The translations under genes were made by a program, and so were the position numbers. The notes beneath the pieces are model-generated. The model was not told where the DNA came from. It did no database searches and saw only the letters and a list, made by a program, of their open reading frames with translations. Below are positions 1 to 64,000 of a DNA stretch of 64,000 nt, one piece after another; within the stretch, counting starts at the first letter, position 1; each line of letters starts with the position of its first letter. Location: NCBI RefSeq assembly GCF_038562415.1, contig NZ_JBCFBA010000002.1:82232-146231 (forward strand). The letters are read 5' to 3'. The DNA is from Solidesulfovibrio sp. Its GTDB lineage: Bacteria > Desulfobacterota > Desulfovibrionia > Desulfovibrionales > Desulfovibrionaceae.

Positions 1-30
1 ATGGCTTTGCATCCCGGCCACCCGCGCCGC

Positions 31-88
31 CCCCATCAAGGGGGTCCGGGGGGGATTATCCCCCCCGGCCGCCGGAGGCATCTTCCCC
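31..88 (-). repeat. Intergenic palindromic repeat, copy A
   Basis: Read on the minus strand this block contains GATGCCTCCGGCGGCC followed by a G-run/C-run hairpin and a second pyrimidine-rich arm. The same framework occurs at 5399, 41922, 50609 and 60706. It ends directly at the start codon of the HerA-like gene, and the plus-strand reading of its conserved arm supplies CGGAGG at 73-78, ten bases before that ATG. It is probably a REP-like, non-coding dispersed element. Confidence 0.7.
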
Positions 89-1669
89 ATGCAACGCAAG
101 GCGATCGGCTACGTATCGGCGGTGGAGGGCGCGGAGGTAACGGTGGTGCTCGACCCTGCCGTGGCCGGCGAGGTGGCGCTTGGCGACATGGCGGTCATCG
201 CTTCCGAACGGTCCATGGTGTTCGGGTTGGTGCAGGCCTTGTCCATCCCGGCGCCGTCGGGCAGGCCCGAGGCGGGGGACCGGCACCTGGCTCGGCTGGC
301 CCTGTTGGGCGAGAGCCAGGGTCCGGAGAGCGAGGATTTTGCCTTCACGCGCGGCGTGACGGCCAGTCCCCGGCTGGGCGGCGTGGCCAGGTTGGCCGTG
401 TCCGACGATCTGGCCCGCATCTACGCCAGGCCGGCCAAATCGAGCGTGCGCATCGGCTCCCTGCACCAGGACCCGGACGTGCCGGCCTTCATGGTGGTGG
501 ACGATTTCCTGGGCAAGCATTTCGCCGTGCTCGGCACCACCGGCTCGGGCAAGTCCTGCACCGTGGCCGTGCTTTTGCGCACCGTCCTCGACGCCCATCC
601 CGAGGGCCACATCGTGCTGCTCGACCCCCACGACGAGTATGCCGCCGCCTTCGGCGACCGGGCCGAGTCGGTCACCCCCGACACCCTGACGCTGCCCTAT
701 TGGCTGCTCGATTTCGAGGAGATGGTGCAGGTCTTTTGCAGTTCCGAGCGGCCCTACCGCGAGGTCGAGGCCAACATCCTCAAGGAATGCGTGCTGGCGG
801 CCAAGGCCGAGTACTGGCGCGGCGCCGGCGGCGACGAGGCGGGGCTTACCATCGACACGCCCACGCCCTACCGGCTGGCCCGGGTGACGGAACTGCTCAA
901 GGTCGGCATGGGCCGCCTGGACAAGCCGGAAAGCTCCATTCCCTACCTGCGCCTGACGGCCCGGCTGGATGCCCTGCGCCGCGACCGGCGGTTCGCCTTC
1001 ATGTTCGGCCAGCTCACCATCGAGGACAACATGGGGGAGGTGCTCTCGCGCTATCTGCGCCTGCCGGCCGGGGGCCGGCCGCTGACCATCTTCCAACTGG
1101 CCGGCGTGCCGGCGGAGATCGTGGACGTGGTGGTCTCGGTGCTGTGCCGGCTCATTTTCGATTTCGCCTTGTGGGCCGAGCGGGGCCGGGGCGTGCCGGT
1201 GCTTTTGGTGTGCGAGGAGGCCCACCGCTACGTGCCGCGCGATTCCGCCGCCGCCTTTGGCCCCACGCGCCGGGCCCTGTCGCGCATCGCCAAGGAGGGC
1301 CGCAAGTACGGCGTGTCCCTGGGCCTGGTCACCCAGCGGCCATCCGAGATTTCCGAGACCGTGCTGTCCCAGGTCAACACGCTCGTGTCGCTGCGCATGA
1401 GCAACGAGCAGGACCAGCTGTTCGTGCGCCGGGCCATGCCGGAAAACGCGGCCGGGCTGCTTTCCGCCCTGCCGGCCTTGCGCACCCAGGAGGCGGTGGT
1501 GGTGGGCGAGGGCGTGCCCGTGCCCATGCGCGTGCGGCTGCGCGACCTGGCCGAGGGCGAGCGGCCGCGCAGCGACACGGCCCGATTTTCCGACGTCTGG
1601 AGCCGGCCGTGTAACGACAAGGGCTTTATCGCCGACACCATCGACCGCTGGCGGCGTCAGGTCCGCTGA
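89..1669 (+). CDS. HerA-like hexameric DNA translocase/ATPase
   Basis: 526 aa FtsK/HerA-superfamily ATPase, expected to pump or unwind double-stranded DNA, in known cases during end resection together with the NurA nuclease. The sequence shows an N-terminal beta-barrel-like region (about 1-110), a Walker A motif GTTGSGKS at 149-156, LLDPHDEY at 177-184, a Walker B strand with paired glutamates (VLLVCEEAHR, 371-380) and a sensor-like VTQRPSE at 414-420. Length fits the family. The ATG at 89 has its only Shine-Dalgarno-like sequence inside the repeat that precedes it. No NurA-like gene follows; the next gene is a cell-wall enzyme. A role in repair or in a defence context is therefore open. The family call is firm, the precise function is not. 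Confidence 0.88.
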   Translation: MQRKAIGYVSAVEGAEVTVVLDPAVAGEVALGDMAVIASERSMVFGLVQALSIPAPSGRPEAGDRHLARLALLGESQGPESEDFAFTRGVTASPRLGGVARLAVSDDLARIYARPAKSSVRIGSLHQDPDVPAFMVVDDFLGKHFAVLGTTGSGKSCTVAVLLRTVLDAHPEGHIVLLDPHDEYAAAFGDRAESVTPDTLTLPYWLLDFEEMVQVFCSSERPYREVEANILKECVLAAKAEYWRGAGGDEAGLTIDTPTPYRLARVTELLKVGMGRLDKPESSIPYLRLTARLDALRRDRRFAFMFGQLTIEDNMGEVLSRYLRLPAGGRPLTIFQLAGVPAEIVDVVVSVLCRLIFDFALWAERGRGVPVLLVCEEAHRYVPRDSAAAFGPTRRALSRIAKEGRKYGVSLGLVTQRPSEISETVLSQVNTLVSLRMSNEQDQLFVRRAMPENAAGLLSALPALRTQEAVVVGEGVPVPMRVRLRDLAEGERPRSDTARFSDVWSRPCNDKGFIADTIDRWRRQVR

Positions 1670-1738
1670 CCCCGTTTCTTGTCAATCCCTGGCGAAGAAG
1701 GTAGGGGCAAGGGGTACGTCGCCAAGGAGCCAGGTTCC

Positions 1739-2437
1739 ATGCGTTCATTATCGGCGGCCGTGGCCGCCATGCTGCTTTGCCTCCATACCGTGCCGGCCCT
1801 GGCGGCCGGGCCGAAGATGGCGACCGCGCCCATGCCGGTCACGGAAATCCATGGCTTGGCGCTGCCCGACCCCGTGGCCGCCGGCAAGCGCGACGCCGCC
1901 ATGCGCCAGGCCGGCCGCCGCCTGGACGGGGCACGGCCCGTGGCCTGCCGCTATCCGGCGCTCATCGAGGACAAGAAGCTCTTGCGCCTGGTCAACATCC
2001 ACAGCCGCAAAAACGGCCTCGACCCGCGCCTGGTCTACGCCGTCATCGAGCAGGAATCGCGTTTCAACGCCTGCGCCGTCTCGCCCAAGGGCGCCCAGGG
2101 CCTCATGCAGATCATGCCCGACACGCAAAAGCTCCTGGGGCTGACCGAGCCCTTCGACGCCGAGTGCAACATCGCCGCCGGCACGCGCTACCTCAAGGCC
2201 ATGCTGGACAAGTTCCGCACCGAGGTCATGGCCCTGGCCGCCTACAACGCCGGCCCGGGCGCGGTGGCCCGCCACGGCGGCGTGCCCCCCTTTGACGAAA
2301 CCCGGGATTATGTGCTCAAGGTGGTGGACCGCTATTTCTACTTGCGCCAACGGTATCCCGTGGAGGATATCGACGTGATCCACAAGCAGCTGGCCGCCAG
2401 GGACCTGCCGTCCCCGGCCGCGGCGGAGCGACCATGA
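1739..2437 (+). CDS. Lytic transglycosylase, SLT domain
   Basis: 232 aa secreted muramidase-like enzyme that would cleave the MurNAc-GlcNAc bond of peptidoglycan in the periplasm, forming a 1,6-anhydro end. Residues 1-23 form a signal peptide ending in ALAAG. The SLT core has the catalytic glutamate in EQESRFN (Glu106), then GLMQIMP at 121-127 and AYNAGPGAV near 170. An in-frame ATG at 1679 exists, but the ATG at 1739 has AAGGAG just upstream and puts the signal peptide at the N-terminus, so it was chosen. The stop overlaps the next start by four bases (ATGA), implying translational coupling with the peroxiredoxin. Confidence 0.92.
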   Translation: MRSLSAAVAAMLLCLHTVPALAAGPKMATAPMPVTEIHGLALPDPVAAGKRDAAMRQAGRRLDGARPVACRYPALIEDKKLLRLVNIHSRKNGLDPRLVYAVIEQESRFNACAVSPKGAQGLMQIMPDTQKLLGLTEPFDAECNIAAGTRYLKAMLDKFRTEVMALAAYNAGPGAVARHGGVPPFDETRDYVLKVVDRYFYLRQRYPVEDIDVIHKQLAARDLPSPAAAERP

Positions 2438-2922
2438 GCGACGAAACCTGGCCCAAGCCCGGTGATCCGGCCCCGGACTTCTCCCTGCCCGACGCCGCGG
2501 GCGCGGTCCATTCCCTGGCCGATTTCGCCGGCCGGTATCTGGTCCTGTATTTCTACCCCAAGGACGCAACCAGCGGCTGCACCACCGAGGCCCTGGAATT
2601 TTCGGGCCTTTTGCCGCGATTCGCCGCCCTGAACGCGGCCGTGGTCGGGGTGAGCCGCGACAAGCCGGCCAGCCACGCCAGGTTCATCGACAAAAACGAC
2701 CTGAAAATCCTGCTGCTCTCCGATCCCGACCTCGTGGCCCACAACGCCTACGGCGTCTGGCGGATGAAGAAGATGTGCGGCAAGGAATGCCTGGGCACGG
2801 TGCGTTCCACCTTCCTCATCGATCCCAAGGGCATGGTGGAAAAGGCCTGGCCCAAGGTGGCCAAGGCGGCGGGCCATGCCGAGGCCGTCCTGGCCGCCCT
2901 GGCCCAACTGGCCGGAGGCTAG
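2434..2922 (+). CDS. bcp: Bcp/PrxQ-type peroxiredoxin
   Basis: 162 aa thiol peroxidase of the AhpC/TSA superfamily, reducing hydrogen peroxide and organic peroxides in the cytoplasm. The active site YPKDATSGCTTEA carries the peroxidatic Cys49, and RSTFLID at 124-130 is typical of the family. The resolving cysteine that many Bcp proteins carry five residues after the first is leucine or alanine here. Instead a C-x3-C pair (Cys115, Cys119) lies in the segment MKKMCGKECLG. The protein may therefore be resolved by that pair or by an external thiol. Co-transcribed with the lytic transglycosylase (4-base overlap) and followed after six bases by the radical SAM gene. Confidence 0.9.
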   Translation: MSDETWPKPGDPAPDFSLPDAAGAVHSLADFAGRYLVLYFYPKDATSGCTTEALEFSGLLPRFAALNAAVVGVSRDKPASHARFIDKNDLKILLLSDPDLVAHNAYGVWRMKKMCGKECLGTVRSTFLIDPKGMVEKAWPKVAKAAGHAEAVLAALAQLAGG

Positions 2923-2928
2923 CGCCCG

Positions 2929-3918
2929 ATGTCCCTGGCCGTCACGCGCCTGCGCTCGGGCGGGCTCATCACCACCTACCGGTGCCAAAGCGCCTGTCCG
3001 CATTGCCTGTATCGCGGCGGGCCGGCCCGGGCGCCCGAGTACATCGACCAGGGCATGGCCACGGCGCTTTTCGCCAAAGCCTTGTCGCTGGGCACCACGG
3101 CCATGCACGTGGGCGGCGGCGAGCCCCTGGCCGATCCATTGTCGCTGGCCGGGGTGCTGGCGGCGGCGGCCGAAACCGGCATGCCCCTCGAATACGTGGA
3201 GACCAGCGGTTCCTGGTTCGAGGACGCCGACGAGGCCGCGGAGATTCTGGCCGAACTGCGCTCCATGGGGCTTTCAAGGCTTCTTGTCTCCATCAGCCCC
3301 ATGCACAACGGCTTCATTCCCCTGCGCAAGACCCTGGGAACCATCGAGGCGGCCAGGCATGCCGGCCTGGACCTTTTTCCCTGGCAGGAACATTTCCTGG
3401 AGGACTTGCGGGCCTTCGATCCGGACACGACCCATCCCTTCCGGGAGTATCTGGAGCGGTTCGGGGCGGATTACCCGATGCGCATTCGGGAGCGCCTCTG
3501 GATCCATCTGGGCGGCCGGGCCTTCGACCTGTTCGGCCCGGCGTTGGGCCGGCAGCCGGTGGCGGCGATCCTGGCCGGCGCCTCGGCCGACTGCCGGGGC
3601 GAGCTCACCGACGCCAGCCATTTCCACATGGACCTCTACGGCGACTACGTGCCGGGCCTGTGCTCGGGCCTGGCCATCCGGGCCAAGGACCTGGGCGAGC
3701 CGCTGGACCCGGAATTCTATCCCATCCTGTCCACCCTGGCCGAATCCGGCATCCGGGGGCTCTACGACTACGCGGCCAACCTCGAGGAGTTCGCGGCCAG
3801 TCCCGCCGGCTACGTCAACAAGTGCGAGCTGTGCCAGGACATCCGCCGCCATCTGGCCGAGCGCGGCTGGTTCGAGTCCACGGAGCTGTCCCCGGCGGAA
3901 TTCTACGCCACGCCCTGA
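2929..3918 (+). CDS. Radical SAM protein of unknown substrate
   Basis: 329 aa radical SAM enzyme. The [4Fe-4S] motif is C-x3-C-x2-C (Cys19, Cys23, Cys26, in YRCQSACPHC), followed by the SAM-contacting GGGEP at 62-66 and a glycine/serine-rich strand near ETSGS. A C-terminal KCELCQDI could be an extra metal-binding pair or a substrate thiol site, but it does not form a full SPASM domain. It begins seven bases after the peroxiredoxin stop and so belongs to the same transcript. No precursor peptide or partner enzyme is visible nearby, and the reaction cannot be named. Confidence 0.85.
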   Translation: MSLAVTRLRSGGLITTYRCQSACPHCLYRGGPARAPEYIDQGMATALFAKALSLGTTAMHVGGGEPLADPLSLAGVLAAAAETGMPLEYVETSGSWFEDADEAAEILAELRSMGLSRLLVSISPMHNGFIPLRKTLGTIEAARHAGLDLFPWQEHFLEDLRAFDPDTTHPFREYLERFGADYPMRIRERLWIHLGGRAFDLFGPALGRQPVAAILAGASADCRGELTDASHFHMDLYGDYVPGLCSGLAIRAKDLGEPLDPEFYPILSTLAESGIRGLYDYAANLEEFAASPAGYVNKCELCQDIRRHLAERGWFESTELSPAEFYATP

Positions 3919-4060
3919 GGCCCGCTCCAAAGGAAACGGGGCCCCGCCGCTGCGTCGCCTTGCCGGGCTTGTTGCCTAACCCCTTGACAACTCCGGTCAA
4001 ACCCGCCACAGGTCGAAATCTCCAGCGGTGCATGCCGGGCCACCCGGCGGGAAGGGCAGT

Positions 4061-5383
4061 ATGGCCAGCGCGGGCAATGCGGACACGTTTCTCCTGTTTT
4101 CCGACGTGCACTTCGACCCCTTCGCCGACCCGTCCCTGGTGCCGGCCCTGGCCGCCGCCGACGTGTCGGCCTGGAAGGGCATCCTGGCCTCGTCGAGCCG
4201 TACCGGCTATGCGGCCTACGGCAGCGACAGCAACTACGCCCTGTTCGAATCGGCCCTCGACGACATGGCCGCCCGGGCCGGCGACGTGTCCGTCATCCTC
4301 TATCCCGGCGACATCCTGGGCCATGATTTTCCGGCGGACTACGCCGCGCTGACCGGCGACACCAGCCAGGCCGGCCTGGACGCCTTCGCCCAAAAGACCG
4401 TGCAGTTCTTCGTCAGCGAGGTGGACAGCCGCTTCCCCAACGCCACGGTGCTCGTGGCCGACGGCAATTGCGACACCGACAACCTGCTCGGCAGCATCGG
4501 CGCCCGGCCCGGCGACGCCTACCTCGTCAATTCGGCCCCGGTCATCGCCCAGGCCTTTTTCAACAACGACGCGGACCGGGCGGCCTTCGCCACCAGCTAC
4601 GCCATGGGCGGCTACTACGCCGTGGAGCCCGACGGCCCGACGGGGCTCAAGTACGTCGTGCTCAACGACAACCTCTGGATCACCCAATACGACGATCCGG
4701 GCCCGGGCCTCGTGGAACTGGCCTGGTTCGCCTCGGAACTGGCCGAATCGGCCGGAAATTTCCAGAAAGTCTGGGTCGTGGCGCACATTCCGGTCGGCGC
4801 CGACGACACCATGGTCGTCGACGGGGCCGGGCAGACCGGGCAGTACACCTATTCGGGCATGCTCGACGACGGCTTCAACAACGCGTTCGTCTCCCTGGAA
4901 CTGGCCTATTCGGGCACCATCGCCGCCACCTTCACCGGCCACACCCACAACGACGACTTCCGGCTCCTTCTGGCCGACGACGGCTCGGGCGCGGCCAGCC
5001 TCATGCGCATCGCCCCGTCGATCTCCCCGGTTTTCGGCAACAACCCCGGCTACCAGGTCTACACCTACGACACCGGGACCTCTGCCCTGCTCGACGAGAC
5101 CACCTACACCCTCGATCTCCAGTCGGCCACGCCCACCTGGGGCAAGGAATACACCTACTCCGAGACCTACGGCCACAGCCTGGCCACGCCCGGGGAATGG
5201 CTGGCCGTGTACGGCGAAATCCTGGCCGACCCGGTCAGCCAGGCCGCCTACCTGGACAACCTCTACCAGGGCGCCACGGCCGAGAGCCCCATCACGGCCG
5301 CCAACGCCATGGTTTTCACCTTGGCCCCCGGCCTGGTCACGCCAGGCGCCTTCAACGCCGTCACCGCCTTGCTGGCCGGCTAG
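4061..5383 (+). CDS. Calcineurin-like metallophosphoesterase (acid sphingomyelinase-like)
   Basis: 440 aa two-metal phosphoesterase. The five blocks are FSDVH (Asp15, His17), PGD (Asp84), GNCD (Asn136), AHIP (His242) and GHTH (His294, His296), so all metal ligands are present. The usual catalytic histidine of GNHD/E is cysteine here (Cys137). The overall layout, with a long spacer before GN and a 440-residue length, resembles acid sphingomyelinase-like or Ppn1-like phosphodiesterases. No signal peptide is evident from this start. A GTG eleven codons earlier (4028) is possible, but the ATG follows GGGAAGGG and was preferred. The upstream TTGACA at 3984 may mark a promoter. The substrate is unknown. 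Confidence 0.78.
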   Translation: MASAGNADTFLLFSDVHFDPFADPSLVPALAAADVSAWKGILASSSRTGYAAYGSDSNYALFESALDDMAARAGDVSVILYPGDILGHDFPADYAALTGDTSQAGLDAFAQKTVQFFVSEVDSRFPNATVLVADGNCDTDNLLGSIGARPGDAYLVNSAPVIAQAFFNNDADRAAFATSYAMGGYYAVEPDGPTGLKYVVLNDNLWITQYDDPGPGLVELAWFASELAESAGNFQKVWVVAHIPVGADDTMVVDGAGQTGQYTYSGMLDDGFNNAFVSLELAYSGTIAATFTGHTHNDDFRLLLADDGSGAASLMRIAPSISPVFGNNPGYQVYTYDTGTSALLDETTYTLDLQSATPTWGKEYTYSETYGHSLATPGEWLAVYGEILADPVSQAAYLDNLYQGATAESPITAANAMVFTLAPGLVTPGAFNAVTALLAG

Positions 5384-5398
5384 CGCTGCGTTCCTTAT

Positions 5399-5446
5399 GG
5401 GATTCCAAAGGGCGGGAGCCCTTTGGCCGCCGGAGGCTTTTCCCCT
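5399..5446 (-). repeat. Intergenic palindromic repeat, copy B
   Basis: Minus-strand reading gives AAGCCTCCGGCGGCC followed by a perfect 9-bp hairpin (CCAAAGGGC at 5405-5413 pairing with 5418-5426) and GAATCCC. This is the CCAAAGGGC variant of the family also found at 31, 41922, 50609 and 60706. It lies between two convergent genes, where the hairpin could also help end transcription. Confidence 0.72.
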
Positions 5447-5474
5447 GACCCTTTTTGCAACACGCTCTTTTCTC

Positions 5475-5499
5475 AAAACCCCTTGTATTTGTTAAGGGG
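5475..5499 (-). terminator. Intrinsic terminator of the AhpF-like gene
   Basis: On the minus strand, seven bases after the stop codon, CCCCTT pairs with AAGGGG across a nine-base loop and is followed by TTTT. Short but correctly placed. Confidence 0.6.
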
Positions 5500-5505
5500 C
5501 GCAGG

Positions 5506-7215
5506 CTAGGCCGTCTTCTCCTTCTTCCAGTAGGGATGGGCCAGGTCCTCGAAGGCCGACAGCGCCGCCGTGGAGCCGTCGCCCACGGCCGTGACGATCT
5601 GCCGCGCCCCGCCCGTCACGTCGCCGGCGGCGTAGATGCGCGGAATCGAGGTGCGCTTGGCCCGGTCGGTCCGGATGAAGCCGTCGGCGTCCAGCGTCAG
5701 CCCCAGTTCCTCGGCAATGGCCGTGTTGGGCAAAAGCCCGATGGCCACGAAGACCGCGTCGGTTTCCACCAGGGTCTCTGTCTCGTCCGCGACGTTTTTG
5801 ACCCTAACGCCCGTGACCTTGTTGTCCGCGCCGACGATCTCCGTCACCACGGCACCGAGGATCGTCTTGACGCCTTCCTTGGCCAGGCTGTCGGCCAGGT
5901 GCTTTTCGGCCCGGAACTCGCTTCGCCGATGGATGACCGTCACGTCCACGCCGAGGTTTTTGAGGTGCAGGGCGTCGGTGAGCGCCGTGTTGCCGCCGCC
6001 CACCACCACCGCCCGCTTGTCGCGGTAGAGGTAGCCGTCGCAGGTCGAGCAGTAGCTCACGCCAAAGCCGAAGTAGCGGTCCTCGCCCGGCACGCCGAGC
6101 TTCTTCCAGGTCGCGCCCGTGGCCAAAATCAGCGCCCGGGCCACGTAGACGGCCTTGTTGGTGTACACCTCCACGTGCTTGCCGATCTTGACCTCCTCGA
6201 TGCCCTCGCCCTCGCGCACGTCGGCGTAGCCCCGGGCCTGGTCGGCGATCATCTCCATGAGCCGCTTGCCGGCCACGTTGGCGAAGCCGGGATAGTTCTC
6301 CACCACCGGGGTCAGGGCCACCTGGCCGCCGATGACGTTTTTCTCCAGCACCACGGCGGACAGGCCGCTGCGCACGGCGTACATGGCCGCCGTCAGCCCG
6401 GCCGGGCCGGCCCCGGCCACCACCACGTCCACCTCCTCCACGGCCAGGCCGCCGCCCGGCTCCATGCCCGGGCCGTGCCCGTGGGCCACGAGCTCTTCGG
6501 CGCTTTTAAGCGTCACCAGCTCCACCGCGAAGCGTTCCTCGGGCACCAGGCCGAGCATGGAGAAGTCGTCGTTGACGAACGTGTGCGGCACCGAGCCCAC
6601 GTGGAACCGCTCGGCCAGGGCCGGGTGCTGGGAACTGTCCACGCACTCCGCCGACACGAGGTCCGGCCGCTCCATGGCGCAGTGGAAGGCATGGGCCACC
6701 TGGCCGGGGCAGTAGGGGCAGGCCGGATTGACGAACACCCGGATGTGGCGCTTCTCTTCCAGATCGCCAAGCAGTTGCCGGCTGATCTGGCCCAGGCCGC
6801 TTTTGCCCACGGAAAGGCGCATGATGGTTTCGATCAGCGTGCGCGCCTCCTCGCCAAGCGGCGCGCCCAGATAACGGATCTTGCACCGGTCCGGGGCCAG
6901 CAGCAGGGTCGGCGAGAAATCCACGCCGTACAGCTTGGCCGCGTCGCTTTCCAGACCCTCGAACCGGGCCGTGATCTTGGGCGTGATTTCCGCCAGTTCC
7001 CGGCACAGCGAAACCATGAAGTCGTTGTACGGTGCGTTGTGCTTGGGGTCGGTAAAGACAACGAGCTCCACAGGCTCCTGCATGGGCTCGAAAAATTTCG
7101 TCAATTCGGCCAGGTTGTCCTCGGGGATCAGCCGCTTGGGCTTGGCCGCCTTGGTTGCCTTGGCTTCCTTGTTTTCATTGGTTTTCTTCTTCTTGTCGCT
7201 TCCGAAAAGGGCCAT
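5506..7215 (-). CDS. AhpF-like NAD(P)H:disulfide reductase with N-terminal glutaredoxin-like domain
   Basis: 569 aa flavoenzyme that would pass electrons from NAD(P)H through FAD and a CxxC centre to an N-terminal thioredoxin-fold domain and then to a peroxiredoxin or other dithiol. After a lysine-rich leader, residues 30-250 form two thioredoxin-like folds of which only the second has a redox pair (CPYC, 166-169), as in AhpF. The reductase half has GAGPAG at 268-273, CSTC at 389-392 and the nucleotide motif GGGNTA at 406-411. The start at 7215 is preceded by AAGGAGG; longer in-frame starts lack one. No ahpC is adjacent, but a Bcp peroxiredoxin lies 2.6 kb away. It may equally act as a thioredoxin reductase. 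Confidence 0.88.
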   Translation of the reverse strand: MALFGSDKKKKTNENKEAKATKAAKPKRLIPEDNLAELTKFFEPMQEPVELVVFTDPKHNAPYNDFMVSLCRELAEITPKITARFEGLESDAAKLYGVDFSPTLLLAPDRCKIRYLGAPLGEEARTLIETIMRLSVGKSGLGQISRQLLGDLEEKRHIRVFVNPACPYCPGQVAHAFHCAMERPDLVSAECVDSSQHPALAERFHVGSVPHTFVNDDFSMLGLVPEERFAVELVTLKSAEELVAHGHGPGMEPGGGLAVEEVDVVVAGAGPAGLTAAMYAVRSGLSAVVLEKNVIGGQVALTPVVENYPGFANVAGKRLMEMIADQARGYADVREGEGIEEVKIGKHVEVYTNKAVYVARALILATGATWKKLGVPGEDRYFGFGVSYCSTCDGYLYRDKRAVVVGGGNTALTDALHLKNLGVDVTVIHRRSEFRAEKHLADSLAKEGVKTILGAVVTEIVGADNKVTGVRVKNVADETETLVETDAVFVAIGLLPNTAIAEELGLTLDADGFIRTDRAKRTSIPRIYAAGDVTGGARQIVTAVGDGSTAALSAFEDLAHPYWKKEKTA

Positions 7216-7406
7216 TTCGCCCCTCCTTGCATGCAATTGCCGGATAGGATCGGCCATTGTGTAGCCCAAGGCGCTGCGTAGTGCAAACAAACCCGGGTGC
7301 CACGCCGCGATTTCCCTTGCCGGGCCGAAAAAAAAGCATAGAACGAAAAACAGGGAACCAGGGAGTCCCGGTCCGGGGGGGCCGGGAAAAACAGGGGGAG
7401 AAGGCC

Positions 7407-7526
7407 ATGAAGGATGCCCTTTACGCGGCGGTCTTGGTCTTTTTTGCGGCCGTCATGCTGCTTTTTCCATCGGCTTGGGAACCGCTCTCCGAAGCCGAGG
7501 CGCGACAACTCGACGAGGAACGGTAA
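7407..7526 (+). CDS. Small single-span membrane protein, 39 aa
   Basis: 39-residue ORF starting MKDALYAAVLVFFAAVMLL, so one hydrophobic helix (about residues 4-22) then a short charged tail ending EARQLDEER. GGGGGAGAAGG lies immediately upstream of the ATG, a strong ribosome binding site, and a 14-bp hairpin follows the stop. It sits alone and divergent from the AhpF-like gene. No family is recognised. Translation is supported by the ribosome binding site and codon pattern only. Confidence 0.5.
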   Translation: MKDALYAAVLVFFAAVMLLFPSAWEPLSEAEARQLDEER

Positions 7527-7557
7527 ACGGGGCGAACGGCGGGCGCAAGGCGCATGA

Positions 7558-7588
7558 AAGGGCCGGCGACAACGTGTCGCCGGCCCTT
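7558..7588. terminator. Strong hairpin between convergent genes
   Basis: A perfect 14-bp stem (AAGGGCCGGCGACA at 7558-7571 with 7575-7588) and a three-base loop lie between the 39-aa ORF and the convergent lipoprotein gene. The T-tract is poor on both strands, so termination is inferred from position. Confidence 0.5.
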
Positions 7589-7669
7589 GGGATCGTGATG
7601 GAATAGGGCCGGTGCGTCCGGCGATCCGCGGGCGCCGGCCATGGCGGCCGGGCATCCCGGGCACGAGGC

Positions 7670-7906
7670 CTAATAGCCGCGCTTTTCCTGTTCGTGGCCG
7701 ATCAGGCCACCGGCGATGCCGCCGAGCGCCCCGCCGATGCCCGCGCCGATACCGGCATTGCCGCCGGCGATGGCGCTGATGGCCGCACCCGCACCGGCGC
7801 CGATGGCCGCGCCGGACAGGGCGCCCTGCTGGGTCTTGGTCATGTTGGTGCAGCCCAGGGCCCCAACGAGCATGACGGCGGCGACAAGCAGGCTCAGTTT
7901 CTTCAT
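7670..7906 (-). CDS. Glycine-zipper outer-membrane lipoprotein
   Basis: 78 aa. The N-terminus is a lipoprotein-like signal (MKKLSLLVAAVMLVGALGC, with Cys19 as likely acylation site; alanine rather than leucine at -3 makes the lipobox imperfect). The rest is a run of GxxxG-type repeats (GAAIGAGAGAAISAIAGG and GIGAGIGGALGGIAGG) forming two glycine-zipper hairpins, like the YMGG/SlyB-type envelope proteins, and it ends HEQEKRGY. AAAGGAGG precedes the start at 7906, which was preferred over the upstream start at 7963. A structural or stress role in the envelope is inferred from the family type. Confidence 0.72.
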   Translation of the reverse strand: MKKLSLLVAAVMLVGALGCTNMTKTQQGALSGAAIGAGAGAAISAIAGGNAGIGAGIGGALGGIAGGLIGHEQEKRGY

Positions 7907-8018
7907 GGTGTCCTCCTTTGCTGCAAAGCCTCCGTCCGGCCGGGCCGCAACGGAGGGGAGCACGCCTTCTCGTAAAGGTAATCACGAAAGGCGGATTGTG
8001 AACGGGACGCTCCCGGGG

Positions 8019-8513
8019 CTACTGGGGCTGCTTGGCGGCCTCTTTCGCCTTGGCCTTGGCCCGGGCCTTGGCTTGCGCCTTGGCTTCGGCCCGCTTTTCC
8101 TGAAGCGCCGCCTTGGGGTCGGCCTGGCCGATGTCCGTGGTGCCGAAATTGGGCTGGGCCAGGTCATACCACAGGATTTCGACCACGGGCCGGCGCAGCT
8201 TGTCCGGGTGGTCGGCGTACCACTTGTCGATGGCCGCCACCATCTGGTCGAAGGAGTAGCCGCTGAGCCCCTTGGCCCAGGCGTCGATGGTGCTGTTTTT
8301 GGCCGGCGCCGCGCCTTGGACTTCCTGGTCCAGCTCGATGATGGTGGCCGCGCCGACCAGGAAGGCCTTGCGCTCCTGGGGCGAGGATTGGGTCCAATGC
8401 TCTCCGGTCACCACCGGGATCTGGTAGTCCGCGGCTCGGGCCGGGGCCGCCACGGCCAGGGCCGCGGCCAGGGCCAGGCCGCCCGCCAGCCGCCACATGC
8501 CGGATGCCTTCAT
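8019..8513 (-). CDS. Periplasmic protein of unknown function with Ala/Lys-rich tail
   Basis: 164 aa. Signal peptide at about 1-28 (ending APARAAD), a helical core (WTQSSPQERKAFLVGAATI, then FDQMVAAIDKWYADHPDK) and a tail of about 25 residues made of alternating Lys, Ala, Gln and Glu. The core vaguely recalls small Rap1a/Tai-like or DUF-type secreted proteins in which a helix ending in a YxxHP motif is followed by a hydrophobic strand, but the match is too weak to assign. AAAGGAGG upstream fixes the start at 8513. It probably shares a transcript with the glycine-zipper lipoprotein 112 bases downstream. Confidence 0.65.
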   Translation of the reverse strand: MKASGMWRLAGGLALAAALAVAAPARAADYQIPVVTGEHWTQSSPQERKAFLVGAATIIELDQEVQGAAPAKNSTIDAWAKGLSGYSFDQMVAAIDKWYADHPDKLRRPVVEILWYDLAQPNFGTTDIGQADPKAALQEKRAEAKAQAKARAKAKAKEAAKQPQ

Positions 8514-8730
8514 TGTACGCCTCCTTTGGCAACTCCCGGTGCCGGGGCAACGGGGAAAGCCGGGTCCGTCCACGGGCACGATGTTCGCGGACAGACATCG
8601 GGTTCTGTTTTCTATGCGGAAAAACGGCGAAAATGGCAAGACACAGCCGACATTGGGATGTGCGTCACGGTGCGGTCGGCGGCGGCCGGGGACACGGGTG
8701 GCCCGGCGGCCGACCCGAACCGGGCGGCCA

Positions 8731-9552
8731 TCAGGAGCGGCGCTCCCGGTCCTCGAGCAGCCAGTTGGCCCCGGGCCGGGCGTCGTCGCGGGAGAAGCGC
8801 CAGCGCTCGAAGCGGTCGACGTTGTGCGGGGCGTTTTCCTCGTGGATGAGGACATCGTAGTCCACGAGCATGACGGTGCGGCCGGCCTCCTGGCGCTTGT
8901 CGGCGAGCCTGGCCTCGACGAGCAGGATGTCCGGTTCGGGCGGCGGCGAGGCGGGCAGGCTTTGCCGCAGCCGGGCCAGGAATTCCGGGGCCAGGAAATG
9001 GCCGAGGTCGTCGAAGTCGCGTTTGGCGATGGCCATGACGATGCGGGAATAGGCCAGCTTGGCCCCGGCCAGGAATTCCGCGTCCGAGCCGGGCGCCGCC
9101 GGCGGGGTGGCCGGGTCGCCGGCGGCGCCCGGGGCGTCCTTGGCGGGCGACGATTGCAGGTAGGCCCAGGTGGCGGCGGCGTTGGAATACATGTCGGGCT
9201 TGGGGCGCGGGGCGTCGGGGGCGGACGGGCCGTCGTCGTCCCGGGGTGTCGGCGCCGGCCGGTCGAGGGGCGCGACGGGGTCCTGATCGCGGCTTCCGGG
9301 CTTTTGCCGGCCAAGAACCAGGCGCAGCAGCAGGAAGATGACCAGCCCGATGGCGACCAGGTCGAAGACCCGGGGGCCGGTGAACGGGTCGCCGCGAAGC
9401 AGGCTGCCGAAAAGCCCGCCCGAGAGCATGTCGGCCGAGGCCTGGCCGGGCATGAGGGCGGTCAGGGCCGCGGCGGTCGCGACCAGGGCGCGGCGCCGGG
9501 CGGGACGGCCGCCTGTCGGCCGCGAGGCGGGAGTGGTGGTGTCTGTGTCCAT
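8731..9552 (-). CDS. Tim44-like domain membrane protein
   Basis: 273 aa. Order of parts: an Arg-rich N-terminus and first hydrophobic stretch (about 22-40), a glycine-rich segment, a second membrane helix (VFDLVAIGLVIFLLLRLVLG, about 62-82), a long Pro/Asp-rich linker, then a Tim44-like C-terminal domain (about 155-265: FLAGAKLAYSRIVMAIAKRD through VMLVDYDVLIHEE and FERWRFSRD). Bacterial Tim44-domain proteins are poorly characterised; some are linked to membrane or cardiolipin binding. The ribosome binding site is weak. It is transcribed away from the chemoreceptor block, and the 132-base gap holds the upstream element described at 9598. Confidence 0.72.
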   Translation of the reverse strand: MDTDTTTPASRPTGGRPARRRALVATAAALTALMPGQASADMLSGGLFGSLLRGDPFTGPRVFDLVAIGLVIFLLLRLVLGRQKPGSRDQDPVAPLDRPAPTPRDDDGPSAPDAPRPKPDMYSNAAATWAYLQSSPAKDAPGAAGDPATPPAAPGSDAEFLAGAKLAYSRIVMAIAKRDFDDLGHFLAPEFLARLRQSLPASPPPEPDILLVEARLADKRQEAGRTVMLVDYDVLIHEENAPHNVDRFERWRFSRDDARPGANWLLEDRERRS

Positions 9553-9597
9553 GCATCGGGTCTGTCAAAGGCCGGCGGGCAAGTCAATGCGCACATC

Positions 9598-9623
9598 TTG
9601 ACGCAATGTAAAAAATCCTGACA
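9598..9623 (+). promoter_or_regulatory. Putative activator-binding element upstream of the chemoreceptor
   Basis: TTGACGC, two bases, then TGTAAAAAATCCTGACA (9607-9623). The half-sites TGTnA and TnACA form an imperfect dyad. The same element with three base differences lies at 14903-14928, upstream of the second sigma-54 promoter of this block. It ends 61 bases before the -24 box, a normal distance for an enhancer-binding site. Confidence 0.6.
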
Positions 9624-9684
9624 GGGAGCCCGGTCACGATTCGGCCGGGCCTGCCGATTCGTGACGGAAACAGGGCTTGCGATT

Positions 9685-9699
9685 TGGCATGGGCTTTGC
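9685..9699 (+). promoter_or_regulatory. Sigma-54 (-24/-12) promoter of the chemoreceptor operon
   Basis: TGGCATGGGCTTTGC matches the sigma-54 consensus TGGCAC-N5-TTGC with GG and GC correctly spaced. Transcription would begin near 9711, about 100 bases before the chemoreceptor ATG. An NtrC-family activator lies in the same operon. Confidence 0.72.
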
Positions 9700-9812
9700 C
9701 TCCCCGTACCCGGAACCGTTTCGCTCCGGCCGGTCCGCGTCGATCCCGACGAGTCGGGCAAGCGCCGGGGCTCTCGCCTTACGGGAACGCCGTCATCGTC
9801 GTGGGGGGTACT

Positions 9813-11810
9813 ATGCGTGTGCGGGGCAAGTTGTGGCTGTTGTTGGGTGTGTGCGTACTGGGGTTTGCCTGTTCCCTGGCGGCGGACCGGATCGGCGCGC
9901 GCTACGAGGCGCGTTGCCGCGATCTGGAGGGACTTGCCGGCGACGCCTATCTGGAGCTGCTCCAGGCCCGGCGCGAGGAAAAGAACTTCCTGATGCGCCT
10001 GGATCCGTCCTACGTGGAGCCGGCGTTGCGCCACGCCGACAAGGTGCGGCGCGATATCGAAAACCTCGCCGGCCAGGACGCGGCCATGGCCGGCGAGGTC
10101 CGCGACGCCCTGGCCGAACTGGCCGTGTACCGCCGGGGCTTCGAGGAGCTGGTGGCCATCGAGCGGGTCAAGGGCTTCGACGAGCGGCAAGGCCTCATGG
10201 GCGATTTCGTCGCCGCCGCCAGGCAGCTCGACGACAAGTTCAGGCCCGTGACGGACAAGGACTTCCAGATCGAACTGCTCACCGTGCGCCGCCACGAGAA
10301 GAACTGGCAGCTGCGCGACGAGGCCGGCTACGTGGAAAAAGTCGAGGCTTCGGTCGCGCGCCTGCGCGGCATGGTGGCCCACAGCCCCGAGATCCCCGAG
10401 GCCGAAAAAAAGGCCTTCACCGAGGTCATCGACGCCTACCGGCGCAGTTTCGCCGCCTATGTGGAGGCCGCGTCCAAGGGCAAGCGCGTCTGCGAGGCCA
10501 TGGTCGAAAGCGGCCGCGCCCTGATGCCGCGCTTCGAGAAGATCGGCAGATACTACGCCGGCCGCCGGGCCGAGGTGCAAGCCGTGGTGGACGGGGCCAC
10601 CGTCGCCGTCCAGGCCGCCCTGGGCTTGGCCGTGCTTGTGGTCATCGTGTGGATCATCCGGGGCCTGACCGCCTCCCTGGCCGCCCTGGGCGCCTATTCG
10701 CGCACGGTCCGGGCGGGCGACCTGGACGCCCGGCCGGCCGGCCGCTTCGAGGCCGAATTCGCCGTCCTTCGCGACGACATCACGGCCATGGTGGACAACC
10801 TCAAGGAGAAAATGCGCCTGGTGGCGCAAAAGCAGGCCGAGGCCGCCGGGCAGGCCCGGGCGGCCGAGGAGGCCATGGGCGAAACCCGGCGCAAGGAAGA
10901 GGAACTGGCCGCCACCCTGGAGCGCATGCGGGCCGTGGCCGAGCAGGCCGGCGGCATCTCCCGGCGGCTGTCCGGGGCCGCCCAGGAGCTTTCGGCCCAG
11001 ACCGACCAGGCCGCCTCGGGCGTGGCCCTCCAGCGCCGCCGCGTGGACGAGATCGCGGCGGCCATCGGCCAGATGAACGCCACCATCCTGGAGATCGCCG
11101 ACAATGCCGGCGCGGCCGCCCGGATCGCCGGGGAGACCCGCGACGAGGCCGCGATCGGAGCCGAGGTGGTCAGGGGGGCGGCCGCGTCCATGGCCAGGGT
11201 CAACGGCATCGCCGCGGCGCTCAAAAACGACATGTCCAGCCTCGGCCAGGAAGCCCAGTCCATCGGCCAGGTGGTGGGGGTGATCAACGACATCGCCGAC
11301 CAGACCAACCTGCTGGCCTTAAACGCCGCCATCGAGGCGGCAAGGGCCGGCGAGGCCGGGCGCGGCTTCGCCGTGGTGGCCGACGAGGTCCGCAAACTCG
11401 CCGAAAAGACCATGGTGGCCACCAAGGAGGTGGAGGCGCGCATCCGGGCCATCCAGGACGCGGCCGGCGGCAATATCAAGAGCATGGACCAGGCCGTGGC
11501 CGCCGTGGCCGAGGCCAACGGCCTGGCCGACAACTCCGGCCGGGCCATCGCCGCCATCGTCGGCCACGCCGACGCCACCAGCGGCCAGGTCCAGGCCATC
11601 GCCGCCTCGGCCGAGGAGCAGTCCGCCGCCTCGGAACAGATCAGCCGGGCCATCACCGAGATCAACCAGGTGGCCGGGGACAACGTGGCCGGCGTGGACG
11701 CGACCACCCGGGCCGCCCACGACCTGGCCGGCATGGCCGACGAGCTGCAGGCGCTTATCGACCGGTTGCGCGGCGGCCGCGAGGCCGGCCCCCAGGCCCT
11801 GGCGGCCTGA
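9813..11810 (+). CDS. Methyl-accepting chemotaxis protein with HBM-like sensor domain
   Basis: 665 aa transmembrane chemoreceptor. TM1 is about 5-23, a roughly 240-residue all-helical periplasmic domain follows, TM2 is about 265-285, then a HAMP region, a coiled coil and the signalling tip with [20 protein letters not shown] near 490-510. The sensor domain has two similar helical modules each containing a basic-E-KN motif ([10 protein letters not shown] and [10 protein letters not shown]), the pattern of helical bimodular (HBM) sensors, some of which bind organic acids. The ATG at 9813 follows GGGGGG and begins directly before TM1; upstream in-frame starts would add a non-conserved leader. 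It is the first gene behind the sigma-54 promoter at 9685 and is followed by a kinase and regulator. Confidence 0.92.
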
Positions 11811-11943
11811 CCGGTCCCGGGCGCGGCCCGGATGGGGCGTTGCCACGGCCGGTCGCGGCCGGTAAGAAGCGGGTTCGCCGGGACGGTGCCGGCCCGGCCG
11901 CCGGGCCGCCCGCCCACCGCGCCGCCAAGGAGACGCCGCCCCC

Positions 11944-13448
11944 ATGAACGCCGCCGCCAAAAAAGCCCTCGGCCCGGCCGCCCTGGCCCACATGGGCCTT
12001 CGCACCCGGGTCTACCTGCTGCTGGGGGGGCTTTTGCTGGTCAACATGGCCGGGCCGGTCATCATGGTCTGGTACGCCGCCATGGCCCGCGACCTCTACA
12101 CGGCCACGGCCGACAAGGATCTGGCCGCCCTGACCGCCGCCCACGAGCTGGAAAACGCCCTGCTCAACCAGAAGGGCTACGCCACCTATTACTACCTGAG
12201 CCAGGACCAGGCCTGGCTGGTCAAGCTCGACGAGAGCCGCCGGACCTTCCTCCTGTGGCTGGAACGGCTGCGCGACCAGGTGGAGGCGCCCGAGGCCGTT
12301 GCGCTCCTTGACGGCATCGACGCGGCCTACAAGGACTACGCCGAGGCCAAGGACAACGTCATCCGCCTCTACCAGCAGGGCCGGGTGGAGGCGGCCAAGG
12401 GCCAGCACTGGGCCGTGCGCGAGGATTTCGACGGCCTGCGCGAACTGTGCGACCGGTTCAAGGACTTCTTTCGGGCCCGCATGCGCGAGACCGGCCAGGT
12501 CTACCTGGAGCGCACCGACCTGGTCATGGGCGTGGCCGTGCTGGGCGTGGTGATAAACGCCACCCTGGGCTTTTTTCTGGCCTACGTCCTGGTCGGCCAG
12601 ATCCTCGACCCCATCCGCCGCCTGGCCCGGGGGGATCGCGGCAAGGACGCCCTGGCCGGCTTTTCCGACGAGGTCAAGGCCATCGGCCAGAAGTTCCGCG
12701 ACCTGGAAAAGGACGTGGACAAGGCCCACCTGGACCTGGAACAAAGCCGGGGCCACCTCATGCAGTCGGAAAAACTGGCCATGGCCGGACGCCTGGCCGC
12801 CGGCGTGGCCCACACCATCCGCAACCCCTTGACCTCGGTCAAGATGCGGCTTTTCTCCCTGGAGCGCGGCCTCAAGCTCACCCCCTCCCAGCAGGAGGAC
12901 TTCGAGGTCATCGCCGAGGAGATCGGGCATATCGACACCATCGTGCGCAATTTCCTGGAGTTCGCCCGGCCGCCCAAGCTCACGGCCCAGCCCGTGAGCC
13001 TGTCGGCCGTGGTGGACACCACGCTCAATCTCCTCAAGCACCGCCTGGAGTCCTACAACGTCACGGTCTCGGTGGAGCGCGCCCGGGTGCTGCCCGAGAT
13101 CGCCGCCGACCCGGACCAGCTCAAGGAGGCCCTCGTCAACCTGGTGCTCAACGCCTGCGAAGCCATGGTCGAGGGGGGGAGCCTGCGCATCCGCGAGGAG
13201 GTGGGCCTGCTCGAACCCCACGGCCGGGTGCTGGCCCTTCGGGTGACGGACAGCGGCCCGGGCGTGGACCCGGCCCTGCTCGACACCGTCTTCCAGCCCT
13301 TTTTCACCACCAAGGGCGAGGGCTCGGGGCTGGGGCTGGCCATCGTCAAGCGCATCATCGAGGAACACGGCGGCTGGATCACCATCCAGTCCCCGCCCGG
13401 CGGCGGCGCCACCTTTACCATGGTTTTCCCATGCCAGGGGGAGCGGGG

Positions 13449-13464
<16 letters not shown>
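11944..13464 (+). CDS. Sensor histidine kinase with periplasmic helical sensor
   Basis: 506 aa. TM1 about 22-44, helical extracytoplasmic domain about 48-190, TM2 about 193-218, a HAMP-like linker, HisKA with the phospho-acceptor in VAHTIRNPL (His290), then an HATPase domain with the N-box LVLNACEAM, DSGPG and GSGLGLAIV. The residue after the acceptor histidine is threonine rather than the usual acidic residue, which may lower autokinase or phosphatase activity. Its last 16 bases overlap the response-regulator gene, so the two are almost certainly a cognate pair. The overall form resembles the ZraS/AtoS kinases that act on sigma-54 activators. The signal is unknown. Confidence 0.92.
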
Positions 13465-14885
<1,421 letters not shown>

Positions 14886-14902
14886 CTCCCCCTTCCGTCC
14901 GC

Positions 14903-14928
14903 TTGACGCCCTGTAAAAAATGCTGACA
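14903..14928 (+). promoter_or_regulatory. Putative activator-binding element upstream of the receiver gene
   Basis: TTGACGC, two bases, then TGTAAAAAATGCTGACA (14912-14928), the second copy of the element at 9598. It lies just after the regulator gene stop and ends 94 bases before the -24 box at 15023. Confidence 0.6.
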
Positions 14929-15022
14929 TCCCGGCCCGGCCCGTTGGGTCGGGCGGGGTTGTTCGGCTATTTTTTATTCTTTTATTCGAGCATGTTGCCC
15001 ACGGAAGAGGGCGGGCGCGCCT

Positions 15023-15037
15023 TGGCATGGGAGTTGC
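15023..15037 (+). promoter_or_regulatory. Sigma-54 (-24/-12) promoter of the receiver gene
   Basis: TGGCATGGGAGTTGC, with GG and GC at the right spacing. Transcription would start near 15049, leaving a 20-base leader and ruling out the ATG at 14992, which lies upstream, as start of the receiver gene. Confidence 0.72.
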
Positions 15038-15069
15038 GATGGGGGGTGAAAACCTTGCCGGGGGAACAT

Positions 15070-15441
15070 GTGGATCGTCCAAGGGCAACGCTGGTCATCG
15101 CCGAGAGAAACGCCAACATCCGGGAGTTGCTGCGTCGGGAGTTCGGCCGCGAGGGCTATGCCGTGCTGACGGCGGGCTCGGGCGCCGAGGTGCTGTCGCG
15201 CCTGATGCTGGCGGAGCGGGTGGACCTGCTGGTGCTCGACGCCGAGATGGGCGGTCCCGACGGTTCGGCCCTGGCGCCGCGGCTGGCGCGGGAATTCCCG
15301 CGCGTGCAGGTGGTGCTGCACGGCTTCGCCGGCTTCGAGGCCGACCAGGGCGGCGTGGCCCGGGTGGAGAAGGACGGCGACTTCGAGCGCCTCAAGCGCA
15401 CGGTGGGCGACATGCTGCGGCCGCAGGGCGGCAACGGCTGA
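15070..15441 (+). CDS. Stand-alone receiver-domain protein with degenerate acidic pocket
   Basis: 123 aa CheY-like protein. The presumed phospho-acceptor is Asp57 (LLVLDAEMGG) and the conserved lysine is in RVEKDGD near 102. The acidic pair near the N-terminus is reduced to a single glutamate (AERN), and the T/S switch residue is replaced (VVLHGF). Phosphorylation is thus possible but atypical. The GTG at 15070 was chosen because GGGGGAA precedes it and because the sigma-54 promoter ends just upstream. It probably works with the kinase and chemoreceptor upstream, for example as a phosphate sink or a motor/adaptor effector; this is inference. Confidence 0.75.
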   Translation: MDRPRATLVIAERNANIRELLRREFGREGYAVLTAGSGAEVLSRLMLAERVDLLVLDAEMGGPDGSALAPRLAREFPRVQVVLHGFAGFEADQGGVARVEKDGDFERLKRTVGDMLRPQGGNG

Positions 15442-15538
15442 CGGAACGGGCAAGGTGTCGGGGCGGCGTCGAACGCGTCGCGGGGTCTGGCGGGGGCGCG
15501 CCCCGCGCGTTGGCACAAAACATACGGAGGAAGCGAAA

Positions 15539-16798
15539 ATGGGGTTCGGTAGGCAAGTCTTTGAGTTCCTGAAGGCGGCGTCGGTCGCCCATGCCCAGTG
15601 GGACATGGAAGTCTCCACGTCCATTCTCAAAAACCGCAAGAAACTGCTGGTCCTGTTGGTCCTGGCCCTGCCCATCCTGGCGGTGTCCTTTGTCGAGGCG
15701 GGCGACTTCATCGGCAGCAAGACCGCCTACGGCCCGGCCTTTTACACCACGCAAATTTTCCTGGTCTCCATCGCCGTGGGCCTGGCCGCCGGGCTGATCA
15801 CCGGCTGCATCGGCGCCGGCGGCGGCTTCATCATCACCCCGGCGCTCATGGCCGCCGGCGTCAAGGGCATCCTGGCCGTGGGCACGGACCTCTTCCACAT
15901 CTTCGCCAAGGCCATCATGGGCACGGCCGTGCACAAAAAGCTCGGCAACGTCTCGGTGAAACTGGCCATCGCCTTCCTGATCGGCTCCGGCGCCGGCACC
16001 TTCGTCGGCGGCGCCATCAACAAGGGCCTCTACAACAAGGACCCGCTGCTCTCCGAGTTCTTCATCAGCACCATCTACGCGGTCCTGCTCGGTTTCCTGG
16101 GCTTTTACGCGCTGATCGACTACATCGTGGCCAGCCGCAAGGCTTCCGGCGACGACGCCCACGGCGGCAGCCACGGCGGCCCGGCCGGCACCACCGGCAT
16201 GGCGCTCAAGCTCCAGAACCTCAACATCGCCCCCATGATCACCTTCGACGAGGACTTCGTGCCCGGCGGCAAGCGCATCTCCGGCTGGATCGTGGCCGCC
16301 GGCGGCGTGATCGTCGGCATCCTGGCCGCGCTTATGGGCGTGGGCGGCGGCTTCGTCACCTTCCCCATGTTCGTCTACGTCTTCGGTGTGTCCTCCATGA
16401 CCACCGTGGGCACGGACATCCTCCAGATCATCTTCACCGCCGGCCTCGGCGCCATCGCCCAGTACGCCATCTACGGCTACGTCTTCTACACCCTGGCCAT
16501 GGGCATGCTGTTGGGCTCGCTGCTGGGCATCCAGGTCGGCGCGCTGACCACCAAGGTGGTCAAGGGCATCCACATCCGCGGTTTCTACGCCATGTCCATC
16601 ATCGCCGGCTTCATCAACCGCGTGGCGACCTTGCCGAAAAAGTTCGTGGAACTGGAATACATCAACATGTCCAAGGACATGGTCAACGCCATCGAATACG
16701 TGGGCAACATCGTGTTCTGGATCGTGGTGGCCATCTTCGGCGCCTGGGTCATCGGCAAGTTCATCGTCAACATCGGCGTCCTGCGCCAGGAGGGGTAA
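15539..16798 (+). CDS. TauE/SafE-family anion transporter
   Basis: 419 aa inner-membrane protein with about eight to nine hydrophobic helices arranged as two homologous halves, each with a glycine-rich motif (GCIGAGGGFIITPAL and LMGVGGGFVTFPMF) and each followed by the GTDL/GTDI repeat signature typical of TauE/SafE (sulfite, sulfonate or sulfate) permeases. A cytoplasmic His/Gly-rich loop lies near residues 205-225. In sulfate reducers such proteins are among the candidate sulfate or sulfite carriers. ACGGAGG precedes the ATG at 15539. A four-base gap links it to the following membrane protein, suggesting a two-component transporter. Confidence 0.88.
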   Translation: MGFGRQVFEFLKAASVAHAQWDMEVSTSILKNRKKLLVLLVLALPILAVSFVEAGDFIGSKTAYGPAFYTTQIFLVSIAVGLAAGLITGCIGAGGGFIITPALMAAGVKGILAVGTDLFHIFAKAIMGTAVHKKLGNVSVKLAIAFLIGSGAGTFVGGAINKGLYNKDPLLSEFFISTIYAVLLGFLGFYALIDYIVASRKASGDDAHGGSHGGPAGTTGMALKLQNLNIAPMITFDEDFVPGGKRISGWIVAAGGVIVGILAALMGVGGGFVTFPMFVYVFGVSSMTTVGTDILQIIFTAGLGAIAQYAIYGYVFYTLAMGMLLGSLLGIQVGALTTKVVKGIHIRGFYAMSIIAGFINRVATLPKKFVELEYINMSKDMVNAIEYVGNIVFWIVVAIFGAWVIGKFIVNIGVLRQEG

Positions 16799-16802
16799 GG
16801 AT

Positions 16803-17516
16803 ATGCTCGTTACCGATAAGAAACTGTTCATCAAGGGCATGCTGCTCCTGGTGTCCTTCGCCGTGGTCTTCATGCTGATCTTCTCGCCGATCTTCCCCGG
16901 CGGGGTCAACGGACTGCACTTCTCCGACGACCTGTTCAACAAGCTGTCCAAGGGGTCGTCCTACTTCATTCCCGAGGTGGCCAAGAACGTGAAGGCCTTC
17001 GACGGCAAGCAGATCAACGTCGAAGTGAAGTTCAAGACCCCCGAAGACACGAAAATGGCCCAGACGCTCATCACCAAGGTCGGCGGCAAGGCCGAGCCCC
17101 AGGGCGATTCCCTGGCCATAAGCGGCGACCTCGGCGCCATGCTGACCAAGGTCCTGGAAGGGGCCGACGAGCTGTACAAGGACCAGGACGCCCAAATCCA
17201 GGCTTTTTACGGCATGGACGGCAAGAAGGCCATGAAGGGCTGGTGGACGACGCTTTCCACCATGATCAAGCCCCTGCAGAAGGTCAAGCAGATCGATGAG
17301 GCCAACATCCTCAACACGGTCAACCAGAAGGCCATCGAGCCGGCCTACAACTTCTACGGCATCCCGGCGGAAAGCATCATGACCAAGATCCCCACCGTCG
17401 CCGGCCTGCTCATCTTCTACGTCATCTATACCATGTGGTACGGCTACGGCATTTTCGACATCTTCAACGGCATCGGCATGTCCATGAGCAAGTCCAAGAT
17501 CAAGAAGGAAGCGTAA
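16803..17516 (+). CDS. Membrane partner of the TauE-like transporter, unknown family
   Basis: 237 aa. One membrane helix near the N-terminus (about 9-28), an extracytoplasmic domain of about 160 residues with a lysine-rich mixed alpha/beta character, and a second helix near the C-terminus (about 196-216) followed by a short basic tail. No enzyme motif is visible. It starts four bases after the transporter stop behind AGGAGGGG/AAGGAT and ends at a strong terminator, so the two genes form a closed operon. An accessory or periplasmic substrate-handling subunit is the natural guess, without direct proof. Confidence 0.75.
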   Translation: MLVTDKKLFIKGMLLLVSFAVVFMLIFSPIFPGGVNGLHFSDDLFNKLSKGSSYFIPEVAKNVKAFDGKQINVEVKFKTPEDTKMAQTLITKVGGKAEPQGDSLAISGDLGAMLTKVLEGADELYKDQDAQIQAFYGMDGKKAMKGWWTTLSTMIKPLQKVKQIDEANILNTVNQKAIEPAYNFYGIPAESIMTKIPTVAGLLIFYVIYTMWYGYGIFDIFNGIGMSMSKSKIKKEA

Positions 17517-17536
17517 CCCCCGCCCCCCCGAAAGCC

Positions 17537-17579
17537 GGCGCCCCGGACCGTCGCGAGACGATCCGGGGCGCCGTGTTTT
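17537..17579 (+). terminator. Intrinsic terminator of the TauE operon
   Basis: GGCGCCCCGGA (17537-17547) pairs with 17562-17572, with a second inner stem CGTC-GCGA-GACG, followed by GTGTTTTG. Lies 20 bases after the stop codon. Confidence 0.8.
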
Positions 17580-17605
17580 GTCTTGGGCGACGGCCGAGGC
17601 CGGGG

Positions 17606-18004
17606 CTATTCGATGACGCCGAGGTTTTTGAGCAGATGCAGCAGCATGTGCTTGTCGATGGGCTTGGGCACGTAGGAGGTGGCGCCGCCCTTGTAGTAGG
17701 CCTCCACCACGTTTTTCGGGTCGTCCAGGGCCGTGGTCATGATGACCTTGGCTTCGCTGGCGGGCGCGATGCCGCGTTCCTTCTCGATGGCCCGGATGGC
17801 CCGAAGCGCCGTCTGGCCGTCCATCTCCGGCATCATGATGTCCATGCAGATCAGGTCGTAGGGGTTGTCGTCATTGAGGGACTGGCCAAAGGCCTCGACC
17901 GCCTCGCGCCCGTTGACCGCGATGTCGACCTCGCCGTAGGGGCCGAGAATCTTCTGGAGAATCTTGCGGCTGGTGAAATCGTCTTCGACAACGAGCACGC
18001 GCAT
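17606..18004 (-). CDS. CheY-like single-domain response regulator
   Basis: 132 aa receiver domain with every canonical residue: EDD at 7-9, Asp55 in CMDIMMPEMDG, TTA switch region and PKP lysine near 112. No output domain. It is convergent with the TauE operon and divergent from the HD-hydrolase operon. GGGAGG precedes the ATG at 18004, and the longer in-frame start would add a non-conserved leader. Sequence style (ICMDIMMPEMDGQTALRAIR) is that of the receiver proteins often paired with hybrid kinases; the cognate kinase is not visible nearby. Confidence 0.9.
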   Translation of the reverse strand: MRVLVVEDDFTSRKILQKILGPYGEVDIAVNGREAVEAFGQSLNDDNPYDLICMDIMMPEMDGQTALRAIRAIEKERGIAPASEAKVIMTTALDDPKNVVEAYYKGGATSYVPKPIDKHMLLHLLKNLGVIE

Positions 18005-18211
18005 CGACGCCTCCCAGGGACTGGCGATTCCCCGCGCCGGAGACGGACCGGGGAAGGGGCACCGGCGGTCCATGGCCGAGTCCCCGGATTTCTTCTAGGC
18101 GCAAGCCCTGAAAAAGGCAATGCGCGGGCGTCGTCCGGGGTGGCATCTTGCAAGGCGGCCCAAAGCCGCGTAACGAAGGCGCGATGCGCGCACGGCGCCA
18201 AGGGAGCGAGC

Positions 18212-18487
18212 ATGGGGTGGGGACAGGATCTGCTTTTTTTCGCCGCCAGCAACGTGGAGCCGAGCTGGCACAAGACTTGGCCTTTCGGGCCCGGGCTTGA
18301 GGAAGGCTTGCTCTCCGTGGTCCTCAAGGGCCTTTTCATCCTGGCCATCCTCGGCGGCATGGCCTGGCTTCTGCGCTACCTGTTCGGGCCGGGTGGGCCG
18401 CTTCGGGACAAGGAGTTCGACGAACCCGATCCCGAAGCGCCGCCGCGCCCCGGCAAGGGCCACGGCGGGGACCGGCGCGAGCCATGA
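18212..18487 (+). CDS. Small membrane protein upstream of the HD hydrolase
   Basis: 91 aa, beginning MGWGQDLLFFAASN, with one hydrophobic helix (about 33-55, VVLKGLFILAILGGMAWLLR) and a Pro/Asp/Gly-rich cytoplasmic tail. GGGAG precedes the ATG. Its stop overlaps the start of the HD gene by four bases, which supports it as a real, co-translated gene. No family recognised; a membrane anchor or regulator for the hydrolase is possible. Confidence 0.6.
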   Translation: MGWGQDLLFFAASNVEPSWHKTWPFGPGLEEGLLSVVLKGLFILAILGGMAWLLRYLFGPGGPLRDKEFDEPDPEAPPRPGKGHGGDRREP

Positions 18488-19266
18488 TCGGCCGGGCCCT
18501 CGACTGGTTCGAGGATTTCGTCGCCGACGGCGGCATGGCCGACCCGGCCGACGCCGCCCGGCTGGAGCTCAAGCGCCAGCACTGCCTGCTGGTCATGGCC
18601 GAGGCCAGGGACCAGGCCCGGGAACTGGGCCTGGCGCCGCATCTGGTCGACCTGGCCACCGTGGCCGGGCTGCTCCACGACACGGGCCGCTTTCCCCAGT
18701 ACCGCCGCTACCGGACCTTCCGCGACGCCGACAGCGCCAACCACGCCGCCCTCGGCCTGCGGGCCCTGGCCCGGCACGGCGGCCTGGCCGGCCTTCCCCC
18801 CCGGGATCGGTTCCTGGTGCGCCTGGCCATCGCCGCCCACAACCGGCGCGCCCTGCCCGGGCGCCTGGCCGCCGGCGGCGACGCCGAGGCGCTGGCCCTG
18901 GCCCGCATCGTGCGCGACGCCGACAAGCTCGACATCGTGCGCGTCATGCTCGAACATTTCGGGGCCAAGGGCGCCAAGGACGACGTGGTCTTCCTGGGCC
19001 TGCCGGACGATCCCGGGCGTTTCAACCCGGCGGTGGTCGCCGACATCGAGGCCGGGCGCATCGGCGATTACAACGACATGGAGACGGTCAACGATTTCGC
19101 GCTGCTCCTTCTCAGCTGGATCAACGACATGTACCACCCGCGCACGCGCCGGCTTTTTTTCCGGCGCGGCCATGTCGACGCCCTGTTCGGCCAACTGCCG
19201 GACACGCCGCGCCTGCGCGCCTTTGCCGGCCGCTACCGCGAGCGCTTCGGCCCCAAAACCCCCTGA
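18484..19266 (+). CDS. HD-domain metal-dependent phosphohydrolase
   Basis: 260 aa soluble protein with the HD-superfamily ligands: His33 (KRQHC), LLHDTGRF (His65, Asp66), a histidine in NHAALG near 88 and an aspartate in RDADKLD near 144. The HDTGRF and DADKLDIVR blocks resemble the HDIG/COG1418-type hydrolases acting on nucleotides or cyclic nucleotides. The substrate is not deducible. Coupled to the small membrane protein by a 4-base overlap, and followed after 25 bases by the receiver-TPR gene, so the three form a probable operon. Confidence 0.85.
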   Translation: MIGRALDWFEDFVADGGMADPADAARLELKRQHCLLVMAEARDQARELGLAPHLVDLATVAGLLHDTGRFPQYRRYRTFRDADSANHAALGLRALARHGGLAGLPPRDRFLVRLAIAAHNRRALPGRLAAGGDAEALALARIVRDADKLDIVRVMLEHFGAKGAKDDVVFLGLPDDPGRFNPAVVADIEAGRIGDYNDMETVNDFALLLLSWINDMYHPRTRRLFFRRGHVDALFGQLPDTPRLRAFAGRYRERFGPKTP

Positions 19267-19291
19267 CCCGACCGCAACCCAAGGCGCCGCC

Positions 19292-20380
19292 ATGGATTTT
19301 TCCCCCATCCTGCTCGATACCGTGGTCATCGTCGGCAAAAACGAGGAAAACGCGCGCCGCGACAAGCGCACGCTGGCCGCGTTTCGGCCCCGTCGCCTGG
19401 AACTGTTCGCCTCGGGCGAGAAGGCCCTGGCCTTCCTGGTCGCCAACCGCGTGGACGTGGTGCTCCTCGACAGCCAGCTCGAGGACATGGACGGCCTCCA
19501 GTTCCTGCGCCTGACCCGCCGGGACATGCGCCTCAAGGACGTGCCCGTGGTCATGGTGACCGCGTCCAGCCAGCGCGACAAGGTCCTCGACGCCATCGCC
19601 GTGGGCTGCGCCGGCTACATCCTGCGCCCCTATTCCGAGGAGACCTTCGCCAAGCACGTGCTGCGCGCCTGCCAGGTGGAGCGCGTCACGGAAATCGAGC
19701 GCCAGCAGATCGAGGACGCCCGGGAAATGGTGGCCATGGGCAACTTCGACGACGCCATCGAGGCCTTCGAGGAGATCATTTCCGAACAGAACATGGCCCA
19801 GAAATACTACGACATGGGCTGCCGCTGCCTGGTGCGCCAGAAATACGGCCAGGCCATCATCGCCTTCAAAAAGGCCATCAAGATCAACGACCTGTTCGCC
19901 GAGGCCTACAAGGGCCTGGCCGACGCCTACAAGGGCAAGGGCGAGATCGAGCCTTTCAAGCGCTACATGCAGAAGGCCGCCGAGGTCCATGCCCAGTTCA
20001 ACCGCATGGAAGAGACCAAGGAACTGTTCATCGAGATCCTCAAATACGACGCCAATACGCCCAACCCCTTCAATTCCCTGGGCGTCAAGCTGCGCAAAAG
20101 CGGCGACCTGGCCGGGGCGCTGCATGCCTACGGCCAGGCCCTGGCGCTCACGCCCGAGGACGAGAACATCCATTTCAACATGTCCAAGGCCTATTATTTC
20201 ATGGGGGATACCGACCGGGCCAAGGCCAGTGTGGAAAAGGCCCTGCACCTCAATGCCGGCTTCGACGAGGGGCGAAAGCTCTACCGCAAGCTGTTCGGCC
20301 GGGAATATCCGCGCCAGGCCGAGGCCCCGGCCGCCGGCGACGCCATAAGCCGCGCCGCCCACTCCATGCGCGACCTCTGA
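19292..20380 (+). CDS. Receiver-TPR response regulator
   Basis: 362 aa. An N-terminal receiver-like domain (about 8-128) with Asp60 (VVLLDSQLEDMDG) and a threonine in MVTAS, but the usual acidic pair is NEEN and the conserved lysine is arginine (ILRPYSE), so phospho-signalling may be altered. The C-terminal two-thirds contains four to five tetratricopeptide-like repeats (for example AREMVAMGNFDDAIEAFEEI, YGQAIIAFKKAIKIN, GDLAGALHAYGQALAL and TDRAKASVEKALHLN). The output is therefore protein-protein interaction, not DNA binding. Last gene before a strong bidirectional terminator. Confidence 0.85.
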   Translation: MDFSPILLDTVVIVGKNEENARRDKRTLAAFRPRRLELFASGEKALAFLVANRVDVVLLDSQLEDMDGLQFLRLTRRDMRLKDVPVVMVTASSQRDKVLDAIAVGCAGYILRPYSEETFAKHVLRACQVERVTEIERQQIEDAREMVAMGNFDDAIEAFEEIISEQNMAQKYYDMGCRCLVRQKYGQAIIAFKKAIKINDLFAEAYKGLADAYKGKGEIEPFKRYMQKAAEVHAQFNRMEETKELFIEILKYDANTPNPFNSLGVKLRKSGDLAGALHAYGQALALTPEDENIHFNMSKAYYFMGDTDRAKASVEKALHLNAGFDEGRKLYRKLFGREYPRQAEAPAAGDAISRAAHSMRDL

Positions 20381-20442
20381 CGTGCCGGCGGCCAACCGGC
20401 CGGCGTCCGTTGGCCTCCCGGGACGAGGGCATCCTGGAAACG

Positions 20443-20478
20443 AAACGGCCGCCCCGCATCGGCGGGGCGGCCGTTTTT
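20443..20478. terminator. Bidirectional intrinsic terminator
   Basis: AAACGGCCGCCCCGC (20443-20457), four-base loop, complementary arm to 20476, then TTTTT on the plus strand and AAA on the other end. It separates the receiver-TPR gene from the convergent acyltransferase gene and can serve both. Confidence 0.85.
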
Positions 20479-20495
20479 CGCGCCGCCGGCCGGAG

Positions 20496-21602
20496 TCAGC
20501 CCCGGGCCTTGCCCCGGGCTTCCAGGGCGGCCACCAGCCTGTCCTGCCACACCGAAAGCAGGCCGGAAAGCGGCAGGCTGACGACGCACAGGAGCACCAT
20601 GGCCGCGAAAGGGGACACAAGGCCCCGCAGCAGGTCGGCGCCGTAGCCCAGGATGGGCTGGTGCAGCAAGTAGAAGCTGTAGGAGGCGGCGGCCGCGGCG
20701 GCGACCAGGGGCCTCGCCCCCAGGACCGCCAGGCGCGGCCAGGCGAAAAGCGACCCGGCCACGCCCACGCAGGCCGCCGTCAGCAGGATGTGGGCCAAGG
20801 GCATGGGCAGGGCGTTTTTGAACAGGATCGCCAGGGGCAGGGCGAAATAGGCGAGCCCGGCGAAAGCCAGTCGCCACGAGGCCGGCACGCCCGTGACCGG
20901 GTCGATGTCCTCGCCCCCGGCGGCGGCCCGGGCCTTCCAGGCCATGGCGAAGGCCATGCCCAGGGCGAATTCCGGCAGCCGGTAGGGCAGGTTGAAGTAG
21001 AGCATGTAGTCGAAAAGCGCCGCCGTGGCGCTCGCCTTGGCCGAAAGCGTCAGGAGCAGCCACAGGCCCCAGCCGAAACCCAGGCAGGCGAAAAGCGCCC
21101 GGCGGGTGCCGCAGCGCTGGAAAAGCCGCAGCAGCAGCGGGAAACACAGGTAGAACTGGGCCAACAGCCCCATCCACCACAGGGCCGGCTCCAGGCAGAA
21201 AAACCGGGCCGGATCGAGGGTCTGGACGAAGAAGACCTTCTCGGCCACGCAGGCGAAAAGGGCGGACAGCGGCATGGCCGCGGCGAAAAGGGCCACCACG
21301 CTCCACAGGGCCAGCGACAGGTAGTATTGCGGCACGATGCGGCCGAAACGGCGGCGGAAGAAGTCCACGAACCCCAGGGCCGGCTTGCCGCCGGGCGCGG
21401 CGTGGGGCAGGGTCAGCACGAAGCCGGTGATGGCGTTGAAGACCACCACGCCGAGATAGCCTTGGCTCAGGATGTCGCCCAGGATGGGACCCAGGGGGTT
21501 TTGCGCGCCGCCTTCGGGCAGCACGGTCCACAGGTGGTAGAGGAAGATGCCGGCCATGGCCAGCACCCGGATGCTCTCGATTTGGGTAACGCGCCGTTGC
21601 AT
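20496..21602 (-). CDS. Acyltransferase family 3 membrane protein
   Basis: 368 aa integral membrane acyltransferase, with about ten hydrophobic helices. The N-terminal block MQRRVTQIESIRVLAMAGIF followed by YHLW matches the family signature in which the first-helix region carries the catalytic His, and RRFGRIVPQYYLSL is the conserved arginine-rich loop. Family members O-acetylate or acylate exported polysaccharides or lipids. AAGGAGCGATC precedes the ATG. It is divergent from the MBL hydrolase gene and ends at the shared terminator. The acceptor is unknown. Confidence 0.88.
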   Translation of the reverse strand: MQRRVTQIESIRVLAMAGIFLYHLWTVLPEGGAQNPLGPILGDILSQGYLGVVVFNAITGFVLTLPHAAPGGKPALGFVDFFRRRFGRIVPQYYLSLALWSVVALFAAAMPLSALFACVAEKVFFVQTLDPARFFCLEPALWWMGLLAQFYLCFPLLLRLFQRCGTRRALFACLGFGWGLWLLLTLSAKASATAALFDYMLYFNLPYRLPEFALGMAFAMAWKARAAAGGEDIDPVTGVPASWRLAFAGLAYFALPLAILFKNALPMPLAHILLTAACVGVAGSLFAWPRLAVLGARPLVAAAAAASYSFYLLHQPILGYGADLLRGLVSPFAAMVLLCVVSLPLSGLLSVWQDRLVAALEARGKARG

Positions 21603-21706
21603 GATCGCTCCTTGGGCGTGGGAATGGAAGCGGGACGCGAACCGTCCCGGCTTGTTGGTGGAAGGTGTCGGAAAACCAGCCGTTGCGCAAGAAGGGGGAG
21701 GGCGTC

Positions 21707-22483
21707 GTGCGTGTGACGTTCGTGGGCGTGGGCGAAGCGTTCGACGAGCGGGAGCCCAATGTCAGCCTGTTCGTGGAGGGGCGGGGGGTGAAAGGGCGGG
21801 CGACGGCCCTGCTCGATTGCGGTTTCACGGCCGCGGCGGCCTTTTTCGCCTGCCCGGGCATCGCCGCCGCGGAACGGGAGGCCGGGCCGGACGTGCTGTG
21901 GATTTCCCATTTCCACGGCGACCATTTTTTCGGACTGCCGTATCTGCTGGCCCGCTGGCACGAGGCCGGCCGCGACCGGCCGCTTGCGGTCGTCGGCGGG
22001 CCGGGGGCCAGGGGCAAGGTCGCGGCGGCGGTGGATCTGGCCTATCCCAACCTGCGGGCCGGGCTCCACTTTGCCTTGGATATCCGGGAAGTTGTGCCGG
22101 GCGGGGATTTCGACTTGGCCGGCCTGTCCGGCCGGGCGGCGCCGACCGGGCATGGCGCCCCGTGCCTGGCCCTGCGCCTCACGGACGGGGAGCGGGCGCT
22201 CTATTACAGCGGCGACGGCCCGCCCACGCCCGGCTGCCGGGAACTGGCAAGGGGTTGCGACCTCATCGTCCAGGAGGCCTACGGCCTCTCTCCCGGCATC
22301 CCGGGGCACGGTTCCGTGGAGGAGGCGCTGTCGCTGGCCCGGGAGGCCGGGGCCGGGGCCCTGGCCGTGGTGCACCTGCGCCGGGAGTTGCGCCGGGAGC
22401 GCGGGCAGGACATCCGCCGGCTGCTCACCGCCGCCGGCTACCCCTCGGGCCTGCCCGAGCCCGGCGCGGTCATTGTCCCATAG
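21707..22483 (+). CDS. MBL-fold hydrolase, RNase Z-like
   Basis: 258 aa metallo-beta-lactamase-fold protein. The metal motif HFHGDH is at 68-73, and the N-terminus RVTFVGVGEAFDE is typical of a bacterial MBL subgroup related to RNase Z. SGDGPPTPG and QEAYG positions supply later ligands. Although an upstream GTG (21665) opens the same frame, the GTG at 21707 has GGGGGAGG at the correct distance and starts exactly where homologous sequences usually begin. Its last 14 bases overlap the convergent L,D-transpeptidase gene. The reaction (RNA, cyclic nucleotide or other ester) is not determinable. Confidence 0.82.
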   Translation: MRVTFVGVGEAFDEREPNVSLFVEGRGVKGRATALLDCGFTAAAAFFACPGIAAAEREAGPDVLWISHFHGDHFFGLPYLLARWHEAGRDRPLAVVGGPGARGKVAAAVDLAYPNLRAGLHFALDIREVVPGGDFDLAGLSGRAAPTGHGAPCLALRLTDGERALYYSGDGPPTPGCRELARGCDLIVQEAYGLSPGIPGHGSVEEALSLAREAGAGALAVVHLRRELRRERGQDIRRLLTAAGYPSGLPEPGAVIVP

Positions 22484-23450
22484 GGGCGGGGCCGGCTTCG
22501 CGCGAGGCGCTTTCGATGGCCGAATCGCCGACCACGAGGAAGCTGCCGGGGCGGGATACGGGCGCATGGGCCTCGCCCAGCAGTTCCCTGGCCCGGTAGC
22601 TTTCGGCCGCCAGCATCTGCTCGTAGTGGCGGTCGAGGATGCCGCGATGGTCGAGGAAGGCGTTGGCCGCCGCCGAAATCCGCACGCAGCCCTTGGAGTC
22701 CGGGCCGCCCAGGCGCGGTTCGCCCTGGTCCGGGTCGGTCGCGTGCATCAACAGGCGCATCTGGCTGTCGTAGACGCCCTGGCGGAACTGCCGTGGCGCC
22801 TGCTGGTAGCCGAAGTCCCACACCCGGCTGCCCCTGCCGCCCAGTCCCCGCCAGCCCTTGGCGTTTTTCGTGCCGGCCGCCCGGTAGCCCCAGTTGTCCG
22901 TCAGGTTTTCGTACACGCCCAGGGGCGTCAGGAAGGAATCCTCGCCGGGGCGCAGCTTGCCCGAGGAGAAAAGGTCGGCCCCGAGGAAGATCACGTGCCG
23001 GCCAGGCGCGTCGTAGTAGGCCAGGAAAAGGACCTGCGTGGCCGGGTTGCGGTCGGCGTAGAGGAAGAACTGGCTGAGCTCCGCGTCCAGGCCGGCGGCC
23101 CGAAGCCTGTCCAGGGCGTCGGCGCGCAGGCGGTTGCGGTACGAAAGCGGCGGATCGCTGATCATGTCCACGCGCTTGCGGCCGTTTTGGCGACCGAAGC
23201 GGGCCACGGTCCTGTCCGTGACCGCGTGTTTGAATTCCGCGGCCAGGCGCGAAAGCTCCTCCCGCAGGGCCGGATCGCCGACCTGGGTCAGTTCGGCGGC
23301 GACGAAGGCCGGCGGGCGGTCGGCGGCCCGGGCCGTGCCCGGCAGTCCTCCGGCAACGGCCAGCAACAGGGCGACAAGGGCAATTCCGGCCAGGCCGCGC
23401 GGTCTCGGACGAAAAAGCGGGCTCCCCGTCCCGGGGAAACCCGCTTGCAT
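22470..23450 (-). CDS. L,D-transpeptidase (YkuD domain)
   Basis: 326 aa exported protein: basic n-region, hydrophobic helix (about 21-36), cleavage near TARAAD, a helical N-terminal domain and a C-terminal YkuD catalytic domain with MHATD and the signature SKGCVRIS whose cysteine is the nucleophile. Such enzymes make 3-3 peptidoglycan crosslinks or attach lipoproteins. The start at 23450 is the only one compatible with the signal peptide that does not run into the upstream gene, but no clear ribosome binding site precedes it, and codons 3-12 coincide with a terminator-like hairpin. Same strand and 31 bases after the NlpC/P60 gene, so expression may depend on read-through. Confidence 0.85.
   Translation of the reverse strand: MQAGFPGTGSPLFRPRPRGLAGIALVALLLAVAGGLPGTARAADRPPAFVAAELTQVGDPALREELSRLAAEFKHAVTDRTVARFGRQNGRKRVDMISDPPLSYRNRLRADALDRLRAAGLDAELSQFFLYADRNPATQVLFLAYYDAPGRHVIFLGADLFSSGKLRPGEDSFLTPLGVYENLTDNWGYRAAGTKNAKGWRGLGGRGSRVWDFGYQQAPRQFRQGVYDSQMRLLMHATDPDQGEPRLGGPDSKGCVRISAAANAFLDHRGILDRHYEQMLAAESYRARELLGEAHAPVSRPGSFLVVGDSAIESASREAGPAPMGQ
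23412..23444 (-). terminator. Terminator-like hairpin inside the L,D-transpeptidase 5' end
   Basis: On the minus strand GCGGG and TCCCC pair with GGGGA and CCCGC around a short loop, followed by TTTTT. It is 38 bases after the NlpC/P60 stop, where a terminator is expected, but it lies inside the first codons of the next gene, so it could act as an attenuator between the two. Confidence 0.6.
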
Positions 23451-23481
23451 TGCTCGAATCCGCGTCGCGTGGCCGGTTGGG

Positions 23482-24183
23482 TTAAAAGACCCGGCGGCCT
23501 CCGGCATAATGGGTCCTCCAGTAGTCCTCTTCGAGATGGCTGATGGTCACGGTCTTGCCGTTGCTGGCGCTGTGGATGAACTTGCCGTTTTCCAGGTAGA
23601 TGCCGACGTGGTTGATGCCGCGCTTGGAGCGGAAAAAGACCAGGTCGCCCTTGCGCAGGTTGTTTTTGGCCACCATCTTGCCCACCTGGTACTGCTCGCG
23701 CGAGGACCGGGGCAGGTGGACGCCGTACCGGTTGAAGACCCAGGTGGTGAAACCCGAGCAGTCGAAGCCCGTGTCGGGGCTGCAGCCTCCGGAGCGGTAG
23801 CGGGTGCCGAGCTGGGTGTGGGCGGTGCGCAGCATGCGGTCGAAAACGCCGCCCTTGCGCTGCACCGAGGCCAGCTCGAAAAGGTTCTCGCTCAGGATGG
23901 GTTCGGGGCTGGCAACGACCTTGGGCGTGGTGCCGCCGAGGTCGAAGAGGTTGCCGGAGAGGAGGTTGGGTTCGGCGTCCGCCTTGAGGCGTTCTTCCGG
24001 TGCCGCCTGGGAGCCGCCGCTTAAGAAGTCGTTTCGGGCGTTGAAGCCCTGGTACTCGTCGAATTGGTAGGAGTAGGTTTTTTGTTTCGAGGAACAGCCG
24101 GCGACCAGAAGGGCCAGCAGGGATACCAGGACAATGGGTTTCAATTTGCGTAGCGTGCGTGCGTGTGCGTGCGCGTCGGTCAA
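23482..24183 (-). CDS. NlpC/P60 cell-wall endopeptidase lipoprotein
   Basis: 233 aa. The signal peptide ends in a good lipobox (LLALLVAGC), followed by a flexible segment and a C-terminal NlpC/P60 domain with catalytic Cys in FDCSGF, His in INHVGIYL and a third polar/His position in FIHSASN. It would hydrolyse peptidoglycan stem peptides in the periplasm. The only start that fits is TTG at 24183, because AAGGAGGAAGAAT directly precedes it; no ATG lies near the signal peptide. The first codons contain a run of GCGT/GTGC units encoding HAHAR, a potential slippage site. Divergent from the RACo-like gene. Confidence 0.88.
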   Translation of the reverse strand: MTDAHAHARTLRKLKPIVLVSLLALLVAGCSSKQKTYSYQFDEYQGFNARNDFLSGGSQAAPEERLKADAEPNLLSGNLFDLGGTTPKVVASPEPILSENLFELASVQRKGGVFDRMLRTAHTQLGTRYRSGGCSPDTGFDCSGFTTWVFNRYGVHLPRSSREQYQVGKMVAKNNLRKGDLVFFRSKRGINHVGIYLENGKFIHSASNGKTVTISHLEEDYWRTHYAGGRRVF

Positions 24184-24455
24184 AATTCTTCCTCCTTGCT
24201 GGAGTTTGCTGGCCGGGGCCGCGTCCACGTGGCGAAAAAACACTGACCCGTGGCGCGCGTGCCGGCGCAACCTGATTCGCGTTGACGAACGCGAAACACC
24301 TGCTACAATCACCCGCTTTCCACGGAGGGTAGGACAGCGTCTAAAAGAATTGAAATTTGAAGTCAAGGCCGTTTTGACAATTTAATAATTTGAAACGTAA
24401 CGATTTTCAGGCCGGGGCTTGCCCCGCCCGGAAAATTTAAGGATGTTCGCCGGAA
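24184..24455. promoter_or_regulatory. AT-rich divergent promoter region
   Basis: This 272-base gap separates the NlpC/P60 gene from the RACo-like gene. The stretch 24350-24410 is far more AT-rich than its surroundings. It holds TTGACA at 24374 facing the RACo-like gene (a -10 near 24398 is poor), and on the minus strand TTGACT followed about 16-17 bases later by TTTAGA. A small GC hairpin (CGGGGC-TTG-CCCCG) precedes the RACo-like ribosome binding site. Promoter calls are approximate. Confidence 0.4.
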
Positions 24456-26033
24456 ATGACAAACCGTTTTTTTGTCGTCGATCCGGGCGGCCCGCGCGCG
24501 GTCGCGGCCGAGGGAGGCGAAACCCTGGCCCGGGCGCTGTTTCGGGCCGGATACTTTGTCGGCGCGCCGCTGTGCGCCGGGCTGGGGCGTTGCGGCCGCT
24601 GTCGGGTGCGCTACCTGTCGCCGCCGCCACCGCCCCTGGCCGCCGAAACCCGCCGCCTGGGCGAGGCGGCCGTGGCCGCCGGCTGGCGGCTGGCCTGCCT
24701 GCGTCCGGTCGGCGGGGACGAACACCTGGAACTGGCCGCAACCGGGCCGACCCCGGCCTACGACAAGGCCTCCCTGGCCCTGGCCGCACCACAGACGGGT
24801 GAACTGGGCCTGGCCGTGGACCTCGGCACCACCGGCCTGGCCTGGCGGCTGCTGTCCCTGGCCGACGGCCGGACCGTGGCCGAGGGCCGGGGCGTCAACC
24901 CCCAGCTCGGCGCCGGCGGCGAGGTGGTCTCGCGCCTGGCCTTCGCCCTGACCCCGGGCGGCGGCGAGCTCCTGCGCCGGCTGGTCCTGGACGTGCTGGT
25001 CCGGCTGGCCGCCCTGGCCGGGCGCAAACCGTCCGCCCTGTGCCTGGCCGGCAATTCGGCCATGATGGCGATTGTGTGCGACAAGCCGCTGGCCGGGCTG
25101 GCCCACGCGCCCTACGGGCTTTCCTGGCGCGGCGGCGAAACCGTGGCCCTGGGCCGCGGCCTGCCGCCGGCCTACGTTCCGCCGCTGCTCGGCCCCTTTG
25201 TCGGCGCGGACGTAAGCGCCGGGTTGACGGCGCTTGTGGCGCAAAACCCCGCCTATCCCTTTTTGCTGGCCGACCTCGGCACCAACGCCGAAATGGTCCT
25301 GGCCCTGGCGCCCGGACGCTACCTGGCCGCCAGCGCCCCCCTCGGGCCGGCCCTGGAAGGCGTGGGGTTGACCGACGGGGCCATGGCCGGGCCGGGGGTG
25401 GCCGTGGATTTCGAACTGACGCCCGCCGGCCTGGCGCCGGTCCTTTTCGGCGGCCCGGAGGCAACGGGGCCGCCGCGGGGCATCGCCGGGCCGGGCTACC
25501 TGCGCCTGGCCGCCATCCTGCGCGAGCAGGGCGTGCTTGACGCGGACGGCCGTTTCGCCCAAAACCCGGCCCCGACCCCGCTGGGCCGGCGCCTGCAGGC
25601 CCGGGTCGCGCGCCTGGCCGGCGAGGCCGTCTTCGCGGCCGCCGGCTGCCGGCTGTTCGCCTCGGACGTGGAGGAACTGCTCAAGGTCAAGGCCGCCTGC
25701 AACCTGGCCATGGCCGGGCTTTTGGGCGCGGCCGGGCTGGCCACCTCGGCCCTGGCGGCGGTGTACCTGGCCGGGGCCTTCGGTGCCAACGTCTCGGCCG
25801 AAGCCTTGGAGACCCTGGGTTTTTTTCCGCCCGGCCTGGCCGGGCGCAGCCATGTCGCCGGCAACCTCTCCCTGGCGGGCGCGGCCCTGTTCCTGACCGA
25901 GCCGGCCAGGCGGGCCACGGCCGAGGCCCTGCCCGGACAAACCGCGATCGTGCCCCTTGTCGCCCCCCAGGCCGGAGTGGCCGGCGGCGGCGATCCCTTC
26001 ATCTCCAGGATGGTGTTCGCCTATGTCCCCTGA
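24456..26033 (+). CDS. RACo-like ferredoxin/ASKHA ATPase (corrinoid-activation family)
   Basis: 525 aa, DUF4445/RACo family. The N-terminal [2Fe-2S] domain has the spaced cysteines CAGLGRCGRC (about 46-55) plus ACLRP near 85; the rest is an ASKHA-fold ATPase with VDLGTTGLAW near 120 and LADLGTNAEM near 270. Characterised relatives use ATP to drive reductive reactivation of corrinoid methyltransferases. No corrinoid protein or methyltransferase operon is visible here, so the client must lie elsewhere or the role differs. It is shorter in the linker region than some family members but has the expected order of domains. Its end overlaps the Rsm22-like gene by 11 bases. Confidence 0.85.
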   Translation: MTNRFFVVDPGGPRAVAAEGGETLARALFRAGYFVGAPLCAGLGRCGRCRVRYLSPPPPPLAAETRRLGEAAVAAGWRLACLRPVGGDEHLELAATGPTPAYDKASLALAAPQTGELGLAVDLGTTGLAWRLLSLADGRTVAEGRGVNPQLGAGGEVVSRLAFALTPGGGELLRRLVLDVLVRLAALAGRKPSALCLAGNSAMMAIVCDKPLAGLAHAPYGLSWRGGETVALGRGLPPAYVPPLLGPFVGADVSAGLTALVAQNPAYPFLLADLGTNAEMVLALAPGRYLAASAPLGPALEGVGLTDGAMAGPGVAVDFELTPAGLAPVLFGGPEATGPPRGIAGPGYLRLAAILREQGVLDADGRFAQNPAPTPLGRRLQARVARLAGEAVFAAAGCRLFASDVEELLKVKAACNLAMAGLLGAAGLATSALAAVYLAGAFGANVSAEALETLGFFPPGLAGRSHVAGNLSLAGAALFLTEPARRATAEALPGQTAIVPLVAPQAGVAGGGDPFISRMVFAYVP

Positions 26034-27453
26034 TGTCCCGTCGTCGCCCGGCCTGCCCGCCCGGCGGCTGTTTCCGCCGCTGGCCCCGGAGGTCACGGCG
26101 GCCCTGGCCGCCTATCCCGCCCTGCTGCGCCGGGAGCTGGGCATGACGCCCGGCATGGAGCGCGCCCTGCCCCGGCAGGTCCGCGACCTGTCCCTGTCCC
26201 TGACCGCCGAGCGGGAAGGGGGGCCCAAGCCGGGCTACCTGAGCGACCCGCGCACCCTGGCCGCCTATGCCTGGTATTTCCTGCCCTGGAACATCCTGCG
26301 GCTGTCGCGGCTGCTGCCGGCCCTGCCGCTGGAACTGCCCGAGGACGGCCTGGTGTGCGACCTGGGCAGCGGCCCCCTGACCTTCCTCCAGGCCTTGTGG
26401 CTGTCGCGGCCCGATTTGCGGGGCAAGCGGTTGCGCTTCGTGTGCGCCGACCGCTCGCGCCGCGCCCTGGACCTGGGGCTTGGGCTTTTCGCCGGCCTGG
26501 CCGGTTTCGATCCCCTTGACCCGCAGGCCCCCTGGCGGGTGCGGCCGGTGCGCGGCGAATACTGGCAGGGCCTGGCCGAGGGCGCGTCGCTCGTGGCCAT
26601 GGTCAACGTGGCCAACGAACTGGGCGGCGGCGGGCGCGAACCGCTTGCGGCGCGCATGGAGCGCCTGGCCGGGCAACTGGCCGAGGGCCTGTCCCCGGGG
26701 GGCCAGGCCCTGGTGGTCGAGCCGGGAACGCGCCTGGGCTGGCGCTGCCTGCTCGGGCTTCGCGAGGCGTTGCTGGAAATGGGCCTTGGCCTCGACGCCC
26801 CCTGCCCCCATGGCCAGGAGTGCGCCCTGTTCGCCGGCCGCACCCGGGCCTGGTGCCATTTCACCATGTCGCCGGCCGGCGCGCCGGCCTGGCTGGCCAG
26901 CCTGTCCGAACGGGCCCAGCTCGGCAAGACGCGCCTGAGCCTGTCGTTTCTGCTGGCCCGCAAGGCGCCGCCGGCCTTTGCCGCGCAGACGGTCCGGGTG
27001 GTTTCGGGCGCCTTTTCCCTGGCCGACGCGCCGGGGGCGGCGGTCTACGGCTGTTCGGGCAAGGGACTGGTGGTGCTCGTGGCGCCCGACGGAAGGGTGC
27101 CCCGGCCGGGCGATGCCGTGGAACTGCCCGTTTCGGCCGAGGCGCCGCGCGACGCCAAGTCCGGCGCGCCCCGCCTGACCCTGCCCGGCCATGACGCGCC
27201 CCAAGCCCCCCGGGCGGGCCAGGCGCCGGCCGGCGCGCCGCGAAAGCCCAGGGAGGGCCTTCCGGCGAAACGTCCCGCCCGGGGCAAACCCGCCCCGAAC
27301 GCCGCCGGCAAGGCCGATCCCGCGACCGGTCCTTCCCGCGTGCGGCGAAAGCCCGCCCCATCCGGGCCCGCCTCGAAAGGCCGGCCAACGGCCGGGACCC
27401 CGCGTCGCCAACCGGGCAAGGGGAACGCCAAAAAGGAACCGCGCGGCGGTTGA
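26023..27453 (+). CDS. Rsm22-like small-subunit methyltransferase with basic tail
   Basis: 476 aa. The central Rossmann domain has VCDLGSGPLTFLQAL (about 108-122) as the SAM-binding motif. A later CPHGQEC and AWCHF pair is the signature of Rsm22/METTL17 proteins, whose cysteines hold an iron-sulfur cluster. VYGCSGKGLVVL may give the fourth ligand. Rsm22 proteins associate with small ribosomal subunits. From about residue 375 the sequence becomes a Pro/Ala/Lys/Arg-rich, probably disordered tail of about 100 residues, suited to RNA contact. It overlaps the RACo-like gene, an unexpected pairing of two Fe-S proteins. Confidence 0.78.
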   Translation: MSPDVPSSPGLPARRLFPPLAPEVTAALAAYPALLRRELGMTPGMERALPRQVRDLSLSLTAEREGGPKPGYLSDPRTLAAYAWYFLPWNILRLSRLLPALPLELPEDGLVCDLGSGPLTFLQALWLSRPDLRGKRLRFVCADRSRRALDLGLGLFAGLAGFDPLDPQAPWRVRPVRGEYWQGLAEGASLVAMVNVANELGGGGREPLAARMERLAGQLAEGLSPGGQALVVEPGTRLGWRCLLGLREALLEMGLGLDAPCPHGQECALFAGRTRAWCHFTMSPAGAPAWLASLSERAQLGKTRLSLSFLLARKAPPAFAAQTVRVVSGAFSLADAPGAAVYGCSGKGLVVLVAPDGRVPRPGDAVELPVSAEAPRDAKSGAPRLTLPGHDAPQAPRAGQAPAGAPRKPREGLPAKRPARGKPAPNAAGKADPATGPSRVRRKPAPSGPASKGRPTAGTPRRQPGKGNAKKEPRGG

Positions 27454-27710
27454 AGCGGGAGAAACGTCACGAAATGCCTCGCCGGCGCCGGCCCTATCCG
27501 AAGGCGCGGTCCCGGGGCCGGAAAACGGGCCCGTTCGGCCCGTACGGGTGAAACTTCGGCCGGGCGCGGTGCGACGTATTGCGGCCCGACCTGGCCATCG
27601 CCGGGCCGGCCTGACCGCTGTTGGCTGTTGTCCGCCCTCCTGAAATCATGTAGGGACAGCGGCATCCAATTTTTTTCGAGACAACGCAGAAACGACATGG
27701 GAGGTCCCGC

Positions 27711-28268
27711 TTGGACGTGTCACAAACCGGCATCCCGGGGCTTGTGGTCGTAAAGCCCAGGGTTTTCGGCGATAGCCGGGGTTTTTTTCTGGAAACGTAC
27801 AGCCGCAAGGCCTTCGCGGCCGCGGGGCTCGATTATGATTTCGTCCAGGACAATCAGGCGCGGTCCGGTCCCCGGGGCGTGCTGCGCGGCCTGCATTACC
27901 AGCGCCCGCCGACCACCCAGGCCAAGCTGGTCTGGGTCACGCGCGGCGCGGTCTACGACGTGGCCGTGGACCTGCGCGTCGGTTCGCCGACCTACAAAAA
28001 ATGGTTCGGGATCGAGCTTTCCGAGGACAATTTCCTGCGGCTCATGGTGCCGCGCGGCTTTGCCCACGGCTACGTGACCCTGACGGAAGACGCCGAATTC
28101 CTGTACAAGGTGGACGCGCCGTATTCGCCGGCCGACGATGCCGGCCTCGCCTGGAACGATCCGGAGATTAGTGTCGCCTGGCCGGTCGCCGATCCGGTCC
28201 TGTCCGAAAAGGACGCACGCCAGCCGCTTTTGGCCGCGTCGGGCTCGCCCTTCGCCTGGAACGGATAG
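27711..28268 (+). CDS. rfbC: dTDP-4-dehydrorhamnose 3,5-epimerase
   Basis: 185 aa cupin-fold epimerase of the dTDP-rhamnose pathway, cytoplasmic. The recognisable blocks are RGFFLETYS, DNQARSGPRGVLRGLHYQ (with the catalytic histidine), PRGFAHGYVTL and LAWNDPEISVAWP. Length is normal. The start is TTG, set by GGGAGG six bases upstream and by the conserved N-terminus. The 257 bases before it, back to the Rsm22-like gene, contain no recognisable gene. It is followed after 33 bases by manC. The other three dTDP-rhamnose genes (rfbA, rfbB, rfbD) are not in the window. Confidence 0.93.
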   Translation: MDVSQTGIPGLVVVKPRVFGDSRGFFLETYSRKAFAAAGLDYDFVQDNQARSGPRGVLRGLHYQRPPTTQAKLVWVTRGAVYDVAVDLRVGSPTYKKWFGIELSEDNFLRLMVPRGFAHGYVTLTEDAEFLYKVDAPYSPADDAGLAWNDPEISVAWPVADPVLSEKDARQPLLAASGSPFAWNG

Positions 28269-28301
28269 TCCCACAGGACGCGACGCAAGCAAGGAGAACG
28301 T

Positions 28302-29747
28302 ATGACGGCGGCATCTGATCGGACGGGGCGCGACGGGCACTACGCCCTTATTCTGGCCGGAGGATCGGGGACGCGGCTGTGGCCGTTGTCGCGGACGTTG
28401 TCCCCCAAGCAACTGTTGGACCTGGGCGACGGCGAGACGCTGTTGCAGGCCACGGCCCTGCGCCTGGCCGAGGCCTTTTCGCCCGAGCGCGTCTTCGTGG
28501 TCACCAACGAGGAACACGCCTTCGAGGTCCGCGCCCAACTCAAGGAAATCGCCGCCACGACCGCGGCCAACGTGCTGGCCGAGCCCCTGGGCCGCAACAC
28601 CCTGGCCGCCATCCTGCTGGGGCTGGAGCCCATCGTGGCCGCCGATCCCCGGGCCGTGGTCGGGGTGTTCCCGGCCGACCACCGCATCGACGACCGGGCC
28701 GCCTGGCGCGAGGCCATGGAGCGGGCGGCGGCCCTGGCCGGTCAGGGCTGGTTCGTGACCTTCGGCATCCCGCCGCATGCGCCGGAAACGGGCTATGGCT
28801 ACATCCACCGGGGCGATCCCCTGGGCGAGGGGGCCTATGCCGTGGCCGGTTTCACCGAAAAGCCCGACCTGGCCACGGCCGAGAAGCTCCTGGCCGGGGG
28901 CGAGCATTACTGGAACAGCGGCATGTTCGTGTTTCGGGCCGACGTGTTCCTGGCCGCCGTGGCCGCCCACGCCCCGGTCTTTCACGCCTGGTTCGCGGCC
29001 CGGGCCGCGCGTCCCCTGGTCGAGGGCTACGCCGCCCTGCCCGACGTGTCCGTGGATTACGGGGTGGTGGAGAAGCTCGACCGCATCGCCATGGTCGAGG
29101 CCCCCTTCGACTGGGACGACCTGGGCAGTTGGGAAGCCCTGTATCGCCTGGGGAGAAAAGACGAGGCGGGCTGCGTGCTCCAGGGCGACGTGCTGGCGCT
29201 CGACTGCGCCGATTCGCTGTTTTTCTCCCAGGGCAGCGCCCTGGCCGTGGCCGGCGTCAAGGACATGATCGTCATCCAGACCCGCGACGCCACCCTGGTC
29301 TGTCCGGTGTCCGAGGCCCAGCGGGTGAAAGACGTGGTCGGGGCGCTCAAGTCCCAGGGCAGCAAGCTCGTCGAGGCCCACGTCACCGTGCGCCGGCCCT
29401 GGGGCAGCTACACCGTGCTCGAAGGCGGGCCGGGCTACAAGATCAAGCGCATCGAGGTGCCGCCGGCCGGGCGGCTGTCGCTCCAGATGCATCACCACCG
29501 CAGCGAACACTGGGTGGTGGTCTCGGGCACGGCCCTGGTCCAGATCGGCGACGAGGAGCGGCTGCTGACGGAAAACCAGTCCGTGGACATCCCCAAGGGG
29601 GCCGTGCACCGGCTGTCCAACCCCGGCAAGCTGCCGGTGGAGATCATCGAGATCCAGTCCGGGCCGTACCTGGAGGAGGACGACATCGTGCGCTTCGACG
29701 ACGTCTACGGCCGCAAGGTCGGGGGCGGGGGAACGGGTCCGTCGTGA
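28302..29747 (+). CDS. manC: Mannose-1-phosphate guanylyltransferase / mannose-6-phosphate isomerase
   Basis: 481 aa bifunctional type II PMI-GMP enzyme making GDP-mannose from mannose-1-phosphate, and likely isomerising fructose-6-phosphate to mannose-6-phosphate. N-terminal nucleotidyltransferase: LAGGSGTRLWPLSR with the pyrophosphorylase signature, FTEKPD and YWNSGMF. The C-terminal cupin half has the isomerase blocks RPWGSYTVLEGG, LSLQMHHHRSEHWVVVSGTA and NQSVDIPKGAVHRL. AAGGAGAACGT precedes the ATG. With rfbC and the WbaP-type transferase at 34880 it points to surface polysaccharide synthesis. Confidence 0.95.
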   Translation: MTAASDRTGRDGHYALILAGGSGTRLWPLSRTLSPKQLLDLGDGETLLQATALRLAEAFSPERVFVVTNEEHAFEVRAQLKEIAATTAANVLAEPLGRNTLAAILLGLEPIVAADPRAVVGVFPADHRIDDRAAWREAMERAAALAGQGWFVTFGIPPHAPETGYGYIHRGDPLGEGAYAVAGFTEKPDLATAEKLLAGGEHYWNSGMFVFRADVFLAAVAAHAPVFHAWFAARAARPLVEGYAALPDVSVDYGVVEKLDRIAMVEAPFDWDDLGSWEALYRLGRKDEAGCVLQGDVLALDCADSLFFSQGSALAVAGVKDMIVIQTRDATLVCPVSEAQRVKDVVGALKSQGSKLVEAHVTVRRPWGSYTVLEGGPGYKIKRIEVPPAGRLSLQMHHHRSEHWVVVSGTALVQIGDEERLLTENQSVDIPKGAVHRLSNPGKLPVEIIEIQSGPYLEEDDIVRFDDVYGRKVGGGGTGPS

Positions 29748-29792
29748 CCGGGATGCAAATGGAAAAGGATTCGTGAATTTTTTCATTAAACC

Positions 29793-29822
29793 TTGACACG
29801 GAAGTTGCGGCCTGGGTAAAAA
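29793..29822 (+). promoter_or_regulatory. Candidate sigma-70 promoter of the qrc operon
   Basis: TTGACA at 29793-29798 and TAAAAA at 29817-29822, spaced 18 bases. A leader of about 150 bases follows before qrcA. An overlapping TGACACGGAAGTTGC has a sigma-54-like layout but lacks the essential GG, so sigma-70 is preferred. Confidence 0.5.
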
Positions 29823-29981
29823 GCGCGGTGCGGCGCTCCCGGCCGGGGTGAGGGGATTGCCCCCGGTCGTTGCCGCGCTACGCTTGCGACTCTCTTTATC
29901 CGATGGTGCCTTCGGGACTTCTCGGACGTCACGCGGCCTGGCCCGTGGCGCAAACCAGCAACGGCAATGGGCAGGGGATGT

Positions 29982-30551
29982 ATGGAGGAGAAAAGATCGA
30001 ATTCGGCCGGCGGCGTTGGCGGCATGGTGCTTTTTGGCCTGATCGGCTTCGTCGGCGCCCTCGTGGTGGGGTGGGTCATCTTTCCGAAACTGCTTTACAG
30101 CGAAAAGACGCAGCCCATTCGTTTCAGTCACACGGTCCACGCGCAACTCGGCATCGATTGCGAACAGTGCCACCATCTTGGCCCTGACGGCCGGTTCGCC
30201 GGCCTGCCCACGACCGAATCCTGCGCCGAATGCCACGGCGAGGAAACCGGCGACAACTCGCCCAACGGCAAGGAAATCGACAAGTTCGTCAAGGACTACG
30301 CCAAGACCGGCGCCCAGGTCCCCTGGCTTGTCTACCAGTACCAGCCCGACAACGTGTTCTTCTCCCATGCCGCCCACAAGGGGTTCGAGTGCTCCAAGTG
30401 CCACCCCGACGTGGCCAAGGCCGATACGCCGCCGACGTACTACCAGAACCGGATCAGCGGCTACAGCAAGGACACCATGAAGATGTGGGAGTGCGAACGC
30501 TGCCACGCGTCCATGGGCACGAGCAACGCCTGCTACGTCTGTCATAAATAA
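29982..30551 (+). CDS. qrcA: Multihaem cytochrome c subunit of the Qrc complex
   Basis: 189 aa. A membrane anchor (about 15-37, MVLFGLIGFVGALVVGWVIF) is followed by a periplasmic cytochrome domain with five CxxCH motifs (CEQCH, CAECH, CSKCH, CERCH, CYVCH) and distal histidines in FSHTVH and FSHAAH as in class III cytochromes. It receives electrons from periplasmic hydrogenase or formate dehydrogenase via cytochrome c3. The D. vulgaris protein is described as hexahaem; only five standard motifs are seen here. The ATG at 29982 has AGGGG upstream; an ATG five codons earlier has none. First gene of the operon. Confidence 0.93.
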   Translation: MEEKRSNSAGGVGGMVLFGLIGFVGALVVGWVIFPKLLYSEKTQPIRFSHTVHAQLGIDCEQCHHLGPDGRFAGLPTTESCAECHGEETGDNSPNGKEIDKFVKDYAKTGAQVPWLVYQYQPDNVFFSHAAHKGFECSKCHPDVAKADTPPTYYQNRISGYSKDTMKMWECERCHASMGTSNACYVCHK

Positions 30552-30561
30552 GGGGGAAGAA

Positions 30562-32712
30562 ATGGGACTTGATCGCAGAGCTTTCCTCGGGCTTGTGGCT
30601 GGTGGCGCCGTGGGCACCATGTTCACCCCCATCCCGTGGAAATTGTTGGACGATGTTTCTATCTGGACCCAGAACTGGTCGTGGATCCCCCGGGTTCCCA
30701 AGGGCCAGGTCGACTTCGTGGCCACCACCAGCAAGCTGTGCCCGGCCGGCGAGGGTCTGAAGATCATGCGCGTGGCCGGCAATCCCATCTCCGCCGCCGG
30801 CAACCCGGACCATCCCCTGTCCCGGGGCGGCGTCTCCGCCCTGGCCCGGTCCGAGGTCTACATGCTCTACAGCCCGGCCCGGGTGAAATCCCCGCTCAAG
30901 AAATCGGGCAAGGGCTTTGAGCCCATCACCTGGGAGCAGGCGCTCATCGAGATGGCCGACAAGCTCGGCGCGGCCAAGGGCGCGGTGGCCTGCGTGTCCG
31001 GCGACGGCACCGGCACCGTCAACGAGGTCCTCTCGGCCTTCGTCGGCAAGCTCGGCTCGGCCGGCTGCTTCATGATGCCCTCCGAGGCCACCACCGCCGC
31101 CAAGGGCGTCAAGCTCATGGGCGGGGCGGGCCAGGCCGGCTACGACTTCGAAAACGCCGACACCGTGCTGGTCCTTGGCGCCGACATCTTCGAGACCTGG
31201 GGCACCTCCACCCGCAACCGCAAGGCCTTCGGCGCCTCGCGCCCCGTCGGCGAGAAGCCCAAGTCCACCTACGTCTACGTCGGCCCGACCAAAAACAACA
31301 CCGCCTCGGTGTGCGACCAGTGGATCCCGGCCTCGGCCGCCGACCTCGGCGTCGTGGCTCTGGGCATCGCCTGGCACCTGCTCAAGGCCGGCGCCACCAG
31401 CAACGCGCCCGGGTTCGACACCTTCAAGGCCGTGGTCAACGGCGGCTTCGGCCCCGAGGACGTCAAGCGGGCCACGGGCATCGCCCCCGAGGTGCTGGCC
31501 GGCCTGGCCAAGACCCTGGCCGCCGCCAAGGCGCCGCTGGTCGTGACCGGTTCGCCCTTCGGCCAGGGCCTGGGCGCGGCGCCCTTTATCGCCGGCATGG
31601 CGCTCAACATCCTGCTTGGCCGCATCAACAAGCCCGGCGGCGTCTACGCCCTGCCGGAGCTGGCCACGGTCGTGCCCGGTGCGCTGACCCGCGCGGCCAT
31701 GCTCGACGGCGACCTGCCCGCCTTCCTCAAGGGCGTGGCCGAGGGCAAGACCCCGGCCCCCAAGGCCCTGCTGGTCTACGACGCCAACCCGGCCTACGGC
31801 CTGCCCGAGGCGGCCACTATGGCCAAGGCCCTGGAAAAAATCCCGTACAAGGTCAGCTTCGCCTCGTTCATGGACGAGACAGCGGCCCTGTGCGACCTGA
31901 TCCTGCCCAATTCCCTGACGCTCGAGCGCTACGACGACCTGGCCACGCCCTACGGCTCGGGCTTTTGCCTCTACAGCCTGGCCGTGCCCTACCAGAAGCC
32001 GGTCCACGACACCCGGACCGCCGGCGACGTGCTCCTGACCCTGGCCCGCAAGATGAGCGTCGAGCTCAAGTTCGACAACTTCCTGCAGGTGCTCAAGGAA
32101 AAGGTGGCCACCCTGGCCAAGGCCTCCGGCGGCTTCGTGGCGAAGGACGTCATGCCCTGGCAGGTGGCCGCGGGCAAGCCCGCTCCCGCGCTTGCCGGCG
32201 GCGACCTGTGGAAGGCGCTTTCCGCCGGCTACGCCTGGACCATGGTCGGCCAGGTGCAGTCCAACCTCGGCTTCGCCCCGGAAGTGCTGGCCAAGGCCGT
32301 AAAGGCCGGCAAGGCCCCGGAAAAGACGGCCGTGCTCGCGCCCTACGCCCAGTTGCGCACCGGCACCCCGACCACCGGCATCCCCTGCCAGGACCTGACC
32401 ACCGTGCCGGACACCGAACTGCTCAAGGAGACCACCCTGGTGCGGCTCAACAGCGCCACGGCCAAGGCCCTGGGGCTTAAAAAGGGCGCCACGGTGACCC
32501 TCAGCGGCGCGGGCGCCACATGCGAAGCCCAGGTCCACCTCTTTGAAAGCGTCATGACCGGCGTGGTTTCGGCTCCCCTGGGCTTTGGCCACACCGCCTT
32601 CGACATCTACAGCAAGGGCAAGGGTGCCAACTACTTGTCCCTGATGGCCGTTGTCGAGGAGCCGGGTACCGGCTTGTCCACCTGGGCGGCCGCTGAAGTC
32701 AAAATCGCCTAA
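30562..32712 (+). CDS. qrcB: Molybdopterin-oxidoreductase-like subunit of the Qrc complex
   Basis: 716 aa periplasmic subunit of the DMSO-reductase superfamily. A Tat-type signal (DRRAFLGLVAGG, residues 4-15) begins the protein. The N-terminal Cys cluster that would bind [4Fe-4S] in catalytic relatives is absent (only KLCPAGEG is seen). This fits reports that QrcB carries no molybdenum cofactor and is structural or an electron conduit. The rest keeps the family fold, including LVYDANPAYGLPEA and ILPNSLTLERYDDL. It starts ten bases after qrcA with GGGGGAAGAA ahead, and is followed by qrcC. Confidence 0.93.
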   Translation: MGLDRRAFLGLVAGGAVGTMFTPIPWKLLDDVSIWTQNWSWIPRVPKGQVDFVATTSKLCPAGEGLKIMRVAGNPISAAGNPDHPLSRGGVSALARSEVYMLYSPARVKSPLKKSGKGFEPITWEQALIEMADKLGAAKGAVACVSGDGTGTVNEVLSAFVGKLGSAGCFMMPSEATTAAKGVKLMGGAGQAGYDFENADTVLVLGADIFETWGTSTRNRKAFGASRPVGEKPKSTYVYVGPTKNNTASVCDQWIPASAADLGVVALGIAWHLLKAGATSNAPGFDTFKAVVNGGFGPEDVKRATGIAPEVLAGLAKTLAAAKAPLVVTGSPFGQGLGAAPFIAGMALNILLGRINKPGGVYALPELATVVPGALTRAAMLDGDLPAFLKGVAEGKTPAPKALLVYDANPAYGLPEAATMAKALEKIPYKVSFASFMDETAALCDLILPNSLTLERYDDLATPYGSGFCLYSLAVPYQKPVHDTRTAGDVLLTLARKMSVELKFDNFLQVLKEKVATLAKASGGFVAKDVMPWQVAAGKPAPALAGGDLWKALSAGYAWTMVGQVQSNLGFAPEVLAKAVKAGKAPEKTAVLAPYAQLRTGTPTTGIPCQDLTTVPDTELLKETTLVRLNSATAKALGLKKGATVTLSGAGATCEAQVHLFESVMTGVVSAPLGFGHTAFDIYSKGKGANYLSLMAVVEEPGTGLSTWAAAEVKIA

Positions 32713-32735
32713 CCACGAGTCAAAGGGAAGCCGCT

Positions 32736-33494
32736 ATGTCCGGACACTCCAAGGAATTCCCGATCACCTGGGGCATGGTGATCGACATCGACAAATGCAC
32801 CGGCTGCGGGGCCTGCATGGCCTCCTGCCAGACGGAAAACAACATAGAACCCCAGCCCGAGGCCTCCAACAAGCTGCGCAGCACCTCGTGGATGCTGGTC
32901 TACGAACTGACCAACGACAAGGCCTTTCCCAATCACGACATCGCCTTCCTGCCGCGTCCCTGCCAGCAGTGCGGCAATCCGCCCTGCGTGTCCGTGTGCC
33001 CGGTCATCGCCACGGATAAAAACGAGGACGGCGGCATCGTCTCCCAGGTCTACCCGCGCTGCATCGGTTGCCGGTACTGCGTGGCCGCCTGTCCCTACCA
33101 CGTCCGCTACTTCGGCTGGTACGACCCGATCTGGCCCGAAGGCATGGAAAAGACCCTGTCGCCCCTGACGTCCGTGCGGCCGCGCGGCGTGGTGGAGAAG
33201 TGCTCCTTTTGCCATCACCGCTGGAACCTGGCCAAGGATGCCGCCCGGGCCCAGGGCAAGAACCCCGATAGCCTCGACGACGGGGCCTACGTCACCGCTT
33301 GCGTGCAGAATTGCCCTTCCGGGGCCCTGTCCTTCGGCGACCTCAAAAACCCCAAGCACAAGGTACACGAGCTCATCAAAAGCCCCAACGCCTTCCGGTT
33401 GCTCGAACGCCTGGGCACCAACACCCAGGTCTACTACATCAGCCGTCGGGAATGGGTGCGCAAGCTCGGCGACAACTACCTCAAAAGCGAGTAA
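32736..33494 (+). CDS. qrcC: Iron-sulfur subunit of the Qrc complex
   Basis: 252 aa NrfC/DmsB-like ferredoxin subunit carrying electrons from QrcA to the quinone site of QrcD. Sixteen cysteines fall into four groups: CTGCGACMASC, CQQCGNPPCVSVC, CIGCRYCVAAC and CSFC with ACVQNC, enough for four cubane clusters. No signal peptide; export is presumably as a complex with the Tat-bearing QrcB. AAAGGGAAG upstream of the ATG. Tightly spaced between qrcB and qrcD (23 and 12 bases). Confidence 0.94.
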   Translation: MSGHSKEFPITWGMVIDIDKCTGCGACMASCQTENNIEPQPEASNKLRSTSWMLVYELTNDKAFPNHDIAFLPRPCQQCGNPPCVSVCPVIATDKNEDGGIVSQVYPRCIGCRYCVAACPYHVRYFGWYDPIWPEGMEKTLSPLTSVRPRGVVEKCSFCHHRWNLAKDAARAQGKNPDSLDDGAYVTACVQNCPSGALSFGDLKNPKHKVHELIKSPNAFRLLERLGTNTQVYYISRREWVRKLGDNYLKSE

Positions 33495-33506
33495 GCGGGG
33501 GACGCG

Positions 33507-34751
33507 ATGAGCTTTATCGAATCGGAAAAAACCTGGTACCCCGAGGGCGTCACGCGTTGCGGCCTGGGGAAGTTCACGGGCTGGCTGGGCGTTTTGGGCT
33601 TCATCGGCCTGCTCGGCCTGGTCTCCATGCTCTGGATCTTCTACCGCGGCATCGGCGTCACGGGCCTTGACAACTACTTCGGCTTCGGCCTGTGGATCAC
33701 CTTCGACCTGGCCGTCATCGCACTCGGGGCCGGCGCCTTCTTCACGGGGCTTATCCGCTACATCATCGGCGTGGATGAGCTCAAAAACATCATCAACCTG
33801 ACGGTCATCAAGGGCTTCATCTGCTACTCCGGAGCCATGCTGATCCTGTCCCTGGACGTCGGCCAGCCGCTGCGGGCCTGGTTCGGCTACTGGCACCCCA
33901 ACGTCCACTCGATGCTCACCGAAGTGATCTTCTGCATCACCTGCTACCTGATGGTGCTGATCATCGAGTACATTCCGCTGATCCTCGAGCAGAAGCAGCT
34001 CAACAAGATCCCGTTCCTGCACAACCTGGCCCACCAGATGCACGTGGTCATGCCGCTTTTCGCCGGCATCGGCGCCTTCCTGTCCACCTTCCACCAGGGG
34101 TCGCTGGGCGGCATGTACGGCGTCATGTTCGCCCGTCCCTACGCCTTCCGCGAAGGGTTTTTCATCTGGCCCTGGACGTTCTTCCTGTTCGTCCTGTCGG
34201 CCATCGCCTCGGGTCCTTGCCTGACGGTGCTGATTTGCGGCTTCATGGAGAAGGTCTCCGGCCGCCAGCTGACCACCTACCGGATCAAGTCGCTGATGGC
34301 GAAAATCGGCGGCACCATGCTGCTGATCTACACCGTGTTCAAGTACCTGGACACCTGGGCCTGGATCAACGGCGTGCTGCCCAAGGCGGGGCTCACCTTC
34401 GACCAGATGTTCTACGGCTTGGTCTACGGCAAGTGGCTGTTTTTCACCGAAATGGTCCTGTGTCTGCCCCTGCCGGTCGTCTTCCTGCTGACCCCGCTGC
34501 GCAAGAAGCCGGCCTTCATGTACTCCGGCGCGATCCTCGCCTGCCTGGGCGTGGTCATCAACCGCTACGTCTTCACCGTCCAGGCCCTGGCCCAGCCGGT
34601 GCTGCCGTTCACCCAGTGGCAGATCTACACCCCCAACTGGGCCGAGTGGCTCACCTCCCTGATGGTCATTGCCTACGGCTTCATCGTCATGAGCCTGTCC
34701 TACCGCTACCTGCCCATTTTCCCGCAGGAAGTGGGGCTCAACAAGAAGTAG
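33507..34751 (+). CDS. qrcD: NrfD/PsrC-like quinone-reducing membrane subunit of the Qrc complex
   Basis: 414 aa integral membrane protein with about ten hydrophobic helices, of the NrfD/PsrC family. It would reduce menaquinone at the periplasmic side and contribute to proton-motive force. Typical polar positions in the helices are seen (for example SLDVGQPLRAWFG and HNLAHQMHVVMPLFAGIGAF). It closes the operon and is followed 29 bases later by a strong terminator. Confidence 0.94.
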   Translation: MSFIESEKTWYPEGVTRCGLGKFTGWLGVLGFIGLLGLVSMLWIFYRGIGVTGLDNYFGFGLWITFDLAVIALGAGAFFTGLIRYIIGVDELKNIINLTVIKGFICYSGAMLILSLDVGQPLRAWFGYWHPNVHSMLTEVIFCITCYLMVLIIEYIPLILEQKQLNKIPFLHNLAHQMHVVMPLFAGIGAFLSTFHQGSLGGMYGVMFARPYAFREGFFIWPWTFFLFVLSAIASGPCLTVLICGFMEKVSGRQLTTYRIKSLMAKIGGTMLLIYTVFKYLDTWAWINGVLPKAGLTFDQMFYGLVYGKWLFFTEMVLCLPLPVVFLLTPLRKKPAFMYSGAILACLGVVINRYVFTVQALAQPVLPFTQWQIYTPNWAEWLTSLMVIAYGFIVMSLSYRYLPIFPQEVGLNKK

Positions 34752-34780
34752 CCGCAACCGGCGCTTCCCCTGTCCGCTCC

Positions 34781-34812
34781 AAGCCCGGCCGCCGCGCGGC
34801 CGGGCTTTTTTT
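34781..34812 (+). terminator. Intrinsic terminator of the qrc operon
   Basis: AAGCCCGGCCGC, short loop, GCGGCCGGGCTT, then a run of seven T. One of the clearest terminators in the window. Confidence 0.92.
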
Positions 34813-34879
34813 GGGGCGCGCGCCAGCCTGGCCGCGGGAGACGATAAATTGGCTCGACGGTTGCATCTCCCCGGGGATT

Positions 34880-36424
34880 ATGGGTAATATACGACGTATG
34901 TTCAGCCGTTGGCCCTTTGCCCGCAAGACCTGTCCCGACCCCGACGGCCGCCTCGGGGCCGCCGCCCCGCGCGCCTCCGGCGCCTGCCTGGCGTTGCGGG
35001 CGCGCCGGGGGGCCATTGCCTGGCTTCGCGCCGTGGACGTGCTGGTGTCCGCCATCTCGCTGCTGGTGGCCACCACCGTGGCCGGGGTCGAAGGGCCGGC
35101 CGCCGCGCGCCAGACCTCCCTGTCCCTGGACGCCACCTCCATGCTGCTTTTCGCCGTGACGCTGTCGGCCACGGCCTGCGTGTTTCCCCTGTTCGCCCTG
35201 TATACCGAAACGGCGCTTTTCCATTGGAAACCGGCGCTCAAGGCCATGGTCAAGGCGGCCACGGCCGTGCTGCTGGTGCTGGTCGCCGGCGCGGCCCTGC
35301 TGCGCCCGCCCCTGGTGACGCCGGCCTTTTTGGCCACCTACTGGCTGATGTCGTGCCTGGGCGGGCTGGCCGTGCGCCTGATCGGGCGGCGGCTGCTCTT
35401 CCTCACCGAGGCCCAAGGCATCGTCGCCCGGCGCACGCTGATCGTGGGCACGGGCAAGCGGGCCCAGGAGATCGCCCGGGACATGCTCGACCATCCCGGC
35501 CACGGCTTCCGTTTCTGCGGTTTCGTGGCCGACGGCTTCGAGGTCCCGCCGCCGTTGCCACGGCCCGAGAAATTCGCCCTTGTGGCCGATGCGTCCGGGT
35601 TGTCGGCCTATCTGCGGGAACACGTGGTGGACGAGGTGCTGGTGTGCCTGCCCCTGGTGGCGCTGTGCGGCACGGTGGACGCCCTGGCCGCGGTCTGCGA
35701 GGAGCACGGCGTGGCCATGACCGTGGTCACGCGGCTGTTCGAGCTCCCCAACCCCCGCCACCGGCCGGGCAGCCACGGCGGCGAGGTGGTGGTGACCGTC
35801 TCCAACACCCTGGCCGACGAACGGGAGCTCCTTGTCAAACGCTTCCTGGACGTCACGGTCTCGGCCACGGCGCTGCTGGTCCTGTCGCCGCTGCTCGTCG
35901 CGGTCTGGTGGCTGGTGCGCCTGAGTTCGCCCGGGCCGGCGCTGTTCGTCCAGGAGCGGGTGGGGCTTAACAAGCGGCTTTTCCGGTTCTACAAGTTCCG
36001 CACCATGGTCCGGGACGCCGAGTCCATGCAGGCCGCCCTGGAGGCGCAAAACGAAACCAACGGCGCCACCTTCAAGATGCGAAACGATCCGCGCATCACC
36101 CCGCTTGGCCGCCTGCTGCGCAAGACCAGCATCGACGAACTGCCGCAGCTCTACAACGTCCTTCGCGGCGACATGAGCCTGGTCGGCCCCAGGCCCCTGC
36201 CCGTGCGCGACGTGGAGCGCATCGAAAACGACTGGCCGCGCCGCCGCTTCGGCGTCAAGCCCGGCATCACCTGCCTGTGGCAGATCGGCGGCCGCAACAG
36301 CCTGCCCTTCGAGCGGATGATGGAGCTCGACATCGAATACGTCGACACCTGGTCGGTGGCCATGGACCTGCGCATCCTCGCGGCCACCGTGCCGGTGGTG
36401 CTTGGCATGCGCGGGGCGTATTAG
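34880..36424 (+). CDS. WbaP/WcaJ-type undecaprenyl-phosphate sugar-1-phosphate transferase
   Basis: 514 aa polyprenyl glycosylphosphotransferase that begins a surface-polysaccharide repeat unit by moving a hexose-1-phosphate to undecaprenyl phosphate. Four membrane helices (about 48-165), a CoA-binding-like cytoplasmic domain with LIVGTGKRAQEIARDML, then a fifth helix (about 335-357) and the catalytic block VGLNKRLFRFYKFRTMVRD, KTSIDELPQLYNV and GDMSLVGPRPLP. The ATG at 34880 follows GGGG; a second ATG six codons later is possible. Stands alone after the qrc terminator, nine bases from a convergent gene. Confidence 0.93.
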   Translation: MGNIRRMFSRWPFARKTCPDPDGRLGAAAPRASGACLALRARRGAIAWLRAVDVLVSAISLLVATTVAGVEGPAAARQTSLSLDATSMLLFAVTLSATACVFPLFALYTETALFHWKPALKAMVKAATAVLLVLVAGAALLRPPLVTPAFLATYWLMSCLGGLAVRLIGRRLLFLTEAQGIVARRTLIVGTGKRAQEIARDMLDHPGHGFRFCGFVADGFEVPPPLPRPEKFALVADASGLSAYLREHVVDEVLVCLPLVALCGTVDALAAVCEEHGVAMTVVTRLFELPNPRHRPGSHGGEVVVTVSNTLADERELLVKRFLDVTVSATALLVLSPLLVAVWWLVRLSSPGPALFVQERVGLNKRLFRFYKFRTMVRDAESMQAALEAQNETNGATFKMRNDPRITPLGRLLRKTSIDELPQLYNVLRGDMSLVGPRPLPVRDVERIENDWPRRRFGVKPGITCLWQIGGRNSLPFERMMELDIEYVDTWSVAMDLRILAATVPVVLGMRGAY

Positions 36425-36433
36425 GGGCTTTGG

Positions 36434-36958
36434 TCAGTCCAGGACGACCATGTCCAGGCGCTTGACGCCAAAGGCCAGCGCCTGTTCCCTGTCGGGCAGG
36501 CACAGGTCCAGCCGGTCGGAATAGCGGGGGTGCATGAGGTCTTCCACCACGCGCACGCCCAGGCCCTCCACCAGGACCCGGCGGCCGAGCAGGTGCTTGA
36601 GGTCCCGGGACACGGCCACCGTGCGCCCCGGGCGCACCACGCCGCCCCGGGCCGTGGGCTGGGGTTGGCCGTCCTCGGCGCCGCACAGCGGGCAGTAGGC
36701 CGTGGCCGTGAGCGTGAAGCGCCGCCGTTGTTCGTCCTCGATGGAAAACAGGGCGCCCAGGCGTTTTCGGGCGTCTCCGGCCATGACGGCTTCCTGGGCC
36801 AGCCGGGCGGTGTCGTGGCGCAAGACCGCCAGGCGTTGCCGCACCATCACGGACGCCTGGGCGAAGCCCACGGCCGAAAGGGCCAGGGCGGCCAGGGCGA
36901 TGGACAAGCGCGGTGTCCGTTTTTCGCCCGGGCTCGGGGTGTTGCCGGGTTGATCCAT
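36434..36958 (-). CDS. Membrane-anchored 3D-domain protein
   Basis: 174 aa. An N-terminal helix (about 19-38) anchors the protein, a helical stretch follows (40-75) and the C-terminal half is a 3D/double-psi beta-barrel domain: FTLTATAYCP, GRTVAVSRDLKHLLGRRVLVEG, VVEDLMHPRYSDRLDLCLPD and A..FGVKRLDMVVL. The classic aspartates are only partly kept. Family members (MltA-C, YocH, Rpf-like) cleave or bind peptidoglycan. AAAGGAGG precedes the ATG. It diverges from the M23-like gene, whose product also acts on the cell wall. Confidence 0.75.
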   Translation of the reverse strand: MDQPGNTPSPGEKRTPRLSIALAALALSAVGFAQASVMVRQRLAVLRHDTARLAQEAVMAGDARKRLGALFSIEDEQRRRFTLTATAYCPLCGAEDGQPQPTARGGVVRPGRTVAVSRDLKHLLGRRVLVEGLGVRVVEDLMHPRYSDRLDLCLPDREQALAFGVKRLDMVVLD

Positions 36959-37056
36959 GGGAAGCCTCCTTTGCCCGGCCCGGTCGTGGGTGTCTTGCCC
37001 GCGGCCACGGCCTGTCCTATACTGTCGCGATACGGCCGCCGGGGGATACGGAACGC

Positions 37057-38436
37057 ATGCGCATCAAAAAGCCCTTCAAGGGACGCCGGAGCTTTGGGCC
37101 GCTTTTTTCCATCCTGGCCGGGTTGCTGCTGGTCGCGCCGCTGGTGCTGGCGGGCTTCGCCGGCTATTACCTTTTTCTCAAGGACGCCAAAAAACCGCAA
37201 GTGGCTTTGAGCCCCGAGGCCGATGCCGCCTCCCTCAAGCGCCCCTTCACCGTCACCGCCGCCGACGAGGAGTCGGGCATCCGGTCCGTCACCGTCACCG
37301 TGACCCAGGGCCAGCGCCGCGCCGACGTCCTGCGCCGCAGCTACGACCCGCCCCGGCCGCAGGTGACCGAGCGTTTCACGTTGGAAGGCTCGGAACTGCG
37401 CGGCGGCGCTTTCGAGATGCAGGTGGCGGCCTACGACGGCTCCCTGGCCAACCTGGGCGCGGGCAACACCACCCGGCTGACCCGCCGCATGCTCCTCGAC
37501 CTGGTCCCGCCGTCGGTCAAGCCGCTGACGCCCGCCCATTACGTGCGGCAGGGCGGGGTGGGGCTGGTGATCTACGAGGTCAACAAGGATGTGACGCGAA
37601 GCGGCGTGGTGGTCGGCGACGTCTTCTATCCCGGCTACAAGCAAAAAGGCGGCCAATACGCCTGTCTGTTCGCCTTTCCCCAGGACGTGGAGGCCGAGGC
37701 CTTCAAGCCCCGCCTGTTCGTCGAGGACGCGGCCGGCAACGAAAAAACCGGATTTTTCGTCAATATGGCCATAAAAAGGCGCTTTCGCGACGAGCGCGTG
37801 GAAGTGACCGACGAATTGTTGGCCGCCCGCCTGCCGGCCTTCGCCGGCCTGTTCCCCGAGGTCCGCGATCCGGTTGAACGTTTTAAAAAGTTGGACACCG
37901 AGTTGCGCCGGCAAAACGACGCCACCCTGGCCGGCCTCGCCGCCAAGACCGCGCCCGTGCCGCTGTGGGACGGGGCCTTCCTCTACATGCCCCGGTCCGT
38001 GGTGCGCGGCTCCTTCGGGGCCGATCGGACCTACGCCTACAAGGGCCAGGACATCGCCCGGGAAACGCACCTGGGCATCGACCTCGCCTCGGTGCCCAAG
38101 GCGCCGGTGCCGGCGGCCAACAACGGCAAGGTCGTCTTCGCCGGCCCCCTGGGCGTCTACGGCAACGCCGTGGTCGTGGACCACGGCATGGGCGTGCAGA
38201 GCCTGTACGCCAACCTGTCCTCCCTGGCCGTGGCCGCCGGGGACGAGGTGAAAAAGGGCGACCCCGTGGGCGCCACCGGCACCTCGGGCCTGGCCCCGGC
38301 CGACCAGGTCCATTTCGCCATGTACCTGGCCGGCCGGCCGGTCATCCCCATCGAGTGGTGGGACGGGCACTGGCTGGAGGACAACATCACGGCCAAGTTC
38401 AAGCGCTACGCCCCGCCGCCGGCGCCCGAACCCTGA
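37057..38436 (+). CDS. M23-family protein with inactivated catalytic site
   Basis: 459 aa. Membrane anchor (about 16-40), a long beta-rich periplasmic region with FTVTAADEESGIRSVTV and GAGNTTRL, then a LytM/M23 domain. Metal ligands are present (THLGID: His338, Asp342; and His419 of the HxH block), but both catalytic histidines are changed: YAHL is YANL (Asn386) and HLH is QVH (Gln417). By comparison the paralogue at 61761-63059 has YAHL and HLH. It probably binds peptidoglycan or activates an amidase, as EnvC/NlpD do, rather than cutting. Length, order of parts and the end motif IEWWDGHW match the paralogue throughout. Confidence 0.88.
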   Translation: MRIKKPFKGRRSFGPLFSILAGLLLVAPLVLAGFAGYYLFLKDAKKPQVALSPEADAASLKRPFTVTAADEESGIRSVTVTVTQGQRRADVLRRSYDPPRPQVTERFTLEGSELRGGAFEMQVAAYDGSLANLGAGNTTRLTRRMLLDLVPPSVKPLTPAHYVRQGGVGLVIYEVNKDVTRSGVVVGDVFYPGYKQKGGQYACLFAFPQDVEAEAFKPRLFVEDAAGNEKTGFFVNMAIKRRFRDERVEVTDELLAARLPAFAGLFPEVRDPVERFKKLDTELRRQNDATLAGLAAKTAPVPLWDGAFLYMPRSVVRGSFGADRTYAYKGQDIARETHLGIDLASVPKAPVPAANNGKVVFAGPLGVYGNAVVVDHGMGVQSLYANLSSLAVAAGDEVKKGDPVGATGTSGLAPADQVHFAMYLAGRPVIPIEWWDGHWLEDNITAKFKRYAPPPAPEP

Positions 38437-38507
38437 CGGTTCGCCCCGTGACGGCAAGGCTTCCTTCCTTGCGCCCGTTGATGGGCGATTTTGGCCGGCG
38501 TCCTTGG

Positions 38508-38537
38508 TTGACAAAGTCCCGCCGCCCTTTTTAACGT
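38508..38537 (+). promoter_or_regulatory. Candidate promoter of icd
   Basis: TTGACA at 38508-38513 and TAACGT at 38532-38537, spacing 18, followed by a 40-base leader ending in GTGAGGAGCGAAGGCGC before the ATG. Confidence 0.45.
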
Positions 38538-38576
38538 CGTTTGTTGTTCTAAATTTCCCGTGAGGAGCGAAGGCGC

Positions 38577-39728
<1,152 letters not shown>

Positions 39729-39912
39729 CCGTCGCATGGTGTTCCCGGGAGGGCGGGGCCTTGGCCGCCGCCGGCGTCGCGCCCTCCCGTCGTTGTCGCC
39801 GCAGGGGCGGCGCGGGGCGAGCCATGCCGTCGCAGCGCCGGATGACCAGACGTACGGACGGCGCAACCAGCCGTAACGCCTCCGCGCCCAAGGGCGGGGG
39901 AAGGGAGGCCCG

Positions 39913-41889
<1,977 letters not shown>

Positions 41890-41921
41890 CGGGGGAAGGT
41901 GGAAGGTGCGGGGAGGAGGGG

Positions 41922-41982
41922 GGAATGCCGCCGGCGGCCAGGCGGGGGTGACCCCCTCCTGGACCTCCCCGATGGGGGAGGG
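41922..41982 (+). repeat. Intergenic palindromic repeat, copy C
   Basis: ATGCCGCCGGCGGCCAGGC followed by a GGGGGT/ACCCCC hairpin, then CTGGACCTCCCC and a second hairpin CCTCCCC-GAT-GGGGGAGG. It lies directly after the HyuA stop. One of five related copies in the window. Confidence 0.72.
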
Positions 41983-42010
41983 GTGATGCGATGATGTCGA
42001 TGGGGACGGG

Positions 42011-42811
42011 GTGGCAGAATTTGTTGCGAAAGCGCCAAATCCTGTGGCGGTCGCCGGGGGGGCGCCCCTGATGCTCGTCATCGGCACGCCGTGTTACGGC
42101 GGGGTGGTCACGCTGCCCTACATGCTGTCCATGCTGTCGCTTAAGGACGTGCTCAACCGGGAGAAGCTGCCGTTTCGGCTGCTGACCCCGGCCAACGACA
42201 GCCTCGTCACCCGGGCGCGCAATTCCATCGCCAACGAATTCCTGCGTGACGAACGGGCCACGCATCTGCTTTTTATCGACGCGGACATCGAGTTCCAGCC
42301 GGCCATGGTGGTGCGCCTGTTGCGCAGCGGCCACGACGTGGTCTGCGGCGTCTATCCGGTCAAGGGGCTGCGGCTCGACCGGGTCATGGCCCAGCCGGCC
42401 GGCACGCCGCCGGCGGTTGCCGAGGCGGCCAGCCTCGATTATGCCGTGAAGGTCAAGCCCGGCTGCCGTATGGACGATCGGGGTTTCCTGGAAGTGGACT
42501 ACGCGGCCACGGGCTTCATGCTGGTGTCGCGGCAGGCGCTTGCGCGGCTCATGGACGCCTATCCGGAGCTGCATTACCGCCACGGCTGCACCAACGAGGA
42601 ACCGGCGGACAATTTCGCCTTTTTCGATACGGCCATCGACCCGCGAACGCGCGACTACCTGCCCGAGGACTACGCGTTTTGCAAACGCTGGCGCGACATC
42701 GGCGGCAAGGTGTATGTGAGCGTGCCGGGGAAGTTCGCCCACCACGGCGGCAAGGCGTATATCGGGGATTTTGCGGCGTATCTGTCGCAACGCGGCACGA
42801 CGCCGAAATAA
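42011..42811 (+). CDS. GT-A-like glycosyltransferase inserted between hyuA and hyuB
   Basis: 266 aa. The fold blocks are LVIGTPCYGGVVTL near 22-35, ARNSIANEFL, then HLLFIDADIEF near 88 carrying the DxD-like nucleotide-sugar/metal motif (DAD), and ATGFMLVSRQAL with a PEDYAFCKRW catalytic-region block. It has no membrane helix. The start is GTG at 42011 behind GGGGACGGG; an ATG at 42071 also fits the conserved part. It is unrelated to the flanking hydantoinase genes yet keeps tight spacing to hyuB (12 bases). Donor and acceptor are unknown. This kind of short GT-A protein often appears in phage or polysaccharide loci. Confidence 0.72.
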   Translation: MAEFVAKAPNPVAVAGGAPLMLVIGTPCYGGVVTLPYMLSMLSLKDVLNREKLPFRLLTPANDSLVTRARNSIANEFLRDERATHLLFIDADIEFQPAMVVRLLRSGHDVVCGVYPVKGLRLDRVMAQPAGTPPAVAEAASLDYAVKVKPGCRMDDRGFLEVDYAATGFMLVSRQALARLMDAYPELHYRHGCTNEEPADNFAFFDTAIDPRTRDYLPEDYAFCKRWRDIGGKVYVSVPGKFAHHGGKAYIGDFAAYLSQRGTTPK

Positions 42812-42823
42812 AGACGCAACGGG

Positions 42824-44395
42824 ATGCGCATGAACATCACCCCCATCACCCTCGAAGTCTTCAAGAACAAGTTCGCCTCGGTGGCCGAGGAAATGGGCAT
42901 GGCGCTTTGCCGGGCCGCCTATTCGCCCAATATCAAAGAGCGCCGCGATTTCTCCTGCGCCGTGTTCGACGCAAGCGGCGACATGGTCGCCCAGGCCGCC
43001 CACATCCCCGTGCACCTGGGCTCCATGCCGCTGTCCGTAGCCGCCGTCATCGAGGCCGTGGACTTGCGGCCCGGCGACATGGCCATGCTCAACGACCCGT
43101 TCAAGGGCGGCACCCACCTGCCCGACATCACGCTGGTCGCCCCGGTCTACGCCGGCGGCGACACACCCCTTTTCTACGTGGCCAGCCGCGCCCACCACGC
43201 CGACGTCGGCGGCATGGCCGCCGGCTCCATGCCGCTTTCCACCTCCATCTTCCAGGAAGGGCTGGTGATACCGCCCGTCAAAATCGTGGCCGGCGGCGAA
43301 ATCGTCACCGACGTCATGAACCTGTTTTTGGCCAACGTGCGCACCCCCAACGAACGCCAGGGCGATTTCTCGGCCCAGATCATGGCCAACGCCACCGGCG
43401 TGGCCCGCATGGAAGCCCTCGTCGCCGCAAACGGCCGCGAAACCGTCACCACCATGGCCACGGCGCTGACCGACTACGCCGAGCGCCTCATGCGCGCCGC
43501 CATCGCCGCCATCCCCGACGGCTCCTACGCCGCCGAGGACTTCCTGGACGACGACGGCGCCGGCGCCCATGACCTGGCCGTGCGCCTGACCCTGTCCGTG
43601 GCCGACGGCGAGGCGGAACTGGATTTTTCCGACAGCGACCCGCAAACGGCCGGCTGCGTCAACGCCGTGCGGGCCATCGCCCTGTCCGCCGCCCTCTACG
43701 TCTTCCGCGCCCTGGCCGGCGGGGCCATGCCCACCAACGCCGGCTGCCTGCGCCCCATAACCGTCACCACCAAGCGCGGCAGCCTCCTCGACGCCGCCTT
43801 CCCGGCCGCCGTGGCCGGTGGCAACGTCGAAACCTCCCAGCGCATCGTGGACGTGATCCTGGCCGCCCTGGCCACGGCCCTGCCCGGGGCCGTGCCGGCC
43901 GCTTCCCAGGGCACCATGAACAACGTGGCCATGGGCGGGCGCGACCCGCGCTCCAAGGAGCCCTTCACCTACTACGAAACCCTGGCCGGCGGCGCCGGCG
44001 CCCATGCCGGCGGCCACGGCCAGTCGGCCGTGCATTCGCACATGACCAACACCCGCAACACGCCCGTGGAGGCCCTGGAATACGCCTACCCGCTGCGGGT
44101 GACGCGCTACGCCCTGCGCGCGGGGTCCGGCGGCCCGGGCGCCCACCGGGGCGGGGAAGGGCTCGTGCGCGAGGTCGAGGCCCTGGCGCCGATGGAGGTG
44201 ACGGTGCTGTCCGAACGGCGGCTTCGCGGGCCGTGGGGGCTCGACGGCGGCGGCGAGGGCGCTCCGGGTGTCAATACGGTGACGCGTCGCACGGGCGAGA
44301 TGGCCATGCCGTCGAAGTTTCATGTGAAGCTGCGCCCGGGGGACAGGCTGCGCCTGGAGACACCGGGCGGCGGCGGCTACGGCCCGGTTTCCTGA
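42824..44395 (+). CDS. Hydantoinase B / 5-oxoprolinase-type subunit
   Basis: 523 aa HyuB-type subunit. Signature blocks: [66 protein letters not shown] and [33 protein letters not shown] near the C-terminal third is also typical. Expected partner of HyuA at 39913. The ATG at 42824 has little ribosome binding sequence; ATG at 42830 is equally possible. Terminator-like hairpin follows. Confidence 0.9.
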
Positions 44396-44411
44396 GATTT
44401 CTTCTGTTTGG

Positions 44412-44448
44412 GCGGCCGGTTGCGGTCGCCCGGACAAGGCCGCTTTTT
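44412..44448 (+). terminator. Possible terminator after hyuB
   Basis: GCGGCC at 44412-44417 pairs with GGCCGC at 44438-44443, followed by TTTTT. The loop holds a further small stem. It separates hyuB from the trigger-factor operon. Confidence 0.45.
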
Positions 44449-44573
44449 CACCTTCCCATTCCTCGACCTTTCCTGTAGTATTGCCTATTTCGTATCCGCG
44501 ACTATTTACCCCAAAACGATCCGCAATCCGCCCCGCCAAAAAACAAGGCCGGGCGACACTCCGGGAGGAAGCC

Positions 44574-45914
44574 TTGGAATATACCGTCTCGCAACTTTCG
44601 CCTGTCAAAACGCAGGTCACCGTCAGCGTCCCGGCCGAGGAGGCCAACGCCGCCCTGGCAACCGCCGTCGCCCTGTATCGCTCCAAGGCCGACATCAAGG
44701 GCTTCCGCAAGGGCAAGGTGCCGTCCAGCGTCATCGAGTCGCGCTTCAAAAAGGAAATCACCCACGAAGCCACCACCGACCTCATCAACGTCCACATCAA
44801 CGAAATCATGGGCGAACTGAAGCTGTCGCCCCTGTCCGGGCTCGATGTCGGCGAAGCCGCCCTGGCCAGGGACACCCCCCTGGAATACACCTTCTCCTTC
44901 GAACACGCCCCGGCCTTCGACCTGCCCGACTACAAGGGCCAGGCCATCGAGGAGGAGGAGGTCGAGGTCCGCGACGCCGACATCGAATCCGTCATCGAGC
45001 GCGTGCGCAAGAACCTGGCCGAGGTCACGCCCATCAGCGACAACCGGCCGGCCGTGGACGGCGAGGTCGTGTCCGTGACCTTCGAGGCCTTCGAGAACGG
45101 CGAGCCCATGCCCGGCGTGCGGGCCGAGAACTTCGAGCTGACGCTTGGCGAGGGCCAGGCCCTGCCCGAGTTCGAGGCGCTGATCAAGACCGTGCCCGCC
45201 GGTGGCGAGGGCGAGGCCGAGATGACCTTCCCGGCCGATTTCATCAACACCGACCTGGCCGGCCGTGCCGTGACCATGAAGGTGGCCGTCCACGTCATCA
45301 AGCAGCGCAAGCTGCCCGAGATCGACGACGAACTGGCGAAAAAGGCCGGCAACTTCGAGGACCTGGACAAGATGCGCGAAGCCATTACCATGTCCTACAA
45401 GAAATCGCGCCAGGACCTGCACCGTTCCGCCGCCCAGAAAAAGCTGCTGGACAAGCTGCTGGCCCAGGTCGACTACCCGCTGCCGCCCACCACCGTGGAA
45501 CAGCAGCTGGCCGGAATGGCCAATGATTTCGTTGAAAAGATGGAGCGCCAGGGCAAGAGCCTGGCCGGCGCGGGCAAGACCATGGCCGACCTGGAGGCTG
45601 ACCTGCGGCCCCGGGCCGAGGAACTGGTCAAGACGCAGATTTTCCTGGCCGCCGTGGCCGCCAAGGAAGAGATGACCGTGACCCCCCAGGAGATGGACGC
45701 GTTTTTCTACCGCCTGTCCACCCAGACCGGCCAGGACGTGATCCTGCTCAAGCGCTACTACGAGGACAACGGCCTGATGATCATGGTGCGCGACAAGCTT
45801 CTGGCGGACAAGGCCGCCGATTTCATCTATGCCAACGCCCTGGTCACCAAGGTGCCCCAGGCCGATGCGGCCCCCGGGGCCGAGGAAGGCCCGGGCTACG
45901 GGGTGCGCGACTAG
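44574..45914 (+). CDS. tig: Trigger factor
   Basis: 446 aa ribosome-associated chaperone and prolyl isomerase that meets nascent chains. N-terminal ribosome-binding domain with the signature GFRKGKVPSSVI near 43-54, PPIase domain about 150-240 (VSVTFEAFENGEPMPG, GEGQALPEFEALI), and C-terminal helical chaperone domain. The start is TTG, defined by GGGAGGAA and by the usual opening EYTVSQLSPVKTQVTVSVPA. It heads the classic quality-control gene order tig-clpP-clpX-lon. Confidence 0.96.
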   Translation: MEYTVSQLSPVKTQVTVSVPAEEANAALATAVALYRSKADIKGFRKGKVPSSVIESRFKKEITHEATTDLINVHINEIMGELKLSPLSGLDVGEAALARDTPLEYTFSFEHAPAFDLPDYKGQAIEEEEVEVRDADIESVIERVRKNLAEVTPISDNRPAVDGEVVSVTFEAFENGEPMPGVRAENFELTLGEGQALPEFEALIKTVPAGGEGEAEMTFPADFINTDLAGRAVTMKVAVHVIKQRKLPEIDDELAKKAGNFEDLDKMREAITMSYKKSRQDLHRSAAQKKLLDKLLAQVDYPLPPTTVEQQLAGMANDFVEKMERQGKSLAGAGKTMADLEADLRPRAEELVKTQIFLAAVAAKEEMTVTPQEMDAFFYRLSTQTGQDVILLKRYYEDNGLMIMVRDKLLADKAADFIYANALVTKVPQADAAPGAEEGPGYGVRD

Positions 45915-46081
45915 CCGTCGGGACGGCCCCGATTTTGCATGAGGTACGCTGACGTCAACGGGCCGGGACGGCGCGAGGCCGCGCCCCCCGGCCCAAACCC
46001 GATGACCGCGGTCGCGGCGGCCAGGACGGGCGGACAAAATGGTCCCCTCCGTGTCGCCCGCCGGCGCAAAACGGGAGCAAC

Positions 46082-46696
46082 ATGACCACGATCCCTATTG
46101 TCATTGAAACGACCGGTCGGTCCGAGCGGGCCTACGACATCTATTCCCGGCTGCTGCGCGACCGCATCATCCTGCTTGGCAGCCCCGTCGACGACCACAT
46201 CGCCAACCTCATCTGCGCCCAGCTCCTGTTCCTGGAGTCCGAGGACCCGGAAAAGGAGATCTTCATGTACATCAACTCCCCGGGCGGCGTCGTCTCGTCG
46301 GGCCTGGCCATCTACGACACCATGCAGTTCATCCTGCCGCCGGTCTCGACCCTGTGCATGGGCCAGGCCGCCAGCATGGGGGCGCTGTTGCTGTGCGCCG
46401 GGGCCACGGGCATGCGCTACGCCCTGCCCCACAGCCGCATCATGATCCACCAGCCCTCGGGCGGCTTCCAGGGCCAGGCCACGGACATCGAGATCCACGC
46501 CAAGGAAACCAAGCGGACCCGCGAGGCCTTAAATACCATCATGGCCAAGCACACCGGCCAGCCCATCGAGAAGATCCAGGTGGACACGGAACGTGACAAT
46601 TTCATGAGTGCCGAAGAGGCCAAGGCCTACGGCCTTATCGACAAAGTGTTGACCTCCAGGGAACCTGTGGCGAAAAAGGAACCCGAGGAAGCCTAG
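46082..46696 (+). CDS. clpP: ATP-dependent Clp protease proteolytic subunit
   Basis: 204 aa serine protease that forms the two-ring tetradecamer fed by ClpX. Catalytic residues are in [10 protein letters not shown] (Ser) and [14 protein letters not shown] (His), with an aspartate near DTERDNFMS. Length and blocks match the family completely. GGGAGCAAC upstream of the ATG. The 167 bases between tig and clpP carry no extra gene. Confidence 0.97.
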
Positions 46697-46753
46697 GCCC
46701 CGTCGGGCCTGGGTGAAAACGTCCGGACGGCCGGACAGGGTGGGTTTTCCCGT

Positions 46754-48007
<1,254 letters not shown>

Positions 48008-48025
48008 GCGCCGCCGGCGGCGCAT

Positions 48026-48102
48026 TTGACAACAACGGCTTCGGCCTTACTCTAAAACCTGCCGCACGTTACCGCCGGGCCGGAACCGCTTCCGGCCCGG
48101 CG
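48026..48102 (+). promoter_or_regulatory. lon leader: candidate promoter and hairpin
   Basis: TTGACA at 48026-48031 with TACTCT at 48048-48053 (spacing 16). Downstream a perfect 13-bp stem (CGCCGGGCCGGAA at 48073-48085 with 48090-48102) with a four-base loop lies 37 bases before the lon ATG. This is not a CIRCE element. It may be a second, stress-regulated control point between clpX and lon. Confidence 0.45.
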
Positions 48103-48139
48103 CGAAGCACCGAATCAAACCCCGTAAGCGGGAGGTTGC

Positions 48140-50599
<2,460 letters not shown>

Positions 50600-50608
50600 T
50601 TAAGGAAA

Positions 50609-50660
50609 AGAAGCCTCCGGCGGGAAGGCAGGGGCACGGCCCCTCCTGGACCTCCCGAAC
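50609..50660 (+). repeat. Intergenic palindromic repeat, copy D
   Basis: AGAAGCCTCCGGCGGGAAGG, then GGGGCACGGCCCC hairpin and TCCTGGACCTCCCG. Ten bases after the lon stop and twelve before the lon terminator. The GGCC of the conserved arm is here GGGA. Confidence 0.68.
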
Positions 50661-50671
50661 GAGGAACGGCA

Positions 50672-50705
50672 AAGGGCTGCGGTGGAAGATACCGCAGCCC
50701 TTTTT
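50672..50705 (+). terminator. Intrinsic terminator of lon
   Basis: AAGGGCTGCGGT (50672-50683), seven-base loop, ACCGCAGCCCTT and a T-tract (50701-50705). Confidence 0.92.
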
Positions 50706-50741
50706 GCGTCTTGCGGGTTTTTCGGGCCCCCGGGGCCGTTG

Positions 50742-50860
50742 GAGGTCCAATCCCCGTGTGCTGCCGACGGCCGATGGCAAGGCCGTGGTGTTTGGTGGCA
50801 TGGGGACGTATGGCTCGCCGTATATTGAGCAGGTTGAACTGTATGATCCGGAAGGTTTTC
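50742..50860 (+). pseudogene. Fragment of a Kelch-like beta-propeller gene
   Basis: In the frame beginning CGT TGG AGG this stretch encodes RVLPTADGKAVVFGGMG followed by SPYIEQVELYDPEGF. The order hydrophobic-GG-tyrosine-ELYDP is a single Kelch or galactose-oxidase-type repeat. It has no start codon, no ribosome binding site and no continuation: the similarity stops where the opposite-strand nucleotidyltransferase fragment begins. It looks like a rearrangement scar. The identification rests on one repeat and is uncertain. Confidence 0.42.
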
Positions 50861-51052
50861 GCCAAATCCACGATGTCCGCGCTCATGGGCAGCTCGGAGG
50901 CGGAAAAGGCGTCCCGGGCCGCTTCCAGGCGCGAAAAGGGCAGGGGGGTGGCGGCGCGCACGGCCAGGTCGAGATCGGAAAAGCGACGGGCTTCGCCGCA
51001 GCCAAACCAGGGCCTCCAGGGCCTTGCGCTGGCTGGTCAGGTCAAGAGCCAT
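50840..51052 (-). pseudogene. Remnant of a minimal nucleotidyltransferase (MNT) module
   Basis: In one frame the minus strand begins ATG GCT CTT GAC and reads MALDLTSQRKALEALVWL, like the start of an HI0074-type substrate-binding or HEPN-like helical protein; AAGGA precedes it. In the next frame it encodes FGCGEARRFSDLDLAV, then LPFSRLEAARDAFSASELP and DIVDLAKTFRII, matching the C-terminal part of an MNT nucleotidyltransferase, whose usual FGSRARG-x-SDLD motif is here FGCGEARR-x-SDLD. The two pieces are joined out of frame with a TGA before the motif. I infer an internal deletion that fused the head of one gene to the tail of its partner. Non-functional. Confidence 0.55.
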
Positions 51053-51097
51053 GTCTGTCCTTGGCCTTGCCCGGCCCGGCCGGCAAGGCCCTCGGTC

Positions 51098-52249
51098 CTA
51101 CGCCCCGGCGGCCGGCGCCTCGCGGGCCTTGTCCGCCTCGGCCAGTTTCTGGCAGCGAAGCCCGCGCAGCTTCTCGCCCGAGGCCGGGCCGCGCATGCGC
51201 TGCTTGCCGGGCAGGTGCACCGAGAGCATGACCTTGAGGTCGCGCCGGGCCAGCGGCCAGACGTCCTCGCCGCAGTCGGCCTGCACCACCTCGAACAGCG
51301 GTTCCACCATCTCGTGCTTGTGCAGCCACGACAGCATGTCCACGCGCGTGGACGGCCGCAGTTCGTCGTAGCGGGCGGCCTTCATGTGCAGCCGGGCCGC
51401 CGCCACGCCAGCCTCGCGCACCCGGTTGGGGAGCTTCAGCCGCCGGCCGAGTTCCTCGGCCACCTCGCCGCCGGCGTCGTCGTGGCCGTGGTGGCGCGGC
51501 CACTCCCCTTGGGGGGTCAGGGTCTTGCCCAGGTCGTGGCACACGGCCATCCAGCCGGCGATGGGCTTGCCGGCAAGCTGGTCGACCAGTTCGCACAGGT
51601 GGTCGAAGACGCTGTTGTCGCCGTGGTTTTCCGGCGGCCCGGCCGGGATGTGGCGGGCCGTCTCCAGTTCCGGCATCCAGGGCAGCAGGCAGCCGGTCTC
51701 GGCCAGGAGCCGGAAAAAGCGGGACGGCTTGGGCGAATCCAGGGCTTTTCGCACCTCCTGGGCCACGCGCTCGGCGAACACGTCGCCCACGGCGCCGCAG
51801 GCGGCCACGGCCCGCATCTGGGCGATGAGCTCGGGATGGGGCGCGAAATCCGGCAGCGAGGCGGCGAACCGGGCCGCCCGGTAGACCCGTAGCGGATCGT
51901 CGAACATGGACGTCTCGGCGCAGGGGCGCAAGATCCGGTCGCGCAGGTCGCCAAGGGCCAGCGGGTGAAAATGCAGGCGTCCGGCGATCTGGCGCGAATC
52001 GCCCATGGCGATGGCGTTGATGGTCAGGTCGCGGGCGAGCAGGTCCTCGTGGACATCGCCGCCGCGCGGCCAGGCGTACTGGGCGCTGCCGAGCATGAAC
52101 ACCGGGAAGGTCTTGCCGACCTGCCGGGCTCTCCGATACCTTCGCACGAACGCTTCGGGCGTGGCGTCGACGATGAGGTAATCCTGGTCCACCACCGGCC
52201 GTCCGATCAGGATGTCGCGGACCGCGCCGCCAACAAGATACCGTTTCAT
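51098..52249 (-). CDS. cca: CCA-adding tRNA nucleotidyltransferase with HD domain
   Basis: 383 aa class II enzyme that builds or repairs the 3' CCA of tRNA. NTase motif GGAVRD at 7-12 with the two aspartates in VVDQDYLIVD, the specificity block RDLTINAIAM, DDPLRVYRAARFAA, and a C-terminal HD phosphohydrolase part (MAVCHDLGKTL and HHGHDDAGG), as in the E. coli multifunctional enzyme. The ATG at 52249 follows GGAG. It diverges from birA with a 62-base gap. Confidence 0.93.
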   Translation of the reverse strand: MKRYLVGGAVRDILIGRPVVDQDYLIVDATPEAFVRRYRRARQVGKTFPVFMLGSAQYAWPRGGDVHEDLLARDLTINAIAMGDSRQIAGRLHFHPLALGDLRDRILRPCAETSMFDDPLRVYRAARFAASLPDFAPHPELIAQMRAVAACGAVGDVFAERVAQEVRKALDSPKPSRFFRLLAETGCLLPWMPELETARHIPAGPPENHGDNSVFDHLCELVDQLAGKPIAGWMAVCHDLGKTLTPQGEWPRHHGHDDAGGEVAEELGRRLKLPNRVREAGVAAARLHMKAARYDELRPSTRVDMLSWLHKHEMVEPLFEVVQADCGEDVWPLARRDLKVMLSVHLPGKQRMRGPASGEKLRGLRCQKLAEADKAREAPAAGA

Positions 52250-52311
52250 GGGTGACTCCGGGGCGGACATTGGCCCAAACGCCTTGAAAAATCCAGCAGG
52301 CAATCCCTCCC

Positions 52312-53262
52312 ATGGCACAAAAGCCCTTTGCCGGGGGCGGCGTGTGGCTGTGGCGCGACGGCGCGCCGGGCCTGGCCGAGCCCCTTTCCCTGGCCGATCT
52401 GGCCGCCGCCCATCCGTTGTGGGCGGCCGACGCGGGCCGGCTCGCCCCCTGGCGCGAAGTCGTCCTCGGTCCGGCCTGCGGGCCGGCGGCCGGAACCTGG
52501 CTTGTGGCCGAAGGCGGCCCGGGCCAATGCGCCGCTGCGGCCCTGGTGGTCGGGCGGTGCGCCTCCAGCCTGGATGTGGCCCGGGCTTTCGGCGCGGCCG
52601 GGCTGCTCGCGCCGTTTGCCTCGGTCGTGGCCGTGGCCCAGACCAGCGGCCGGGGGCAGTTGCGCCGTCCCTGGGTTTCGCCGCCGGGCAACTGCTACGC
52701 CGCGCTGGCCTGGCCGGGGAGCGGGGGCGATCTGGAGGCGGCCGCGCCGGTGGTGGTGGGGGCCTGCCTGGCCGACGCGCTGTATGCACGCGGATTCGCG
52801 GTCAGGGTCAAGTGGCCGAACGATCTTCTCATTGACGCGGTCAAGATCGGTGGCATCCTCGTCGAGGAGCGGGGCGGGCTGCTGCTGGCCGGCGTGGGGC
52901 TCAACCTGGCCAGCGCGCCAGACCCGGCCGGGCTTCGGCGCGACCATGCCGCGCAGGCGTCCTGTCTCGCCGCTTTTGGCGAGGTTCCCGGCGCGGTTAC
53001 GCTGTGGACCGACCTTGTGAAGTCCGGCCAAACCTGCTACCTCCAGTGCGTTGCGGCATCGGGCTCCCGGGCGTTATCCCGTTTTCTCGAAGGCCGGTTG
53101 GCTTGGCTTGGCCGGGATGTGCGCGTTTGCGAGGGCGGGTCGCACGAATTTCGGGCACGCATCGTCGGATTGGCCGAGGACGGGGGACTTCGGCTGCTGC
53201 GGGACGGGGCGGGCCCAGGGCAGGTTTTGAAGCTTCATAGCGGGAGCATATCCCTCCTTTGA
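52312..53262 (+). CDS. birA: Biotin protein ligase
   Basis: 316 aa enzyme that attaches biotin to carrier proteins through biotinyl-AMP. The biotin/AMP loop is TSGRGQLRRPW near 107-117, with KWPNDLLI near 166 and GVGLNLA near 200. The first 75 residues do not form a helix-turn-helix, so it probably lacks the repressor function of E. coli BirA. It lies 66 bases upstream of pyc, whose product carries the biotin site, an informative pairing. Confidence 0.9.
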   Translation: MAQKPFAGGGVWLWRDGAPGLAEPLSLADLAAAHPLWAADAGRLAPWREVVLGPACGPAAGTWLVAEGGPGQCAAAALVVGRCASSLDVARAFGAAGLLAPFASVVAVAQTSGRGQLRRPWVSPPGNCYAALAWPGSGGDLEAAAPVVVGACLADALYARGFAVRVKWPNDLLIDAVKIGGILVEERGGLLLAGVGLNLASAPDPAGLRRDHAAQASCLAAFGEVPGAVTLWTDLVKSGQTCYLQCVAASGSRALSRFLEGRLAWLGRDVRVCEGGSHEFRARIVGLAEDGGLRLLRDGAGPGQVLKLHSGSISLL

Positions 53263-53328
53263 TGCCGGCCCCCCGCCGGACCGTCACTCGAGACAATGGG
53301 CAATTTCGCCCAGGGGTTAAAGGACAGC

Positions 53329-56300
53329 ATGATCGCCAAGACGTTTCTGGAAGTGCTTTCCGAAGTGGAAGGCAAGAAGATCCTGGTCGCCAACCGGGGC
53401 ATTTCCGCCCGTCGGGTGCTGCGCTCCATCCGCGAACGGCTGCGCGCCATTCCGGTCCTGACCGTCACCGACGTGGACATGACCTCTCCGGCCACGGCCG
53501 GAGCCCACGAGCTCATCACCCTGGGCGCCGATCCCAGGGCCTATCTCGATATCGACGGCATCATCAAGAAAGCCAAGGCCCACGGCGTGGTGGCCATCCA
53601 CCCCGGCTGGGGATTCGCCTCCGAGGACAGCGACTTTCCGCGCAAATGCGCCGAGGCAGGCGTCATCTTCATCGGCTCCTCGGCCGAGGCCATGCAGAGC
53701 CTGGGCAACAAGGTCGAGGTGCGCCGCCTGGCCATGGGCCTGGGCATTCCGGTGGTGCCCGGCTCCGAGGGCTCGGTCACCATCCCCGAGGCCCGGGAGA
53801 TCGCCAAGAAAATCGGCTTCCCCATCATGCTCAAGGCCGAGGGCGGCGGCGGCGGCCGGGGCATCTACGAAATCTACTCCGAGGCCCAGCTCGAATCGGC
53901 CTTTTCCAAGGCTTCGGCCATGGCCCAAGCCTCCTTCGGCAACCCGCGCCTTTTTGTCGAAAAGCTGCTGACCTCCGTGCGCCACATCGAGATCCAGGTG
54001 GCGGCCGACAAGCACGGCAACGTCTTCGCCTTCGACGAACGCGACTGCTCCGTGCAGCGCAACCACCAAAAGCTCGTGGAGATCACGCCCTCGCCCTGGC
54101 GCGGCATGACCGACGAACTGCGCCAGCGCCTGAAAGACTATTCCGAGCGCCTGGTGCGCGAGACCGGCTACTATTCCCTGGCCACGGTGGAATTTCTGGT
54201 CGACGCCGACGGCGAGCCCTACCTCATCGAGGTCAATACCCGGCTGCAGGTCGAGCACGGCATCACGGAGTGCCGCTACGGCGTGGACCTGGTCGAGGAG
54301 CAGATCAACATCGCCTTCGGCGGCAAGCTGCGCTTCAACTGCGGCGACACCCGGCCGTTTCTGCACGCCATGCAGCTGCGCATCAACTGCGAGGACCCCA
54401 AGAAGAATTTCACGCCCAACGCCGGGCTCATCGCCCGCTACCTCTCGCCCGGCGGCCAGGGCATCCGCCTGGATTCCTGCCTGTCGGCCGGCTACGAGTT
54501 CCCCACCCAGTACGATTCCGCCGGCGCGCTGTTGATCTCCTACGGCCGCAACTGGCCCAAGGTCGTGGCCGTCATGGAGCGGGCGCTTCGCGAGTACATC
54601 GTGGGCGGGCTCAAGACGACCATTCCCTTCCACCGCCAGATCCTGCGCAACCCGGATTTCATCAAGGGCGAGTTCAGCACCAGGTTCATCGCCGACAACC
54701 CGTACCTGCTCAACTACCTCGACGAGGAGCCCGAGGCGCTGCGCCTGTCGTGGCTGGTGGCCGACATCGCCGCCCGGGGCTACAACCCCCACGTCATGCT
54801 CGGCAAGTACCGGGGCCGGGCCGACTACCGCCTGGGCCGCTTCCGGCCCTATCTGCCGGATGCCGATTTGCGCAAATACGAGAGCCCCTACCCGCGCGGC
54901 GACCGCAAGGGCATCCTCGACGTGGTGCGCGACTCGGGCAAGGTCCATTTCGTGGACACCACCTGCCGCGACATCACCCAGTCCAACAGCGGCAACCGCT
55001 TCCGCCTGGCCGAGGACGAGCTGGTCGGCCCCTACCTCGACAACTGCGGCTTTTTCTCGCTCGAAAACGGCGGCGGCGCCCACTTCCACGTGGCCATGAT
55101 GGCCAACATGACCTACCCCTTCACCGAGGCGGCCCGCTGGAACCAGTTCGCGCCCAAAACCCTCAAGCAGTTGCTCATCCGCTCCACCAACGTGCTCGGC
55201 TACAAGCCCCAGCCCCGAAACCTCATGCGGCTGACGGGCGAGATGATCTGCGAACATTACGACGTCATCCGCTGCTTCGATTTCCTCAACCACATCGACA
55301 ACATGTATCCCTTCGCCGAGGTCGCCCTGTCGCGGCCGGGTGTCATTTTCGAGCCGGCCATCTCGTTTTCCTTCGCCCAGGGCTTCGACGTCGCGCACTA
55401 CCTGGGCGTGCTCGAGGCCATCCTCGACCAGGTGGCCAAGGCCGGCGGCATGACCAAGGCCAAGGCGGCGAAAAGCATCATCTTGTGCCTCAAGGACATG
55501 GCCGGCATGTGCCCGCCCCGGTTCGTGCGGGCCATGGTGGCGGCCATCCGCAAGGCCTACCCGGAACTGGTCCTCGACTACCACCGCCACTACACCGACG
55601 GCCTGTTCGTGCCGGCCGTGGGCGCGGCGGCCGAGGCCGGCTGCCACATCGTGGACACGGCCATCGGCGCCTCGGTGCGCTGGTACGGCCAGGGCGAGGT
55701 GCTCGGCACGGCCGCCTACATCGAGGAGGACCTGGGCGTGCCCGTGGCCCTGACCAAGGCCGACAAGGACATGATCCGCAACGCCAATTTCGTGCTCAAG
55801 CAGGTCATGCCCTACTACGACCGCTACACCGCCCCCTATTTCCAGGGCATCGACTACGACGTGGTCGGCCACGCCATGCCCGGCGGGGCCACCTCGTCCT
55901 CCCAGGAAGGGGCCATGAAGCAGGGCTACATCCACCTGCTGCCCTACATGCTCCAGTTCCTGGCCGGCACGCGCCGCATCGTGCGCTACCACGACGTCAC
56001 CCCCGGTTCCCAGATCACCTGGAACACGGCCTTTCTGGCCGTGACCAGCGCCTACAAGGCCGGCGGCGAGCGGGCCGTCAAGGACATGCTCGAGGTCCTG
56101 GAGGTCGTGGCCGAACACCCCGACGAGTGCCTCACCCCGGCCGCCCGGCATGACCGGCTGCTTTTATACGCCAACTGCAACGACGCCTTCCGCAACCTGC
56201 TGCTCGGCAAGTTCGGGAGAATGCCCCTTGGCTTCCCGCCGGACTGGGTCTACGAGAGCGCCTTCGGAGCGGACTGGAAAAAGGCCGTGGCCGAACGCAC

Positions 56301-57024
56301 CGAGGTGTCGCCCCTGGACAGCCTGGGCGAGGTGGACATCGAGGCCGAGATGGAAAACCTGACCAAGCAGATCGGCCGCGAACCCACCAACGAGGAGTTC
56401 GTGCTCTATTTGAACCATCCGGGCGATGCCCTCAAGACCATCGAATTTCGCAAGAAATTCGGCGACCCCAATAGGCTGCCCCTGGACGTCTGGTTCGAGG
56501 GCCTGGAGCCCGGCGAGGAGCTGCTTTTTTCCGACAGCCTGGGCAAGCCCCACCACATGGCCATCATGAACATCTCCCAGCCCGACGAAAGCGGGCTGGC
56601 CACCGTGCGCTACGTGCTGGATTCGGAGATCCTGACCCACCAGGTGCCCGTGGCCGCGCCCAAGGGCGGCAGCGCGCCCCAGGTGGAGATGGCCGACCCG
56701 AAAAATCCCTACCACGTGGGCGCGCCCGTTTCCGGCGACCTGTGGGTCATGCAGGTCAGCCCCAACGATTTCATCAAGGCTGGCGAGGAACTGTTCAACA
56801 TCTCGGTCATGAAGCAGGAAAAATCCGTGGCCGCGCCCATTGACGGCATGGTCAAGCGGGTGCTCAAAAACGCCGATTACGCCAACGACCGCAAGATGGT
56901 CCCGGTCAAGGAAGGAGAACTGCTGGTCGAACTCGGGCCGGTCACCAAGGACTGCCCCGTCTGCCATCAGCCCGTAGCCGAGGAACATTACAAGTATTGC
57001 CCCAACTGCGGCCAACTGGTGTAA
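53329..57024 (+). CDS. pyc: Pyruvate carboxylase with C-terminal zinc ribbon
   Basis: 1231 aa single-chain biotin enzyme that makes oxaloacetate from pyruvate, bicarbonate and ATP. Domains: biotin carboxylase with ATP-grasp (KAEGGGGGRGI, VNTRLQVEHG) in about 1-450, carboxyltransferase barrel in about 530-850 (FVDTTCRDITQS, FSLENGGGAHFHVAM), and biotin carrier at the end with Lys1162 in VMKQEKS, not the usual AMKM. Beyond this are 25 extra residues with C1209PVC and C1224PNC, a zinc-ribbon signature. The ATG at 53329 has AAAGGACAGC upstream and was preferred to one at 53296. It is followed by ppsA. Confidence 0.94.
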   Translation: MIAKTFLEVLSEVEGKKILVANRGISARRVLRSIRERLRAIPVLTVTDVDMTSPATAGAHELITLGADPRAYLDIDGIIKKAKAHGVVAIHPGWGFASEDSDFPRKCAEAGVIFIGSSAEAMQSLGNKVEVRRLAMGLGIPVVPGSEGSVTIPEAREIAKKIGFPIMLKAEGGGGGRGIYEIYSEAQLESAFSKASAMAQASFGNPRLFVEKLLTSVRHIEIQVAADKHGNVFAFDERDCSVQRNHQKLVEITPSPWRGMTDELRQRLKDYSERLVRETGYYSLATVEFLVDADGEPYLIEVNTRLQVEHGITECRYGVDLVEEQINIAFGGKLRFNCGDTRPFLHAMQLRINCEDPKKNFTPNAGLIARYLSPGGQGIRLDSCLSAGYEFPTQYDSAGALLISYGRNWPKVVAVMERALREYIVGGLKTTIPFHRQILRNPDFIKGEFSTRFIADNPYLLNYLDEEPEALRLSWLVADIAARGYNPHVMLGKYRGRADYRLGRFRPYLPDADLRKYESPYPRGDRKGILDVVRDSGKVHFVDTTCRDITQSNSGNRFRLAEDELVGPYLDNCGFFSLENGGGAHFHVAMMANMTYPFTEAARWNQFAPKTLKQLLIRSTNVLGYKPQPRNLMRLTGEMICEHYDVIRCFDFLNHIDNMYPFAEVALSRPGVIFEPAISFSFAQGFDVAHYLGVLEAILDQVAKAGGMTKAKAAKSIILCLKDMAGMCPPRFVRAMVAAIRKAYPELVLDYHRHYTDGLFVPAVGAAAEAGCHIVDTAIGASVRWYGQGEVLGTAAYIEEDLGVPVALTKADKDMIRNANFVLKQVMPYYDRYTAPYFQGIDYDVVGHAMPGGATSSSQEGAMKQGYIHLLPYMLQFLAGTRRIVRYHDVTPGSQITWNTAFLAVTSAYKAGGERAVKDMLEVLEVVAEHPDECLTPAARHDRLLLYANCNDAFRNLLLGKFGRMPLGFPPDWVYESAFGADWKKAVAERTEVSPLDSLGEVDIEAEMENLTKQIGREPTNEEFVLYLNHPGDALKTIEFRKKFGDPNRLPLDVWFEGLEPGEELLFSDSLGKPHHMAIMNISQPDESGLATVRYVLDSEILTHQVPVAAPKGGSAPQVEMADPKNPYHVGAPVSGDLWVMQVSPNDFIKAGEELFNISVMKQEKSVAAPIDGMVKRVLKNADYANDRKMVPVKEGELLVELGPVTKDCPVCHQPVAEEHYKYCPNCGQLV

Positions 57025-57044
57025 GTTTCGCCACGAACATGTAA

Positions 57045-57074
57045 CGGCGGCCCCCTGGACGGAGCGGGCCGCCG
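57045..57074 (+). other. Intercistronic hairpin pyc-ppsA
   Basis: CGGCGGCCC at 57045-57053 pairs with GGGCCGCCG at 57066-57074. There is no T-tract, so read-through into ppsA is expected. It may stabilise the upstream transcript or tune the ratio of the two products. Confidence 0.5.
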
Positions 57075-57099
57075 GTCCGGAAGAGACAAGGAGGGGAGA

Positions 57100-60000
57100 A
57101 TGGCCAAGACCAACGCCAAGGATACGCCGCGCCTGGAGGACGCCACGTCCGCCAAGACCGAAGTCGCCGGCATCGATACCGCCACCACGCTGATTCTAAC
57201 CGGCGCCGATATCGTCGCCATCGGCGAGGAGGCCGAAATCCTCGTCGGCGGCAAGAACTACAATACGGCGCTTATCAGCCAGATCGCCGGCATCCGCGCG
57301 CCCCAGTTCCGGGCCGTATCCTCCGTGGCCTTCCACCGCGTCCTCGACGAGACCAAGGTCAACGCCTCGCTGATCCGCGAGGTCGTCAACGACGGCTACC
57401 GCCGGGTCAACTGGAACGACGAGGAAGTCAACAGCGACCCAGAATACTTGAAAAACCTGGTGCGCGACCTGGCCGAGGAGGCCAAGGTCAAGATCGCCGA
57501 CGCCCCGGGCACCGCCATCAAGCTGCGCACCTTCATCAACAACGTGGTCGAGGGCTTCGCCACCTCCCCCGAAGGCATCGACCAGTTGCGCAAGCGGTCC
57601 GTCCTTGTCCAGGTCGCCATCCTCTCCGTCGACATGCCGGCCGAGGTGCGCGAGGCCGTGTCCAACGCCTACAACGACATCTGCCGCGACGCCGGCCTGG
57701 AAGACGTGCCCGTGGCCGTGCGCTCCTCGGCCGCCGGCGAGGACAGCCGCAAAAAGGCCTTTGCCGGGCTCCAGGACACCTACCTCAACATCGTGGGCGC
57801 GGCGCAGGCCGTGCGCGCCTACCAGTGGGACTGCGCCTCGGCCTACAACCTGCGCTCCATGACCTACCGCCGCGAGGCCATCCTCGACGCCGTGGCCGTG
57901 GCCGAACGCACCGGCGACAACTCCATCGCCGAAACGGCCAAGCAGGAATGGGCCATCGAGAACACCTCGCTGTCCGTGTGCATCATGCGCATGATCAACC
58001 CCGTGATTTCCGGCACGGCCTTCGCCGCCGACACGGCCACCGGCTGCCGGGGCACCTCGCGCAACGACCTCGTGTCCATCGATGCCAGCTACGGCCTCGG
58101 CGAGGCCGTGGTCGGCGGCATGGTCACCCCGGACAAGCTCTTCGTCTTCCAGCGCGACGACGGCTCCGAGGTCGTCATCCGCAACATGGGCTACAAGGAC
58201 AAGAAGATCGTCTACGACGACAAGGAGGGCGGCACCAAGCTGGTCAAGGTCGCCGACGAGGAGGCCTACCGCTGGGCCCTGTCCCTGGCCCAGGCCGAGG
58301 AGGTGGCCCGGGGCGTGCGGGCCATCAGCGTCGCCTACGGCGGCTGCATCATGGACACGGAATTCTGCATCGACCAGTCCGACCGCCTGTGGTTCGTCCA
58401 GGCCCGGCCCGAGACCCGCTGGAACGAGGAGCTCGAACGCCACCCCCACACCATCTTCATGCGCCGCATGGAGGTGGAGAAAAAGGCCGTGGCCGCGGCC
58501 GAGGTCATCCTCGAGGGCAACGGCGCCTCGCGCGGCGCCGGCCAGGGCATGGTGCGCTTTTTGCGCTCGGCCCTGGAGCTCAACAAGATCCAGAAGGGCG
58601 ACATCCTGGCCGCCGAACGCACCGACCCGGACATGGTGCCGGGCATGCGCGTGGCCTCGGCCATCCTGGCCGACGCCGGCGGCGACACCAGCCATGCCGC
58701 CATCACCTCCCGCGAACTGGGCATCCCGGCGGTCATCGGCATCCAGCGCGCCGAAACCCTGCGCTCCCTGGACGGCCAGTACGTGACCGTGGACGGCTCG
58801 CGCGGCTGCGTCTACCGGGGCCTGTTGCCCCTGCAGGAAGTCGGCGGCGAAATGGACCTGTCGGCCTTGCCCGCGACCAAGACCAAGGTCGGGTTGATCC
58901 TGGCCGACGTCGGGCAGGCCCTTTTCCTGTCGCGGCTGCGCAACGTCCCGGACTTCGAGGTGGGGCTCCTTCGCGCCGAGTTCATGCTCGGCAACATCGG
59001 CGTCCACCCCCAGGCGCTGGAGGCCTACGACAACGGCACCCTGCCGGCGCTGATCGAAAGCAAGGTCAAGCAGCTCGACGCCAAGCTGACCAAGGTCGTG
59101 CGCGAGCAGTTGGCCGCCGGCTACATCAACGTCCAGATCAAGCTGCGCGGCTACGTCGGGCTCATCACCGGCCTGGCCGCCGAGCTCGACGCCCTGGCCG
59201 ACCATGCCGGCGCCCGGGGCACGGACGAGGTCATGGCCGTGCACCGCCAGATCCGCGACCTCGACAAAAGGCTCGACCACCACCTGGAGGAGGTCACCCG
59301 CCGCCTGGACCTGCTCAAGACCTCGGCCGACCTGGCCACCCACGTGGCCATCATCCTCGGCTACTGGGACGAACTCCAGGAAAAGGCCGTGGACCCCGAC
59401 GCGGTCAAGCGCCGCTACGAGATCAAGGCCCGCATCGAGGAGCGCGTGGCCGCCGTGGCCGACGAGCCCATGGTCAAGGACACCCTGGACAAGATCGCCA
59501 GCATGCGCCGGGAAGTGGCCCGCCAGGTCGGCATCAAGGGCCAGATCGACGACCTCGAGGCGCTTCTGGGCAAGATCCGCAAGCAGCTTTTTTCCCGGGG
59601 ATTCCGCAGCGGCAAGGAGCTCTACGTCCAGACCCTGTCCCAGGGCCTGGGGCTTTTCGCCATGGCCTTCCACGGCAAGCCCATCCTCTACCGCACCACG
59701 GACTTCAAGTCGAACGAGTACCGCAACCTGCTCGGCGGCAACCTCTTCGAGACCCTGGAAGACAACCCCATGCTCGGCTTCCGGGGGGTGTCCCGCAACA
59801 TCCACGACTGGGAGATCGAGTCCTTCAAGCTGGCCCGCGGCATCTTCGGCGGCAAGAACCTCCACATCATGCTGCCCTTCGTGCGCACGGTGGAGGAGGC
59901 CACGGCCATGAAGCGCTACCTCGAGCGGGTGCACAAGCTGCACTCCGGCGACGAGGGGCTTAAGATGTTCATCATGTCCGAGATTCCGAGCAACGCGATT

Positions 60001-60687
60001 TTGGCCAAGCAGTTCATCCAGGAGTTCGACGGCTTCTCCATCGGCTCCAACGACATGACCCAGATGGTGCTCGGCACCGACCGCGACAACCCGGCCCTTC
60101 GCCACATCTACGACGAGGAGGACCCGGCCGTGGTCTGGGCGCTTCTGGTCACCATCTTCGCCGGCCAGAAGTTCGGCAAGAAGGTGGGCTTTTGCGGCCA
60201 GGGCGTGTCCAACAGCCTCATCATCCGGGGGCTGGTCGCCATTGCCGGCATTGTCTGCGCCTCGGTCGTGCCCGACACCTACTTCCGCACCAAGCTGGAC
60301 ATGGCCCATGTGGAGGCTGAGGACATCCCGGTCAGCCGCCTGGGCGAATGGCTGGCCGCCCAGCACCTGGAACGGCTCAAAGGGGTGTTGCACGCCAACA
60401 AGTACGACCACATCGCCAAGAAATACGACACCGCGGCCGACCTCAAGGACTGGTACGACGGGGAGCTCACGCGCTTGGCCGAGCAGTTGCGCGAGAACCT
60501 GGAGAGCCCCAAGGCCAACTTCTACCGCCAGGAGATGGAGAGCTTCCGCCGCAGTTTCCACAAGCCGATGCTCTACGCCACCTGGGACTGGCCGGGCACG
60601 GTCTACGACGCCCTGCGCCAGGCCGGCTTCGACTCCTACAAGGAGCAGGCCGACGCCTTGTCCGCCCAGCGGCTCAAGAAATGGTAG
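57100..60687 (+). CDS. ppsA: Phosphoenolpyruvate synthase, extended form
   Basis: 1195 aa, far longer than the usual ~790. It converts pyruvate and ATP to PEP, AMP and phosphate. The ATP-grasp half (AVRSSAAGEDS, KAFAGLQDTYLN, FVQARPETR) and the swivelling phosphohistidine domain (GGDTSHAAITSREL, His near 532) are standard. The C-terminal barrel (LLRAEFMLG, then DFKSNEYRNLLGG, MLGFRG, CEIPSN-like SEIPSNAIL, and catalytic Cys in GFCGQG) is interrupted by about 180 residues of charged helical, coiled-coil-like sequence (about 645-830). About 130 residues follow the usual end. AAGGAGGGGAGA precedes the ATG. Same transcript as pyc. Confidence 0.92.
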   Translation: MAKTNAKDTPRLEDATSAKTEVAGIDTATTLILTGADIVAIGEEAEILVGGKNYNTALISQIAGIRAPQFRAVSSVAFHRVLDETKVNASLIREVVNDGYRRVNWNDEEVNSDPEYLKNLVRDLAEEAKVKIADAPGTAIKLRTFINNVVEGFATSPEGIDQLRKRSVLVQVAILSVDMPAEVREAVSNAYNDICRDAGLEDVPVAVRSSAAGEDSRKKAFAGLQDTYLNIVGAAQAVRAYQWDCASAYNLRSMTYRREAILDAVAVAERTGDNSIAETAKQEWAIENTSLSVCIMRMINPVISGTAFAADTATGCRGTSRNDLVSIDASYGLGEAVVGGMVTPDKLFVFQRDDGSEVVIRNMGYKDKKIVYDDKEGGTKLVKVADEEAYRWALSLAQAEEVARGVRAISVAYGGCIMDTEFCIDQSDRLWFVQARPETRWNEELERHPHTIFMRRMEVEKKAVAAAEVILEGNGASRGAGQGMVRFLRSALELNKIQKGDILAAERTDPDMVPGMRVASAILADAGGDTSHAAITSRELGIPAVIGIQRAETLRSLDGQYVTVDGSRGCVYRGLLPLQEVGGEMDLSALPATKTKVGLILADVGQALFLSRLRNVPDFEVGLLRAEFMLGNIGVHPQALEAYDNGTLPALIESKVKQLDAKLTKVVREQLAAGYINVQIKLRGYVGLITGLAAELDALADHAGARGTDEVMAVHRQIRDLDKRLDHHLEEVTRRLDLLKTSADLATHVAIILGYWDELQEKAVDPDAVKRRYEIKARIEERVAAVADEPMVKDTLDKIASMRREVARQVGIKGQIDDLEALLGKIRKQLFSRGFRSGKELYVQTLSQGLGLFAMAFHGKPILYRTTDFKSNEYRNLLGGNLFETLEDNPMLGFRGVSRNIHDWEIESFKLARGIFGGKNLHIMLPFVRTVEEATAMKRYLERVHKLHSGDEGLKMFIMSEIPSNAILAKQFIQEFDGFSIGSNDMTQMVLGTDRDNPALRHIYDEEDPAVVWALLVTIFAGQKFGKKVGFCGQGVSNSLIIRGLVAIAGIVCASVVPDTYFRTKLDMAHVEAEDIPVSRLGEWLAAQHLERLKGVLHANKYDHIAKKYDTAADLKDWYDGELTRLAEQLRENLESPKANFYRQEMESFRRSFHKPMLYATWDWPGTVYDALRQAGFDSYKEQADALSAQRLKKW

Positions 60688-60705
60688 AAGGGGAGCCGGA
60701 GGGGA

Positions 60706-60756
60706 AAGATGCCTCCGGCGGCCAGGAGGGGCGCGGCCCCTCCTGGACCTCCCGAT
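60706..60756 (+). repeat. Intergenic palindromic repeat, copy E
   Basis: AAAGATGCCTCCGGCGGCC, AGGAGGGGC-GCG-GCCCCTCCT hairpin and GGACCTCCCGAT. The most regular copy. It lies between the ppsA stop and its terminator. Confidence 0.78.
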
Positions 60757-60762
60757 AAAAGG

Positions 60763-60798
60763 AAAACGGCCGTCCGGGTGTTGCCCGGGCGGCCGTTT
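60763..60798 (+). terminator. Intrinsic terminator of pyc-ppsA
   Basis: AAACGGCCG (60764-60772) pairs with CGGCCGTTT, with an inner CCGGG/CCCGG stem. The T-run is only three bases. Also downstream of the convergent DUF2335 gene. Confidence 0.7.
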
Positions 60799-60830
60799 GG
60801 CGTTGGCGCTAACCGATGAGGATATATGTA

Positions 60831-61319
60831 TTATTTCTCGATTTTTCTGCTGCCATAGACGAATACTCCCACGAGGGAGGCGATGGAACCGATACCGAGA
60901 GTCGTTCCGGCCAAGGGTGAGGAGAAGATGGCGATGGCGCAACTGCCGGCTATGGCCAGCATGCCGATGGCGAAGCCGAGCCATAGCCCTGTGACCTTGC
61001 ACCGAATCTCGCAGTTGACGACCTTTTTTTCCTGTTCACGCCGATGCAAACCCTCCGCTTCGGCCATAGCGAGGATTCTCTCAGCAGAACCAGGAAGAAT
61101 CTCTTCATAGCCCTTCACAAACGAGGGATGGGCGAGGGGGCCGGAATAACTCGCTATGGCGGCGATGAGCTGTTTTTTTGTTTTGCTGGGGAATTTTTCA
61201 AGGAGTTCTTCCGTATCCTTGGCCAACGAACCGAACTCCAAAGCATGCGCGCCGGCGTCTATTTTTTCACGACCATTGTCCTCTTCTGCTGAATGAGCTC
61301 GCGGAACGTTACTCTTCAT
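60831..61319 (-). CDS. DUF2335-family membrane protein of an AT-rich islet
   Basis: 162 aa. A charged N-terminus with many Glu and Lys residues, then YEEILPGSAERILAMAEAEGLHRREQE (about 70-100), the family hallmark, and two membrane helices at the end (about 114-135 and 138-155). DUF2335 proteins have no established function and are common on mobile islands. The stop of the next gene upstream (61309) lies inside this reading frame, an 11-base overlap, so the two are translated together. ATG at 61319 was taken; TTG at 61325 is an alternative. Base composition is intermediate between the islet and its GC-rich surroundings. Confidence 0.78.
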   Translation of the reverse strand: MKSNVPRAHSAEEDNGREKIDAGAHALEFGSLAKDTEELLEKFPSKTKKQLIAAIASYSGPLAHPSFVKGYEEILPGSAERILAMAEAEGLHRREQEKKVVNCEIRCKVTGLWLGFAIGMLAIAGSCAIAIFSSPLAGTTLGIGSIASLVGVFVYGSRKIEK

Positions 61320-61593
61320 CTTCAAGCCCCGATACTGCTTGCTCGTTTTGTTGCTTCGTTAATATGTCAAGAAGTTTTTTTTGGAGGGTTTCGTTTTCCA
61401 AGGAGATTTTTATAATGGAGTTGAATATGTCCTTGTTGATATTTGCCCAGTCCGAATGCAAGTTTCGGGAGTCAATCCAAAAGGAGTCTTCCTGAAGATA
61501 TTTGTTGTATAAGTTGCTGTTGTAAAGACCTGAAAGGTCTAAAAGACTCCCACAGCCTTTGCTGAGGAATTTAAGGATGGTAGCGGTTGACAT
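61309..61593 (-). CDS. Small helical protein of unknown family, islet gene 1
   Basis: 94 aa starting MSTATILKFLSKGCGSLLDL, then NSNLYNKYLQEDSFWIDSRN, an Asn/Trp/Ile-rich helix and a C-terminal KKLLDILTKQQNEQ helix ending in acidic residues. Only about 39% G+C against about 68% for its neighbours, with A/T-rich codons, a clear sign of recent transfer. No motif is recognised. It precedes the DUF2335 gene with overlap. A TTG at 61623 would add ten residues; neither start has a strong ribosome binding site. Confidence 0.6.
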   Translation of the reverse strand: MSTATILKFLSKGCGSLLDLSGLYNSNLYNKYLQEDSFWIDSRNLHSDWANINKDIFNSIIKISLENETLQKKLLDILTKQQNEQAVSGLEDEE

Positions 61594-61760
61594 AAGGTGA
61601 CTCGCTGTCGGAGGTTTCGACAATCGGTCCCGAGTGTTGCTTCAAAATCAGGTTGCCCGGTTCCTTGATCGCGTCCGTTCGCGACCTGTCTCACAAAAAA
61701 TGAAACAGATAATGCGCCAAGTCAAGCTGCCTGGCGGAAAGCTGGAGAGCATTCCCGGTA

Positions 61761-63059
61761 TTACAGCTTGTTGAGGATGTTGTCGTCGATCCAGTGCTGG
61801 TCCCACCATTCGATGGGCGAGGTTTCGTGGCCGTCGACCAGCACGCCGAAGTGCAGGTGGTCGCCGCCGGCCAGGCCGCTGACCCCGGTCTTGCCGATGA
61901 TGTCGCCCTTTTTGACGTCCTGGCCGACCTGGACGTTGATCTGGCGCAGGTGGGCGTAGAGGGTCTGCAAGCCCAGGCCGTGGTCGACGATGACCGTCTC
62001 GCCGTAGATGCCCAGGAATCCGGTGAAGACCACCTTGCCGGCATTGGCCGCCGGCACCGGCGCGCCCTCCAGCGAAGCCAGGTCCACGCCCATGTGCGTC
62101 TGCTGGTCGATCTCCTTGCCCTGGTAGAAGTAGGTCCGGTGGTCGCCGAACCCGGCCCGGGGGGCGGCGTTGGGCAGGCGCAGGAAGGCTTTCTTGTCCC
62201 AGAGCATGGCCGGCGCCGACTTGCGCGCCAGCTCCCGCAGAAACACGCTGTTTTGCTTGCGGATGTCGTTGTTGACCCGCAGGTAGATCTGCAGGTTGTC
62301 CCGGGTGTCGGTGATGATGTCGTAGTACTGCGGCATCTTGGATTCCAGGAACGCGTCGGAGATGTTGAGCTTGTCCTGGCGGAACTTGCGCGGGATGGCC
62401 TGGTAGCGGAAGGCGGCCACGGCCTGGTTGCCGGCCCTGTCCGTCACCTTGACCTTGGGCACGAAGAGCTTGGGGTCCATGTCGTAGGGGAAGACGTAGA
62501 AGCCGAAATACTTGCCGTTTTCCAGCTTGTAGGCCGGGAAGAACTCCTGTCCGACGACCACGCCGGCGCTTTCGGCCTCCTCGTTGACCTGGAAGGACAC
62601 CGCGCCCACGCCCCCTTGGCGCACGTTGTGGGCCAGGCTCGTGATCTCCACGCGCGGCGGCGTGGTGTCCAGCGTCATCTGTTTTTCCAGGCGGGTGGTG
62701 TTGCCGGCCCCGAAATTGGCCAGGGACCGGTCCGTGGCCGTGACGGTCAGGCCGAAGGGGCCGTCGCGAAGGCCGGCCGGCTCCAGGGTGAACTTCTCCA
62801 CCGCGTCCTTGACCGGCGTGGCGTAGTTCTGGTCGAGGAGCGTGATCTGCTTGTCGCCCTGGGTCACCACGACCTTGGCGCTTTTGAGCCCTGCCCCGGC
62901 GTCGGCCAGGTTCAGGGTGAATTCGCGCTTGGGCGCGGCCACGTCGTTGGCCGGGGCCAGGACGATGCTGGGCTTTACGGAGTCGGTCAGGAAAAAATAG
63001 CCGCAGGCGGCGCCGATGACGGTCAGGACCGCGGTGACGCCGAAGACGAGTTTCTTCAT
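61761..63059 (-). CDS. M23-family (LytM) peptidase, active-site intact
   Basis: 432 aa. N-terminal membrane anchor (about 5-25), a beta-rich periplasmic region with NLADAGAGLKSAKVVVTQ and GAGNTTRL, then a LytM domain with metal and catalytic residues: HMGVD, YAHL (His370) and HLHFG (His401-His403). It would cut peptide crossbridges in peptidoglycan. It is a paralogue of the 37057 gene: both share anchor, GAGNTTRL, VRQGGVG, the long middle and the end IEWWD. GAGGAA precedes the ATG. It diverges from the coiled-coil gene. Confidence 0.9.
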   Translation of the reverse strand: MKKLVFGVTAVLTVIGAACGYFFLTDSVKPSIVLAPANDVAAPKREFTLNLADAGAGLKSAKVVVTQGDKQITLLDQNYATPVKDAVEKFTLEPAGLRDGPFGLTVTATDRSLANFGAGNTTRLEKQMTLDTTPPRVEITSLAHNVRQGGVGAVSFQVNEEAESAGVVVGQEFFPAYKLENGKYFGFYVFPYDMDPKLFVPKVKVTDRAGNQAVAAFRYQAIPRKFRQDKLNISDAFLESKMPQYYDIITDTRDNLQIYLRVNNDIRKQNSVFLRELARKSAPAMLWDKKAFLRLPNAAPRAGFGDHRTYFYQGKEIDQQTHMGVDLASLEGAPVPAANAGKVVFTGFLGIYGETVIVDHGLGLQTLYAHLRQINVQVGQDVKKGDIIGKTGVSGLAGGDHLHFGVLVDGHETSPIEWWDQHWIDDNILNKL

Positions 63060-63228
63060 GCTGGGTTCCTCATGGTTGCGCCAGGCTTCATACCGGCCGG
63101 TGCCGGGCAGTGCAAGGGCCGGGGGCGACGGATATGCCGCCGGGCCGGAGAGCCCCTTGCCCTGAAGCGGCCCGGCGGGTAGGAAAAGGCCCATTGTCGG
63201 TAACGGTTTCCCACGGAGCTCCCCGCGC

Positions 63229-64000
63229 ATGCACGCCCCGATCCGCCGCCGCTTCCGGTCGCTTTTTCCCTGGATTTGCTGTTGCGTCCTCCTGGCCGTT
63301 CCCCGGGCGGCCCCCGGGCAGGACACGGCCCTGTGGCAGTCCATCAGCGACGGCCTGCGCCAGAATATCGCCCTCAAGCGCCAGGAGCTCGTCCGCATCC
63401 GCCAGGCCCTGCCCGGGGACAAGGCCGCCCTGGACGCCGAACTGGCCGATGTCAGCAGCCGCCTCGACCAGATCCTGCTCCTGCGCGGCGTGGCCGGGGA
63501 GACGCCCTGGGCCGCGCGCAGCCTGCTCATGCAACTGCGCGAGTTGACCCTGGCCGTGGATACGGCCTGCGGGGCGCTCCTCGACATGCGCGACGCGCTC
63601 TCCCGGGCCAAGCAGGAATATGCCGTGGTGCGCCAAATCCGGGCGCAAAACGCCAGCCGCGAATACGCCGACCTGGTCAACGAGGAACTGGCCGGCCCCG
63701 GCCGCGACTTCAAGGAACTCAAGGGCGAGGTCGACGCCGCCAAGGGCGAGGTGGACGCGGCCCTGGCCCAGGCCGACGCCCTCAAGGCCGATATCGAGAC
63801 CGCCCGCCAGGAGGAGGTGGAGCGGTTCATCGGGCTTTTCACCCAGGCCTATTTCACCTCTTCGGGCTCCCTGCTGCGCCTGGCCAACCTGGCGGGCCTG
63901 GTCGACGACTTCGTCCAGTGGTGCGACGGCGCGCCGCGTTTCTGGCGGCCCGTGGCCAACTGGACGCTCTGGGAGCGCTATCTGGCCGTGGCGGCCGTGG
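63229..64000 (+). CDS. Exported coiled-coil protein, possibly MscS-like channel N-terminus (partial)
   Basis: The open frame starts at ATG 63229 (GGAG upstream) and runs off the window: 257 codons seen. Signal peptide (CCCVLLAVPRAAPGQ), then SISDGLRQNIALKRQELV, a long heptad-rich helical stretch (about 40-190) and a hydrophobic, Trp-rich segment that begins near 210. The layout of a signal peptide, long periplasmic coiled coil and later membrane helices is that of KefA/MscK-type mechanosensitive channels, but the channel domain lies outside, so the call is tentative. Confidence 0.6.
   Translation, partial: MHAPIRRRFRSLFPWICCCVLLAVPRAAPGQDTALWQSISDGLRQNIALKRQELVRIRQALPGDKAALDAELADVSSRLDQILLLRGVAGETPWAARSLLMQLRELTLAVDTACGALLDMRDALSRAKQEYAVVRQIRAQNASREYADLVNEELAGPGRDFKELKGEVDAAKGEVDAALAQADALKADIETARQEEVERFIGLFTQAYFTSSGSLLRLANLAGLVDDFVQWCDGAPRFWRPVANWTLWERYLAVAAV

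What the first reader, a model, noticed from the sequence alone, without database searches (positions are those of the whole stretch)
9598..15441. Self-contained sigma-54 sensory regulon bracketed by a duplicated upstream element
Two near-perfect -24/-12 promoters (TGGCATGGGCTTTGC at 9685, TGGCATGGGAGTTGC at 15023) precede the chemoreceptor and the lone receiver gene. Upstream of each lies the same element: TTGACGC, two bases, then TGTAAAAAATNCTGACA (9598-9623 and 14903-14928), with an imperfect TGTnA/TnACA dyad. Between them are a kinase and an NtrC-type activator with intact GAFTGA. The simplest reading is that the activator binds both elements and controls the chemoreceptor-kinase-activator operon and the receiver, giving an autoregulated chemosensory circuit. 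Chemoreceptors are normally read through alternative sigma factors or constitutively; a dedicated NtrC-type switch with an adjacent receiver is unusual.
Basis: partly seen in the sequence, partly recalled or inferred. Interest (0 to 1): 0.75.

Follow-up and report, generated by a model that had tools for sequence, protein, structure and literature searches.

The report
Sigma-54 switch for a sulfur-transporter operon
In a sulfate-reducing bacterium, one sensor kinase and one activator very probably switch on two neighbouring gene sets through the same DNA tag: an old, widely conserved membrane-transporter set and, in this genus, a chemoreceptor set that carries the switch's own genes.

Summary
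In detail: both 26-bp elements and both -24/-12 promoters are where stated, and no third element with up to 3 mismatches exists in the 5.07-Mb assembly. The reading needs correcting. The 'lone receiver' is the first gene of a separate unit that runs on into a TauE/SafE (TSUP) permease and a 237-aa membrane protein (P237) of no known family. With a matrix that leaves out the tested genus, the element precedes the permease operon in 73 of 75 genomes that hold the activator's ortholog (65 with a sigma-54 site 87-122 bp on), and in 1 of 22 that lack it, an incomplete assembly. It stays there when kinase and activator lie 0.1-1.2 Mb away. The chemoreceptor unit was found only in Solidesulfovibrio. 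So this is a two-component sigma-54 switch for a permease that goes with dissimilatory sulfite reductase (68 of 72 genomes), to which one genus added a chemoreceptor; not primarily a chemosensory circuit. The receiver is degenerate in 38 of 39 aligned sequences. Similar TSUP regulons are published for D. vulgaris; I could not match this one to a published regulator. Signal and substrate are inferred.

The parts
9598..9623 (+). upstream activating element 1 (TTKACR-n3-YGTAAAnAAnnCTGACA type), 78 bp from the start of its TGTAAA core to the -24 box
9685..9699 (+). sigma-54 promoter TGGCATGGGCTTTGC before the chemoreceptor
9813..11810 (+). methyl-accepting chemotaxis protein (MCPsignal E 3e-42; HAMP below its curated cut-off)
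   Evidence: ortholog at 58% or more found only in the genus
11944..13464 (+). sensor histidine kinase with CHASE3-type sensor; H-box HTIRNPL
13452..14885 (+). NtrC-type activator: receiver, AAA+ with GAFTGA, Fis-type HTH
14903..14928 (+). upstream activating element 2, 111 bp from the start of its TGTAAA core to the -24 box
14947..14968 (+). terminator-like hairpin followed by a T-rich tail, between the two transcription units
15023..15037 (+). sigma-54 promoter TGGCATGGGAGTTGC before the permease operon
15070..15441 (+). 123-aa degenerate receiver (GTG start); E-R-N where the activator's receiver has D-D-D
15539..16798 (+). TauE/SafE (TSUP) permease, 419 aa
   Evidence: PF01925, E 6.7e-36
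16803..17516 (+). P237: 237-aa protein with a hydrophobic helix at each end, no Pfam or NCBIfam hit, no PDB fold match at E up to 0.001

Best explanation
A membrane sensor kinase phosphorylates the NtrC-type activator, which binds the 26-bp element about 80-120 bp before two -24/-12 promoters and lets sigma-54 polymerase fire. One promoter drives pseudoreceiver - TSUP permease - P237, the ancestral and conserved output. The other, in Solidesulfovibrio only as far as I found, drives chemoreceptor - kinase - activator, which adds positive autoregulation and a taxis output to the same signal. Shown by sequence and comparison: the elements, the promoter sites, the genes, the tie of element to activator, and the chemoreceptor's restriction in the genomes searched. 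Inferred: binding itself, the kinase-activator pairing, co-transcription of chemoreceptor, kinase and activator, and that permease plus P237 move a sulfur oxyanion such as sulfite made or met during sulfate respiration.
For: Leave-one-genus-out matrix over 4.6 kb upstream of the permease (less where the contig ends): 74 of 75 activator genomes score 10.0 or more and 73 score 12 or more, against 21 of 22 activator-free genomes at 7.6 or less; the one high activator-free genome, G145, is 75% complete and its genus-mates have the activator. Of the 73, 65 have a sigma-54 site within 1 mismatch 87-122 bp on, 55 of them perfect. Simpler count with 3 mismatches: 63 of 77 permease operons against 1 of 23; reversed control 0 of 77 and 1 of 23. 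Unlinked on one contig, element kept: G069, G088, G061. All 71 activator genomes of a 149-genome sample hold P237; 24 of the other 78 do. Chemoreceptor promoters carry the element within 3 mismatches in 12 of 13 Solidesulfovibrio genomes, and a diverged one in the thirteenth. Core of the HTH kept in 61 orthologs; GAFTGA in 62 of 62 loci. TauE directly before P237 in 49 of 49 named loci with room; P237 goes with dsrA in 68 of 72 genomes.
Against: No binding, transcription or transport was measured. Genomes are related, so counts are not independent, and score limits were set after seeing the scores. In G022 the best score is only 8.5 with no sigma-54 site near (67% complete, 2.5 kb upstream). 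In 7 of 7 activator genomes of genus g38 the element lies 353-356 bp from the sigma-54 site, not about 110, and in G120 the best site lies 135 bp away. Only 4 of 13 chemoreceptor promoters are perfect -24/-12 sites; 9 differ by one base. 76 of 225 genomes without P237 have dsrA, so the permease is not needed for sulfite reduction. The kinase H-box has T or S after the histidine in all 59 loci where it was found of 62, so kinase activity is assumed. A 133-bp gap separates chemoreceptor from kinase, so they may not share a transcript.
Confidence: 0.8

Rival explanations
1. One reading: an autoregulated chemosensory circuit in which chemoreceptor, kinase, activator and receiver form one signalling pathway and the receiver is its effector.
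For: In this genus all four genes are adjacent, and the chemoreceptor has its own element.
Against: The chemoreceptor ortholog was not found outside Solidesulfovibrio in the 149-genome sample; MCP-like genes lie near the kinase-activator or the permease in G009, G118, G061 and G122, but match at 40-44% and mainly over the signalling domain. The receiver is degenerate and heads a permease operon.
Confidence: 0.08
2. Another NtrC-type protein binds the element and the adjacent activator is a bystander, or paralogs cross-regulate as published for DVU0539 and DVU0946.
For: The genome has paralogs at 43-48% identity; shared binding sites of paralogs are published for D. vulgaris (PMC3333781, passages).
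Against: The element follows this ortholog group and is missing where the group is missing; the two paralogs read here have different residues in the HTH region.
Confidence: 0.08
3. This is simply the published DVU0110/DVUA0057 regulon controlling the D. vulgaris TSUP operon DVU0132-DVU0133.
For: Same kind of target, TGT/ACA motif class, and the published motif was seen also in D. magneticus, a member of this genus (PMC4641369, sections 6 and 20).
Against: On the N. vulgaris RCH1 plasmid, 3 of 5 upstream regions examined, before genes that I take by order to be DVUA0057 targets or neighbours, hold TGTCGGA...TKACA sites; none holds YGTAAA...CTGACA within 4 mismatches. The published logo and the D. 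vulgaris chromosome could not be read.
Confidence: 0.1

Closest known systems
D. vulgaris permease regulons under NtrC-type response regulators (DVU0110, DVUA0057, DVU0118, DVU0539, DVU0946; PMC3333781, PMC4641369)
   Same: Two-component sigma-54 activator, TGT/ACA half-site element, permease operon as target, in some cases autoregulation
   Different: Sites I read as DVUA0057-type have TGTCGGA on the left. Correspondence to DVU0118, DVU0539 or DVU0946 could not be tested: D. vulgaris Hildenborough is not among the 287 family genomes held. A chemoreceptor-kinase-activator unit or pseudoreceiver of this kind is not mentioned in the passages and sections I read.
PrsK/PrsR of the PEP-CTERM system (PMC1569441, passages)
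   Same: Kinase plus NtrC-type regulator with a 17-nt motif upstream of a sigma-54 site
   Different: Activator is below the TIGR02915 cut-off (425.8 against 502.6 bits); different targets
TauE/SafE sulfite and organosulfonate exporters (TSUP family)
   Same: PF01925 match
   Different: Followed by P237 in every named locus with room (49 of 49); tied to dsr-bearing organisms; substrate unknown; no PDB sequence relative at E up to 0.1

Membership tests
sigma-54-dependent NtrC-type response regulator | AAA+ domain with GAFTGA and Walker A, receiver, Fis-type HTH | tested here: met
sigma-54 promoter | TGGCAY-N5-TTGC at both units, conserved in relatives | tested here: met
   among 13 relatives' chemoreceptor promoters (window included) 4 are perfect and 9 differ by one base
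sigma-54 promoter | transcription dependent on rpoN | not testable with these tools
   needs mutants
TSUP (TauE/SafE) permease | PF01925 above gathering score | tested here: met
   124.6 against 32.6 bits
TSUP (TauE/SafE) permease | export of sulfite or sulfonate | not testable with these tools
   no assay
phosphorylatable receiver (15070-15441) | acidic residues near the N-terminus that bind Mg with the acceptor Asp (recalled definition) | tested here: not met
   D/E-R-N instead of D-D-D in 38 of 39 aligned; the exception is an ordinary receiver picked up from G036
chemoreceptor | MCP signalling domain | tested here: met
PrsR (PEP-CTERM) regulator | TIGR02915 curated cut-off | tested here: not met
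DVU0110/DVUA0057 regulon | shared published binding motif | tested here: inconclusive
   differs from sites I read as DVUA0057 targets; published logo not readable
DVU0118, DVU0539 or DVU0946 regulon | orthology and motif | not tested
   D. vulgaris Hildenborough not held; supplements and figures not readable

The most novel reading that the evidence does not exclude
TSUP permease plus P237 form a previously undescribed two-protein sulfur-oxyanion transporter of sulfite-reducing microbes, kept under a dedicated sigma-54 switch with a phosphorylation-dead receiver as built-in feedback, and in Solidesulfovibrio the switch captured a chemoreceptor so that cells couple transporter induction to taxis for the same compound.
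Probability: 0.3. Interest if true: 0.62.

Novelty: new variant of a known kind. Interest (0 to 1): 0.42.

Why it matters
How sulfate reducers move sulfite and related ions is open: a published survey found TSUP proteins in all 44 sulfate-reducer genomes it examined and could not assign their function (PMC5840216, passages). This work ties one TSUP subfamily to a constant partner with no known fold match, to dsr-bearing genomes, and to a specific kinase-activator-element switch, so its inducer can be sought with a promoter reporter. It also shows how a chemoreceptor can be drawn into an existing metabolic regulon by gaining an element and a promoter.

Tried and rejected
Rejected: the receiver as the end of the system (its operon runs on into the permease and P237). 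Rejected: my first frame for the receiver, 15069; the right start is GTG 15070. Rejected: the element as a genome-wide repeat. Put aside as undecided: identity with the PEP-CTERM/DVUA0057 motif.

One search, run for the check, gives 73 of 75 for the element (score 12 or more) and 65 of 75 for element plus sigma-54 site at 87-122 bp; I lowered the main confidence from 0.82 to 0.80 and raised the first rival from 0.07 to 0.08.

Led nowhere: finding D. vulgaris Hildenborough among the held genomes through its flavodoxin (7 genomes of G009's genus, best 64%; 287 genomes of the family, best 67%); solved relatives of the permease (none); PDB fold matches for P237 (458 matches at E up to 10, 0 at E up to 0.001); the own-genome paralog loci as a clue to DVU0539/DVU0946 (undecided); paper searches for this block (listings).

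Rows dropped or treated apart: G145 (75% complete) kept in the counts; G055 (contig edge, 2 bases upstream) in the 23 but not in the 22; G007 (weak P237 hit) not mapped; G148 and G016 have a second permease operon without an element, counted in the 77; four named loci cut at the contig edge (L207, L221, L223, L224) left out of the 49. In one search the script's printed counts for acceptor Asp, Thr and Lys used wrong indices and are not used.
Full report
Observation. The two elements and two promoters are at the stated places. In the 5,069,250-base assembly the 26-bp pattern with up to 3 mismatches occurs only at these two places, both exact, and never reversed. A looser 17-bp core gives 22 sites against 11 for the reversed control. 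Of the 12 examined, only the two window sites are followed within 400 bp by a sigma-54 site at 0-1 mismatch; 10 weaker sites were not examined. A matrix made from 38 elements outside this genus gives both window elements 35.1; the next site in the window scores 10.5 and the highest maximum of 20 base shuffles is 16.1.

Genes. Pfam gives a chemoreceptor, a kinase with a CHASE3 sensor, an NtrC-type activator and a TauE/SafE permease. The receiver begins at GTG 15070 and reaches the receiver model at E 1e-9. The 237-aa protein P237 matches no Pfam or NCBIfam family. A terminator-like hairpin with a T-rich tail at 14947-14968 lies between element 2 and its promoter. I therefore read two units: chemoreceptor-kinase-activator, and receiver-permease-P237.

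Where the window comes from. The genus is therefore Solidesulfovibrio, family Desulfovibrionaceae.

What the element goes with. In a 149-genome sample of the family the 26-bp pattern (up to 3 mismatches) occurs in 30; by hand comparison it lies at this block in 27 of the 30, and elsewhere in G021, G010 and G051. The activator ortholog is sharply separated from paralogs: the weakest hit I count is E 7e-138, the next is 5e-125 at 48% identity (at most 10 candidates per genome were scored). It is in 71 of 149 genomes, all of which hold P237; P237 is in 24 of the other 78. I mapped 100 permease-P237 operons, four more Solidesulfovibrio genomes included. The 17-bp core (up to 3 mismatches) lies within 3.6 kb upstream of the permease in 63 of 77 operons from activator genomes and 1 of 23 from others, with 0 of 77 and 1 of 23 for the reversed pattern. 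For the check I repeated this with a 25-bp matrix built each time without the tested genus. Of 75 activator genomes 74 score 10.0 or more and 73 score 12 or more; 65 of these have a sigma-54 site within 1 mismatch 87-122 bp on, 55 of them perfect. Of 22 activator-free genomes 21 score 7.6 or less; the other, G145 (29.1), is a 75%-complete assembly of a genus whose other sampled members have the activator. Against a simple rule: G022 scores 8.5 (67% complete), all seven activator genomes of genus g38 have the element 353-356 bp from the sigma-54 site, and in G120 the best site is 135 bp away. Genomes are related and score limits were set after the fact. The tie holds where kinase and activator lie far off on the same contig: about 1.2 Mb in G069, 0.12 Mb in G088, 0.15 Mb in G061.

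Shape of the element. Over 52 sites (some operons give two) the consensus is TTKACR-n3-YGTAAAnAAnnCTGACR: three half-sites, the last two forming TGT-N11-ACA. Distances from core to -24 box fall into groups at 87-93, 101-102, 109-116 and 122 bp before the permease and 78-79, 88-89 and 102 bp before the chemoreceptor, in steps of about one helical turn. Most are in the 109-114 group, so phasing is only suggested. The HTH core is nearly constant among 61 orthologs and differs in the two own-genome paralogs read.

The chemoreceptor. Its sensor half at 58% identity or more is in 13 of 14 Solidesulfovibrio genomes; the fourteenth is 69% complete. In the 149-genome sample no listed hit outside the genus exceeds 40%, and the best full-length hit is 35%. 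Twelve of 13 chemoreceptor promoters carry the element within 3 mismatches and a sigma-54 site within 1 mismatch; the thirteenth, G097, has a diverged element at the right distance and a one-mismatch site. Only four of the 13 promoter sites are perfect. Of 61 kinase-activator loci 48 are outside the genus; three of these lacked upstream sequence, and in the other 45 (in G019 measured from the activator) 700 bp upstream held no element with a sigma-54 site; there is one 3-mismatch core in G031 and one lone sigma-54 site in G051. Autoregulation is thus suggested only here, and only if chemoreceptor, kinase and activator share a transcript.

The receiver. In 38 of 39 aligned sequences the run that is D-D-D in the activator's own receiver reads D/E-R-N; the exception is an ordinary receiver of G036 that the search picked up. 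The printed alignment shows H in place of Thr in most rows and the acceptor Asp lost in three. I read it as a pseudoreceiver, perhaps a feedback partner of kinase or activator; that is inference.

The output. TauE lies directly before P237 in 49 of 49 named loci with room, from Desulfovibrionaceae, other Desulfobacterota, Nitrospirae-labelled and Firmicutes records. In 297 genomes of the phylum P237 is in 72 and dsrA in 144; 68 of the 72 have dsrA, the four without are 62-80% complete, and 76 of the 225 without P237 also have dsrA. P237 is modelled well (pLDDT 89, pTM 0.73), with a long hydrophobic helix at each end and a mixed domain between, and has no PDB match at E up to 0.001. A sulfur oxyanion is the natural guess for the substrate, from the family and the dsr tie; nothing here shows it. 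Outside the family, elements with a sigma-54 site within 1 mismatch precede the permease in L189, L191, L199, L204 and L206, and L189 also has an activator at 66%.

Known work. I read PMC4641369 in its abstract, sections 5, 6, 7, 12 and 20 and passages and PMC3333781 in passages and section 23. They describe 37 enhancer-binding proteins in D. vulgaris, nine sigma-54 operons for TSUP or PSE permeases, TGT/ACA motifs with 9, 11 or 12 bp between, and a network figure whose legend lists MCP. PMC10102598 (passages) reports molybdate fitness phenotypes for the DVU0539-DVU0545 cluster, which includes a PSE transporter. The DVU0110/DVUA0057 motif was the nearest candidate; on the RCH1 plasmid 3 of 5 upstream regions before genes that I take, by order, for DVUA0057 targets or neighbours hold TGTCGGA...TKACA sites, so the left half differs. 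DVU0118, DVU0539 and DVU0946 could not be compared because the genome is not held and figures and supplements cannot be read. The block may therefore be an ortholog of a published regulon; I saw no description of it in the listings or in the passages read.

Verdict. A well-supported, conserved two-component sigma-54 regulon whose core output is a dsr-associated TSUP permease with a constant partner of unknown function; the chemoreceptor is a genus-level addition. The kind is known; the combination, the pseudoreceiver and P237 are the new parts.

Noticed in passing
window 17606-18073 (-): A second, convergent receiver gene behind P237 is conserved at about 81-91% in Solidesulfovibrio and genus g41 loci.
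   Followed up: no
window 11944-13464: The kinase H-box reads H-T/S-I/V-RNPL in all 59 loci where it was found, of 62 searched; the acidic residue usual after the histidine (recalled) is missing.
   Followed up: partly
L185, L198, L203: Permeases in three Nitrospirae-labelled records are 76-78% identical to the window's while their P237 is 39-44% identical, which suggests different constraints or gene transfer.
   Followed up: no
L115 4577 (G021), L118 15383 (G051), L119 15161 (G010): A second element lies before other kinase/receiver clusters in three genomes, so the regulon may be larger there.
   Followed up: partly
L092, L093, L171: Three genus g28 genomes have two elements, each with its own sigma-54 site, before the permease operon.
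   Followed up: no
L147, L170, L230-L234: In genus g38 the element lies 353-356 bp from the sigma-54 site instead of about 90-115.
   Followed up: no
L134-L136, L139: Genomes without the activator still have a sigma-54 site about 3 kb before a kinase-receiver-permease-P237 run, so another activator may act there.
   Followed up: no
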